From positions 4,379,747-4,443,746 of the forward strand of contig NC_079488.1 of assembly GCF_020520425.1 (NCBI RefSeq): a stretch of DNA of 64,000 bases, in the 5' to 3' direction. The position numbers were made by a program, and so were the translations under genes. The notes beneath the pieces were generated by a model, which saw only the letters and a program-made list of their open reading frames with translations, was not told the DNA's origin and ran no database searches. Source of the DNA: Spinacia oleracea (taxonomy: Eukaryota; Streptophyta; Magnoliopsida; Caryophyllales; Amaranthaceae). Positions 1-64,000 of the stretch are shown piece by piece; the stretch's first letter is position 1, and each line of letters opens with the position of its first letter.

Positions 1-415
1 TTTTATAAAATAAGTAACTCAAAAAAAAAGTATCACCTTTGAAAAAAGATTTTGTATCTCATAATACATAGTAGTAAAATAGTAACTCATATGCCGTTAA
101 ATAAGTAATCAAAATTTGTAAAATAAAACTCAAAATGATTAAAAGTAACCTTTAGAAAAAAAGAAGTAATATCCCTTAATATGAAATAGTAAAATAGTAA
201 CTCATCTCCCGTTAATAAGTAACCAATTTTTATAAAATAGGTAACTCAAAATGATTAAAATGTAATCTTTGAAAAAGGTTAATATCCCTTAATACGAAGT
301 AGTAAAATAGTAATTTATCCCCCATTATTAAGTAACCAACTTTTATAAAATATAACTCGAAAGATTAAAAAGTAACCGTTAAAAAAAAGTTAATATCCCT
401 TATTATATAGAGTAG
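1..415. repeat. AT-rich tandem repeat, about 114-120 bp unit, cut by window edge
   Basis: A unit containing AGTAAAATAGTAACTCAT followed by a GTTAAATAAGTAACCAA-type stretch and AATATCCCTTAAT recurs near positions 73, 187 and 301. That gives a period of about 114 bases and at least three diverged copies. The array probably continues to the left of the window. No coding potential is seen. It could be a small satellite or the inside of a transposon. Confidence 0.6.
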
Positions 416-1739
416 TTGGAGGGAAATCCTAATTTTCATTTTGGAGGGAAATTTCCCTCAAATTTTTTGGTGGAAAAAATGATGAAACTGATCCATGTGT
501 TTGAGAACACAGACTTCTCATTGGTCCGTTTTTTGTGTTGAGGTCCCCAACTCAACAAAAGTGGTCCCTTTTGTAACAGATTTTCTGATTTTCCCTTTAA
601 TTAAATAAAATATCTCAATTATCCTTATTTGTTTAATGTTTTCTCTCTCCTTACTTTATTCACAAATATCAATCTCTTACACCCAATCATTACTCTTACC
701 CCCAATCATTAAAAGATTCCAGTTTCTTAATTTCCACCCACAACTCCAAACAGGAACATCAAAAAGAAACGGAGGGAGTAACACTAAATATTATATTAAG
801 TAACTCCCAAATAACATAATAAGAAACTCAGGACAATATGTCAAAATGACCCTTTACCAAAAAAAAATATACTATGTAGACCGTAGTCCCCTGAGCATTG
901 TATGTTTACATAAAACGAAGGCGAAAAACAATCAGTAATGGACTTCGAACCCAAAATCAAGCAAGACACACTCAAATGTTTTAACCACTATTCCATGTTG
1001 CTTTGTATGTTATTTTCTCTCGCGGATAACAAACAGAAATATTGGGGGTTGTTTGAGTCGCGAATCCAATTCCATATGTGCGCGTCACACTGTCAAGTTG
1101 ATGGTGTGACTCGCCACACAGGAGACAGGCTGATAAAAAAACTGATAAAAACTACTCCCTCCGTCTCTTTTTGTTCTTTACGTTTTCCCTTTTGGGTAAA
1201 TACTTTAATATTATATCAAAATTTGTGTCCGCTATTAAAGTTGTCTGCTATTTATTAATGTACTGGAACCACATAAATAAGGTAGAAACTATCACCAAAC
1301 AAATTCACTAATATCTAAAATTTTATGACTTTATGAGTGCGAAGTATTCTCAATTCCATAATATTATTATCTTCAATATCTCAATAAATTATTTTAATAT
1401 CACAATTAAAATAATAAAATCGGTGAAGCGGGTTGAATGAACATTTGTCTGTTTCCACCTGGCCTGTTAGACGTACGGGAATATATAAGTAGTGATTCGA
1501 CGAGTGATGGACATCCATAGAGATAAAATTGTATTATTTGTGGTGATGTGGTGTGTGAGTTTTCTTTCGTTTTGCGTTTTAGCAAACATAGTTTATTTCT
1601 TTCATAAATACTCCACAAACAATAATCAATTATTTATTTATTATTTTGACCACATATATAATAAGTGGGTGGAACAAATAAAAATGGATGTTGGGTACAT
1701 TCTCTTCACCTTATTTGAAATAAATTTTTCGAATTAATC
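416..1739. other. Intergenic, two Stowaway-type half ends
   Basis: No gene is supported here; the short open frames are AT-rich and show no protein family. Two terminal sequences typical of Stowaway MITEs are present. One is a right-end type (AAACGGAGGGAGTA) near 768-782, and the other a left-end type (TACTCCCTCCGTCTC) near 1153-1167. They face away from each other and neither has a visible partner, so both look like remnants. Confidence 0.5.
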
Positions 1740-1849
1740 TGAACTTATCTAAACTTATCTAAACTTACTAGACTTGGGACTGATTAAATCAAATAAAATT
1801 TATGGATTTGTTCAGACTTGATTTCAAGAGAATATACTTGAGATTTGGC

Positions 1850-2560
1850 AGGTACTTAAAATGGGTACGGGTAACGTAATGAAGTATGAGATAGTATTTG
1901 AACTGAATATCGGATCTGAAATGGGTCAGGTTGAACATGTATAGCTGGGTTACATCGGATTCAAGTTTATCTCGGTTCAGGTTTTTATCGATAAGTTCAT
2001 AAAATGTGGATAAATCAGTAGCGGGATAAAATGGGTAGAGGGTTAAACGCCGAGTCAGCCGAATTCGATTCCAAATTATAAAATCACAATTTTTAATACG
2101 TTTATAAATTCTAATATATATTGAGGCCTTAATTAGGGGGGGGCAAAGGCAATAACCAACTTTTAAAAGTGTTAAGAATTTAAGATCACTAGCGGGATTA
2201 AACGGGTTATGGGTTACAAACGATTCGAATTAAACGGGTTACGGGTTGTAAACGGTTTGGATTAAGCGGGTTACACATTAAAACAACTCATATTGTAAAC
2301 GGGTTTTCTTCGGGTTCAGACGGTTTGGATTGAAACGATTTGGGTCGTTAATGACTTTCAGATCCATTCAGTTCGGGTTGAAACGGATAGGGTTGCTGCG
2401 AAACGGGTTTGTTATCCGGTTTCAGATCTCAATCGGGTTAATATATCCGGTCTCTTCGGGTCTTCGGTTTCAACTCGTGGGTTATTAACGGTTTGGGTTC
2501 TAAATGATCGGACCAACCTAGCGGGTTCAACAGTTCAGCTTGAGAATTGACATCTCTCAT
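1850..2560. repeat. GGGTT-rich degenerate repeat region
   Basis: Many imperfect copies of short units such as AAACGGGTTACGGGTT and CGGTTTGGATT are scattered between about 1850 and 2530. There is no open frame of note. The block lies just upstream of a Helitron-like 3' terminus, so it may be the interior of that element. No 5' terminus could be fixed. Confidence 0.5.
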
Positions 2561-2697
2561 AATACATGACGATAACTGATTTTTATACCTAACATGAAAC
2601 AATGGGTGGTGCATGAAAACGAATAAAAAATCTATGTATTTTTCTATGTTTCTTTTCTAAATTAATTGAACTTTGCACTTAAAGTTAAAATATATAA

Positions 2698-2725
2698 ACC
2701 GTGCATCGCACGGGTCCTATACTAG
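2698..2725 (+). mobile_element. Helitron-like 3' terminus
   Basis: The sequence CCGTGCATCGCACGG folds into a short GC-rich hairpin. About ten bases later comes CTAG followed by T. Helitron 3' ends are known to carry a short hairpin close to a terminal CTRR, inserted between A and T, and this fits. The 5' end (normally TC) cannot be recognised without family members. No Rep/helicase coding sequence is nearby, so any element would be non-autonomous. Confidence 0.5.
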
Positions 2726-2969
2726 TCAAACTAATATAGTGAAGGTTCCTCGAAACTTGAAAGTATAAACGTTAGGAATATAGTCTCCCACTTCCTTCAG
2801 TTTGTTGAAGGGGCTTATCTTTCATATACCCCCCAAGTATGTTCCTAATTGTAGATCAACCATGTTTTGGAAAACGCCTAGAACGTTCATAAGCTAATTC
2901 AACCAAAAGAACAACTTCCCTCACATTTAGACTAAGTAAAGACATTATCCATACAAATCCTATTTTACA

Positions 2970-3441
2970 ATTTACCAAACTAATGCCCATTTTAAACTTA
3001 TTTCTCATTTTGCGTCAGAATGACACTTATTTATCAAACTATCGTTCATGTAGGTTTGGGTAAAATTAATCCCTTTTTAAAAAAAAAAAAATTCAAACTA
3101 AAATCGCTATCCCAGATAGCGGTTTACTAGTATAACAACTATCTCATATAGGGGTTTTACTAGTATAACCGCAATTTCAGATAGCGAATTTAGGACAAAA
3201 ACAACTACATGTGTAGCAGTGTTTTATGACCAAAAATAGCTATCTCAGATAGCGGTTATACCAGTAAAGCCGCTATCTCATATACCGATATAACCGCCAT
3301 ATGAGATAGCGGTTTTAGTCTGTTAAAATAAAAATAAAAACGAACGTAGCTCCGATCCTACATGGACGGTAGTTTGGTAAATAAGTTTTATTCCGACGCA
3401 TAATGAAAAATAAGTTTTAAATGAGCATTAATTTGGTAAAT
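2970..3441. mobile_element. Foldback element with about 85-bp inverted arms and internal palindrome array
   Basis: The left arm (2970-3054) starts ATTTACCAAACTAATGC and ends CATGTAGG. The right arm (3357-3441) is its inverted copy with some ten mismatches, starting CCTACATGGACGG and ending TTTGGTAAAT. The roughly 300 bases between hold repeated copies of GCTATCTCAGATAGC-like palindromes alternating with ACTAGTATAAC. No coding capacity and no convincing target duplication are visible. It is probably a foldback or MULE-like MITE whose transcript would fold into a long hairpin. Confidence 0.7.
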
Positions 3442-3506
3442 CGTTCTGTTATTGATAGTTTATTATTTATTTTATTTATTTATTTGATTTATAATTCAAT
3501 TTTTTT

Positions 3507-3721
3507 CACTCAATTTTGGGTCCTCTGAACCCGACGGGGATGTATACCCAGTTGGGTGGTGGGGCGGGGATGGATTTTAGCTTACACCCGTTGGGGCGGG
3601 GATGGGGATGAATTTTGTACCCGCCATTGGTGATGGGGCGGGGATGAGAATGAAAATTTTAGGTGGGGGTGGGGATGAAGGGACCTACATCCGCATCCGC
3701 CTCGCCCCATTGACATCCCTA
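3507..3721 (-). mobile_element. Partial hAT-like MITE
   Basis: This is a GGGGATGG-rich block ending ATTGACATCCCT. On the minus strand it begins AGGGATGTCAATGGGGCG, a terminus seen in many plant hAT-like MITEs. The opposite end and the 8-bp target duplication were not found, so it is treated as a truncated copy. A related terminus lies at 36847 inside the PQQL gene. Confidence 0.45.
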
Positions 3722-4000
3722 TCCATATCCAACTTTGGACCGGTATAGAACCGGGCCTAAACGAACCATGTTGGGCCTTGACCCGCGGGCCACGGACCAC
3801 CCATTCAACCCATGTAGGAGGAATTTGGGTGCTCTTGAGTCTTGGCCTGTTATGTGCAAAATCCTAATCGATATAAACAAAAACAAACAACACAACAATC
3901 CTGGACTCCTGGAGTTTATACTGTCGTTGAATTTGGTAATCCGGATCTCTCTCAAATCTCATCACAAGTCCACTGAAAACCCAGATTCAGGAGAGAGAAA
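3722..4000 (+). promoter_or_regulatory. Presumed promoter and 5' UTR of EMC2
   Basis: The interval lies between a transposon remnant and the EMC2 start codon. No clear TATA box is seen, as is common for plant housekeeping genes. The last 60 bases are CT- then GA-rich (ending GGAGAGAGAAA before ATGG), typical of a plant 5' leader. The transcription start is not determined. Confidence 0.4.
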
Positions 4001-7000
4001 ATGGTGACCAAATTAGACGAGACAGAATTGAAGAGATTAGAGTCGCAAGTTGAGCACGGTGGAGGAGGTGCATGGGAGTACCTTTGTTTGGTTCGAAAGC
4101 TCAAAATTCGACGCTCTGATAAGGTTTTGAAGCATGGATTATTGATCTTGAATGATCCCAAGAAACGATCTAGTATTGGGGACGAAGGTATTTTCTAATT
4201 TAGTGGTTAGGTTTTTTTTAAAAAAATTTTGGTTTTAATTGGATTTTGGTATTGAGTAATTTATGGGTTTCTAGTTTTATTGTTTGCTCATCAATTTGGT
4301 CAATCACATTGTTAAGTGGATTTAATTTTGGTTATTTTTGATGGGTATGTTCCAATTTTGACTTATTGATTGATTGGGAGTGTTGTTTTAAGTGATCAAT
4401 TAGATGTATTGTTAATTTTTTTCGATTGATTTGTGTTGTTAAAGATGAGTGGCATAGTGGGTGAATGGAAGTAATTGTTTTTTTGAATTTGATTGCTTGC
4501 ACATTGATTCTTATGTTTGTATTCGTACTCGAACTCAGCTTACTTCGACTGATAAACGAATTTGATTTGGTTTCTTTGTAATGGCAACATTACAATTTTG
4601 ACCTAATGTTTGATTGGGACTAATTTTATTTATTTATTTATTAATGGTTAAATTCCAATTTACCTATTGTAGATTGGAATTGTTGATTTCTATTGCGCTA
4701 GATTAGTGGTATAACGGATTAGAAAAAGAATTATGCTGCAAATTCCATCAAAAGACTGGTCTTTGATGTAGTCAACGAGCTTCGTTTCACTTTAGGGAGT
4801 CTAGGACAAGGATTTAGTTGACATGCATAATCCTGGCAATTCCTAATAGCATGTTTGGTTAGCAATGACAAAGGGAAGGGAGGAGATGGACAAGGAGGGG
4901 AGAAGTAGGCTAATGTTTTCCTCCAAAACTTTGCATCTTCGAAAGGATTTGGTTCATTAAAGGGGGAAAAGTAGATCTTTCTATTTCCTTCTCCTTTTCT
5001 TGTCCCTTTATGAACATCCAAATAAATAATAAAGGATCATCACTCTCGTTCTCCTTTCTTTCCCTTCACGCCTTCTCATCCAAACACACGATGAATTTGG
5101 GGACCTTATTTTTAACACTAGTTGAAGTGGTTTCCAGCCTCTCCCACGTGAGAGGAGCAGAGTATGGAAATTACTTTGCAGAGTACTAATGTTAGTTCTC
5201 TTGAATTTGGGTTCAGTTTTGTGATTAGCTTGTTCCGCATAAAAATGACAGTTTCTTGTGTGCTACGCTGCTACTTCTGCGCTACTGTACTTCTTTGGTT
5301 TGTGTTTTAAGACAATTCTTATATTGAGTAATATCTTATGAAACATGACCAAATAAAAAGAGAGAACAACAAATTGGGCCATTTGGTAATGGGTTTCTCA
5401 TATGATACACTGTAGCAATTCAAGAATAGGAATTTCAATTTCATTGATTTGTTTGGGTTTTCTAGTTGGTATATCCACCTTCTAACCACTTGTTTGTTCC
5501 CCTTCTGTTCCTACTATATGAGAGCCTAGGTTGTGATCTTTAGCAATTTCTACTTATCACAAGCCCTCCCGCCTTAAGTCTATCATTGCTAATTAATATT
5601 GAACCTTTTCCCTCATTTATTATTAGTTTGACTTTTACTACTTTCCTTTTGAGAAATTGTTTCCTATGCGGCTCTAGTGGAATTAGCTATGCTAGTTTTC
5701 TTAACTGGTTTTGGGTAAATGCTACATATGTACCTCTTTAAAGCTTAGGCCAAATTACAGTGAGGTATATAATTTTACTGGTTAGTAGTTGTTTTGTGTA
5801 TCTTGTTGCGAATTTATAGTTTGTTCATTTAAACACACGGCTTTGGGGTCTCTTATTTTAACTACAATGTTGATTCTCTTTTGTAGAATGGACTTTATAC
5901 GAGCAAGTTGCCATTGCAGCCATGGACTGCAATTCTCTTGATACTGCCAGGGTATGTGACGTTGTTTCGTGCGTTACATGTTGATATTTGATTTTTTTTC
6001 TTTATTCATTACCGATTGTCTCAATCAACAAAAAGTAGTTTATTTCACTGACCAGATGGATAAAGCTACATTCTTTTGTCACTACTCACAAGAGTAGAAT
6101 TACTTTTCATTTGTTTGTTTATAGATCTATTGATTAATTTTTTGCAGGATTGCATTAATGTGCTGAGCAAGAAATTCCCAGAGAGCAAAAGGGTTGGTGA
6201 GTTGTCTCATTGACTTGATGTTTACTTGCTGATATTGTTTTTGAATACTTTAATTTCACCGAAATTGGGTGTCGCATACTGGCTTTTCTCTGTCTTTTGG
6301 GCTTTGGGGATTTGTTAATTTGTATTGGATCGCTGAAATGTTACAGTTACTTCATGACGTTTATATTAGTCTATAGAACAGGAAACTGGTTTAGATTCCT
6401 TCTTCTACATTTGCATAACTTCTCAATTTTGAACCTTGTTATCCTTTTCTCTTCTTTCTTTTAATATAACAAAAAAATATTCTTTAATGGTAATTTACTT
6501 AAGTTTGTGTTAATATATTGTATTAAGAAGCATGAGACAAGTTTGAGTAGGTTTGGACTTTGGAGTGAGATACGTCGCACTTGTATGAGATAAATTCTGT
6601 ATCAAGGAACTTAAAAAGGATGGTAATCTGCTATAGATTGTCAAGTTCCTTTCATCCAGCTTGAAAGTAATTTGGTTTTTTTTAACAAAATTGTGGTCCA
6701 GAATCCATATAGCGTGCAAGTGTCACTTAAGGTAGTTGTTACATCCCTTTTGTTATAACGTTATGAATTAGGTCAATGTTAAATAAAAATATGTGTAGTT
6801 TGATATGGAATTCCATACGAATGTTCTGGGTTATGCATCTCCACTTGCAATTGTGTTTTGTTCATTAATGTCAGTTACCACTCATTACTACTAAGAACGG
6901 TGGTAAGAAACAATGATGAAAAACCTGTGTTTGTCATATGTCCATTACCTTGGACTTCCATGACATTCACACCAACTCACACACGAAGTCAATTACTCCT

Positions 7001-10000
7001 CGATTAATTATCTCAAGTCGAACAAGCCGTCGGTGTATTTACAACATTACCCAGAACAAAAGCTTGTTTTGAGGAATAATACATGGTTTGAGCCATAAGG
7101 AACAAGACAGGGTCTATATTTATGCAGAAGGAAGCTTTTTATGCAACTATGACTAACCAAAGCCAAATTAGATGATTTGAAGGAAAATAGATGCCGTAAG
7201 GAACAAGGCATCCTCCATATCAATAAGCAGAATGGATACTTGCAATCCATTTTTCATGGTTTCGTAATGTTTTTGGTTTTGAACCCATTCTCAAAAGAAA
7301 CGATGTGTTTGATCTCACAGAGGAAATAAGGACATTTGAGCTAAGAATCCTCAAAGGAGTTACTTGAAATTCTGTTTTCTCTAGCGCATTGCACGTAGCT
7401 ACGAGAGAACCGAGTCTTGTATTTTGAACTTGATGTGTGCATCTGAGTCAACCCAGAGAACATTCTCATTTATGCTGTCCTGATGAGAAGCATCATATCT
7501 GATTGTTATTGTCAATCCATTGGCATTGCGTATATTTGGTTAATAGTTAGAGTTCTAATTCTAAAGAACTCATGATTTATTGAATGATCTAGCATAGTAT
7601 GTGCTGACTGCTGAGGTCAGAGTATTGTCTTGAGCAGTGACAAGAGCTCAAACAGACCTCGGAGGACCGAGCCCTTTTTGAAGGGATGTTGTCATGCAGG
7701 AATAGCTGAAAAATTATAGTGTTGTGACTTGAAACTTTTGCATTAACCTAAAGTAGTCTTAACATAAGCTTTTAAGAGGAAACAAAATTTGCTTGAAAGT
7801 AGAGTCTAAGGAAGCTAAGATTTCTGAAATATATGGCCATGAGTTAGAAAGGAAAAACTGACTGTTTCTGAAAGGTCCAAGATTATTAATCTGTCGACAA
7901 AAGGAAAGAGCTGATGCTGTAGGCAAAACCAAGGTGGCATACTTTTTGGTTTCCCATTCTCAGACAGAAAAAGAACTCAAATTTAGACTCATAAGATACA
8001 GAAGAAAAGAAGTCTGGCTAAGGACTAACAAGATAGGATACTGAGAAATGTAGTTCTAATATGAACCTAGTATTGTGTACTGGAGGCATCAGGATATAAA
8101 TAAGGATCTCTTTGGAAGGAGCTCTTTTTTTCATATTTCTTGTTAATAGTGTAGGACTGTAGACCAGAAGAAAGAAAGTATTCAAGAAAGTGTAGTAGGA
8201 TGTGTAGAGATCTCATGATTCAATTGACTAGTTTTAGGCCCTGCAACACACTTTAATCAAACTCACATAATGGTGTTATTGTGGTAATATAAAAGTTGTA
8301 GGGGCAATGAAGTAATCAAGTGATTGACCATTGATGAATGGGGAGGTTATTAATAGTAAAAAGTCAAAAATTAAGAATTTACGGAGGGTCATGAAAGATA
8401 TGTATTTTTAAAAAATGAAAATTTAAGGGGTGGACAAGTGGCACGCAAGTTTTCCTGTTTTAAATATTATTATTATTATTATTATAAATTTTTCTGTGAA
8501 TATGGAGGTGAATTCATTGTTTACAGTTTTGTTTGAAATATCAAACTCATTGGTAACAGATACTATTAACGAAGAGACGGATTGACATAGTGACCAATAA
8601 CTGTGCATCAAATGAAGGTGTAGTTGTTTTTGTTAGTCTGCTGGAGTTGTTGAAAGGAATCGTAATACTAACATAGATATGTATTTGCAGAGGATATTGT
8701 AATCTGGAAGCTCTTTTACACCATTAGTCAGCCAGTCTGTATACACTATGTGCTTCATAGTTGGCATCATTTGTAACAAACTGAAAGTATTCTATGTTTT
8801 TGGGAAGTGTCATAATCTATTCCTTGAATATAGTTTATGGGCTCTGAGTGAATTGTTCACTAAGGTTGTGTCTTTTTCCAAGTGCAACTAGTTAGAACCT
8901 TTGTTAACATAGCATAATCGAGAGTTAGATCTGATAATATGGCTATTGATGATCTTAATTTTGATGGTCTGTACTTGAAATATTCTGCAGGTAGGTTAGA
9001 GGCGATGTTGCTAGAAGCTAAGGGTTGTTGGGAAGAGGCAGAAAATGCTTACTCAAGTCTTCTAGAAGACAACCCACTTGATCAAGTAAGTTTTAATTTG
9101 TTTTGGTTGACTAACACCCTCCTGTTTCTTATCACTATTTCGTCTATTGGGCCTTTTCTTGTAAATTATTTTGTCTGGTACAGTAGATAGTTAAGCAGTC
9201 AATTTTTGAGGACTTTTTCTTTTTAACCAATCAAATCAATATATTTTCTTTGTAGGTGGTCCATAAAAGAAAAGTGGCGATGGCAAAGGCTGAAGGCGAT
9301 CTTCTTAAAGCCATTGAATGCCTTAGCAAGTATCTAAAAGTGTAAGGCTCTTGCATCAGAGAATTGTTTATGGCTTTTCTCTACTTTGTTACTCCTTCCA
9401 ATTGAAATGATAGGCCGTACTTACTTTTCTGTTCAAGCCTTTTGAACTTTGACTTACTTGGAGTGCTTTCTATAAGTATATTATACAAGTAGCAATCTTC
9501 TCTTTGGAAATAAAAAAAAATTCTTTTCCAAAATAAGAGTTATACACAAGATAATTAGATCCAGCGTATCAGTCTGTACACCCAAGACCCAACCAGGCAA
9601 ATCGGTATTTTTAACAACTCAAGTGGGGAAATTCTTAAAAGCAGATCCCTTAGTTTTATCACTGCTTGATATTTCCACCCGATGATGGATACTCAAAACA
9701 ATTTCTTTCACTATTTAACGAGTATATTCTCTGTTTCTTCATCAAACATGCTGAAGTTTCTCTTATTTCTTTCTGGACTGAAACTGCTGTTTATGCTTTA
9801 CTGTTCAGCATCTTCCCCTGCTTTTATTTCATTCTGTGTGATAAGCAAGCTATGATCTCTTCCTAATTATCATAATATCATCTAGCCCGGTGATCTGTGT
9901 CCATCCTCATAGTCGCTGACTCGCTGCCACTTATCATTACTACCCTCATTCAGAAAGTAGATGCTCATGTTTTTCACTCATCTCTAAACGGAACAAAAAA

Positions 10001-13000
10001 AACTGCTTGAAGAAATGTTGATTGTCTATTCACCAGTCTATCTCTAGAGCAGGCAATCTCCCCTGCACAGTTTACCAGATGCAGAAGGAGACCAAATCAT
10101 TTATTCCAACTAGGAGCTGCACCCTTCTATAGCAAAGGCAAAAGGAAAATACATAATCTTCACTGTTTACTGGTTGTATACTGCCAGAACTGCTAACACA
10201 TCTCTCATGTGCACCACTTTTTTCGGTACCCATGAGGCTGAGTTGGGAAAGAAGTTTTCAAAACTTCATGGCCTCTTAAATTCTCATGTATTAGACTCAT
10301 CCATTTTGCAGCAGCCTTTCTTTTAAATTATCAATAGGCTACAACAATTTATCTAGGAAAGTCAATTTCTTGTTCCCAGATCAAGAAACCCTAGAGTTCC
10401 TTTATTCTCAGGTTTTGGTACAATTCTCCAGCTTATCTGACTTTTCTTCTACATACCTTTAATGACGTCTTTGGGTAAAAGTGTAAAACTAACATTTGGA
10501 ATTAGTAACTTTGGCTAGAGGCCATTACAACTCTGTCTTTAACTAATTGTGTCCATCCTACATAAAAATAAAAACAAAGAGGCTCCCCAGTCCCCACTGC
10601 ATGTTTCTGTTACTTAAAGATAGCAATTTGTGACCACCATAACAATATATGGTCTATTTTCCCCTTCTCTTTGAAGTAAATACTGTGTTTCTACAACTGA
10701 ATATCACGTGAACTTATACATCTGTGTCTTCTTTTTGGTAGATTTATGGCAGATAATGATGCATGGAGGGAACTTGCAGAAATTTATGTTTCGCTGCAGA
10801 TGTAAGACAGCTTGACTTAAAACTCATTCTAATTTTGTGCCTCCAACTTTACACTGCTTGACAATGTCCTTTGGTGTGCATGCTTAACTTTTTTTCTTTA
10901 TATAATTAGGTATAAGCAAGCTGCTTTTTGCTACGAGGAGCTTATATTAGCTCAACCCACTGTTCCTGTGTATCACCTTGCCTATGCTGATGTAAGTACT
11001 ATTTCTCTTTTGGAATTTGTGTGGTTGTGTGTGTGTTTGTGGAGGTTTTGTATAGTCTTACTTAAGACTCTTTGAAAAGAAAGGGAATGAGTAGATGAGC
11101 CAAGATAAGCTTGTATATTTCGCAGTTCTGCAACCAAATTGTGACTTGTGAGTGTCCTAGTGGTGGATCCTTGATCTAATTTATTTATCTTTTAATTGGG
11201 TGCACTATAAAGTTTAATAAAAACAAGTCAAATAAAAAATAAATTGAAGCTAAAAATGTGGTTGTTTGGATTGTTAAGCAGGAGAAAAAGCCTATAAGGT
11301 TTAAATTTGTGATCCACATACAAGGTTTGGCTAGTATGTAGGACTTTTTACTAGTAAAACCAAATACGCTAATTAGAATGGCAGTTAGGAACTTAGGATA
11401 CTAGCATATATGGGGGTGCGAATATTTCCATGACCTATCACTTGGCTGGCATATTTATTTGGTCAAAATTCTGATTGGCCCGATTATCCTAATTTAGTCC
11501 GATTATCCTAATTTAGTCTCCTGTTATAGCCAAAACCCCTTTGCCTTTCTTGCTAGCTAGAGTTTGGGATTCTGTGACATATAGGAAAGGGAGGGATTAG
11601 CCTATCGCCCATATGAAGATAAAGGTAATAATTGATAGGAAGTACGGAGTAATTGCATATGTGATTGATCGATACAGAGTTATTAAATCACAAATTATCC
11701 TGTCACACTTTCATCCATTTTTCTTTTGTTAATTTATATATGCATGACCTAGAAGGCTAGACTGGCAAAACCCTAACATTAAGCGGGTTACATATGACAA
11801 TGATTGCACATCCTGCTGATTCTCAATGTAGTGACTAGAACCATGCATGATTGCATGGTTGTACTCTGTAGCAATTAGCATGCATATTGATGCTGGAATA
11901 TTATACGTCTAATAATGTTAATGCTGTTTTTCCACGGGGATGATGTGTCAATAAGTGTAATTGTTCTTTCATTCAACTGCTAAGTGCTGACTACCTTCAT
12001 TTCAGGGGGGGAGGGAAATGATTCTTAGATCTTGACTGCCACTTTTACTTCGTCACTCTTTTTGATGATGGAATCATCGAATGACCTTGTGCCTGATGTT
12101 GGCTTGTATTACTTTACCTATACTTTCTCCTAAAAAATGACATATTTTCTTTCTCTAATTGAAGTGTCCGATTTTTCCTTGGTTTAAATAGGTACTTTAC
12201 ACTCTCGGGGGACTGGAAAACATTCAGACAGCCAAGAAATACTATGCTGCCACTATAGATTTTACAGGAGGCAAGAACACTAGGGCACTCTATGGTGTTT
12301 GCCTGGTTAGTTTCGTTCCTTTCCACTCTATCCTTACCCTTTTCACTTGGTTATCTATTGCCTTTCATCTTCCATCACTACATCTACATGTAAGGCGTTG
12401 TTCTCTTCACCTCATTTGGTCTAAAGATGGTCGGAATGGGTCGGGCTTCGGGCTTCCAGCCCACACCAAGTCCACTTTGCATCGTGCCGGGCATGGATGT
12501 TCAAAACAAGGCCCAGGCCCACAAGCTGTTGGGCCGTCGTGCCTAAGCCTAATTTTACTAAATTTAGCGTACTTTGTCGTGTCGTGCCTTGTCGTTTTTT
12601 TTTTCAAAAAATGCGGCCTAGGCCCGGCCCACAACTTCGTGCTCGTGTCGGGCTGGGCCGGTCTTTTTTCGTGCTAGTGTCGGGCCGGTCTTTTTTCGTG
12701 CCCGTGTCGGGCCTCCAACCATCTTTAATTTGGTCTGATTTTTCATTTTTCTAGTTTTTGGTCTGGTAAGGTGTGGTCGCTCTGATCTAATAAGCAATAA
12801 GAATAAGGTGAAGAGAACAAAGGCTTAAGTTGTCATAAGTTACTAATGTTTGTCATTAACCTAATTACAGTGCACCGCCGCCATTGGGCAATTGGCTAAA
12901 GGCCGAAACAAGGATGATAAAGAGGGTGAGTTGCATACTCTTGCTGCCAAAGTCTTGGAGAAAGACTACAAATATAGGGCCCCCGACAAGCTTCCTCTGC

Positions 13001-13038
13001 TCACATCTACGTTGAAAACATTGAAACTTTCATCGTAG
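4001..13038 (+). CDS. EMC2: ER membrane protein complex subunit 2 (TPR protein)
   Basis: EMC2 is the cytosolic tetratricopeptide subunit of the ER membrane protein complex, which inserts tail-anchored and multipass proteins into the ER membrane. Exons by frame and GT-AG sites: 4001-4187, 5887-5951, 6148-6196, 8991-9085, 9256-9341, 10742-10801, 10910-10991, 12192-12305, 12871-13038. Together they give 906 nt and 301 aa, close to the family length of about 300. Recognisable stretches are LYEQVAIAAMDCNSLD (exon 2), GRLEAMLLEAKG (from residue 101), YKQAAFCYEELILAQP (about 182-197) and VLYTLGG (209-215). The helical repeats at roughly 100-131, 165-198 and 203-240 look like TPRs. No signal peptide or membrane segment is visible, as expected. 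The start has an A-rich context (AAAATGG). Intron 3 is 2.8 kb, and intron 8 holds a nested MITE pair that does not touch the splice sites. The model is intact; exon edges need transcript support. Confidence 0.93.
8464..8486. repeat. (ATT)n microsatellite
   Basis: About seven ATT units lie in intron 3 of EMC2. The array is short and of no apparent function. Confidence 0.8.
12394..12824. mobile_element. Tourist-like MITE in EMC2 intron 8, host of a nested element
   Basis: The left end GGCGTTGTTCTCTTCACCT and the inverted right end (minus strand GCCTTTGTTCTCTTCACCT) form a 19-bp terminal inverted repeat with two mismatches. TAA stands on the left, and TTAA follows on the right, consistent with the 3-bp TWA target site of PIF/Harbinger-type elements. 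The part next to the right end closely matches the inverted form of the short copy at 45047-45178, so the two belong to one family. Without the inserted piece (12422-12727) the element would be about 120 bp. Confidence 0.75.
12422..12727. mobile_element. hAT-like MITE nested inside the Tourist-like MITE
   Basis: It starts TAAAGATGGT and ends ACCATCTTTA, a perfect 10-bp terminal inverted repeat. It is flanked on both sides by the 8-bp direct repeat ATTTGGTC (12414-12421 and 12728-12735). An 8-bp duplication is the hallmark of hAT elements. The interior is rich in GGGCC and GTGTCGGGC words, unlike the AT-rich intron. It encodes nothing. Confidence 0.8.
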
Positions 13039-13800
13039 TTCTTCAATAATCGAGTTATTTATGTGTTCATTATCATGTGCTAAATCGGCCAAAAACTCTA
13101 AATTTTGTTTCCTACGATTGGTTTCTTGTGTCATTTTCTTCTTCTTCTTTGTTGTTACTAGTCTAATAGTCTTGATCTAATTTTTGGGTATTTTCTAAGT
13201 GATTCTCCCTTCTGTTGGAGTTTTATACATCTATGTTAGAAGGATCTAAAATTGATGCATGCTCATCAGAGGAGCTGGTGTAAAATGTCTTTGGATTTTT
13301 TCCTTTTCAATCTTTCCGTGGTTTGTTTTGGTAAGGGTTAGAAAACAATTTTTTGACGATAATTTCAATGGTGGTTAAGAAGTAACCAAGAGTTTTGTTA
13401 TGTTGGTTTTTATATATGGAGAAAATGGAGTAGAGTTGATCAAAGTCAACTCGGCGCACTGGCCTGGCCCGAAAAATCACCGGGTTTGGCATTAACTTTA
13501 GGCCCGACTATGTGCCCAGACCGCCTCAAGTTTTTAGTTTTGAACATCCCAGAATTGAAGTTTGGTTGTAAACTTGGCATGACCTAAAAAAACATCTTAT
13601 GTGGCCCAAATATTGGGTTTTGGTGTGAAATTTTCGGCCCAAAATAGAACGTTTTTTGACAAGGTCCGACCCGACCCAGGTCTAGAATGGAGGAGTGAAA
13701 ACGGAGTGCAAATAGAAGAAAACACCATCACTTAGTAGGCATGATTAGTGTCGGAAAATAAGTTAAAGTTGTTTCTCACAATAAAAAAATACACAAATTC
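13039..13800. other. EMC2 3' UTR and intergenic
   Basis: The 3' UTR follows the stop; TTCAATAATC soon after it may be a weak poly(A) signal. Between about 13450 and 13690 there is a stretch with GGCCTGGCCCG and CCGACCCGACCC words of the kind found in plant hAT-like repeats, but no termini were found. No gene is seen. Confidence 0.4.
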
Positions 13801-13810
13801 TTACTTATAA

Positions 13811-14120
13811 TGGGTGTACAATAAATATTGTATACCAGAGTAAAAGTTGACTAAAAATGTTTAAAAGTTACATTTATATATGTAAAAGTTATCTATTTTT
13901 TAATGATAAATTCTTTCATTTGAATAAAAATTATTTCTTCAAAATCACTAATAATGTATAAATTAATCATTTAACCCTTTAAAATGTTTATCTATCAACT
14001 TTTTAATTTTATAATATAAAAGTTACAGAAAAATAGGTTAAAGTTACAAAAAACTGCATAAAAGTTATCTTGGTGTACAATAAATTTATTGTACACCTTG
14101 TGCGCGCAAGACCTTTTGAA
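13811..14120. repeat. Repeat bounded by GTGTACAATAAAT palindromes
   Basis: A perfect 26-bp palindrome occupies 14072-14097, with half-site GGTGTACAATAAA. A weaker partner, GGTGTACAATAAATATTGTATACC-like, sits at about 13811-13835. Between them AAAAGTTAC-type words recur. The right palindrome is followed by TTGTGCGCGCAAGAC, a second small palindrome. This looks like a dispersed repeat of unknown class; no coding capacity is seen. Confidence 0.5.
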
Positions 14121-14709
14121 AAAAATATAGTTTAAGGTTCAAGCTGTTAGAAAGTATAAAAGGTGTTCTTGGCAAAATAAAAAATGCTATGTAATTTTAT
14201 TTTACAAGTTCTCTAATATATTTATAGTACTCTCTAAACCAAATTTGAATATTGAAATTAAGAAACCTCTAACATAGTTATTCACTCCTACAAATTCTCC
14301 AACAATCCACAAACTAACATGTAAAGAATTAAGAATTACAAGGGTTAAAAAATGTGTATAAGTGGTAAACTATTGTAACGAGATAATCAAGTTTTCCAAA
14401 TGAATAGGTTGTTTGTCGCTAAAAACAAAAAATGAATAGGTCGTTTTCATGCATCGTTATAAAGAAGCAAATTGCACGACAAATTAACTAGCTAGCCGCG
14501 GAGTTGATCAAACCCCATGTTCCCACGATTCATATACTAAGTATTACTTTAATTTTTGAACGAAATAAAATTCAAATTTAAATCATAAAATTTGAATCTA
14601 TGATATTTACAAAAGAAATCGATGTAGACATCATATGATTACTGCATATAATCTTATGTTTTTCTTATTATATTTGGCATGACTATTAGTGAACTAATAC
14701 TTCATATAT
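14121..14709. other. AT-rich intergenic, nothing recognised
   Basis: No open frame, terminal repeat or tandem array stands out in this stretch. Confidence 0.4.
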
Positions 14710-14711
14710 TA

Positions 14712-14874
14712 CCCTCCGTTCTTAAATACTTTAAACAATTTGACTTTTACAATATTCATAAATTAATTTTGACTAACTTTTTTTTAATAATAATACTTCA
14801 TAAAAATCAAATGTTATTGTGTAAAATATTGTTGGATTAGTCTTAATGAAATTTTTTGAGATATCAATATTTTT
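14712..14874. mobile_element. Truncated Stowaway-like MITE
   Basis: The left end CCCTCCGTTCTTAAATAC follows TA, and the body has the usual AT-rich composition. No matching right end is present before the complete element starting at 14877, so this copy seems cut off. Confidence 0.45.
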
Positions 14875-14876
14875 TA

Positions 14877-15136
14877 CTCCACCCGTCCCTTAATACTCGT
14901 ACCGTTTTAACTGGACACGCTTGCCAATGCACTACTTTGACCACCAATATCTTTACCTACATGTTATAAAAACTTATGGAAATATTAATATTTTGAAAAT
15001 TTATATTAATATGAAGCTAACAATATATTATATACGAACATTTATTTTCATATGCTATAAATAAAGTAGGATCAAAGTGAATTATGTGAATAGTGCAAAA
15101 AGTCAAAACAGTGCGAGTACTAAGGGACAGATGGAG
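14877..15136. mobile_element. Stowaway-like MITE
   Basis: The left end CTCCACCCGTCCCTTAATAC and the right end GTACTAAGGGACAGATGGAG are inverted copies. TA flanks both sides, as expected for Tc1/mariner-derived Stowaway elements. The element is 260 bp, without coding capacity. Confidence 0.75.
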
Positions 15137-15153
15137 TAAGTTTTTATTAATAT

Positions 15154-15313
15154 TATTTTTTGGTGTACCACCGGTTCACGTTTAGGGTTAATCCGAATTC
15201 AATGCGAGTTCTGAGTGGATAACTTCCAGTCCCCTCTAAATTATTGTTGCGGGGGATCGAACACGATCCTACCAAGTTCAGCCTCAATCATCACTGACCA
15301 ACATACAATTGAT
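15154..15313 (-). mobile_element. tRNA-derived SINE, first of two in series
   Basis: On the minus strand it reads from a box A-like region through a box B-like ATTCGATCCCC-type segment (here GTTCGATCCCCC) to a T-run at the left (A-tail on the minus strand). The direct repeat AGTTTTTATTAATAT occurs at 15139-15153 and 15314-15328 as the target duplication. A copy of the same family lies at 25354-25527. Confidence 0.65.
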
Positions 15314-15330
15314 AGTTTTTATTAATATGT

Positions 15331-15515
15331 TTTTTTTTTTGTTCTACTACGAGGAGTTCCCACCGCCTTCGGCGAGTGGACTAATCTCCAGCGGGAGTTT
15401 GCATGGGTACCTCGATGGGCAGCATCCCTCCCAGTTGAGATTTTTTCCATTCCCAAGGCTCGAACCCGAGACCTTGGTTAAGGAGCTAGAGGCCATTAAC
15501 CACTCATGCCAATCT
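15331..15515 (-). mobile_element. tRNA-derived SINE, second of two in series
   Basis: On the minus strand it starts with GGCATGAGTGGTTAATGG (box A-like) and continues to GGGTTCGAGCCTTGG (box B). It ends in an A-tail, seen as the T-run at 15331-15340. A 25-bp direct repeat (15306-15330 and 15516-15540, beginning CAATTGATAGTTTTT) flanks it. The left copy includes the end of the first SINE, so this one inserted later. Confidence 0.7.
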
Positions 15516-15540
15516 CAATTGATAGTTTTTATTAATATGT

Positions 15541-15939
15541 AATCGCATATAATTACTGTCAAACTAGTATTTTATCGAGTGTGTCGGTGAAACTGTTACC
15601 GGTATTCGATGGGAGAAATTGCTTTATTTTATACACCTGGCAAGGGAAAAAGCAGCCGTGCACAGCAGTTCATTCGCACAAAGCTCCCGGCCTTCACACG
15701 TTCTCTCGTATAAACACTGCACAACCACATAGCCCACTACTTTTTCTGAATCGTCTCTCCCAAAAAAAATCCCCCAATTTTTGCATTTCCATCATCGACG
15801 ATTTCCCGGAAATCTCTGTTTTCCGATTTATTCTCTCTCATCGCACGTAAATTCTTCCTTTATTCGATCGACTCCAAGTATCAATTTCTTGCTGAAATTT
15901 CAAATCTAGGGTTTCGATCATCTTTCAGTACTTTCAACC
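15541..15939 (+). promoter_or_regulatory. Core promoter and 5' UTR of the Rab gene
   Basis: A TATA-like GTATAAAC at 15709-15716 is followed by a CT- and C-rich leader (CCCAAAAAAAATCCCCC and TTTCCATC) typical of plant 5' UTRs. The start codon is at 15940. Only about 190 bases separate the second SINE duplication from the TATA-like site, so upstream regulatory DNA has been displaced by SINEs and a MITE. Confidence 0.5.
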
Positions 15940-18900
15940 ATGAATCAAGAATAGTATGTTTTATATCTCTGATTTACTGTGTTTGATTTTCTATGAATTT
16001 TGGTTGATTGTAGTAGGTTACTGCATTGGGGATTAGGGTTTTCTGTGCTTGGCATGAGTAGTTTGATTTATTGAAATTGAGGTTTTGATTACGTACTGTA
16101 GAAATGCTTATATGTTTGATTGAAGTTTTTCTGGTGGAAGTTTTTGTTGATTATGGAATTACGTATATTTTGGTCTTCTGTGCGTTTGGCATGAGTAGTT
16201 TGATTTTTTGAAATTGGGGGTTTTGATTATTTTACTGTAGAAATGTATGTTAGTAGTTTGATTGAAGTTTTTCTAGTGAAAGTTTTTTGTTGATAATGGA
16301 ATTACGTATATTTTGGTCCTCTGTGCTTGGCATGAATAGTTTGGTTTTTTTGAAATTTGGGGTTTGATTATTTACTGTAGAATTGCTTATATGTTAGTAG
16401 TTTGATTGATGTTAATGGTATTAGGTATGTTCTGTTTTGTTGATATTATGCAAAAATTATAATGTGGTAATCGATTGATTGGGGAAAAAGTAGTTTTGTT
16501 GGAAATGACAGATGAAATGGTGGGTCAATTTGGATTTTGTTCTGTAATTATGTTATTCAAATTGAGGCGAAGATATCCGATTGATAGGCAATAATTTTGA
16601 TGCTGAACAACGTTTCTGGTGCAGTGATTACCTCTTTAAGCTTTTGCTTATTGGAGATTCTGGCGTTGGAAAGTCATGCCTTCTGCTGAGATTCGCGGTA
16701 TAGTTTTCTGTTATTTCTTTTGATTACAAGAAAGGGACTAATTATGCTTTTTTTTCTTTTCTGCTTCATGCTTCTAATGGAGTGATCACTGATTAACTAG
16801 AGCTTTAATGCTTCTCATATGCAGGATGATTCATACGTGGAGAGCTACATTAGCACTATTGGTGTTGATTTTGTGAGTATATTCTTACTTGACTGTGGCT
16901 AAGAACCCCTTCCATTCCTTTAAAAATAGCTGTGATGCTCAGAGTCGCCAATTGCCTTTCCTGTACATTGTCATCACGACCTAAACCAAGTATGGACTGG
17001 CCCACATGGGATTAGGGTTAGCAGAACAAAAAAATGGACGTTGTTCCTTTCCCACTGAATGAGTCTAAGCTTTGAAGAAAAAACTATCTTCTTGTTCTTT
17101 CTTTGGAAAATCCAGAACTATACATTTCTCTTGATTGGAAAAGCTATTTATTTATTTTCCGGTTTCAAAATCTGTAACCTAGAATTTGAGGCATTAGTTG
17201 TTGGAATGGAACATTTAAGGCTTTTATCTGGCCAAGTGAGGTGACCTTGCTGTGGTTTCGTTGTAGCCAACTAGCCAATTGATTGTTGGTCGTCTGTGGG
17301 CATAGAGATGTATGTATGAAGGAGAACAAAGGTATACTGGTCAGTCATCAGTGACAGAGGAGTTGATCAGTCAAAGATGCAACCTTTTTAAACTTTATTC
17401 TTTCCCTTTCTGCCTTTATTATCCTTTCATGTATTACTTTTTTCTCTTGTTTGACGAGGCCTTTCTTATCTTTATATCCTTTCTGTTTAAATAGCATACT
17501 GTAAAACCTAATATGTTGCTTCATTAACAGAAGTATTTTGATGATAGATAGAAATTGTAGGTGTACTTGTGTGAGCGGTGTCAAGATCTTAAAAATAATG
17601 GTTATTAATAGCTTCCCTTCTTTTAAATAGGAATAAAAATGTTTCCCATTGTCAGACCCCTGGATCCGTACCTGAGTTGGATACCCTTTTGGCAATATGT
17701 GAGTTTGAGCATCATAGCAAAACAGGAATAATGATTGAAATACTTTATTGATAAGTTTCCTGAAAAAATGTTCCATTCTGTAGAAAATTCGTACAGTCGA
17801 GCAGGATGGGAAAACCATTAAGCTGCAAATTGTAAGTCTTTGGTTTTTTGCAGTTGCTATGTGATTTTTAAGCTTGGTAAAACCAGATTTTGATGTTGGT
17901 CTTGTCCTATACAGTGGGATACTGCAGGACAAGAACGCTTTCGGACCATTACAAGTAGTTACTACCGAGGTGCTCATGGAATTATAGTAAGCTTACATTT
18001 CTTCTTTGCATTCATCTAAGAATCTGACTCATGTCACGCTCGTGTTTTCTTTGTATTAATTATTTACTATGCTATTTTTGCCGTAGATTGTATATGATGT
18101 AACAGATCAACAAAGCTTTGATAATGTCAAGCAGTGGCTGAACGAAATTGACCGGTACGCAAGTGACAATGTTGTCAAAATTTTGGTCGGAAACAAATCT
18201 GATTTGACTTCCAACAAGGTGGTGTCATCTGAAACTGCAAAGGTACAGTCAGCCTACCTTTCTCTTTTTCAATAATCATTCAGAAGCATTCTACGTTGGA
18301 CTAGCCTAATACTTCCTCCATTCTTTTTTAAATGACACAATTGTACTTTTGGCACTATTCATATAATATACTTTGACCATCAATTGTGATTTATACTTAA
18401 CAAAAAATATAGTCATGTGGGGTCTTGTTATAATCGTCTCATCCTATAGTTTTATAATATCAAACTTTTATAATTTTTAACCATTGATAATAAAAGGTAT
18501 TAATGGTTGAAATATTGCATTGGCAAACGTGACAAAAAAATTGTGTCATTTAATAAAGAATGGAGGAAGTATGTAGGAGCTGTCGCTTAGATATGTAGGT
18601 TCCTTTTCCTATTATTGGAGGAGCTTGTGCTTGTTGAGAACAAAAGTTTCGCCTTCTATTGCTGCTGACCATTAATCCCACTCGTTATCTGGTGCCTCTG
18701 GATGACAAATGTAGTTGCCTACATTCTAGTGTAGAAAGTGTCTTTAGCACCTTGTGGGTCAAGTCTTTGTATGGAAGTCTTTTAAACCAAAGTTGAACAT
18801 ATACTATAGAGAGCTAGCTAGCCTATTAGCTATATTCGGTGAAATTGCCCTTATTCAAGTGTAGGAACCCATGGGCCATGGCTAGCCAGTTAGGGGGATG

Positions 18901-20041
18901 TTCTTGTACAAATTTTTGTGTGTTTCAATTGTGAGTTTGTATTAAGTGACGTCTGTCATCTGGAGCTCAAGTAGAAGTCACTTTGATCAGTTGAGGGAGT
19001 AATTTTTTTTTTGGGCCTGAGAACATTTTCTTTTATTCATTTACGAGTATGAGAATCAGAATATAGGGAAATCACATCCAAGATAACGTATTCCACATTT
19101 CCACCTGATGAAGTATGCCTTAATAAAATGTACAAACGAAAAAGTATATCTCATTTTCATATTTTATTTGATGATTAAAATTTTAAGTAATTAAATCTGC
19201 TTCTCATGCTGTTTATGTTCTGAAGGCATTTGCTGATGAGATTGGTATCCCATTCTTGGAAACAAGTGCGAAGAATTCAACAAATGTAGAAGAAGCCTTC
19301 ATGACAATGGCAGCAGAGATCAAGAAAAGGTTTAGTTTTACTTTACCTTTCTATCTTAGAAAACCAAATTACCCCTTTCTCTTCCTGTGAAACAGTAATC
19401 ATAATCACTTCTTCTATCTTGTGGACTAGGTTAGGTTCTATATTTTATAATATTGATTTGCCCTCCGATGATGGTGTATGAGCATGAGTGTTTACAATTT
19501 TTTTGTGAAAGCACAATGTTTAAAGCCTGCGGACTCGTTGATTCAGATTAACAGTCTATAAAGAATTATAGAGCATCTTGCCATTCTGTGATATGCGCAG
19601 AACCATCTAGACTCTTCATGTTTGAAATCTTATGTTGGGCATTGATTTTTGCTTTACTGTGTTGTACTCACTACTCACTACTCAGTACTCAGTGAGTTGA
19701 ATTTGGCTCTGTTTAATTGGACTTATGTTGTCTGGACTTATTTTTATCTGAAAAAAACTTATTTTGTCTGAAATAAAGTATTTGTGTGTGAAAATGTCTG
19801 AAATAAACTTATTTTTTCTGAACTTATATTATCTAAACTTATCTGAAATTAATTGAAATCTGAACTTATTTTGTCTGAAATAAGTCGAACATAACACAAC
19901 CTTTAATATATATATTATTTTAAGAATTTCACGTTTCTTGTGTGTAGAGTGGCAAGCCAGCCTGCATCAAATGCTACCAGACCCACAACAGTACCAATCC
20001 GTGGGCAACCCGTGGGCCAAAAGTCTAACTGTTGCTCGTAA
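15940..20041 (+). CDS. RABD2: Rab1/RABD2-type small GTPase
   Basis: This is a Ras-superfamily GTPase of the Rab1 (plant RABD) group, which controls vesicle transport from ER to Golgi. Exons: 15940-15953, 16625-16697, 16825-16872, 17784-17831, 17915-17986, 18087-18242, 19226-19329, 19948-20041, giving 609 nt and 202 aa. All nucleotide-binding motifs are intact: P-loop GDSGVGKS (15-22), switch I around T40, WDTAGQE with catalytic Q67 (62-68), NKSD (121-124) and ETSAK (149-153). The Rab1-type N terminus [14 protein letters not shown] and the C-terminal QKSNCCS, with its Cys pair for geranylgeranylation, fit RABD2 better than RABD1. The first coding exon has only 14 bases (MNQEY, last codon split), so automatic tools may miss it. 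Intron 6 carries a Stowaway-like MITE and intron 7 a Tourist-like one. Which RABD2 paralogue this is cannot be said. Confidence 0.95.
18312..18569. mobile_element. Stowaway-like MITE in Rab intron 6
   Basis: CTTCCTCCATTCTTTTTTAA at the left and the inverted TTAATAAAGAATGGAGGAAG at the right, with TA on each side, define a 258-bp element. It ends more than 600 bases from the next exon. Confidence 0.8.
19705..19901. mobile_element. Tourist-like MITE, diverged, in Rab intron 7
   Basis: The ends GGCTCTGTTTAATTGGACTTA and (minus strand) GGTTGTGTTATGTTCGACTTA resemble each other and the family at 31533. TTT flanks both sides. The interior has repeated CTGAACTTATCTGAA-type words shared with the 31533 copy. 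It ends 46 bases before the acceptor of the last exon. Confidence 0.5.
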
Positions 20042-21236
20042 TCTACCGGTCTTTTCTGTTATGCTGCTAATGCCGGGTATGCAATGGATCGGGACTGCAC
20101 AGCCAAAAAGACTGTGGAATGCGTTAGTTCATCAGTCTTACTGTGTTTTCATGTCTGTATATTATGCTTCACTCTATGAAATTGATGTTGGATCTTTTTA
20201 CGTGTTGGATAGAAAGTTCAAATTTGTTAATGTCTTCAATAGCTTGACATACACTTAAAACTGGTGGTTGGTTCACAACCCTATGCAAGGAACTGTTTAT
20301 TTGCTTTTAGATAACTAACTTGGATCTTTGAATCATGTTTAAGTTTTTCATTCACAAGTCTTCTTTACGAGGTCAAATGATAGCTAGGGGCTAGGGTTTG
20401 TTTTCTTTGTAATATAATGAAGCAGATGTCAACAAGCGTAGCTTGTGTTTTGGGCAAAGATCAAGTTCTCAGTTGGGTTTGGTTGCCCGACCCAAATAGT
20501 ACTCGGCAACTGAGAGCGGAGAAGCCAATATCTGTTATGTATTTCAAGATACATATTTACCCAACTAAACGACAATAGGGATAAGACAAACATTAAAACA
20601 TGTGCCATTTTTCAAAGAACATATGCCATTTTTAAAAAATAGATGTCATTTTTTTTCAAAAACCGATGCCATTTTCAAAAAAAAAATTAATTTTGTCCTT
20701 TGCGTTTGATTTTAGCCTATTTTGTTGTTTGGTAGGATGATATGTATCATGAAATACATATTAGATATTGATTTATACTTCCTCCTCGACAACTTCTATT
20801 GCCCTTGCACTCGGGTCCAATACCCGAGTGTGACTCAGAGTCTCGGCTTTTACACGCCCTCCTTGGTATCAACCTTTTTTTTTAGTAAGCCTAAGTTTAT
20901 CCCTTAGACTGACTCTGGCACTTCACCTCAGCTTTAGACTAACTTTTATTTACTTTTTCATTATTTAGATTTACACAAGACTCTCTTTATTTTACACATT
21001 ATCCTCAAATTCACCTCTTATTCACTTAAACTCCTAGTAAAAAAAAAGAAAATGATGTAGGATAAAGTGGTGATGTGACACGATATGATTTGGTTGGAAA
21101 AAAGGTGGAGTCTTTGGTCAATCTTTTGATTTTTAAACTCACCTTTATACTTATTGTAGTCTTTTTAACACATTATTCTAAGAGTCTGACTCCTGTTACC
21201 TTTAGATTAAGGATAAATTTACCCTGAGGTCTTATT
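20042..21236. other. Rab 3' UTR and intergenic
   Basis: The 3' UTR of the Rab gene probably runs to about 20400, where TGTAATATAATGAAG could carry the poly(A) signal. Beyond it there is AT-rich sequence with a short degenerate tandem array at 20598-20690. No gene is seen up to the UGT promoter. Confidence 0.4.
20598..20690. repeat. Short degenerate tandem repeat
   Basis: Four imperfect copies of a roughly 25-bp unit based on ATGCCATTTTTCAAAAA follow one another. It is an AT-rich minisatellite without other features. Confidence 0.6.
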
Positions 21237-21330
21237 GTCTTCACCTGATCTGATTTGATCTGATTTGATTTGATTTGACACGTTATCCGTGAGTGTTTAT
21301 TTTTTATTTTTCTAGTCTTATCTAATTTGA
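21237..21330. mobile_element. Tourist-like MITE fragment
   Basis: GGTCTTATTGTCTTCACCTGATCTG at the left resembles the inverted end of the copy at 45047-45178, and TTTTTCTAGTCTTATCT later in the stretch matches its interior. No right terminus was found. The fragment lies about 200 bases upstream of the UGT start codon. Confidence 0.45.
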
Positions 21331-21356
21331 TTTATTAAGGGTCTACCACAAATCAA

Positions 21357-21363
21357 ACCTACC
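21357..21363 (+). promoter_or_regulatory. AC-type (MYB) element upstream of UGT
   Basis: ACCTACC, followed by ACC, lies about 160 bases before the start codon. AC elements of this form are bound by R2R3-MYB factors that switch on phenylpropanoid and flavonoid genes, which matches the predicted enzyme. A TATA-like CTATACATA occurs near 21469. A seven-base site can occur by chance. Confidence 0.35.
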
Positions 21364-21524
21364 ACCATTGTCACATCAAGGGCCTTTGTGATTTTGTCCA
21401 TCAAGTAATAAATGCTGTTGGTTATTATGAGCCACAAATAGTTCACGAGATTTCCTTAACTACCACACTATACATAGTAACACATTACAAATCTTAACCA
21501 TCCTACAAAAACAAATCAAATTCA

Positions 21525-23818
21525 ATGGAACACCCTCCTCCTCCTCCTCCTCCTCCTCGCCGCCATGTCGCGGTGTGCGCATTCCCCTTCGGAACGCACG
21601 CCGCCCCACTCCTCCACCTCGTAAAACACCTAGCCACCGCCTCACCCGACACCCGCTTCTCCTTTCTCAACACCGCCACCTCCAATTCCGCCTTGTTCAC
21701 CAAATCCGATCCTTCTTCTAACATTATCCCCTGCAACCTCAATGAGGAGGAAGGGGGAAGCCGAAACGGAAACCCATTTGTGCGGTTTATTGAGACGGCG
21801 GGAGTGAGTTTTCGACGGCGGATGGAGGTGGCGGAGGAGGAAGCTGGTGGTGTGAAGATTAGTTGTGTGATTTCTGACGCTTTTTTATGGTTTTGTGGTG
21901 AGATTGTTGATGAGGAGAAAGAGAAGGGTAATAATTTGTGTAGTTGGATTGCTGTTTGGACTTCTAATGTTGCAAGTATTTCTGCTGCTTTTCATACTGA
22001 TGTTCTTCGTACCAAATATGGCGTTGTCAAACAAGGTATAGCTATGCAATTCCTCTTTCGAAATTAATTACTATCAGTTTCAGTTTTTGTTTGAAAATAT
22101 TGAATTAGGGACTAAAAAATAGTTTATCTATAGTACAGTAATCAGGTTCAATTGAAAACGGACAATTTGAAAATCGATAATAAAAAGTGGGAACAGCTTT
22201 TTGTGATTTTGCATGTTTTTAGTTTTGTAGAAAACTGAATAAAAAAATGATACTAAATGGATTTTTAAGGTTCGTTTTGTATCACGGTTAATTATTGAAT
22301 TATGATACCAAAAAAACTCATATTTTTAGTTATTTCCTTGAAATAATGCTTAAAGATCCGTAAATTTCTAAAATAAGCCATATTTTTAAGTTAGTTCTTA
22401 CTCTACCGTCCATGTCAGTAAGATATAGAGATTTTTTTTATTTTTTTTTTTCGGTTCAACTCTGAATCGCATTTAAATTGGCGTTTGAACGGGGTAAACC
22501 ACCAGCTCAAAACTTGAATTGGCCGTTGTATGCCTTACATTCAAAACTTGCTGACAAATAATAGTTGTTACTTTCCTTCCCTCTTTTTATTGGGTAATAT
22601 AAACAGTCAAATCAAAGTTGAACCGCTATTTCAATTGGCAGTTTATTGCTGAACGATTAAAAAAAAATTGAACCGGATTATTTGATGATGTGGACGGTAG
22701 AATGATAAATAACTAAAAATATGGCGTATTTTAGGAATTTACGAATCTTCCTAACATTATTCATGGAAATAGCTCAAATAGTACATTAGACATATATATA
22801 ATCGTTTTACAATACTTAAAAAAAAGAAAAAAAAAAGTAGTAATTGCATATGTGATATTTTAGATTGTGGATTTTCTGGTTTATTTAGGATAATGATTGT
22901 GAATTAATGTTGTTTAAAAAACTTTGAATAGGAATCGAAGGCCGAGAAGATGAAGTAATAGATTGTGTACCTGGATTTTCAAATATTCGAGTTAAAGACA
23001 TACTAGATTGTGTCCCTGGAATGCTCTCAGAAACTATAAACTCAGCATTTGATCAAATGACATACAAAATGGCATTGAGTCTGCCTAAAGCTGATGGTGT
23101 TGTAGTAAACTCTTTTGAAAAACTATCACCCACAATCACAAATGACCTAAAATCCAAAATGAAATTGCTCTGTATTGGACCCTTTCCTTCAATATTCCCA
23201 CCTCAAATTGTTACAGACAAATATGAGTGTCTACCATGGTTAGACAAACAGAAAGAGAAATCTGTTGTGTATATTAGTTTTGGCACGGTCGCCACTCCAC
23301 CACCACACGAGTTTCTAGCCCTCGTAGAAGCTCTCGAGGGTGGCGAGTTCCCCTTCTTATGGTCGATGAACGACTCGAATAAGGGGCTTTTACCGTTAGG
23401 GTTCGTGGATCGTGTTAGGGAAGATGAGGCTTTTGGGAAGATCGTGGAATGGGCCCCACAAATGAAGGTGTTAGGACATCCTTCTGTAGGTGGGTTTGTA
23501 ACGCATTGTGGATGGAACTCGATATTGGAGAGTATGGTGAACGGAGTGCCTCTTATATGTAGGCCGATGCTTGGGGACCAGAAGGTGAATCAAAGGTTTA
23601 TTGAGAGCGTGTTTGGAGTTGGGGTTGGATTAGAAGGCGGAGTTTTTACAAAGAGTGGAGCGATCAAGGCGTTGCATCGAGTTTTGTCGAGCGATCAAGG
23701 GAAGGAGATGAGGAGGAATGTACAAGTGTTGAGAGGGTTGGCTGAAGAGAGTACTAAACAAGGTGGTAGCTCAATTGAGAACCTTAATGCTTTGATAAAA
23801 CTAGTTCAAAGTGCTTAA
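21525..23818 (+). CDS. UDP-glycosyltransferase, UGT78-like flavonoid 3-O-glycosyltransferase
   Basis: A family-1 UDP-sugar glycosyltransferase. The best guess is transfer of a hexose to the 3-hydroxyl of flavonols or anthocyanidins in the cytosol. Exons 21525-22035 and 22932-23818 join in phase to 1398 nt and 465 aa, normal for the family; UGT78 genes commonly have a single intron here. The N terminus carries AFPFGTHAAPLL with presumed catalytic His25, and the partner Asp is likely in CVISDAFLWF. The C-terminal PSPG box spans 344-387: WAPQ, HCGWNS, ESMVNGVP and a closing DQ. The final Gln387 is usual in glucosyltransferases, whereas His there often marks galactose use. The first 13 residues contain a run of eight prolines coded by a CCT repeat, an unusual extension. 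The 5' end is GC-rich and the intron AT-rich with a foldback element. Sugar and acceptor are inferred, not shown. Confidence 0.9.
22326..22776. mobile_element. Long-armed foldback element in the UGT intron
   Basis: The left arm (22326-22415, starting TTAGTTATTTCC and ending TACCGTCCATGTC-like) pairs with the right arm (22687-22776, starting GATGTGGACGGTA). The arms are about 90 bp with roughly 80 per cent identity. The 270-bp loop holds a second weak inverted pair built on GGTTCAACT and GTTGAACCG. No coding sequence or clear target duplication is seen. The layout resembles the element at 2970-3441. Confidence 0.65.
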
Positions 23819-24295
23819 TAAAACTAGTTGTATGTTCTTCAAGATTTGATTTTGTTTTCGTGCTTTTTTGTGTGTAAAAATGTTCTAACTTAATTGACCA
23901 ACAACAACGTAACGGTCTTGTGGTTGTGCAAGGTGCCTCACTAGCAACCGTGAAAGGGCCCCAAATGTAAGGCCTGCCGCTGGCCTCAAAATCTATTATT
24001 TGCCATAATAACATGAAAAGAATATTGTCTTGGTGATAAAACATTGTTGGCTTCGGATTCGGATTCCGATTCGGAATTTTATTGTGCTAGTACATGTACA
24101 TGTACATGTACATATTCGGTTTGAGTTGAACCTTGTTTTGCATTATTTTTTGGTCAAGTTTTAAGATATTGTACGCGGTCCCACGTGTCTTCACCTCGCC
24201 CTTAACTCCCTAACCAATTAATTGCAATGAGTCATGCTTAATGATAGAGTAAATCGATAGCATGCATGTTGTAATCCTTGTTGCATTGCCCACCA
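23819..24295. other. UGT 3' UTR and intergenic
   Basis: AATAAA overlaps the stop codon (23817-23822), but it is too near to be the only poly(A) signal. A short (TACATG)n-like run lies at 24091-24113. Nothing else is recognised. Confidence 0.4.
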
Positions 24296-25247
24296 CCCCC
24301 GGTCCTGACATTTTGAGGGTCCTAGGCTAAATAATGGATTAGGGCCCCTTCCGAAATTATACGTTTTAACTGAAATAATATTTTTTTTTTGTTAAATCCA
24401 TTACATTGTTGGATTCAAATCAATAAAAAATTATTATATCTCCTTTGCAGGATCCTAAAATTCAAAATCATGTTCTGGTCTATCTCTTGAAATATTTCAA
24501 TAAAATTAATACTTACTTAATTACTCCGTACAATATAATTAATATGCATAAAGAGATTTTTTTTAAAAAATAAAGGTTCATTTTGAGCATATAAAAGTAT
24601 CAGTTAATTTTGTCATCATTAAAATTTGATATTTATTTTAAAACTTATTTACCCATAGTCCATCAAACAAGCATTATTTTCCGCCCACGTATAGTTACAT
24701 CGATTAGAACTGAGTACGAGAAGTCAAATATTATGTACATAAACTCAACGTAAAACTTAATTACCTTGTAAAGGATTAAAGGACAGAGCTAATACAAATA
24801 AAGGGTTTAAATAATTGAGACACTATACGTACAAAGTATTATAAATGAGAAAATTAGTTGCTAAAAAATAAATTTTAATAAAAAATTACATAACAAGCTA
24901 ACAAACACAAAAATAAAAAAATTGACAAAGTTCAAAAAAGGAAAAGAGTTGAGCGAATAAAGGAAGATGGAAGTGAACAAGAAAAATAATGAAGGAACGA
25001 ATAAACAAAAAAATAAAGACATAGAGGGGAGTCGAACCCTTGACCTATGATAGGTATCAAAACTTTAACACCTACTTTTTACCAATGAGCACCTACTTTT
25101 TACCAATGAAGGAAATAACATGTGTATTTAATGTGTTGTTTATTACTAGTACTAATTTACTGGACATGCTATAATTTTGGGCCCCTTTCCGCCTTGGGCC
25201 CTAGGCGGTCGCACCCCTCGCCTACCCCCTAGAGTCGGGCCTGTTGC
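24296..25247. mobile_element. Candidate TIR element with GGGCCC-rich ends
   Basis: The left part has GGTCCTGACATTTTGAGGG, CCTAGGC and GGGCCCCTTCCGAAATTATA. The right part has the inverted counterparts TATAATTTTGGGCCCCTTTCC, GGGCCCTAGGCGG and GAGTCGGGCC. These mirror-image words suggest a decayed terminal-inverted-repeat element of about 950 bp. The class is not certain and no transposase is seen. A tRNA-like segment lies inside it. Confidence 0.4.
25026..25110 (-). other. tRNA-like segment with 20-bp duplication
   Basis: On the minus strand GCTCATTGGTAAAAAGTAGG resembles a Pol III A box, and GGGTTCGACTCCCC is a perfect B-box/T-loop form at the right distance. The A-box part CACCTACTTTTTACCAATGA is duplicated in tandem (about 25069-25109). 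No complete cloverleaf can be built, so it is a tRNA pseudogene or SINE-like piece rather than a tRNA gene. Confidence 0.35.
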
Positions 25248-25353
25248 CAACGGGCAATGGCTAAATGAAAAAACAATGAAGAAACACACAACTACACAAG
25301 TTCAAGCCCTAAGTGTACATGAAAAAAGACACAAGTTCAAGCCCAAAGTGTAA

Positions 25354-25527
25354 CTTTTTTTGTGTTAGCACCCGGTTCACCCTTAGGGTAAATTCGAATT
25401 CTGGAAGAGTTTTGGGTGGATAGGTTCCAGTCTCCTCCCAATTATTATTGCGGGGGATCGAATACGGGATCCTCCCTACCGAGTTCAGCCTCAATCACCA
25501 CTAAACCAACAGACAATTGGTATAATT
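25354..25527 (-). mobile_element. tRNA-derived SINE
   Basis: It shares GGTTCACCCTTAGGGT-like, GGGGGATCGAA and GTTCAGCCTCAATCA blocks with the SINE at 15154-15313, so both belong to one family. The direct repeat CAAAGTGTAA at 25344-25353 and 25528-25537 is the target duplication. The T-run at the left is its A-tail on the minus strand. Confidence 0.65.
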
Positions 25528-25537
25528 CAAAGTGTAA

Positions 25538-26008
25538 TAATATATCTTGAAAGATGGTGCACCCGGAGTATTATGCTTGATCAATCTTTTCTGTCGCTAA
25601 GTCAATTTACTTTACTTTGTTACCTAGTATGAAATATTAAATTGTCAATTTGTAAGGTGTTATCCACAATTAATCCTATGTGTTCGAGTTTTTGGATATT
25701 TTAAAATTTTGGGTAAGTTTGGCTTATTTTTGGATTTAACTTTGAGATTTTTTTTTTTGGATTTTAAGTTTTTTGGATTAATTAAAATAATTAAATTATA
25801 ATTAATGGTTATATGATGTTATTAGTGGACTAATTTAATGTGATACTAAGGTAGCAATCAATTGTTAGAAATGTAGGTAATAATTGTCAAGTTTTAATGA
25901 TTTAGGTAGTACTTGATCTTAATGACAAAAGTTGTGTATTAGTACCTTGATATGGTGCAATATTTATAGAATTGACCATGGAGGAAGTACTACACAATGA
26001 CGACGCCC
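25538..26008. other. AT-rich intergenic with a Stowaway right-end remnant
   Basis: No gene is seen. ATGGAGGAAGTA near 25978-25989 looks like a single Stowaway end without a partner. Confidence 0.4.
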
Positions 26009-26728
26009 ACTGATAGACCTGTCAAATAGGTTAGTCGGGTCAGGTTATAAAAAATTGCTTTCGGGTTTGAGTTTACAAATGCTTGTTCAAGACTCAGAAC
26101 TTTCAGGTTTGGGTTCATTTGTACATCCAACGGGTTGAGAAATTTTTAAATGCGTATTATATTTTCATTAATTTGGTTAACAAAATAAAATAAAAAATAA
26201 GTGCACAAATTAACAAATGTTCATCTACAACTTTATATTTTGTCAAATTCAACCATAAAATGAAGTGTAATTCAAAATTACAACCATATAACACCCAACA
26301 ATATTAACAACAACGTGTTTATTGGGTTGAAAGTTCCTTCTAGTCTCATTTGTTACTATAAGTACACCGACTTCCAATCGGTTGGTAAAAAACGAGTTCG
26401 GTCGGGTTTTGATCCATTACTTTTCGGATTCTTTGGGTTCGGAAAAAATCGGGTTACAGGCAGGGCTGTGAAATTGGGTCATCAGTAGGTTACTGGTCGG
26501 ATATAATTGATTCATGAATAATCGGATAATGTAGTTGTGTGGGGTCATTTAGCTTATGCGGATTGAATGTTTGAACTTTTTTACGGATCATTTCGATTTT
26601 TATCAGAAATTGGTTGGATCGGATCAGTTTTTAACAACCCTAATTACATACAGATCATATACTCTTATTCTAGATCCCAGTCGGATCGAGTCGGTTCGGG
26701 TCAGGTCGGTTTTTTGACAATTCTACCC
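26009..26728. mobile_element. Possible hAT-like element
   Basis: The ends AGACCTGTCAAATAGG and (minus strand) AGAATTGTCAAAAAACC are weakly inverted. Both are followed by GGGTCAGG or CCTGACCC words, and the interior repeats TCGGGTT motifs. No flanking duplication was found, so the limits are tentative. Confidence 0.3.
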
Positions 26729-26891
26729 GCTCATCCTAATCAAGTACTAGTAATAATCATTAATCCCAAAGTTCCTAAAGATAGTAGTATAAACAGAACA
26801 CCAAATCTTTGGTACGGTAGGCATATTCCCAATTTATTTTTGTTATTACTGGTACAGCAGAGAGTGCAGGAGGAAGAAGACACCGGAAAAA
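26729..26891 (+). promoter_or_regulatory. Presumed promoter and 5' UTR of the PQQL-like gene
   Basis: This short interval lies between the possible transposon and the start codon at 26892. It ends in a GA-rich leader (GGAGGAAGAAGACACC) and AAAAAATGG context. No TATA box is evident. Confidence 0.4.
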
Positions 26892-29800
26892 ATGGATTTG
26901 CTGCCGGCAGAGACGCCGGAACTTGCGAAGAAACATGGATTCCGATCACTGAAACTGGTGAACATCGACATGGAGCAGCCGCTCGGTGAAAAACCATACG
27001 GCGTAGACTACGGTAGGCTCGACAATGGCCTCACTTATTACGTTCGATCCAATTCTAAGCCCAAAATGCGCGCTGCTCTTGCTCTCGTCGTCAAGGCTGG
27101 GTCTGTTTTCTTTCTCTCTCCTATTATTTTCTCTTTCAATTTTTTCTCAATTTTAGTTTTACTCAATTGCCGATAATTACTTGATTTTATTTGAAATGCG
27201 GATTGATGGACCTGGAATTTTGGTAGAATGTGTGTGTAAATTGATGCAAAATATTGTGCATTGTGTAAGGATTGCAGCATATCATTTCAGTTGTGGGAAT
27301 TTTTGGGAATTTTAATGGAATTAGTGTGTAAATGATGCACAATATCCTATTTTAGTATTTTCTCTTCCAATTATTTCTCAATTTCAGTTTTAAGCAATTG
27401 CCGATAATTACTTGGTTTTATTTGAAATGCGGATTGATGGACCTGGAATTTTGGTAGAATTTGTGTGTAAATTGATGCAAAATATTGTGCATTGTGTAAG
27501 GATTGCAGCATATCATTTCAGTTGTGTGAAATTTTCGAAATTTCAATGGAATTTTTGTGTAAATAAATGATGCAAAATATCCTATTTTCTCCTCCAATTC
27601 TTTCTCAATTTTAGTTTTGCGCAATTGCCGATAATTACTTGATTTTATTTGAAATGCGGATTGATGAACCTGGAATTTTGGTAGAGTTTGTGTGTAAATT
27701 GATGCAAAATACTGCGCGTTGTGTAAGGATTGCAAGATATCATTTCATTTGTGTGAAATTTTCGGAATTTTAATGGCACAATATTCTTTCTCAATTTCAG
27801 TTTTACGCAATTGCATAATTACTTGATTTTATTTGAATGCAGATTGAAGAACCTGGAATTTTGGTAGCATTTGTGTGTAAATTGATGCAAAATATTGTGC
27901 ATGTGTATGTGTAAGGAATGCAGGATATCATTTGTGTGAATTTTTCGGATTTTTAATGGCATTTGTGTGTAAATGATGCACAATATTGTACATGTGTAAA
28001 GAATGCAAAATATCATTTGTGTCAAATTTAATGTTGACTTTATTTGTATGTAAATTGATAGAGAAATATTATGTAAACTCACTGAATTGGAGTGTATTCC
28101 ATTTATCATCTTTATAGTGTTACAATAGTCCTAATTTAGGTTAGGAAACTAATGTGACTAGATTTGTACATATAATATCCTAAGAGAATTCTATTCTCTA
28201 TCATAAATGATTCGCAAATAATACAAAACATTGTTTGTTATAAATTTTGGAATGTTAATGGAGTTTGTGTGTAAATGATGCATTCATGCGTGATGAGATT
28301 TGTGTGTGCATACAACAATGCCAAAGCCTTAACCTCAATACTCAATAGGATGGGGTCGGCTACATGAACCAAGATTTTATGTCTAACTCCATTCACTTAT
28401 CTTTCATTTTAGGTAATCTGTGGCCTCCCTCAACTTATTTATGTGTCGTATGCCAGAAAAACAACTTATTTATGTGTCAATATTGCAAATTATTAAAGCC
28501 AGTTGTATATTGTTGTCACTCCCTCTGGAATAGAGGAAATGCCATTAACTGATTTTTTCTTTTTTCATTTAGGCAAGCTTTGTATTGTTTTGCTTATCGT
28601 TTTTGTTTTTAATGTTCCCATTGAGAGGAGAGGATCATCATAAAAATACATTTTTCCCTTCAAATTTTCTATGGAAAAAACCATGTAGATCATTGGGACT
28701 TTTCTTGAGTATAGACTCTATCCAATGTGGTTCAACAAAGAAGAGGGATATTATGCTACTGAGAACAGAAGTGGCGGTTTCTTTGGCTTGCTCTTTTGGT
28801 AATTAGTTGGTGTAATGAATTATGTAGAGTTATACTAGTAATGTCTAATGTGCGAGGGTAGGGGGTGCGGGGGAGAGGAGGGGGCGTTTGAAGAAAGAAA
28901 CTGTTGGGCATTGAAGAATACTTAGGGTTATAGGGTGGTCCCCTTTCTCGTGGAGGTCCGTAAACATCTATATTCTATAGGATTGAGAACTAAAGGACTC
29001 TGTCTTTGTGTAGAGTTTTTAAGTCCGAAATTAGCGGTTAACTAATGCCTTTTAACTGTAGTTGACATCTAGCTTTATTTAGGGTTGAATCCAACATGTT
29101 TTCTTGTACACAGCTTGCAAATTGCATTGCCCATTCCCTTAAAAATAAGCAAGTCGAGTTCAAAAGTCTTTGTTTGGGGCCTCAGGCTAATTAAAAAAGG
29201 GAAGAGGCAGGAGTAAAGCAAATAGAAAAAAGTAAAAACACCCTGATCCAGTACCAGACTTTGCCTTTTTGGGTACCCTTCCTCATAATATTGTTGGATA
29301 GGGTCGAAAGAGGTTTTAGGGTGGAGTAGATTCAGTTGATAGTGATGATATGGTTGAATGGGGGCAAGGGCGTTAGCATCTGTTGGGTATATCAGTGTCT
29401 AACACTCTAACTTGCCTCTTTTGAATCTGCTTCTCTCATTCAGGAGGACTCTTGAAGTTAACAAGTAGTCTGTCCCTCTTTTCTTAAAAGCAGAAGATAT
29501 CCATTTAAATGAAGACATATGGTTATCCCTCGTACGTTTAGACTGGGCATCTGATGCTATAAGTGTGGATTTGATTCTTTCAGATAACATAATATGTAAT
29601 TAAGTATTCATAACAATTAACAAGTAATGAACCTCAATCTGAATAGTCCTCTCCTTTTCTTTTTCTTCTTCTCTTTTCTCTGCGTGACTGTGTGAGGGAT
29701 TGTGTTTGTGTCCTTTGTGTCTCTAAAATTGTTGTCCACATTCTGACCATCGGAATTACAGCTCAGTTTTGGAAGAGGAAGATGAAAGAGGAGTTGCTCA

Positions 29801-32800
29801 CATAGTTGAACATCTAGCTTTCAATGCAACTACAAAATATACAAATCATGACATTGTCAAGTTTATGGAAAGCATTGGAGCAGAGTTTGGTGCTTGCCAG
29901 AATGCCATGACTTCAGCCGATGATACTGTTTATGAGCTGTTTGTCCCTGTAGACAAACCAGAGTTATTACCACAGGCTATATCAGTCTTAGCAGAGTTTA
30001 GTAGTGAGGTAGTGTTGTTTTCCTTGTGATTGTGAGGGTAGTTCAAGCAAATTTATTGATATGGTTTGTTTAATGGACAATGCACAATGTAGATTCGGGT
30101 CTCACCAGAAGACTTGGAGAAAGAGAGAGGGGCTGTGATGGAAGAGTATAGGGGAAGCCGAAATGCCAATGGTCGAATGCAGGAATCACATTGGGCTTTG
30201 ATGATGGAAGGTTCTAAGGTATCATTTGAAGTCATTGTTCAGTATAATTAGATCCTATTTACACACTAATATGACTCCCATGTTGCTGTTATATGACGCA
30301 AATATGCAATCTCTGCGATGTGTTGCTTTTCCTTTTATTTTTTGAGCAATGAGTCTCGCTAGCGTTTTTCTTAGTTTACTTTCTATGTGTCTTCAGTGAC
30401 AAGAATTTGGTTATATTTTAAATCATTAAATTTTGATCTTTTTTTTTTTGGTGCGGATGAGCCACAAGGGCAGGGATGAGAATCGATCCCAGGATCACCT
30501 GGAACCGGGATGGAAACTCTAACCAACTGAGCTATCATCACTCTCAAACTTTTGATCTTTTATGTTACGTTATGTTTATTTCTGACTTTGTGTTAGTGTT
30601 TAGGGATGTTCAAAGTATTTTGCCAATATACATTATTAGTCATAATTATTATTCATCTGTTTTACTTGTGTTGCCACTTGCCAACCATACTCACTGGCTT
30701 TCTTTCGAGCTCTGCTTGGCTCCTTTAAATCTGGAGCCAAGCTTAACTAGAGTAACTCTCCAACATTCTAGGCTCATGATTACGCCTAGCTGCAATTGTT
30801 TGAATCGAAAATCTCATGAACCAAACCAAACCATTTTTGTAAGTGCAGATCACTTCCCAACCTTAAGATAAAGAAAACTTGAGCTATAACTTAAACATAA
30901 TGTAATGTATAATTGAAGACCAAAAGAGGAAGAAAGACTATTGCATTAGAAAAGAGAAGAACGATACAAAGCATAAATCAATCCCAATTAAAATTAACAT
31001 TATAAATTTAAGCAAGGGGCTTACATGTAACAATTGATGGTAGCCTTGAGAATGCTTTTGCAAGAGAGCAAAGGGAGAGAGAAAACGGAGGCCAAGTTTT
31101 ACAGAAACGTTTCCCATCCCCCACGGCCCCCACCCCCAGAATTTTATGTAGGTTTATAAGTTTTCAACATACAACAGTCGGTTTTTCTTCAGGTCAGTTA
31201 TCGTGGACACGCAGTTTAAGAAACTTTGTAAAAAATGACCTGGGTGTAAAAAAAAGGTGGATAAGCTGATATAGTAAGAGGAAGAGAGTAAAAAAGTGGA
31301 TGTGTGCAAAAAAAAAGGTGAATCAAATAAGAGGGAGTGAGTGGAAAAGTGTAAGTATGTGGGGGTAAGAATGTAAGACAATAAAAGGGGTTTGCCAAAA
31401 ACTGGGATAAAGTACAAGTGAGTAGAAACAGAACAATGATAAACAGAAAGTGAGTAATAAGAAAAAACAAAGGTACTACTACAAACCATTAATGAATTTG
31501 GCTACAAAAACTATGATATTTACAGTTGCTAAGGGTGCGTTCTATTCACCTGATTTTCACTTATTTTTTCTGAACTTATCTTATTTAAACTTATCTGAAC
31601 TTATTAAAACTTATCAAAACTTATTTTAGTTATAAGTTGTACTTGATCAACCCTTTTTTTTCCTGAACTTATCTGAAATTATCTGAACTTAACTGAACTT
31701 ATCTGAACTTATTTTTCCTGGAATAAGTGGAAATAAGGTGAACAGAACAGGGCCTAATTATGTGGACTCCATGAGATGAAAAAAAGCTTTCTATGACATA
31801 TTTAGAAAAATGTTAAAGTTAGTGACATCTTTTATCATTATAATTGACCTTTCTTTTATGTTACCTCCGTTCCAAAATGTTACGTCAATTTGATTTTTTA
31901 CACTATTCATCTAACGTTGACCATATATTTTTATTAACATATAAAAAGAAATGTGGTTATGTTAAAAGCTGTTAGGATTAGCCTCAATGTACATTCTCAA
32001 AATATCAAACTTTTATAATTTGAGAATATTTTAAAAAAATAGAGATATTAATGGTTAAAGTTGTATGTTGGCAAACCTGAAAGCCAAAATGGTGCAACTA
32101 TTTTGAAACATAGAAATACTAATTTCAGACAAGGGAAAGTTTGTTAGATAAATTCTAATGAAAATAAACATTAGGTAATTATCTGCAGAAAAGGGAAAGT
32201 TTATTTTCATAGAATTAGGTGTCTAATGTTAGTATGTTTTAGTTCAAGCTAGGTATATACAGGGCATTCTTTATAGAGTGTGCTGAGCTTGTTACATAGT
32301 TTTTTCTGTTTGGCATGCATGAAGGAAATTCTGCTTAATTTATTCTCACGTGTGTGTGACTGTGTGAGATCAACACAAATCAGCAATCACGCTATCACAT
32401 TAGAGCACTGTCACCAGATTCGCTAGTATGAGATTGGATACTGGTCCGCAATTCGCTACCTAATTTGCTAAATTAGTCCAAAATTGTACCACTTTCATGT
32501 TATAATTTGCCTTTTCGGTTCGCAGTTGGTGGGGCGATTAAAGAATTAGGTAATACTGCATTAGAGTCATATTTTTTGTGGTTTTTATATGAAAGTAGAC
32601 AATATCAAGACTAATCGTGACATTTGTAAGTAATAAGGCAAAGCCATGATTTTTTCTTAAGTGATAAAAGTTGCCATTGAAAGACCCTTAGCAGCTGATC
32701 CATATCAAAGGGAGTATTAGGGACTGTAATCATCATGTTCTCAAGCTAGTGGATTCACTCATTTAAATCAGGAGGGCTGTATATACAAAAACAATCTTGG

Positions 32801-35800
32801 TTTTAAACCAGCATTAGGACTGAACTTCTGGCTTTTGGTATATTTTAGGATGATCCTTTAGTTGATAGATACTTATGAGAACAGAGCCTATGTGCCCTTT
32901 CAAATCATTTTCTTTTGGCTCGTAGCAAGTCATTACAGACCAGAATATGTTGGCTAATAGATCTAAAATGCCTTGTTATTTTTGCAGTATGCGGAGCGCT
33001 TGCCAATTGGAACGGAAAAAGTTATCCGAACAGTTTCTGCTGCAACCGTGAAGCAGTTCTATAAGAAGTGGTACCATTTACAGCATATGGCATTGATAGC
33101 TGTTGGAGACTTTCCCAGCACAGAGGTTTTACTTATAATTAATCTAAAGATATCTCCAAGTAAGCAAATAATCTGTGTTAGCTAAATCAGACTCTCCCTC
33201 TGTCTTTCCTTATCATGCAGGGTGTAGTTGAATTGATAAGGGTGCACTTTGGACAGAAAAGTTCATCTCATGAACCTCCGGATATACCTAATTTTCCAGT
33301 TCCATCGCATGACGAGCCGCGTTTTTCATGTTTCATTGAATCTGAAGCTGCTGGGGTAAGCATTGAGATTTTCTGTTGGTGCATTGAGGATCAAGATTTT
33401 TCTTTCTTACCTTTTGCATTGTTTGTCTTAGTCTGCAGTAATGATCAGCTGTAAAAGGCCATCACAAGAGCTAAAGACTATAAAGGACTACAGGGATTTG
33501 CTTGTGGAGTCCTTGTTCCTTCTAGCATTAAACCAGAGACTGTTCAAAGTTTCTCGTAGGAGAGACCCACCTTTTCATTCTTGCTCTGCTGCGGCGGATG
33601 ATCTAGTATATCCAATTAAAGCTTATATAATGACTTCATCTTGTAAAGAGAATGGAACAATTGAAGCTTTGGAGGCGATGCTCATGGAGGTGTGGTAAAT
33701 TCTTGGTGCCAGTTTGAGTTTTGTTAACTATTTTGGTTGTTGATGCTTAATTTTTTTTTTTTCCAGCTTGCAAGGATTCACCTGCATGGATTTTCAGAGC
33801 GTGAAATATCCATTGTTCGGGCTTTACTATTATCTGGGATTGAATCTGCTTATCTGGAGCGTGATCAAATACAATCAACCAGCTTAAGGGATGAATATGT
33901 GCAGGTTAGTTTATATACTCAGTACTTTTTTTGTAAGATGTTCAGTAGGTGTTTATGGAAAGGAAAGCTCTTACTTAGGCTTATCTTGCCCCTCCCTTTT
34001 TTCCTATCTCTTTCAGCACTTTCTCTGCAATGAACCTGTTGTTGGAATTGAATTTGAGGCACAACTTCAAAAAACTCTTCTACCATGTACGTATCTTTTT
34101 AGAAATGCAATCAAGAACTCCTGCATTTACTCTCATCAACTGTGCTGTTAATCTATTATGATTATTTGTAGCTATATCTGTGGCTGAGGTAGCCACATAT
34201 GCTCAGAAGTTTTGCACGACATGCAATTGCGTCATTAAGGCAATTGAGCCTCAGGCTACTGTAACTTTAGATGACCTCAAAAATGCTGTGGCAAAAATCA
34301 CCTGCCTTGAGGAAGGAGGAAACATCTCGGCTTGGGATGAAGAGCAAGTTCCTGAAGAAATAGTTACTATTAAGCCAAGTTCTGGGTAATTTCTAGTCTC
34401 TTAAAATAGCTGGATTATTTTGAATTTTTCTATTTGGTTCCCTGGTTAGGTTTGTGTTCATCTCTTACCAAGATCTGTTGCTTGACTTTGCAATGATCAA
34501 GATTTGAATTTTTTCGTTTTCTTTACCTTTTTTTTTTATATAAGATGCATTTGGTTCAAGCAAAAGACTACCATGTAGTTTGGAAGTGTGAATGCTGTGT
34601 GAATTACATCTGAATGTTAAATATCCTGTTCCCTCTCTCCCCAAATAATCTTCCTGTTTGTTTTTTGCAATGTTTTAATTAGTCCTCTTTCTCTTCAGTT
34701 CGTTAGTCGTTCAGGATCTTTGGATAAACTCACTTGTAAGATATTATGTGCTTCTTAATCTGTTTGAAAGGCTCATCTAACGATTGGTGTTCTTCTGTTT
34801 CTTTCTTTTATCTTTTACTGGAGTATCTGGCTGTAATTATGTTCAAGTTTTTCATTCATTTATTGTTGATCATCTTTGTGTGTCAGAATATTCATTTTCT
34901 TGGAATCCTGACTTAAGGAGAAATGCTCATTATTGGAAATTGGAGTATGTTAGTTAATTGCCAGGCTTGCTTGATTTATTTTCGTTAAGGCATTATCCTC
35001 CTATATCCTAGATTCCTAGATATGTTAGTTATTTGTTTACTGGAGTATGTTAGTTAGTTGAAGAGGACGAAGGGAGCTCTCTAAGGAATAATCCTCCTAT
35101 ATCTCTCTTTTAAAGTAACAAAATTTTCTCCTTAGCTACTTTTTCCTTCCATTATCTTTTTAATGTGTCTTCAGGAAGCAATCAATCTTTTTGTATTGAC
35201 TGATTGGAAATTAGATTCCATGTCTTAGTTTGTCCAAAACCCTGTCACCTCACCCCCCCCCCCCCCCTCTTCCTTATTGTGTTGTTCCTCCACTGCCTCC
35301 TTTCCGTTTGTACAGCTTTCCTCCATTACTTTCCCAGTCATATCTTAGATGCTTCCCCTGCTATTGTGTCTTCCGTATTCTAGAATGCTTCTCTTGCCAT
35401 TCTTCTACTGCCTGAAGTAGATTAATGTTGAATCTGTTGATATGTTTGCTTGTATTTATATTGCTAATTTGCTAAGTCAACAGCTGTTGCGACTTGCGTA
35501 GATGAATTGATCTAGACCTGCTAGTTCTTATAAATATGAAACAGTATTTTACCCACTTTTCTTGGATGATTGTCTGGTTCTCACACAATTAATCTGCAAC
35601 TAAGTTAATACTAGCAGGGGATGTATTGATTGCCTTGCTTGGCTTGTACTTTATGATATCAATCCCTTTCACAGCTCCCCAAGTTATAAAATTTGGAGTT
35701 TCCTTGTGCCTTGTAAGATTTGTATCCGGACTATTCTAAATGGTCTCCGTGTCTGGCTCAGGAGTGTTGATCAGCAGCAAGAATTTGCAGAAATCAACGT

Positions 35801-38800
35801 CACTGAGCTAATTTTATCAAATGGCATGAGAGTTTGCTATAAGTGTACTGACCTCCTTGATGATCAGGTATCATGATTGGCAGGTTTGCTACGTGAACTG
35901 TTTTAGAGATACATTGGCACTTATAGATCTATTGCCTGAAGTCTGTGAAAAAATGAGTCTTTTTCCATCTGTAGGTGAAATAATGTTCATATGTAGTTAA
36001 CAAATTTCGTGTTTGATGCTATGGATGTTATACACATTTATCAGGTTATCTTCCTGAAGATTGTTCAATGTGCTTCGTGCCTTCGTGTGATTTTTTCTGA
36101 TGTTAAACTGGTTTAAATGTTGCGAGTCTTTCAATTAATTGCAACCTAACTTTAATTACCTCCCTACTGGTCATGGTATTCTAAAATTTGTAATATGGTG
36201 TGATATACTGTGTTATGATATATTTGCTACCATATATTCTCATCAAACTCATGTCTGAGCAGGTTCTTATAAGTGGGTGCTCTTATGGAGGTCTTTCAGA
36301 ACTCTCAGAAGCTGATTATATTTCATGTTCCATGGGTTCGACCATTGCTGGTGAACTTGGTAAGTTTGGCCATAAACCATCAGTGCTGATGGACATGCTT
36401 GCTGGTAAGAGGGCTGAGGTTGGAACAAAACTAGGACCATATATGAGAAACTTTTCTGCTGACTGTTCACCAACAGATCTGGAGACTGCACTACAGGTTG
36501 GCTTGGCTCTTCAGAGTTCGGTTTCTTTTGCTTCAGTTTTATTTATATTATGCTGTAGTACTGCATGTTGGTCACAATGAAATGCGTTTCCTGTTAGATG
36601 AACAATGAAATACGAGGGCCTATTTTGATATTGAGTTATGGATCCCTTATTAGCGTAAATTGGAAGGTGGACAGGGTTTGAAAATTTACTATGAGAAGAC
36701 AGTAAGTACCGTGGTAACCCTGTTACGTTCCTTGCCACCCTCAAGTAGTATAAATTTTTTCTACAATCCAATACACTCTTCGCCCTCTTCCCCCGTGGTA
36801 ACAGTGTTAGCTGTATTTCTACAAAATCTAAATCTTATCATTAGAATTAGGGATGGCAATGGGTAGGGTCTGGCTAGGGTCTGGCAATACCCGGACCCGA
36901 ACCCTAATTTTTTTACTATACTCTACCCTTACCCTATATTGTCTAAAATTATAAGACCCTTACCCAGACCCTATGGGTCCGGTAGGGTATGGGTAGAGTC
37001 TAGGGCCTGGAGAGGATTCACATTTCACAGCATTTTATATGGGTCAAATTTCCCTTTCTTCTTTAATTGTCTTTGTGGGCTCATTTTCTTTGTGGATCCA
37101 GCTTGTTTATCAGCTTTTTATGACAAATGTGGAGCCAAGAGAGGAGGAAGTTAAAAAAGTGATGGAAATGGCAGAAGAAGCTGTCCGTGCTCAGGAGAGA
37201 GATCCATATACTGCATTTGAAAACCGTGTGAGGGAGATAAATTATGGAAACTCATACTTCTTTAGGGTATGTTCACAGTATCATTGTATTTGTTGGTTTT
37301 TTGGATGGGTGGTGCGTTAAAATTACTACTGTCTATGTGCAGCCTATCAGAATTAGCGATCTAAAAAGGGTTGATGCTTATAAAGCATGTGAGTATTTCA
37401 GCAACTGTTTCAAAGATCCATCAACTTTTACGGTTGTGATTGTCGGCAATCTTGATCCTGCTACTGCTCGTCCATTGATATTGCAGTACTTGGTAAGCAG
37501 GATTTTCTCAAACTTTCAGCACTCTTAAGAATACAAATGTTTGGCATCAACTGCACTCTTGAACATGCAGGGTGGAATACCAAAGCCTCCTGTCCCAGTT
37601 TTGCAGTTCAGTCGTGATAACCTCAATGGCCTGCCCTTCACTTTCCCTGATAACATAATCAGGTAAGTTTTCTCCGAAATCCAGTACATCAATCTTTATT
37701 AGTTCTACATATGATGAAATCTGGGAAATTATTACCAAGACGAAAATTATTATGTTCCTTTGGGATTGATCTGAAAAGTTTAGGGATGTAATTGCTTCTA
37801 AGAAAATCCTGGGGCTTTGGATTAAAATGTTCTGTTTTATGGGTTTTAAATGGAAATTGAAAACCCCTCGATACTTTCTCTGATTCATTTGGTTGTTGGA
37901 TTCTTGACACCCCTCTTACTTTTTCTTTCCCAATTTCATATTGCTTATCCTAGTTGATTGTTAACTAGTTAAGTACAATAGATGCTTGTGGATCACATGT
38001 CATAATAAGTTGTCTATATTATCCTCAAAGTAAGATGTTATAGGCTTATAGCTGTTGAATAAATAAAGGTGATAAGGTAAGAGCTTTATAATATGTATAT
38101 TAACCTACTTGGCTAGTATGAAAAACATCCAAAGTTAGGCCCGGCGGACACTGTGGAGTAGAGTGAGAATTTTGTTAGAGATTTCCTTATAAGATGTATT
38201 TAGAACATAGAAAAGGTCTCTTATTTACTATATTATATAGAGTGAGAGAACTTAGTAGTTGTTTGGTTAATGTAACTTCTCAAGAAATTGCAAAGTTGCA
38301 AATTCCCAAGTATTTTCTTCATTTCTTAGTAATGCCTAAAAGGCTAAAACTATTTGGCTGACTACAAGAATTACCTACCGTAATTCCTAGGTAATTCCCG
38401 AAGATGTTGCATTTCCTAGGTAGTGCGTTGGTGTATTAAATCTCATTAATAGATAGACCCAAGGAGGAAGAAGGTATGATTTTCAGGATTTTGGTGATTA
38501 TCATGCGTGGGAAAGTGGCTTGGGATGTATTCTTTCAGCCTAAGTCTTACACTTCAACAATCTTCAAAGGCAATTGCAGTGATCACCTTCATTTACTGTG
38601 CTCTTAGTGAAATTCCTGGAGATCAAGTATAAAATATAGTTTCGTTGTTGAAACTTGGAATGCGTCTTTTCTGGCCTCTAAGTGGGTGCATGTTTACTGG
38701 TAATTCCTGGTATTTTATAGGGATATAAGCAGCATTTGTGAAGAGAAAAAACATGCATAACCCCAAAGGATATACAAACACACTGATCTCCAAAGATGTC

Positions 38801-41800
38801 CTTTCGTTATTCTATCAAACTGCACTGTTATCCTGTGCGATAAAACAAATGACTAAAAATGCCCTGGGTCCTCATAATGGCGAACAACCGTTCCAAAGAG
38901 AATTTGTCAGTATAGGAAGAGAAGAAGAGGTGATTTCGTGGTCTACCATTTTGAAAACATATCACACACATCTGATTGTGAGCATTTATTTGTTTCAGGC
39001 ATCAGATCTGAAGTTAGTAGGTGTTAATCATGTTATTCTCTTGAAACAAGGTACCACGGCTCCGCAGAAAAGCTTTATCCTTCATCCTAGGTTTCCAGAT
39101 GTAACTGAAAATAGTTGAGCAAAAATGTGTAGAGATTTCTTAAAGTGATTATGGAACATTTTGCTAGAGAAAAACCCGGAGAATCCTCTAATCCCTTCAC
39201 TTATCTGTAGGGCTTAAAGGAACAATTCTACCCCAAATAATCTCGTAATTTCTCATACAGTCATATCTGATAAAAAAAAAGTGTAAGCTGTAACTCTATA
39301 AGGCAAGGAAAGAAATAGAAAAATAACAACTCCTTTACTCAGGTTTCTTCCCAGACCCTTATCTTAACCAGCCCCATCCTAACTTTGTACCTGACCAAGG
39401 GAAAAAACAAGGAATGTACGTGACATTTAAATTTCAAAGAATTGGATTAGAGAACTTGAGTGCCTGTAAAAGTGTCCCAACCATTCCCCGCTGTACCCCA
39501 TACCAGTGCTCAGTAACTCTATATCCAAGAGATTTAGTTTTTGTCAGACAAACTGATGGAAATGAAAGGAAAGAGCATTTCCAATTATTATTCGGCATGT
39601 CTGGTGGTGCTTTGTTTGAGAAATTGATGGAATTGAAAGAAAATATATATTTCTGGATATAATAAGAAGTTCTTGAGTTGTTCATGTATATATCTTTTAG
39701 TTATATTTTTTTGAGACAAAGATCTGATTGCAGGGAAATTGTCCGTAGACCTATGGTGGAAGCACAGTGCTCAGTGCAGTTATGTTTTCCTGTAGAATTG
39801 AAGAATGGGGACATGGTAAGAGTGCTTTTTTTACTTTTTTTGGCAGCTATGGCATGAGTGTTGACTTTCATTACTTGCCATTTGAGGACTGGTGTGAACT
39901 TCATATTTGTTTAACTTTCATCTGAAGTTTGATCGTCTTGACGTGATCTGATTCCGTCTTGTCTGAAACTCCGACATTAGCGCTTTTGAATTTTTAGTCT
40001 TGTACTTCTTGTATTTTGTAGTTTCCTCACTGTATATCTGTAGGTGTTGGTTTGAAATATATTGTCAAGAAATTCTACTCTACACGTAGTAAAGACTTCT
40101 ACCCTCGATAATTTTCTGGTTTCTTTCTTTCCAAGTATTGTACCTGATATCCCCTCACACTTTAGAATCCAATCTTTCTCCTTTGTTCTTTTGACAAATA
40201 TGGCAGGTCAAGGTTGTATTGAACACATCCCAAATTAAGCTATTAGTGCCTAAAAGATAGAACCAGAAGTTTTAAGACAGAGAGGATTAACAAAGTCTCT
40301 TCTAGAAACAAGTTATAGTGTCTTGTGGATTAAAATTTCGTAACTTAGGTACATTCTCTGTCGTCATCCTCTCCTTAATTGCTGAGTTGCTGCCATGTGA
40401 AAATAGAAAAAGTTGTAGGAGCCGTTGTCTTCCATATCAGAAGCAAGTCTCTTTAAGAAAGTTATCAAAATAATTGACAGAAAAGATATCATGCAACTAA
40501 ATCATATCATCATTTCTGTTGGCTCATGAAAAGAAGTAACTGCATGATATCTCCTGGTGATCCTCAAATTGCATGATTCTAAGGAAACAGACCTTTTCAT
40601 GTTGATCTCCACACAAAATATGTTAGAATTGAAACACAACTTATGTAAGTCACTAGAGCTCCTATCGTAGTTTGGGTTCAAAGCCCAGTTCGTGAACATG
40701 CCAAAACAAGCACCATAAAAAGTTGTGCTGTGGGCTGTGATTTTGATGGACATGTATATTCACATGGCGGTGGTCAGCTAGGAAACTTTGCTGGCAATGT
40801 ATTTACTTTACTGCATGGTATAGCTTGGATTATTTGCTTAATATTGTTTAGTTTCCTAATTTACTTCGGATTGCTAATTAATAAATTGGGTAGATTTTTT
40901 GTATGTGCCTTATTCTAGGATTTTAGACTTGGGATGTTTCCTAATTTAGGCGGGTTTTATGGTTTAGCCTAAAGGGGGTTTGGCTAGTTGTAGTTAGTAA
41001 ACGGAATAATCAATTGCATTATTGTGAAGGTTGTATTATTTCGTAGGAACTTAATAATGCAATATTATTTGGGATCAGTGGCACACAGTCTTTACAAAGT
41101 GCCATGCCAAAACACCATGTCACCACCCTTGGACCTTTATCCGCTTTTACCTTGAAACCTAGGACTAATGACTTGAAACCCTGCGAAGGGGAATGCCTAC
41201 TCCACGAGAGCAAGAAACCTTCTGATCCTACCCTGTAACTTCTCCTCACCATGCTTGAGCTTTTTGAGACTTTACGAGTACACCTCCACTTCAATTGCAA
41301 ACCTTCAAAGCTTAAGCCACCCTTCCTTGAGAGGTTCATTTATGGCATACTATGGTCTAATACAAAGAATTTCACGTACCTTGTGTCCACAAATGTCTTT
41401 GCACTAATCCCAACGAAAGCCCTTATCGGATTTCTCCTTGGCCCATAGGATGTCCCCAAGCCATCTTTCCTGGCCTTTATTGAAATGTGCGGGCAAGCCT
41501 TTATGCTGCTACTCTGCTAGCAGGGATGATACTGTTACAGATACATTTTAGATTTTAGATTTTAGATTGAGTTATTAAGATTTTGATCACAAGCCCGATC
41601 GTGAGTATATATTACATAATTTCTCTTCACTTTTCCCCTTTCGATAATTCAATCTCTGTGATTATATAGTCCAAAATAATTGAAGTATGTGGCTGACTGG
41701 ATGATTTGAAGTACTGGTTAAGGGTTCTATATTCTCGTTGCACTGTTGAGTTTTCTAACACGGGTACGTAAGACAAAATGAAAAATCGAAGTAACAAGTA

Positions 41801-44215
41801 GAATTTCATACTGCATGTCTGCATGATATAACAAGAATTTCATACTGCATGCCAGCCCAACCCCAGTATTGACGTCCACTTGTGGACTTTGTTGATCTTT
41901 TACCTTTTCTGTGATGGGCTAGATTGAAGAGATTCACTTTGTTGGATTTCTGAGTAAATTGCTGGAGACAAAGATGATACAAGTACTCCGCTTTAAACAT
42001 GGGCAGGTGCGCATGTCTTTCACAATTTTTTCTATTTTCCACTTTATCTCTCTTTATGGTGGATGTTCCTGATATTGCTTCTGCATATTTGGCATAGATT
42101 TACTCTGCAGGTGTGTCTGTATTCTTGGGGGGAAACAAGCCATCAAGAACTGGTGACGTACGCGGGGACATTAGCATAAACTTTTCTTGTGATCCTTCAG
42201 TGGCTTCAACTCTGGTCATCCTTTGTACTCATTGTCCTTTGTGTTTGTATGTGTCGGGTGGGGTGTGTTACAATCAGCTAAAGCCAATTTTTCAACATTT
42301 TACAACAGGTTGACCTGGCATTAGATGAGGTTTTGCATCTGCAGAATGAAGGCCCTTCAAATGAAGATATCTCAACCATACTTGAAATTGAGCAGAGAGC
42401 CCATGAAAATGGCTTGCAGGTATTTTCGAAAATCATCTCCTTATTTTTTAAAGTATATGTTCTCTCTTTTACATAAAATGATGTCATACCAGGTTGTCAT
42501 TATTTATATACCTGTTAGTTTGCATAATTTATCTCATCTCCTCCCAGGAGAACTACTATTGGTTAGAAAGGATTATTCGAAGTTACCAATCAAGAGTCTA
42601 TTCTGGTGATTTAGGCTCTTCTTTCCAGGTTAGAAGTTTTCTTTAATGTTCTATATATTATGTGCTTCTATTTTAAGCTCTCTTCATGATGCATCCGCTA
42701 GTATCGTATCTCTGATACCTGACCTGATGATTAGCAAAAGCTATATATATATACATGTATACACTATGTTACTCGGACTCTTCGTTTTACTTCAAGTACC
42801 CGTGTCGGATCCTCGACACTTGGACATGGGTATGGACACTCCGACACTTCATTTTGGTCTAAAATCAAGGAAATTTTCCACAATTTAGCCGTGTCGGACA
42901 CTTGGACACGTACCCGTATCCGACACTCGTACCCGAGTCTGAGTAACATAGTGTATACATCATTTTGACAGCACCATTCAAAACTTTGACTATTAATATC
43001 AAAGTCAGCATATAAATGGTGTAAAGCGTCAAAATGGTTCATCAATTGAGAAATGGAGGAAATATATCCCCCCCCCCCCCCCCCCCAATTTAGATGCTTC
43101 CTCCTTCAATCATATTTCTGTTACAACTTACAAAAGATGGCTGATGAATTCGGTTGCTCTGTAATATTTATCTCTTCCTACAGGTTTCTTTCTTCTTATT
43201 ATTAGTTCTCCCTTACAGATTCAAGACGAAGCACGGTTGAGAGTAAGAACATCTCTAACACCGTTAACATCAAAGTTTGCATTGCAAAGAATTCTTCCAT
43301 TTCCTTGCAGAAAGAAGTACACAGTGGTCATTTTGGTTCCTCAAACTAGACGTTTCCAATTGCTAAGCTCATTTTTTTGGGAAAGTTATCCATCTACGAA
43401 GGTCAGTTGGAATTTGTCAGCTTTTGCATCTCATTTTTTTGGTTGGATCAGATCAAGATTCAAGACACATGCAAACAGGTCTAGAACTTTAGGTCTTTGT
43501 AGTTTGTACAACCAGGGTACTTATCTTAGGCACTTATGTTGTCCAATGTTAAAATTCTGAATAAATAGGATTTATATTTAATCTTTAGCCACTAGAACAG
43601 GATAGATGCAGTACAGGATCATTGATCACTCCAACTGCATCCACCTGTCTTGAACGTCTGCATGATGGAGTGAACAAAATATGTTTGCCTACTGTCATAA
43701 TGGTTCATGCTGCCTTTTCTACTCATGTTAATTACGGTAACTTTTGTGCAAGACCGCCTTACCGAAAAGACCGCTTTGATTGCTTAACTAATTGGTTCCA
43801 TCGCTAAACTAATTAGTTCTATTGCTTAACTAATTGGTTTCAGCGGTTAACTAATTGGTTTCAGCGGTTAACTAATTCGTTCAAGTGCTTAACTAATTAG
43901 TTCAATTGTTTAACTAATTAGTTCCATTGTTTAACTAATTGGTTTAATTGTTTAACTAATTGGTTCCATCTCTTAACTTATATGACACCAAGATGGCCTT
44001 TTGTGTAAAACCGTCTTATATAAAAATTTGTATGTTGACTGTTTTTTTTTTTTTGAGGGAATGTAGGTTAACTATCTGCTTGTCCTTATATTTTGGATTT
44101 TCTTCTGTTTACTTATGCCCTAACTACAGACTTTATGTAACAGTATGCAGTAGGCATAGCTGGTCTGACCATTCTGACTCTCGCTTTGTGGAGATATTCG
44201 CGAAGTAAGCATTAA
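26892..44215 (+). CDS. PQQL: PQQL-like zinc protease, M16 (insulinase) family, tail-anchored
   Basis: A two-lobed M16 metallopeptidase resembling the plant protein annotated as zinc protease PQQL-like; its substrate is unknown. Exons: 26892-27100, 29762-30008, 30093-30218, 32988-33125, 33221-33355, 33432-33689, 33767-33904, 34017-34086, 34172-34385, 35762-35867, 36263-36496, 37102-37266, 37343-37492, 37571-37662, 39734-39815, 41923-42006, 42098-42214, 42309-42419, 42548-42628, 43219-43401, 44144-44215. They sum to 3012 nt and 1003 aa in one frame. The inverted zinc motif HIVEH is at 83-87. The distal Glu ligand lies in EKERGAVMEEY (161-171), at the usual spacing. The second half keeps the M16 fold (for example GGLSELSEADYIS and MDMLAGKRAEVG) without a zinc motif. 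The last exon adds YAVGIAGLTILTLALW and a basic tail, a likely C-terminal membrane anchor. If intron 20 were retained, the tail would be lost. Introns hold several MITEs, a SINE and tandem repeats. Confidence 0.92.
27126..28110. repeat. Tandem repeat of about 230-bp units in PQQL intron 1
   Basis: The block GATAATTACTTGATTTTATTTG, followed by GAACCTGGAATTTTGGTAG and AAATTGATGCAAAATATTG, starts near 27168, 27400, 27628 and 27816. Units are about 230, 228 and 188 bp, then decay through shorter pieces to about 28050. The repeat is confined to the 2.66-kb first intron and is non-coding on both strands. Confidence 0.75.
30443..30549 (-). mobile_element. tRNA-derived SINE in PQQL intron 3
   Basis: On the minus strand it begins near GATGATAGCTCAGTTGG, a near-perfect tRNA A box (TAGCTCAGTTGG). 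It continues through a GGGATCGATTC-like B box and ends in an A-tail. The 12-bp repeat TTTTGATCTTTT at 30431-30442 and 30550-30561 is the target duplication. It belongs to a different family from the SINEs at 15154 and 25354. Confidence 0.75.
31533..31754. mobile_element. Tourist-like MITE in PQQL intron 3
   Basis: The left end GGGTGCGTTCTATTCACCTG and the minus-strand right end GGCCCTGTTCTGTTCACCTT form the terminal repeat. TAA duplicates flank it (31530-31532 and 31755-31757). The interior is dominated by CTGAACTTATCTGAACTTA-type words. Confidence 0.75.
31864..32116. mobile_element. Stowaway-like MITE in PQQL intron 3
   Basis: The left end CCTCCGTTCCAAAATGTTACG is well preserved. The right end (TATTTTGAAACATAGAAATA) is a degenerate inverted partner. 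The body resembles the element at 18312-18569, with blocks such as TCAAACTTTTATAATTT in common. Confidence 0.6.
36847..37015. mobile_element. Partial hAT-like MITE in PQQL intron 11
   Basis: It begins AGGGATGGCAATGGGTAGGG, a common hAT-like MITE terminus, and contains inverted GGGTCTGG and CCAGACCC words. The expected mirror-image right end is missing. It stops about 85 bases before exon 12. Confidence 0.45.
42755..42960. mobile_element. MITE with 26-bp terminal inverted repeats in PQQL intron 19
   Basis: The first 20 bases (ATGTATACACTATGTTACTC) are repeated inverted at the end, and the match extends to 26 with one mismatch. The interior carries inverted GTGTCGGA and TCCGACAC words. The element is 206 bp and sits between exons 19 and 20. 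The superfamily was not assigned. Confidence 0.7.
43782..43970. repeat. 21-bp minisatellite in PQQL intron 20
   Basis: Nine consecutive 21-base units of the form GCTTAACTAATTGGTTCCATC follow one another with scattered substitutions. Related AGACCGCCTTACC and AAACCGTCTTATA words stand on either side in the same orientation. The array lies 170 bases before the exon coding the membrane anchor. Confidence 0.8.
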
Positions 44216-44298
44216 CCCGGAATGAAACATCCACATACCCAGATCTCTGCTTCATGTAAGGTTTGACTTTGAGACAGAATCTTGTATAATTGATAGTA

Positions 44299-44609
44299 CT
44301 CCCTCCGTTCCTAAGTAAGTGTCCACTATTCTATTTCGGGTGTTTCTTAATAAGAGTCAACTTTCTATTATCGGACATACACTTTTCCACAAATCATGAT
44401 TGTTTTTTCTTACACATTCTACCCCTTTTACACTTTTCCATCCCCACATCCACTTTTATTTGTATTTTATCAAGAAACAACTATCTATTCTATCCTTTCC
44501 CAAAAAAACCATTCTCAAATCTCAATCATTGTTTTTTTTACTCACTTTTCAGTATTCTTAATTACCGTGAATTCTCTCAAAGTGAACACTTATTTAGAAA
44601 CGGATGAAT
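44299..44609. mobile_element. Stowaway-like MITE downstream of PQQL
   Basis: CTCCCTCCGTTCCTAAGTAA at the left pairs with ACTTATTTAGAAACGGATGAA at the right, with TA on both sides. It lies 84 bases after the stop codon, so it may be transcribed as part of the 3' UTR. Confidence 0.65.
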
Positions 44610-45046
44610 TATTTGTTTGAAGAACATAAAAATTTGCTTCTCAATACAAAATGTCAGAAAACTTGTGCCAGAAGCCCCCGGGAGATGTGCTCTAAGGAAA
44701 GGAGAGCTTGAGCTTCCCAGATAATCAAATTTCCATGAACAAGTTTCCATCTAATCATTAACACCCTGAGTCAGCAGGAAGTTGCACCGGCGCTGAGCGC
44801 CGCTACCGGTGCATATTGTCCCAAGTCATTTTGATACATGCCACATTCATGGTTACAGTGCATTTTGGAAATTTTTGGTTGAAATTGTTTCAAATTCATT
44901 GCTTTTAGGGCATGGAAAGAAATAAACTGATGCCTAAATTCTATAAGCATATGAGGTTTTGATTCGTTTTTGAAAGCCTTTTTCCCTCTCCCTTGGTTAT
45001 TTTTTTGTAGTTGTGATCCATGGGGATAGTTGGATGAGCGGCTTAG

Positions 45047-45178
45047 GCTTTGTTCTTTTCACCTTAGTTTATTGCTTATTAGATCACATCAGAGTATCAG
45101 AATAGATCAGACAAGACCAAACCAGATTATACCAAAAACTAGAAAAATAAAACCAGATCAGATGAAGAAAACAAGACC
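45047..45178. mobile_element. Tourist-like MITE, short and complete
   Basis: The left end GGCTTTGTTCTTTTCACC and the minus-strand right end GGTCTTGTTTTCTTCATC are flanked by TTA at 45044-45046 and 45179-45181. At 132 bp it is the simplest copy of the family also present at 12394 and 31533. Confidence 0.75.
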
Positions 45179-46139
45179 TTAATGTCGTAATAGCCTGGAA
45201 TTTATAAAAGTAGTTAACTTGCAACTAAATACAGAGGCCATGGCTGTCATGCTTTGAGAAACTTGAAACAAAAAAAGTGGATTTACTGCAGCGGTAAAGT
45301 TCAAGCACCCAGTGCATTTTTTATTTTTGTTTTCTTGAGGGGGAGAACGAGCACAAATTTTATTAATATAAATCAGGTTTCACCAAAGTGTGTATGTTAT
45401 TGCGGAAAACGTTTAAACAAACATGCTTCAAGCCAATATCGACATCCATCTTGCCACTAGATAGGTTGTCGTATTGCCCGCTCTCCTCGCATGAATATTT
45501 ATAAATAATTCAAATAAGCAACCAACTTTCTTAATATCTTCATAGACCAAGAAGATGGGTGATTTAGTGATTACATCCGGTAAAGTGTCGTGTCGGGACG
45601 AGTCGTGTTTGTGCTCGGTTCTTGTGTTGATCTCGTGTTCATAAAATTTACCAAAACTATCTAAAAAGTATAATAGTTGCATAATATGAGAAACTAAGCT
45701 CATTGGATCGTGTTGTCGTGTCGTGTCAGAGACTGTCAGCTCTATGGGTGATGCATCGTCGTCATTTTTGATTGCCCGCATTACATTTATAGATAGGTGT
45801 CCACATTGACCTTCGCCGTCCCTATTGGAGGAGGAACCCGTGGCGTAAAGGCTCCCTTAAAAACCTTCAATTTTATTCATTTGTCGTGACTCAGTCATCT
45901 ACGTGGAACCAACTAAAGATGGCTTTGGCACGTTATTTGAAGATTGACGATGTAAACAAAGTCATATCAACCGCAATCGAGGGTCCAACAAAGGAGAGAT
46001 TGTTGTGTTTTTTTTTTTTTTAGTAGCTTCTCCACAGTTTGCTTTATAATCTTGTAGTTGTAAACGTTGTTTTCTCATTCAATATTAAGCCTATATAAAA
46101 AAAAAGGGACAAATGAATAAAAATAAAATGCATGCATAC

Positions 46140-46446
46140 CTATAAAATGAATGATGTGATGGCCATCGGAGCATCTTCCGGCAGCGGTATGGCCGGAAAA
46201 AGGTAGGTCTCACCATGCGGTGGTTTATATGTGGCCAAATGTCGCAGCCCCACCACCGGTGTCGGAATTTGAGTCTCCAAAGTTGAATATAGACGGCATC
46301 TCACATGAAGATGATGATGATGATGAAGTACTCAAACTTTGATGAGTTGCTAATACTAGTAAACATTTAGGCACCATAAACATACTAATTAATACATTTG
46401 GTAATGGTAATAATGCTAGTTGTTTAGAAGCATGATTGCAAAACAA
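46140..46446 (-). pseudogene. GDSL esterase/lipase, broken first exon
   Basis: On the minus strand a frame reads CEMPSIFNFGDSNSDTGG and then AATFGH. This is the block I signature of plant GDSL esterases/lipases with the catalytic Ser in GDS. A Ser-rich hydrophobic leader precedes it, as in secreted members. After FGHI comes a stop. The expected continuation PPHGETY appears in a second frame, and FSGHTAAGRCSDG, then HHIIHFI, in a third. At least two frame breaks are therefore present. A donor-like GTATGC follows at the usual exon 1 end. No later exons were recognised downstream (below 46140). It looks like a dead fragment, not a working gene. Confidence 0.7.
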
Positions 46447-46841
46447 TTGTGATACATCTTGTAATTAAACTAAAGAACTTATTGTTTGATCTTTTTCCTA
46501 TTGGATTGTAATAGGCTTTATGCCGAAATGTAATCTAGTTTAATCATGTCGTTTCAAAAAAAAAAAAAAACTACAGAACTTGGAGTTCCTCATGATAATT
46601 AATACTTAATCTGTCCTATACTTATACTCCTGTTTTTTTGTGAGCTGGAACTGTTTATATATAAAAAAAAGTCCTTGGATTATTACTAATCTATACTCCG
46701 TACAATACAATGGTTCATGTGAGATATTGTTTCGTATCGATTATAGTTTACAATAACAAATTTTTATTCTTACGTAAATGGAGATAGTTATTTTTGTTTT
46801 AAAACACGTTTAAGGCCGTGAAAAGTCAAGCTTAAGATGCC
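46447..46841. other. AT-rich, A-tail at about 46556-46570
   Basis: A run of 14 A after TTTAATCATGTCGTTTC looks like the 3' tail of a retroposon (LINE or SINE) on the plus strand. The body was not identified. No gene is seen. Confidence 0.35.
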
Positions 46842-47170
46842 TATAAATCTGATACCAACTGTCACGGTCCAAATGTTTTGGGCACCGGATCGTGCGTCGC
46901 GCTTCTACCTATTGGGCGGTAGGGGTTGCGGAACGAATTCAAAGGGCTCGTGAAGCGAACAAAGGTTTCTGAAAGGAGCGCTCTTGTCTATAGACAACAA
47001 GAATAGGACGCAAGCTAGCGCCGATCGGACACTTGTGTGCGCACAACAGTCACAAGTGGGGCCGACGACGCGAGTATATCAGTTTGGGAGACTTTGTTGA
47101 GGCAAGAAGACTTAAAAACAAGCGATAACACAATATCTATAAAGGTTTGCAGCAACGTTAGTGATTAAGC
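46842..47170 (-). mobile_element. LTR retrotransposon remnant with primer-binding site
   Basis: On the minus strand GTTGGTATCAGATTTA at 46842-46858 matches the start of the usual initiator-Met tRNA primer-binding site (TGGTATCAGA). It abuts a sequence ending GGACCGTGACA, a proper LTR end. The LTR would thus run rightward from 46859 in plus coordinates, with GC-rich content to about 47170. The other LTR and the coding region were not found. Confidence 0.5.
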
Positions 47171-47810
47171 AAAGACAACATCCGGTGAGATATATTAGTA
47201 CATACCCTCGTATAGGTTTATTTTGAATTGAATTAGCTAAAAGCTGCCAGCGAACATTGGGATGACAAAAACATAATAATCTTATCTAAATTCTAGAAAC
47301 TTAAAAGAAAAACCCTAAAAAACTTAGATAAGAAAAATACAAGGAAATATAAGAAAAATACAAGGTAAGAAAGATTGATTCTAACACAGAGGGAGTACTA
47401 AAGGGACGATTTAAGATGCTAATGAATATTCCTCCCATCTCGATATTTTGTACTTCTAATTTTAAGATAAACAAAATAAATAAAGACGAGAGGAGAGGAG
47501 TGATTAAGGGTCGATTTAACTTTATTACTTTATAATAAGGCAAATCTATAAGTCACACGGACTATATAATTTCGTGCTTCATGTGATTAAGTTGGATAAT
47601 TTCCTTAAACTAGCATCGATAGAAGTAAATAAAACGTATGCCCTATACCATACAAAACTTGGTGTTAAATTAATTCATTAGTACATTTCTTATTTAAGGT
47701 TGTCATTGAATTTTTGCTAGAATGACCTAGTTAGCTAGCAATTAAATATTGGTTATTTAGTTCTATCTCTTTCCTAGTTTAACTAGTTCATTTGATTTTA
47801 CTTTTCTTGA
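47171..47810. other. AT-rich intergenic, nothing recognised
   Basis: No credible open frame, terminal repeat or tandem array is visible. Confidence 0.4.
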
Positions 47811-47819
47811 TAAAAGAAA

Positions 47820-48162
47820 GGATAAATTGTTTTTTACCACCTAAAAAAATTAAAACTTGTTTTTTACCTTCTATGAAATTACATAATTTTTCACTACCAT
47901 TAATTCACAAAATTGACAAAATGTAATGCAAGTAAAGAGAGAAAGGTGAGAGAGTTAAAGAAAATCACACAAGGAGTGTAAACAATTATTGGAGGAAAAT
48001 TGAATTAGATAGCCTTATATAAAGGTTTCATCTATTTTTTCATTCTCATGTGGTAAAAAATAAGTTTTAATAGTTTTTTAGGTGGTAAAATACAAGTTTA
48101 AAATTTGTAGGTGGTAAAAAACAAAATTTCGATTTTTATAGGTGGTAAAAAACAATTTGTCC
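47820..48162. mobile_element. MULE-like MITE with 9-bp target duplication
   Basis: GGATAAATTGTTTTTTACC at the left and the inverted GGTAAAAAACAATTTGTCC at the right define the ends. Both are flanked by the 9-bp direct repeat TAAAAGAAA (47811-47819 and 48163-48171). A 9-bp duplication is typical of Mutator-like elements. The GGTGGTAAAA end words recur several times inside the right half. The element is 343 bp and non-coding. Confidence 0.8.
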
Positions 48163-48171
48163 TAAAAGAAA

Positions 48172-49604
48172 AAATGCCAAGTAAAAAATTATGCAGCACG
48201 TCCTCGCCTACTCGAGTATACTTAGAGTTATGATATAACCAAATAACCAAATTACTGATCAAAATAACGAGTAAAAGTCTAATTTGTATTAAGAAATAAA
48301 TCCTGCATTTAGCAATACCCGTATTTTTTATTTTCTAAGTACAGTTAGTAAAAGTATTTTTTATTTTAATTTCCTATATCATATAAATAATTAAAAGTAT
48401 TTTTTTTCTAATTTCCTATACAAATTAGAATTATTTTTCTGAAATAAAAAATTACATTACTCAATTTGTAAAGTAGAATAATAAGATTTTTCTACCTTTT
48501 TTGTAACGTGTATAATAGGATATATAATCTAAATATTTTAGTTTTCAAATACATTTATGACACGTAAGTGTGCCATTTCACCACTGTGACACGACCTAGT
48601 ATCATTTCCGTAACCAAATTACTGATCATAACGAGTAAAAATCTAAAAATCCTTGAATACACCTAATTGTAGAGGTATAATCGAATACAAGAGGGAGGTG
48701 GTCAAATGATATAGAGCGAAACGCTGAAATGGTGTCCTTTTTGCGGTGAAATTTGAAAAACTTTGTGGTTTTGATTATTTATGTGTTGAGTCATATTGCA
48801 TGTCTACAGGTACACTTAATTTCTAGACATGGCGGGAAGAACTTAAAATAAAATACTAATTACAAAAAGACTAACAAAATGCTAATTAACAAAATAGCAA
48901 CAAAATGCTAATTAAGAAAATACGAAGAAAATACAAATTAAGAAAATGCTAATTAAGAAAATACTAATTAAGAAAATACGAACAAACTACTAGGAAGTTT
49001 TTAATAACCAACAAAATGAAAAACAAGCGTACAGTACGTTTGTTTAAGTTAAACCTAACACATGAAGAAGTAAGAATTAAGAGAATGATTAGAAAAAGAA
49101 AATGGAAATGGAAGTTGCTAATAACATCGAGTAAGTACGTAGCTAGTGTATGAATTGCGCGGTCGATCAAATGAGTGCAATTGCAAATCGGTATTGCCAT
49201 TAGATACGAATGATCTTGAATTGTGAGATTACCATAATAGTGCTTATGGATATTCTCCAAATTAAGACAAATGATGGATAAATTTGTTATTTATATTGCT
49301 CACTTGGTTTCTTATATATTAAAACAATTAAAATAAATAAGGGTACATAGATAAAATTATTTTTACTCCCACTTGTGTCAAGCATAAAGTTGTCTCGTCC
49401 ACACTATACGAGGCTGACTACACCACTGGTCACCAACGACATTATTATCCATACTCAGGGTAAAATAGTATTTCACTTAATGTGTTGAAAAGTCAAACAA
49501 AGTACAAAAAATCGGCAACAATGACCGTCTAGTAATTAATAAAACAATGACAATATTTAAATATAACAAGGACAATATTTATGCAAACGATAACAATACT
49601 TATA
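48172..49604. other. AT-rich intergenic with short tandem array
   Basis: A degenerate array of about 15-bp units (AAAATGCTAATTAAG-like) spans about 48845-48985. The rest is AT-rich. No gene is supported. Confidence 0.45.
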
Positions 49605-49856
49605 CTTCCTCCGTTCCGGAAATATCGCACCATTTGTGTTTTGACACTATTCACACTACGACTTTGGCCATTTGTTGTGATTCGTACGTAAGAAAATTTT
49701 AGTCATGTAAGGTCAAGTTAGATTTGTATCAATATATATTTCTGAATATTATTTTTTTATAATTTTACTTGCACACAATTTGAGATATTAAGAGTCAAAG
49801 TAATGATTAGAGGAATAAAAATCAACCATTGTGCGATATTTTCGGAACGAAGGAAG
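49605..49856. mobile_element. Stowaway-like MITE
   Basis: CTTCCTCCGTTCCGGAAATA and the inverted ATATTTTCGGAACGAAGGAAG, with TA on both sides, define a 252-bp element. Its ends are the best matched of the Stowaway copies in this window. Confidence 0.8.
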
Positions 49857-50701
49857 TATAACACTTTGTATACATACTTTTACCCATCGATCTATACCTT
49901 GTATTTAAAAAGGATAACCATAGATAATTAGATGACACGTGTCACCCCCATTTTTCACCCATAAATGTATTTTTTTGTTTTTCAATTTTTCCATTTTACA
50001 TCTTCAACACTACTTCATCTTCCTCACTCAACACCAATTTTAACACCATTTAATTCTTATATTCATTCAACATCTTCTGGCTACTCCATCTCTCTTTTTT
50101 ACGAACAATTTTAATTCACCATCTAATTTATATATTTTCTTAACTTTCAAATTTCATCTATATATAAAACCATATATTCCCACTAAAATCACAAACCATC
50201 AATAAAATTAGCGGTTTAAAAGACAGCTTAACAACACTATATAATTAGCCCATTCATTGAACGAGTTCAAAAGCTAGTTCATTTAATATGCAACACTTTT
50301 ACCCATTCATTTAAGTGGTCCCTTTACTTTTTCTATTTCATTTCATTTCCTTTTTTTGGGTAATTGTGACAGTATTTGAATACAACAATGACAATACTTA
50401 TATTATCGTTTACATGTATTCATTTAGTAGAGCATGTTTGTCATTATTAAATCGTGCAAGCATGTAGTATGAATTGCGCAAGAGTCTCATTCATGCTATA
50501 ATCAAGTCAAGAAGAAGTTTATTATTTGCATGTGAGTCATAGCACCCATGTAAAATCACGAGAAGTTCATTTATGCATGCGTGTCAAGGTACCCATGTAA
50601 AGTAGTGAAGTTTGATGTCACATGTGTGTCTTTGTACCCTTGTGATCTGACACGATACTTTGTGGCAGGCTAAGGCCCAGGCTACTTAGTAAGTGATTGT
50701 C

Positions 50702-50751
<50 letters not shown>

Positions 50752-51004
50752 ATATTAGTAGTTATTTGGATAAGCACTAAAATCTCTTGGATCGTATAGC
50801 TAAAGTGAACATATGGGTGAAGTCCCTAGACGCAGCCCTTTTGACATCTGATGTGGTACGGACGCTGTTCCATGTTATTATTAACGCGCTGGAATTTCGT
50901 AACAGAATTGTGACATAGTTTGGTCTCATGGGTATTTGGTGAAATTATTTTTAAAAAGGGGGCATTTGGTGAATTATGAAACTAAGCTAACGGCGGACTA
51001 ACAG
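49857..51004. other. AT-rich intergenic with (TAG)n microsatellite
   Basis: An uninterrupted (AGT)n run of about 16 units lies at 50703-50750. The rest holds no recognisable gene and runs up to the older LTR. Confidence 0.5.
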
Positions 51005-51359
51005 TGAAGGAAATTATGCCCTTGGTCCAAGTATACATTTAATGATAAGTCTAATAAATGCGGTTCAGTATTAATTAACAAGTTAATAATTCAGTGAGAT
51101 CAAGTGAGCTGAATGCCTAGCTAGAGGCTGCTTCAGTTCAAGTGGAATGAATGATATTAATCCACAACTTACTCTTGACTGAACCCGTAGTGTCACATAA
51201 ATAGTACGTAAACGGATCAAGTATTTAATGACATTAAATACTCCATCTATGGTTATTCGGAATCGACGGATCTTGGTTTCAGTGGGAGCTAAGATCGTCA
51301 AAGGCAAGTAAATGAATACTCCGGAAACGATGATATTGCCGGAAACGGAAATATGGATC
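51005..51359 (+). mobile_element. Older Copia-type LTR, left part
   Basis: It starts TGAAGGAAATTATGCCCTTGG and runs in the sense direction of the family (the inner element's LTR on the minus strand begins TGAAGGAAATAATGCCC). It is visibly diverged from the inner LTR, and is interrupted at GGATC by the inner element. It continues at 61700. The base block before it ends AACAG, but the partner target copy is not in the window. Confidence 0.8.
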
Positions 51360-52699
51360 TGTTAGGTTATGATACATATGACATTACATAGATCATGCGG
51401 AAACAACCATTAACCCAGGAAACATATTATTTACACATAATCATTTAGCATAGTTTAGATGCATACTCTTTGTTGCGTGCCTTCCCTAGCTGCGCCCGAA
51501 CCGAACAAGAACAAGTCTTTTAGGACTCCAAGTGTCGTCCCTCCGTAGAAAGTCCACAGCACGTCCGGATCCGCCTTAAGATTGACCAACTAGAATCGCC
51601 CTTAAGGTACTCAGAAAATTCGGCACTTTTGGGGCAAGATGGGTGTTTGAATTTTCTCTCAAAAAACTCACTTTTGAATACTTTGAAACTTGTATATAAA
51701 TTATGACCCCTAGGCCTTTATTTATAGAGTTATGGAAAAGGAATCGTAATCCTAGTAGGATGCGAATTAATTGGAATTAGAATTCTACATGAATTCTACT
51801 TAATCAATTTATCCAATAGGAATAGACATTTAATCATACACTGACTCTTGCAGATTCAGGAATCTCGCATGAGCTCAAACTCACACACACACGGCAGCCA
51901 CAAGGGCTGCCCACGCATGCGAGCAGCAGCCCACGCAGCGCGGCCCACGCATGCGCGGCCTTGTGCGCGCTGGGCTGTGGCGTGCGTGCTTGCTGGGCGA
52001 TGGCCTGGCTTCGTGCTGGGCCTTCGTCCGGCAGGCCTCGTCCGATGCTAATTCGTACGATACGCTTCCGATTAAATTTCCATTTCCGGAATCTATTTCC
52101 GATACGAACAATATTTAATATTTCCGATTCCGGAATTAATTTCCGTTTCGAACAAATATTTAATATTTCCGTTTCCGGAATTATTTTCCGATTCCGGTAA
52201 TATTTCCGATTCTGACAATATTTCCGTTTCCGGCAATATTTCCGATTCTGGTAATATTTCCATTTCCAACAATATTTTCCGATACGTACCATGTTTCCGT
52301 TTCCGGCAACATCTACGACTTGGATAATATTCATATTTCCGATACGATCCATATTTCCGTTTCCGGCAATATCATCGTTTCCGGAGTATTCATTTCTTGC
52401 CTGTGACGATCTTAGCTCCCACTGAAACCAAGATCCGTCGGTTCCGAATATTCATAGATGGAGTATTTAATGCCATTAAATACTTGATCCGTTTACGTAC
52501 TATTTGTGTGACCCTACGGGTTCAGTCAAGAGTAAGCTGTGGATTAATATCATTAATTCCACTTGAACTGAAGCGGCCTCTAGCTAGGCATTCAGCTCAC
52601 TTGATCTCACTGAATTATTAACTTGTTAATTAATACTGAACCGCATTTATTAGACTTAACATAGAATGCATACTTGGACCAAGGGCATTATTTCCTTCA
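51360..52699 (-). repeat. 3' LTR of the inner Copia element
   Basis: This LTR is identical by eye to the one at 60360-61699. In plus coordinates it has a TATA-like motif on the minus strand (51719-51726), a GC-rich part at about 51885-52045 and an array of TTTCCGTTTCCGG-type units at about 52065-52385. Short open frames here are low-complexity and not genes. Confidence 0.9.
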
Positions 52700-52713
52700 G
52701 TCTCCCACTTGTC
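52700..52713 (-). other. Polypurine tract of the inner Copia element
   Basis: On the minus strand the bases just before the 3' LTR read ACAAGTGGGAGAC. This is the purine-rich form usual for plant Copia elements (AAGTGGGAGA) that primes plus-strand DNA synthesis. Confidence 0.75.
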
Positions 52714-53879
52714 CTTAGGGACAAGTGTGCATTTCCTAATTCCTTTGTCGCTCGATGCTTGCTCTTGAACATAAGGTAAGAGTTGTCATCCTTATTATGT
52801 CCAGAGGTGTTCCTCGGTTTCAGAGTTCAACTGATCAAATAAACAGATAATCATAGCCTATGATTCATCCGAGCACGGCCATGCATTTCACAGTTTCTAG
52901 CTCTCCGAGTGGCCTTGTACAACTTTTAAGCATCTCATCCCGATTTATGGGAGGACAATCCCAATCTTGCGATCTTGAGATTAGACTTCGTTTGATAGGT
53001 GATTACCTGAGCGTTGCCTTTATAGCCTCCTTTTACGGTGCGACGGTTGGTCAACGTCAAAGCAACCAGTTCTCAAACAAGTAATCTCAAATCACTCAGG
53101 TATTGAGGATTTAGTGTCTAATAATTTAATGAAATTTACTTATGACAGACTTTCATCTCTTACAGTAAAGTTTCATAGGTCTTGTCCGATACTAGTCTTC
53201 CCAAAGTAAGTATCTATGCAAATGATTATGACATTGCCATGTCCACATAGTTCAAGAAACAGAACTACTAGTCATCTTGCATTCTAATCGTCTAACGTTT
53301 TCTATGCGTCCAATTTTATAGAAAACTCCGATTAGGGACCATTTTCAACCTTTGACATTCAAGTTCACTTGATAGACATTTCTTAGTCACAGGACTGGTC
53401 CTGACAGTCTATCTTGAATATATCGTCAAATTTGAAGGGACTCATCATTTAATACTAAACCAAGATTAAATGGAATATGAAAATACATTTCATATATGAT
53501 AAATGTTCAACCCCAATGTTTTACAACCATGGGCCTCAAACCCATCTTCTAAAACAGTTCATGGAATTCAAAGCTATGCTTGATTTCCAGTGCTACAATG
53601 TGAGTGTTGCTTCTCACTTGTTGCATAGGTTTAGTTATCATGCTTTGCCAATCTTAATATCCTTTTCATCGAATATTCTTCGAGATATGATGATAAGATC
53701 TTTTCGAGTTTGTTTATTATGTGATCTAGTCTTTCTTACTTCGATGGTGGTATTACTCATTTTGCAATGAAGAACCATCAAGTTAGCAGACGTTTTTCTT
53801 GCTTCAAGAGTGGTTCTACGCATTTTTCAATGAAGAACCATCAAGCCAGCAGATAGGTGATCTACCCAAGTTCAGTGAA

Positions 53880-53990
53880 GAACTTTAAACAACCCTGTTT
53901 TATTGCTTCTTAGGCAATAATTACTTTTACTTCAACTGTATAGGCTGCTAGTGATGCTTTGTTTGGATTTACCTATCCAAGCAGTTCATA
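53880..53990 (-). pseudogene. RNase H remnant of Copia pol
   Basis: On the minus strand, GKSKQ in one frame and EVKVIIA, a stop, then EAIKQGCLKFFTELG in another resemble the end of Copia RNase H (the family pattern KSSKQ then EAEYIA then EA then LG). Stops and frame shifts break it. A related 65-bp tandem duplication lies next to it at about 53723-53858. Confidence 0.5.
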
Positions 53991-54917
53991 GATATGTGGA
54001 AGACTCTCCAACTATATCTTAGAACATAGAAATTAATATTTTAATTTCCCACGCAACAACTCATGGTCTCCAATCCATGTTGCCATTTCAAAACACGATG
54101 CTCTATAGCTCGTCCTTATCAATGGTTAACTCCAAAGGGTCTTGCTTGATCCTTTGCCAGTGTTTATGCGTGTAGCATCAATATTTAGCATATCTTTATT
54201 TCCTTGAATCAAGAACTATTCCTATGTACCTTTTCAAGTACCATAAGTATTCTTGATCTCAATCTAGTTGATCTTCACTTAGACCAATAGAGATTGGTAT
54301 ATGTTCGTCATGGCTAAAGTCATACGATACGTTTTTGGCGATCCTCATATTATATCATACATGATAAATTCTTTTGCAGAATAATTCCCAATTGAATTCT
54401 ATTCATGTAACTTTAGCTCATTCAATTTTAGTAGATACTGAATCCAGCTAAATTCTTTGACATATAATATAGGTTAAGAATCTCATTTAGACTCTTTGAT
54501 GTTTAACTTAGTAAATGCTTATACATAGTTCAAACATTCTTTACTTAGATTTATTCACATGGGTCGAATATCTCCAATGGAGACTTTCGTGTTTGATTTA
54601 GTAAATGCCATTACTTAATCTAAAACAATATTATAAGATCTTTGTAAATAGATCTTAATACCCAGTATGTACTAAGTTTCGCCATGGTCCATCATTGATG
54701 AATAATTTCAAATCTAAGTCATTAGCATTTGAATGTTATTTCACAATAGAGAGATATGTGTGTTATACACATAGGACCAAATAAGTTTTTATGTACTCCC
54801 ACTAAACTTCTTATATATCTATAAGAATCATGTATATTTTATGAAACTAAAATACTTATTAGCTTCACTAAATATAGTTCTAATTCCCAATTGCTTGCTT
54901 AAATCTGGACTTAGATT

Positions 54918-55244
54918 TCATAAGCTAGCTTTCCTTTTCAAGCATTTATTTGGATCCACAAATCCTATGACATACCATGTACATAGTTTATTCCAACATT
55001 TGATTGAGGAATACGTTTTGTCATCCAATTGCCATATGTACCAATATGCAATCATTGCTTGAATTATAGACTTAAGCATTACGATTTTGCATGAGGTTTC
55101 AACACAATCCATGCCATGAATTTGCTTGTAACCTTTAGCAACTAATCTAGCTTTGTGTGTGAACACAATTCCATGTTTGATGGTTTTTATCCTTAAAACA
55201 AACTTGCAACCAATAGGTGTGAAACTATTCTTGCAAATCAACAA
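54918..55244 (-). pseudogene. Reverse transcriptase remnant of Copia pol
   Basis: A 108-residue frame on the minus strand contains KARLVAKGYKQIHGMD, then ET, MLKSI and IWQLDDKT. This is the start of the Copia reverse transcriptase domain (family pattern RYKARLVAKGY with a later QMDVKTAFLNG). It jumps directly to GFVDPN, so the central part is deleted. The catalytic YVDD region is absent. Confidence 0.75.
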
Positions 55245-58200
55245 AATTTCAATTTTGTCATCAAAACATTGAGTATGTTTTATGGCCTCTAACCATTTAA
55301 AACATTTGAGTCTATATATGGCCTCTAACCATTTTAGGGAATCTAGGTTTCGTCATAGCTTTCTTACAAGTCATAAACTCATTAATCTACATGATAATAG
55401 TTTGACTGTAAGTTGTAGGTTTCTTCACTATCGAATAGAAGAATCTCATAGTTTCATTGACCAGAACTCTATGTTTCCTTACTATCTAATAGAAGAATCT
55501 CATAGTTCCAGTGACTTGAACTCTATGCCTACTTGGGTATAGAACATCAAACAATAGAATATCAAATAGCCACTTGAAAGTCCTTTGAATATTCTGTTCT
55601 CCTTGAAGCACTTGTAAAGTCTTCTAAGAGATGTCTATTCTTTAAAGCCACTTCTAAAGTCCTTAAAGAATAAGTTCGGATTTTCTGAAGCACTTCGAAA
55701 AGCCTCCGGAATGTCCGTTTATGTTTGTTGTTCGTCTCGAAGACTTTCGAGGTCTATTTTCTCCCACTTGTCATTTTGGAAACGAATCTCCAAAAGGACA
55801 TTATTTCGAGCAAACAAACATTATGTTCAAAAATTTGTGGTAGAAACAATACCCTTGTGTCTCATTTGAATAAATCACAATGAAACATATATCTATACTT
55901 GGGCCTTAGTTTGTTGAATAACAAACACTAAGCTCCCACTGAGTTTAGCAACTCTCTAGATATATATTTTATGAAAAGTTATTCTGAATTTACTTTTCAA
56001 TAGCTTTGACGAATTTTGGTTTAGTTTGGTGGTAGTTGAGCATTTTGTTTTAGAAATTATAGGAAAAGTCTTTATGATTCATCATTAATCGAATCAAGTA
56101 CTAATTGACTTCGATTATTCCAACTAAGATATGCCATATCTTATGGACCTAGATTGTGAAATTACACCACACAACCATTGATGATCATATTTGGTCTCAA
56201 GTAATCATCAACATGATCTAACCTAGATCTTTATGATTTCTTGCCAAGTGGATTTTATACTTCTGAATCTTTGAACTAGCCAAACAGATTCAACTTATAT
56301 CACATTTGAGTAAATAAACCTATATTCACTCAAATCCATGTGAAATAATAAAGTCATAAAACCTTTCTTTAGCTTTGAACTCTATCGTCTAGGCGTTCTA
56401 ACAATAGTTCATATTCTTTGTTACTTTCAACAAGTAAGACTAGCTTGTCTTAAGTTGATCTAGAAATCAACCAACTTTCAAAAGTCCACTTAAAATAGAT
56501 CTTGTGAATGTTAACTTGTTGATATGGTCTAAGCAACAATGCCAAAGATTAGTGGAACTCAAATCAAGGGTTTGATTTGAACCTATTAAAGTTCTTTAAA
56601 GAGTTGTTTGTTTTAATCAAGCATATTGACTCAACCAGTAATTGACCATTTTATTCAAATAAACAAACAAACAAGCATTGTTTTTGTTCTTCTGAATGTG
56701 AGTCTTTCTGTGTTTGAAGCAGAAATTTAGGTATGCTGATTATGGAACAAAATAGCCATTGAGTTCCAGCCTTTGAAAGGACTTAAAACAAACTAGATGA
56801 CCCTACAACTAATGTAGCATTGCCATGCTTCATTTCCCACTTGTAGGTCATTAGTGTATCCTAGCTTCCATTTTTTGAGTTATTACCGAAGTAAGAACCT
56901 CAAGCGGTATATGATACCAAGGAAGTTTGATTGCTAGGTCACTTCTCTTTAAACATAAATTTATAGGTAGAAACGGAATCGTAAATTCCTTTCATTTGTT
57001 CCTCGTTTTCCTATTTCTTGTACCCTTTCTTATAGTCTTAAGAATTGAATTCTTTAGTGTTGACTTTTATACTTTGTTAGACATGTCCAATGTCACCAAC
57101 AAGGTTCTTTACCATTTTAATTTATGTTGAATATTCTGTTTCAACTAGATGATCTTACCAGAAGCTTCTAAAGTTCTCTAAGCATCGATCTATTCGAATG
57201 TCTAGGGACTAGACTCATTCGAGAATTAAATGGACAAAGATATTAGGTTGTTAACCATTGGTAAAGCTGAGCGTATTAAACTCAATGCTTCATGATTTCA
57301 AAACTACAGTGTATTTTGAATTCACAAGCACCAATTGGTTTGCCATTCGATTTTGATATTCGAAAACAACCATACAAGTCGATATAAGAAACGTACATTT
57401 TAAATTGCTCACTTTCTCTCTTTTCCGTGAATCGTTCTTGGATTCACTACCAATCGAGGAAATTTACTGTTACCTTTCTAAAAGGATTTACTGCAGTGCA
57501 AGACATTTAATTATAAACAATAATTAAAACATACATTGAAGCATGCAAAGTCTAAACATTTATCATGAATAATAACTTGAAATTAAAGCAACCATGCAAT
57601 TCAAACAAGTTATTAGCATTTTATTCGATTTTATTGTTCCGGCAGGTGTGAATAAAATGATTCCAAGACCCTAAAACCATTGAAGAATTAAGCACAGTTT
57701 GTCGACTCAATTCTAAAACATTTTAGGTAAGCAAAAGCCTTTTGCTAATAGTCTAGAAACTACTCTTGGTTGATAGGTACGTCTAAGAACTTATTAGGTA
57801 AACCTATCGTTTTTGCCACGACATAAAAGGACTCCTTACTTATATCGTTGAGTTTCACCAAAACTAACATGTACTCACAATTATTTGTGTACCTTGCCCC
57901 TTTAGGACCAATAAGTAACACCTCGCTGAGCGAAAACTATTACTAGATTGATGTAAAGGATATCCAAGCAAGTGTATATTTTGGCATGGCACCTTTTAAC
58001 TCAATTTTTAAGTTTGGAACTTAAGGCTCTTACTATGTTGGTTAGATTTTAAGTGAACTAAAATCCTTAATCATGCAACATAATCAAGCTTTTGATCTCA
58101 TGCATTTTAAGACATATTTAAAGCAATAAATAACTTAAAACATGCATAAGATATTTGTGATCTAGTATGGCCCGACTTCATCTTGAAGCTTTGACTTCAA

Positions 58201-58969
58201 AGTCCGTCTTGAAAATCTCCGTGGGAGGCACCATTTTCTTCAAATAGGATAAGCTATAACTAATTACAACTATTTGATGGTTCGCAGACCATATTTGAAT
58301 TGAAAAATAACTTTGGTACTATAGACCAATTACATTCAAATTAATGGTACGCAGACCATATTTTCTATCTTATTTGGGCCATACTAGTCACTTCATAACC
58401 TGCAAAACAGTACATATACAATATATACCATTCACCCATTCATTATCATGAATGGCCCACATAGCTGGTTAGTAAAACACATTATGCATCATGTAAACAT
58501 TTGCAGCAATTAATCAAGGGCACCAATAATCTACCAATTATTCAGTCCTTATTAATTCTAATCAAGTTGTTTTAACCTTAAGGATTTGTAGACCTAATCA
58601 AGAGTTTATGACTAAAAGCACTCCCACTCAAACCAATAAATTCATATGCTTTACTAATTTTAAACATAAAATTGTATTTCTAGTCTAACCGGAAACATAC
58701 AAATTTAATTAAAATTTAAAGCTCATATAAATTTATAATTGAATCCAAGAATTTAATTTAATTCAGTCGCATTTAAATTAATTCATGATTTTAATTTTAG
58801 TAAAATAATTAGAATAAATTCCATTTATTATAATTATAATATTCAAAATTAAAATCCAAGAAATTAATTCAAATTATTAATTTTAAAATTAATTAAAATT
58901 ACGTGAACTGAAACTTTCAAATTAAACATTCAAAACGATCTAATCGAAACGCAAACACCCTACGCGTTG

Positions 58970-59575
58970 CACGCCCATGGGCCGTACGCACACAGCCATT
59001 GCTGGCCATGTGCGCGCAGCCCATGCGCTCGTCGCATAGCTGCTGCTGTCCTATCCGCAAGCCTCCGCACAGCGCCCACCGCACGCGAGCTATCGCTCGC
59101 AGCGCGCGCGCGTTACCGCGCTCGCTGGTGCGTGAGATCGCTCGCTGGTGCGCGCGAGCCATCGCTCGCTGGGGCGCTGCATCGCTCGCTGGTGCGCGCG
59201 AGCCATCGCTCGCTGGCGCGCGAGATCGCGCGCTGGTGCGCGCGAGCCATCGCTCGCTGGCGCGCGAGATCGCTCGCTGGTGCGCGCGAGTGATGCTGTG
59301 CGCAGCGCTCGTGGCACGCGAGCTTGCGCTCGTTGCGCACGAGGCTGCGCGCTGTTATGCGAGGCAGCGCGCGCTGTGGCGCAGCTCGCTTGCTGCCCAC
59401 ACGCGACTGCCTTGGCTCGCCCCTCGCCCATGCCCATCCGTTCATTGCTCGTGGCACACGACACAAGGCAGGGCTGCTGCCTTGTGCTCGTGCACTACGC
59501 CCTTGCTCATTGCATTCGTGCCGCACGGGCGACGAGCTCCCTTGCTCGTCGTCGCATGCCCGCATTATACAACAC
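58970..59575. repeat. GC-rich tandem array in the Copia leader region
   Basis: This CpG-dense island sits in otherwise strongly AT-rich DNA. Its core (about 59095-59295) alternates units such as CGCTCGCTGGTGCGCGCGAG and CGCTCGCTGGCGCGCGAGAT, giving a composite period near 44 bases. It lies between the primer-binding site and the first pol traces, in the place of the leader or gag. Alanine/arginine-rich frames on both strands are by-products of composition. Confidence 0.75.
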
Positions 59576-60342
59576 CCCTTAAGGGTAACACGAAGCGTCC
59601 ATTGCTTCGTGCGTGCAAGTTATTTGAACGAATCGCATAAAAATTTAAAATTTATATTTAAAATTAATGACAAATTAATAAATATTATTAATTTCATAAT
59701 TTTAGGGCGAAAAAATCGAAAATTTATTATCCAATTGATTTCCGATTGATATGGATTCAAGTCTAGGTCATAAAAATTTAAAATTTATCGTAAATTTACA
59801 ATTTTTATGGTGGTTTTTAATCATAGGTTTCTAATTAAATTACAATTAATTATGAAAATCAAATTAATTCTAAATTATTCTAATTTTCAACAAATTAATC
59901 ATAATTACAAATTAGATTGCATAATTAACAAGACTAGGCATTCAAACTTGTTAAACATATGCAGTAGGTCAATCAAAAATTCAAGATTTATCAACAAGAA
60001 TCGCAAATATTTAATTTAACATCTTAAATTTACGAAATTTTGCATCCGAAAAACTAAAACCTTCGAAAAGTCATAGTTAGGCTTCGAATTTGAGAATTCT
60101 GGGTTCGGCAGAAAAATACTATTTTTGTCAAAATTTTAGAATGCCTTTTACATGCGGAATTGACACAAAAATCACTCAATTCGGATGAGTAATGAAGAAA
60201 CTGCCGAAAAACTGCGTACATATAATTAAATAAACGCAATTTGCAATTAATTAACAATTACGAAAATTAATCACCCCTTTTAATTCTTGCAAATTTGTAA
60301 TATTTAACCATGTTCATGCAATTTAGATTATGAAAATAATAA

Positions 60343-60358
60343 GGGGCTCGTGATACCA
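60343..60358 (-). other. Primer-binding site of the inner Copia element
   Basis: On the minus strand TGGTATCACGAGCCCC begins two bases after the LTR end. The first eight bases match the initiator-Met tRNA 3' end used by most plant Copia elements, and the rest matches imperfectly. It fixes the element's orientation. Confidence 0.8.
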
Positions 60359-60359
60359 C

Positions 60360-61699
60360 TGTTAGGTTATGATACATATGACATTACATAGATCATGCGG
60401 AAACAACCATTAACCCAGGAAACATATTATTTACACATAATCATTTAGCATAGTTTAGATGCATACTCTTTGTTGCGTGCCTTCCCTAGCTGCGCCCGAA
60501 CCGAACAAGAACAAGTCTTTTAGGACTCCAAGTGTCGTCCCTCCGTAGAAAGTCCACAGCACGTCCGGATCCGCCTTAAGATTGACCAACTAGAATCGCC
60601 CTTAAGGTACTCAGAAAATTCGGCACTTTTGGGGCAAGATGGGTGTTTGAATTTTCTCTCAAAAAACTCACTTTTGAATACTTTGAAACTTGTATATAAA
60701 TTATGACCCCTAGGCCTTTATTTATAGAGTTATGGAAAAGGAATCGTAATCCTAGTAGGATGCGAATTAATTGGAATTAGAATTCTACATGAATTCTACT
60801 TAATCAATTTATCCAATAGGAATAGACATTTAATCATACACTGACTCTTGCAGATTCAGGAATCTCGCATGAGCTCAAACTCACACACACACGGCAGCCA
60901 CAAGGGCTGCCCACGCATGCGAGCAGCAGCCCACGCAGCGCGGCCCACGCATGCGCGGCCTTGTGCGCGCTGGGCTGTGGCGTGCGTGCTTGCTGGGCGA
61001 TGGCCTGGCTTCGTGCTGGGCCTTCGTCCGGCAGGCCTCGTCCGATGCTAATTCGTACGATACGCTTCCGATTAAATTTCCATTTCCGGAATCTATTTCC
61101 GATACGAACAATATTTAATATTTCCGATTCCGGAATTAATTTCCGTTTCGAACAAATATTTAATATTTCCGTTTCCGGAATTATTTTCCGATTCCGGTAA
61201 TATTTCCGATTCTGACAATATTTCCGTTTCCGGCAATATTTCCGATTCTGGTAATATTTCCATTTCCAACAATATTTTCCGATACGTACCATGTTTCCGT
61301 TTCCGGCAACATCTACGACTTGGATAATATTCATATTTCCGATACGATCCATATTTCCGTTTCCGGCAATATCATCGTTTCCGGAGTATTCATTTCTTGC
61401 CTGTGACGATCTTAGCTCCCACTGAAACCAAGATCCGTCGGTTCCGAATATTCATAGATGGAGTATTTAATGCCATTAAATACTTGATCCGTTTACGTAC
61501 TATTTGTGTGACCCTACGGGTTCAGTCAAGAGTAAGCTGTGGATTAATATCATTAATTCCACTTGAACTGAAGCGGCCTCTAGCTAGGCATTCAGCTCAC
61601 TTGATCTCACTGAATTATTAACTTGTTAATTAATACTGAACCGCATTTATTAGACTTAACATAGAATGCATACTTGGACCAAGGGCATTATTTCCTTCA
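60360..61699 (-). repeat. 5' LTR of the inner Copia element
   Basis: This is the promoter-bearing LTR in the element's own direction. It is the same sequence as 51360-52699, including the TTTCCGTTTCCGG-type array (about 61065-61385). On the minus strand the 3' end is CCTAACA, next to the primer-binding site. Confidence 0.9.
60719..60726 (-). promoter_or_regulatory. TATA-like box of the Copia 5' LTR
   Basis: On the minus strand ACTCTATAAATAAAGG lies about 360 bases before the LTR end. It is the best core-promoter candidate, and the same motif is kept in the older diverged LTR (TCTATAAATATATG near 62367). The start site is not determined. Confidence 0.5.
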
Positions 61700-62586
61700 G
61701 GATCGTATCGGAAATATAAATATTATCTGAGTCGGAAACATGGTACGTATCGGAATATATTATCGGAAATGGAAATATTGCCGGAATTAGAAATATTGCC
61801 GGAAACGGAAATATTGTCAGAATCGGAAATATTATCGGAATCGGAAAATAATTCCGGAAACGGAAATATTAAATATTTTTTCGAAACGGAAATTAATTCC
61901 GGAATCGGAAATGTTAAATATTGTTCGTATCGGGAATGAATTCCGGAATCGGGAATTTAATCGGAAACGTATCGTACGAATTAGCATTGGACGAGGCTTG
62001 CTAAGACGAAGGCCCAGCACGAAGCCAGGCCGTCGCCCAGCAAGCCACACGCATCAACACACGCCAAAGCCTCGCCAGGCCCAGCGCAAGGCCAGGCCCA
62101 GCAGGCATGGCGCGCGCGCTCAGGGAATGGGCTGCGAGCTATGGGCCAATGTGCCGTGCAGCTCGCGTGGGCCGCGAGGCATGCGCGCGGGCTGTGCGGT
62201 GCTCGTACGGTGCTCGTGTGCGTGCTATACGAATCCTAAAGCTATCGGAATTCGTGCTATGATTAAATCCTAATCCTAAAAGATAAAATTAATTATTTAG
62301 AATTCTAACAGGATTCTAATTAATTAATTAGTATTCTAACAGGATTCGAAATCCTTTTCCATGGTTCTATAAATATATGCCTAGGGTCATAAATTTATAC
62401 ACGATTTTTTCAACAAGTATTCATACAATAAAAGCTGTGATTTTTGAGCAGAAAAATCAGTCACATTACTTTCCCATATTAGCCAAAAAGTATAGTACCT
62501 TAAGGGCGATTCTAGTTGGTCAATCTTAAGGCGGATCCGGACGTGCTGTGGACTATCTACGAAGGGACGACACTTGGAGTCCTAAA
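61700..62586 (+). mobile_element. Older Copia-type LTR, right part, truncated
   Basis: The LTR resumes at GGATCGTATCGGAAATATAA, with its own diverged CGGAAACGGAAATATT array up to about 61980. A GC-rich stretch and a TATA-like TCTATAAATATATG follow. It matches the inverted inner LTR as far as GACACTTGGAGTCCTAAA, then stops abruptly where another element starts. The missing end may lie beyond the window. Confidence 0.8.
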
Positions 62587-63580
62587 TGTCACGCCCCGAC
62601 CTCTAACTCAAGTAATTAAGCAGCGGAATTACCCTAATTCGGTCGGGACATTATCGCCGTAACTCCCTCTTGGGAATTACAAGGCTATTATCCTCATAAT
62701 ACTTTTATAAAATTAATATAACTATGTTCTATATTAATATTCAAAAGTGGCTTACATAACTTAGTAGAAAATTCTTACTTGAACTTAGTACAAATTAAGC
62801 TTAAACTAGGTGAACCCTAATAACACGAAATCCTTGCCACTACTCGCATCCGTCGTCCCGGTCGGTACCTAAAACATAAAACAAAACGGTGAGGCGAAGA
62901 CTCAGTAACGTATTACTCTAGCAACGTAAAATCATTTCAACTCATTTTAGTTACTAAAACAGGGAGAATAGAATATCATAAAACATTTAATAAAACGTCA
63001 TATTAGTTTATTCGTAACCTTTTCTTTATTAACATACTAGTTGTTGGCAAGTATAAACTGGTGGAACGTTTTCCACGATGGACCGGTGTCCATAAGAGCC
63101 TGTGCTCAACTGTGGGCCTGTGCCCCTAGGTACATGCATGACCGAAACTGTAAACTGTGAACTGTAACCTGTGAAGTGATACTGCCAACAAAACTAGGTA
63201 TTTCACTTTTATTTATCATGTTTTAATGAGTTTCATAATTCTCAACCTCTGTACTTCAGTTGAAGTAAAATAACTCTTGAGATCAGGTGATCAATAAAAC
63301 ATAATTGTTTCATGGTTCTCATAAATATCATATAAATATGAAATAGTTTACTTAAAGCATACTTCTTTCCCGCAAATCATAAAATACGATAAAAATGATT
63401 AAATAAATCAAATATAACGTCGTAATTTTATAATCTCATTTAAAAGGACTTGCGGGTACTAGCAATAGCCGTTACCTCTATTCGTGATTGACTAGGCTTT
63501 TTCTCTAGCCTTGATTATCGTCCTTCCTGAGCTCCGAGGGTCGGGATTTCTATGAAAATAAGTATGTTTACTTATCTTTA

Positions 63581-63618
<38 letters not shown>

Positions 63619-64000
63619 CCTCTCAAAACAGGCGATTAGGGCACGATTATGTGCGTTTAAGGTCCCCTCCTCGTCGATTATTCAGGGAGCTCCGGCGTTG
63701 GCGTCGGTGTTCCGGGGTCAGGCGAAGGCGGTAAGGTTTCAGGCGGCGGCGATCAGACGATTTTCAGGCGGGTTCGTGGGGTTTTTGCAGCGGTTTCGTG
63801 GGGTTTTTGCAGGCGGTTTGCAGGCGGTTTTTGCAGGCGGTTTTCAGGGGTCGTAGGTGTCGGAGGTTTTCAGACTTTTCCGGTGGCTTAGCACGGCATC
63901 AGTTTCAGGTTCGTGGGTTCGTTTTCCGGCAGTGCGAGAGTTCCGTTGTTCCGTTTCAGTTTGGGTTTCAGTTTGGTGTTTCGATCAATTACCGGCAATA
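62587..64000. mobile_element. Element beginning TGTCACGCCCCGAC, probably an LTR retrotransposon end
   Basis: TGTCACGCCCCGAC at the break of the older LTR is a common terminus of plant Ty3/Gypsy-type LTRs (seen inverted as CGGGGCGTGACA). The rest of the window is probably LTR plus interior. It includes an (AAT)n run at 63583-63617 and a G-rich stretch of GCAGGCGGTTTTT-type repeats at about 63770-63845. No protein domain was recognised, and the far end is outside the window. Confidence 0.45.

Follow-up and report, generated by a model that had tools for sequence, protein, structure and literature searches.

Barley BARE-2 is said to be a parasite of a related autonomous element of the Angela lineage, and the title of its description, listed among the references of PMC11963269, speaks of life without GAG; 'LTR swapping' was reportedly described by Du et al. 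2010 in the soybean pair SNRE/SARE, while the rice pair Dasheng/RIRE2 belongs to the Gypsy elements. According to the passages that deal with them, SNRE is a non-autonomous family with SARE as its autonomous partner, amplified after LTR swapping (PMC3701649), and Dasheng is a non-autonomous family with RIRE2 as a putative autonomous partner, chimeric elements being reported (PMC5473765). The LARD, in the wording of one such passage, is an LTR element with an interior of >4 kb that is non-coding or recalls retrotransposon domains (PMC9033089). For non-autonomous endogenous pararetroviruses of grasses, the section concerned states that the non-coding regulatory regions shared by the partners are kept alike by recombination (PMC5491270).

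The window, a stretch of 64,000 nucleotides of Spinacia oleracea located on C2 (NC_079488.1), carries what is very probably a young non-autonomous Ty1/copia copy, with a core long dead and with ends shared and exchanged with a coding sister family, from which its proteins are presumed to be supplied in trans. This is probably a non-autonomous family of the LARD type that has an autonomous partner and swaps LTR and leader with it, and as such comparable to the systems above. BARE-2 lives without GAG, by its title, whereas the whole core is wrecked in the spinach element. When compared to SNRE/SARE as described, the spinach pair also exchanges the leader and the 3' end, its dead interior is colinear with gag-pol, and both family and host are different. 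In contrast to Dasheng/RIRE2, the spinach core derives from Copia pol by decay and is roughly as long as the partner's; the name LARD denotes a structural class and not a lineage, while the spinach interior, which fits its definition, is still recognisably colinear with pol. The partners in grasses are pararetroviruses and those in spinach LTR retrotransposons. The titles and abstract openings of the literature on non-autonomous LTR retrotransposons in spinach and the Amaranthaceae did not reveal a description of such a pair, and in the available text of PMC6337768 and PMC7840529 the term 'non-autonomous' (so spelt) occurs once each, for DNA transposons in one and for a Helitron in the other. 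The spinach pair adds a strong case to a known phenomenon and is not a new kind.

The features of the window element are collected in Table 1. Base-by-base alignment of the two LTRs (1340 b each, with 9000 b between their starts) gave 1340/1340 identical bases with 0 mismatches and 0 gaps, and the interior between them measures 7660 b. The preliminary description, which had proposed from the letters two such LTRs, a perfect GGATC target duplication, a primer-binding site and a polypurine tract, was correct on all these points: GTGGTATCACGAGCCCC, which we take to be of the initiator-Met type, adjoins the 5' LTR and CAAGTGGGAGAC, presumably acting as the polypurine tract, adjoins the 3' LTR. Their positions place the element on the minus strand. 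Altogether, the element has the paired TG..CA LTRs, the 5-b target-site duplication (TSD), the primer-binding site and the polypurine tract that characterise the Ty1/copia structure. Its insertion target, on which the preliminary description is silent, is an older, truncated LTR from the same family on the opposite strand, with 81% identity over 1261 columns to the window element's LTR when its flanks were joined before alignment.

Table 1. Features of the window element and its insertion site (positions within the window)
Feature	Position	Strand	Remark
Older same-family LTR, left part (insertion target)	51005..51359	+	
Target-site duplication GGATC, left copy	51355..51359		perfect match to right copy
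3' LTR, 1340 b, TG...CA ends	51360..52699	-	identical to 5' LTR
Polypurine-tract-like CAAGTGGGAGAC, adjoins 3' LTR	52700..52711	-	element sense is the reverse complement; read in sequence
3' shell, about 750 b	52700..53453	-	98.8-100% identical to six coding copies (three 250-b bins)
Dead core	53454..57615	-	colinear with coding gag-pol; 67-87% identical where alignable; stop-riddled
25-residue remnant of pol C-terminal end	53564..53638	-	comparison with coding relatives, E 2e-4
Reverse transcriptase homology, 8 in-frame stops	54624..55199	-	comparison with coding relatives
Short pieces homologous to SH3-like/after-integrase region	55722..55902	-	comparison with coding relatives
Integrase/pre-integrase homology, two pieces, 6 in-frame stops	56198..56565	-	comparison with coding relatives
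5' leader shell, about 2.74 kb	57616..60359	-	aligned parts 96-98% identical to ten coding copies
44-b GC-rich tandem array within leader	59119..59290		
Primer-binding site GTGGTATCACGAGCCCC, adjoins 5' LTR	60343..60359	-	element sense, reverse complement of 60343-60359
5' LTR, 1340 b	60360..61699	-	identical to 3' LTR
Target-site duplication GGATC, right copy	61700..61704		perfect match to left copy
Older same-family LTR, right part, truncated	61700..62586	+	

With proteins of the coding relatives as queries, in five pieces, pol remnants were recovered from the window element that together contain 14 in-frame stops, and the integrase, reverse transcriptase (RT) and pol C-terminal remnants lie in the expected Copia order. 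The longest sense open stretch of the whole interior (168 codons) is located in the leader, and the core has no sense open stretch of >151 codons. A Pfam search gave an RVT_2 match in one of the six frames (54918-55244, E 2.4e-7), its 31.1 bits slightly below the 31.6 cut-off; two of the other frames gave matches with E 0.21 and 0.13 only, and three were without match. The element thus has an interior of well over 4 kb that lacks a functional gag-pol. The switch from shell to core is sharp on both sides of the gag-pol open stretch, close to its beginning on one side and ~110 b past its end on the other. Concerning the remnants proposed earlier, a broken RNase H is a fair reading of the 25 residues near the pol C-terminus, while the reverse transcriptase is stop-riddled rather than shortened.

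In order to place this copy among its relatives, the genome (894,210,420 bases in 242 contigs, of which C1-C6 measure 115-189 Mb each and ~879 Mb summed) was searched with the LTR. The best 40 of 1156 candidates were scored, which gave 41 matches, and 16 LTR pairs were taken beside the window; the matches left out of this sample include the single places C3:156.4M and C2:38.08M, and three further places (C5:10.53M, C4:59.95M and C3:23.8M) all have coding cores and are nested or part of arrays, the first with TSD TAAAC and LTR starts 21.3 kb apart. All 17 pairs, window included, are flanked by perfect and mutually different 5-b TSDs, and differences within pairs number 0-3 per 1339-1341 b. A dead core is present in seven of the 17 copies, again with the window, and within these seven the LTRs show 0-1 differences, in agreement with the recent insertion proposed earlier for the window element from its identical LTRs. 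All 14 window pol stops are present in each of the six other dead-core copies examined, so that the parent was already dead, as had been suggested; that suggestion was to be checked by looking for further copies in which these lesions recur between separate TSDs.

Exact 60-base tags, picked as common to all seven dead or to all ten coding copies, were counted as tags and not as elements. Two dead-core tags occur 2,023 and 2,713 times genome-wide (reversed-pattern controls 0), and tag 2 lies 2,988-3,080 b from tag 1 at 33 of 71 tag-1 places (C1 to about 22.3 Mb); if tags are lost independently, a rough estimate would be some 5,800 dead cores genome-wide. A 401-b RT fragment of the dead core gave the full score at 34 of the best 40 places scored, window included, from 269 candidates. 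The dead cores are 94-100% identical to the window's in 250-b bins, and the dead interiors differ from it by about 1-3% in mosaic blocks, with blocks of 100% alternating with blocks of about 97%; such alternation suggests that dead copies, too, have recombined with one another. At 1.3e-8 per site per year, the rate that the relevant part of PMC6337768 uses for spinach LTRs, an LTR pair without any difference in 1340 b is at most about 86,000 years old (upper 95% bound). Low LTR divergence is partly a matter of selection, because likeness of the LTR to that of the window was the criterion by which the 17 copies were picked. Three other copies were picked through the dead RT fragment; a clean LTR pair with TSD was obtained for one of them (1 difference in 1378), and the other two yielded the 3' LTR alone, cleanly at the predicted place. 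A purely local spread, for which the five copies with window-type LTRs at C2 4.4-7.9 Mb could be taken, was rejected, since 328 exact occurrences of a 296-b LTR tag were counted, C1 included. The density of this tag along the genome is uneven.

The remaining ten of the 17 copies, all among the 16 pairs beside the window, have the same LTRs, leader and 3' end as the window but a coding gag-pol core, and the coding partner with shared ends that had been sought is likely to be this sister family. The longest sense frame per copy ranges from 514 to 1,161 codons, an unbroken single frame being found in some copies and not in every one. Pieces from two coding copies match models of gag, zinc knuckle, Pol beta-barrel, pre-integrase, integrase, SH3 and RVT_2, in the Copia domain order (Retrotran_gag_2, rve, RVT_2). 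One coding-core tag was counted and occurs 3,598 times genome-wide (reversed-pattern control 0). LTR divergence among all 17 copies, dead and coding, is 0-0.75%; the 3' 740 b are up to 1.8% apart, and the leaders differ by 0.9-3.0% between dead and coding copies.

LTR variants are found with both kinds of core. The window-type LTR occurs in four dead copies (window, C2:7.88M, C2:7.25M and C2:5.67M) and one coding copy (C2:6.95M); a second variant, grouped by three sites, in C3:91.0M (dead) and in C6:25.8M and C5:99.4M (coding); and a third, with two shared sites only and ungrouped on the tree, in C1:40.8M (dead) and C3:24.0M (coding). A fourth type was defined by C6:5.86M, the copy with the clean pair among those found by the dead RT fragment (TSD CTACG, LTRs with one difference in 1378), whose LTRs are 3.2% and 14 gap runs away from the window's. 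The best 40 of 1682 candidates for this type were scored, likeness being judged on 641 b; of the 12 pairs, the one that had supplied the query was set aside and the other 11 were typed, and 16 single matches stand outside the count. Besides the defining copy, four dead and seven coding cores were found among these 11, and three dead and six coding among nine typed pairs in which the 296-b tag of the window LTR occurs exactly, drawn from 47 pairs among 100 places listed; core type was assigned in both sets by one 401-b core piece each. Since all four combinations of LTR type and core exist, ends and cores have recombined, and the family pair has the discordance between ends and core expected of LTR swapping.

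The shared lesions, the independent insertions, the youth of the copies, the coding family with the same ends and the exchange of ends are directly supported; for the rest we infer a supply of proteins in trans, co-packaging and a template-switching route. The gag-pol core was destroyed long before the window insertion, the dead family retaining the working ends of its sister, namely the LTR, the primer site, a 2.7-kb leader presumed to carry packaging signals, the 3' end and the polypurine tract. For packaging, reverse transcription and integration, the RNA of the dead family would then depend on proteins of the sister, and switching of template between co-packaged RNAs would repeatedly replace its ends by those of the partner. 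Such an exchange of ends normally proceeds by template switching between RNAs packaged together, which would explain alike ends beside a decaying core and needs both RNAs in shared particles, hence shared enzymes. A further idea is doubtful: the dead core would be retained and not simply tolerated, its partner-like length making it a spacer that allows the dead RNA to be packaged and to pair with the partner RNA for template switching, so that the two families would form one freely recombining population with exchangeable ends. Against one coding copy, the dead core has gross offsets of -425 and +395 b that all but cancel, leaving -30 b net over about 4.1 kb, and the starts of the 47 young LTR pairs among the 100 places listed are all 8,910-9,129 b apart. 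However, the LTR starts of one coding-core pair are only 8,391 b apart, so that elements can also be shorter, and the sample comprises a single dead lineage.

Rather less probable than this idea is a single chance chimaera, in which an old dead sister gained modern ends once and spread clonally, the exchange not continuing. The high likeness of all dead cores to that of the window is consistent with one origin, but the four LTR variants each occur with both core types and one separate dead clade is rejected by AU tests (LTR p 0.001, leader p 0.0005). The dead and coding labels are no more clustered on the leader tree than after shuffling (5 changes against a mean of 5.7, with 196-205 of 500 shuffles as low). 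Clustering persists on the LTR tree, where 4 changes compare with a shuffled mean of 9.0 and none of 500 shuffles was as low, though near-copies produce such clustering. One origin with repeated later exchange fits better than the single chimaera.

It is also improbable, and slightly more so, that the dead family is trans-mobilised by the proteins of another Copia family, the coding sister having similar ends by descent only. With the helper deduced from shared ends, some room is left for this; against it, the two families have the LTR, the leader and the 3' end in common and exchanged ends recently, which would imply a particle containing both RNAs.

LTR gene conversion, named as the main alternative in the preliminary description, would make an old dead insertion merely look young by homogenising its LTRs. 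Although inter-locus conversion could also yield LTRs identical to those of other copies, as are seen, the LTRs agree within each element while elements differ, and conversion cannot yield new TSDs around an already dead core. Seven dead-core copies with seven different TSDs and all 14 stops shared mean that the core moved, so that gene conversion is refuted for the dead family and we give it very little credence. A single locus repeated by assembly or segmental duplication would account for the very high identity among copies and is still harder to credit: all 17 TSDs differ, the dead interiors lie about 1-3% from the window's and one 60-b tag occurs 2,023 times. Finally, that the copies were autonomous at insertion and decayed later, as the coding copies with the same ends in the same genome might suggest, is next to impossible because identical stops at 14/14 sites in 6/6 copies, with LTRs 0-1 differences apart, leave no time for decay after insertion.

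The window family, dead core and exchanged ends included, probably belongs to the Angela lineage, an assignment that follows from abundance: in the sections consulted, Angela makes up >70% of full-length Copia elements in spinach (PMC6337768) and about 10-22% of Spinacia samples against about 0.35% in beet (PMC7840529). If the pair is Angela, a sizeable share of the Angela expansion in Spinacia would consist of non-coding parasitic copies. Thousands of dead and coding copies would then stand side by side in one genome for measuring the rate of LTR-retrotransposon RNA recombination, and the same copies could reveal the length and sequence needs of a passenger RNA.

The window-type LTR is spread unevenly. 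An exact 296-b tag taken from the window LTR occurs at 328 places, and positions were obtained for the first 100 of these. Among those 100, 60 lie on the first 40 Mb of the window's own contig (G000:C2:0.7-39.9 Mb) and 40 on the whole of contig C1 (136.5 Mb), so that within this set the C2 segment is approximately 5 times denser in the tag than C1. The LTRs occur in length types of 1340, 1378, 1383 and 1411 b, and the minisatellite that each window LTR carries (see table) may be a site at which these types differ.

Features located within the window element
Feature	Window position	Description
Minisatellite, one per LTR	52072-52331 and 61072-61331	18/36-b, AATATTTCCGATTCC-like units
Tandem duplications (two), dead core	53732-53853 and 55419-55527	63-b and 54-b units
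Open stretch, GC-rich leader	58912-59637	antisense to element

The tandem duplications may represent gains that partly balance the deletions of the dead core relative to the coding core. The leader antisense open stretch, 221-264 codons long, is present in all 17 copies and in both core types; possibly it is an effect of composition only.

Two further places concern the coding family. At L047, a fetched piece of contig C3 (G000:C3:23813196-23823100), one LTR-tail-coding piece is directly followed by another, and the arrangement represents nested or tandem coding-family elements. The coding-core pair at L063 (G000:C1:30777748-30778148), whose LTR starts are only 8,391 b apart and whose core piece is displaced by ~685 b, is a deletion derivative. 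Finally, older, opposite-strand LTR sequence of the same family adjoins or encloses some of the 17 copies, at least 3 in number: the window element (51360-61699), the dead-core copy C2:7.88M and the coding-core copy C6:25.8M.
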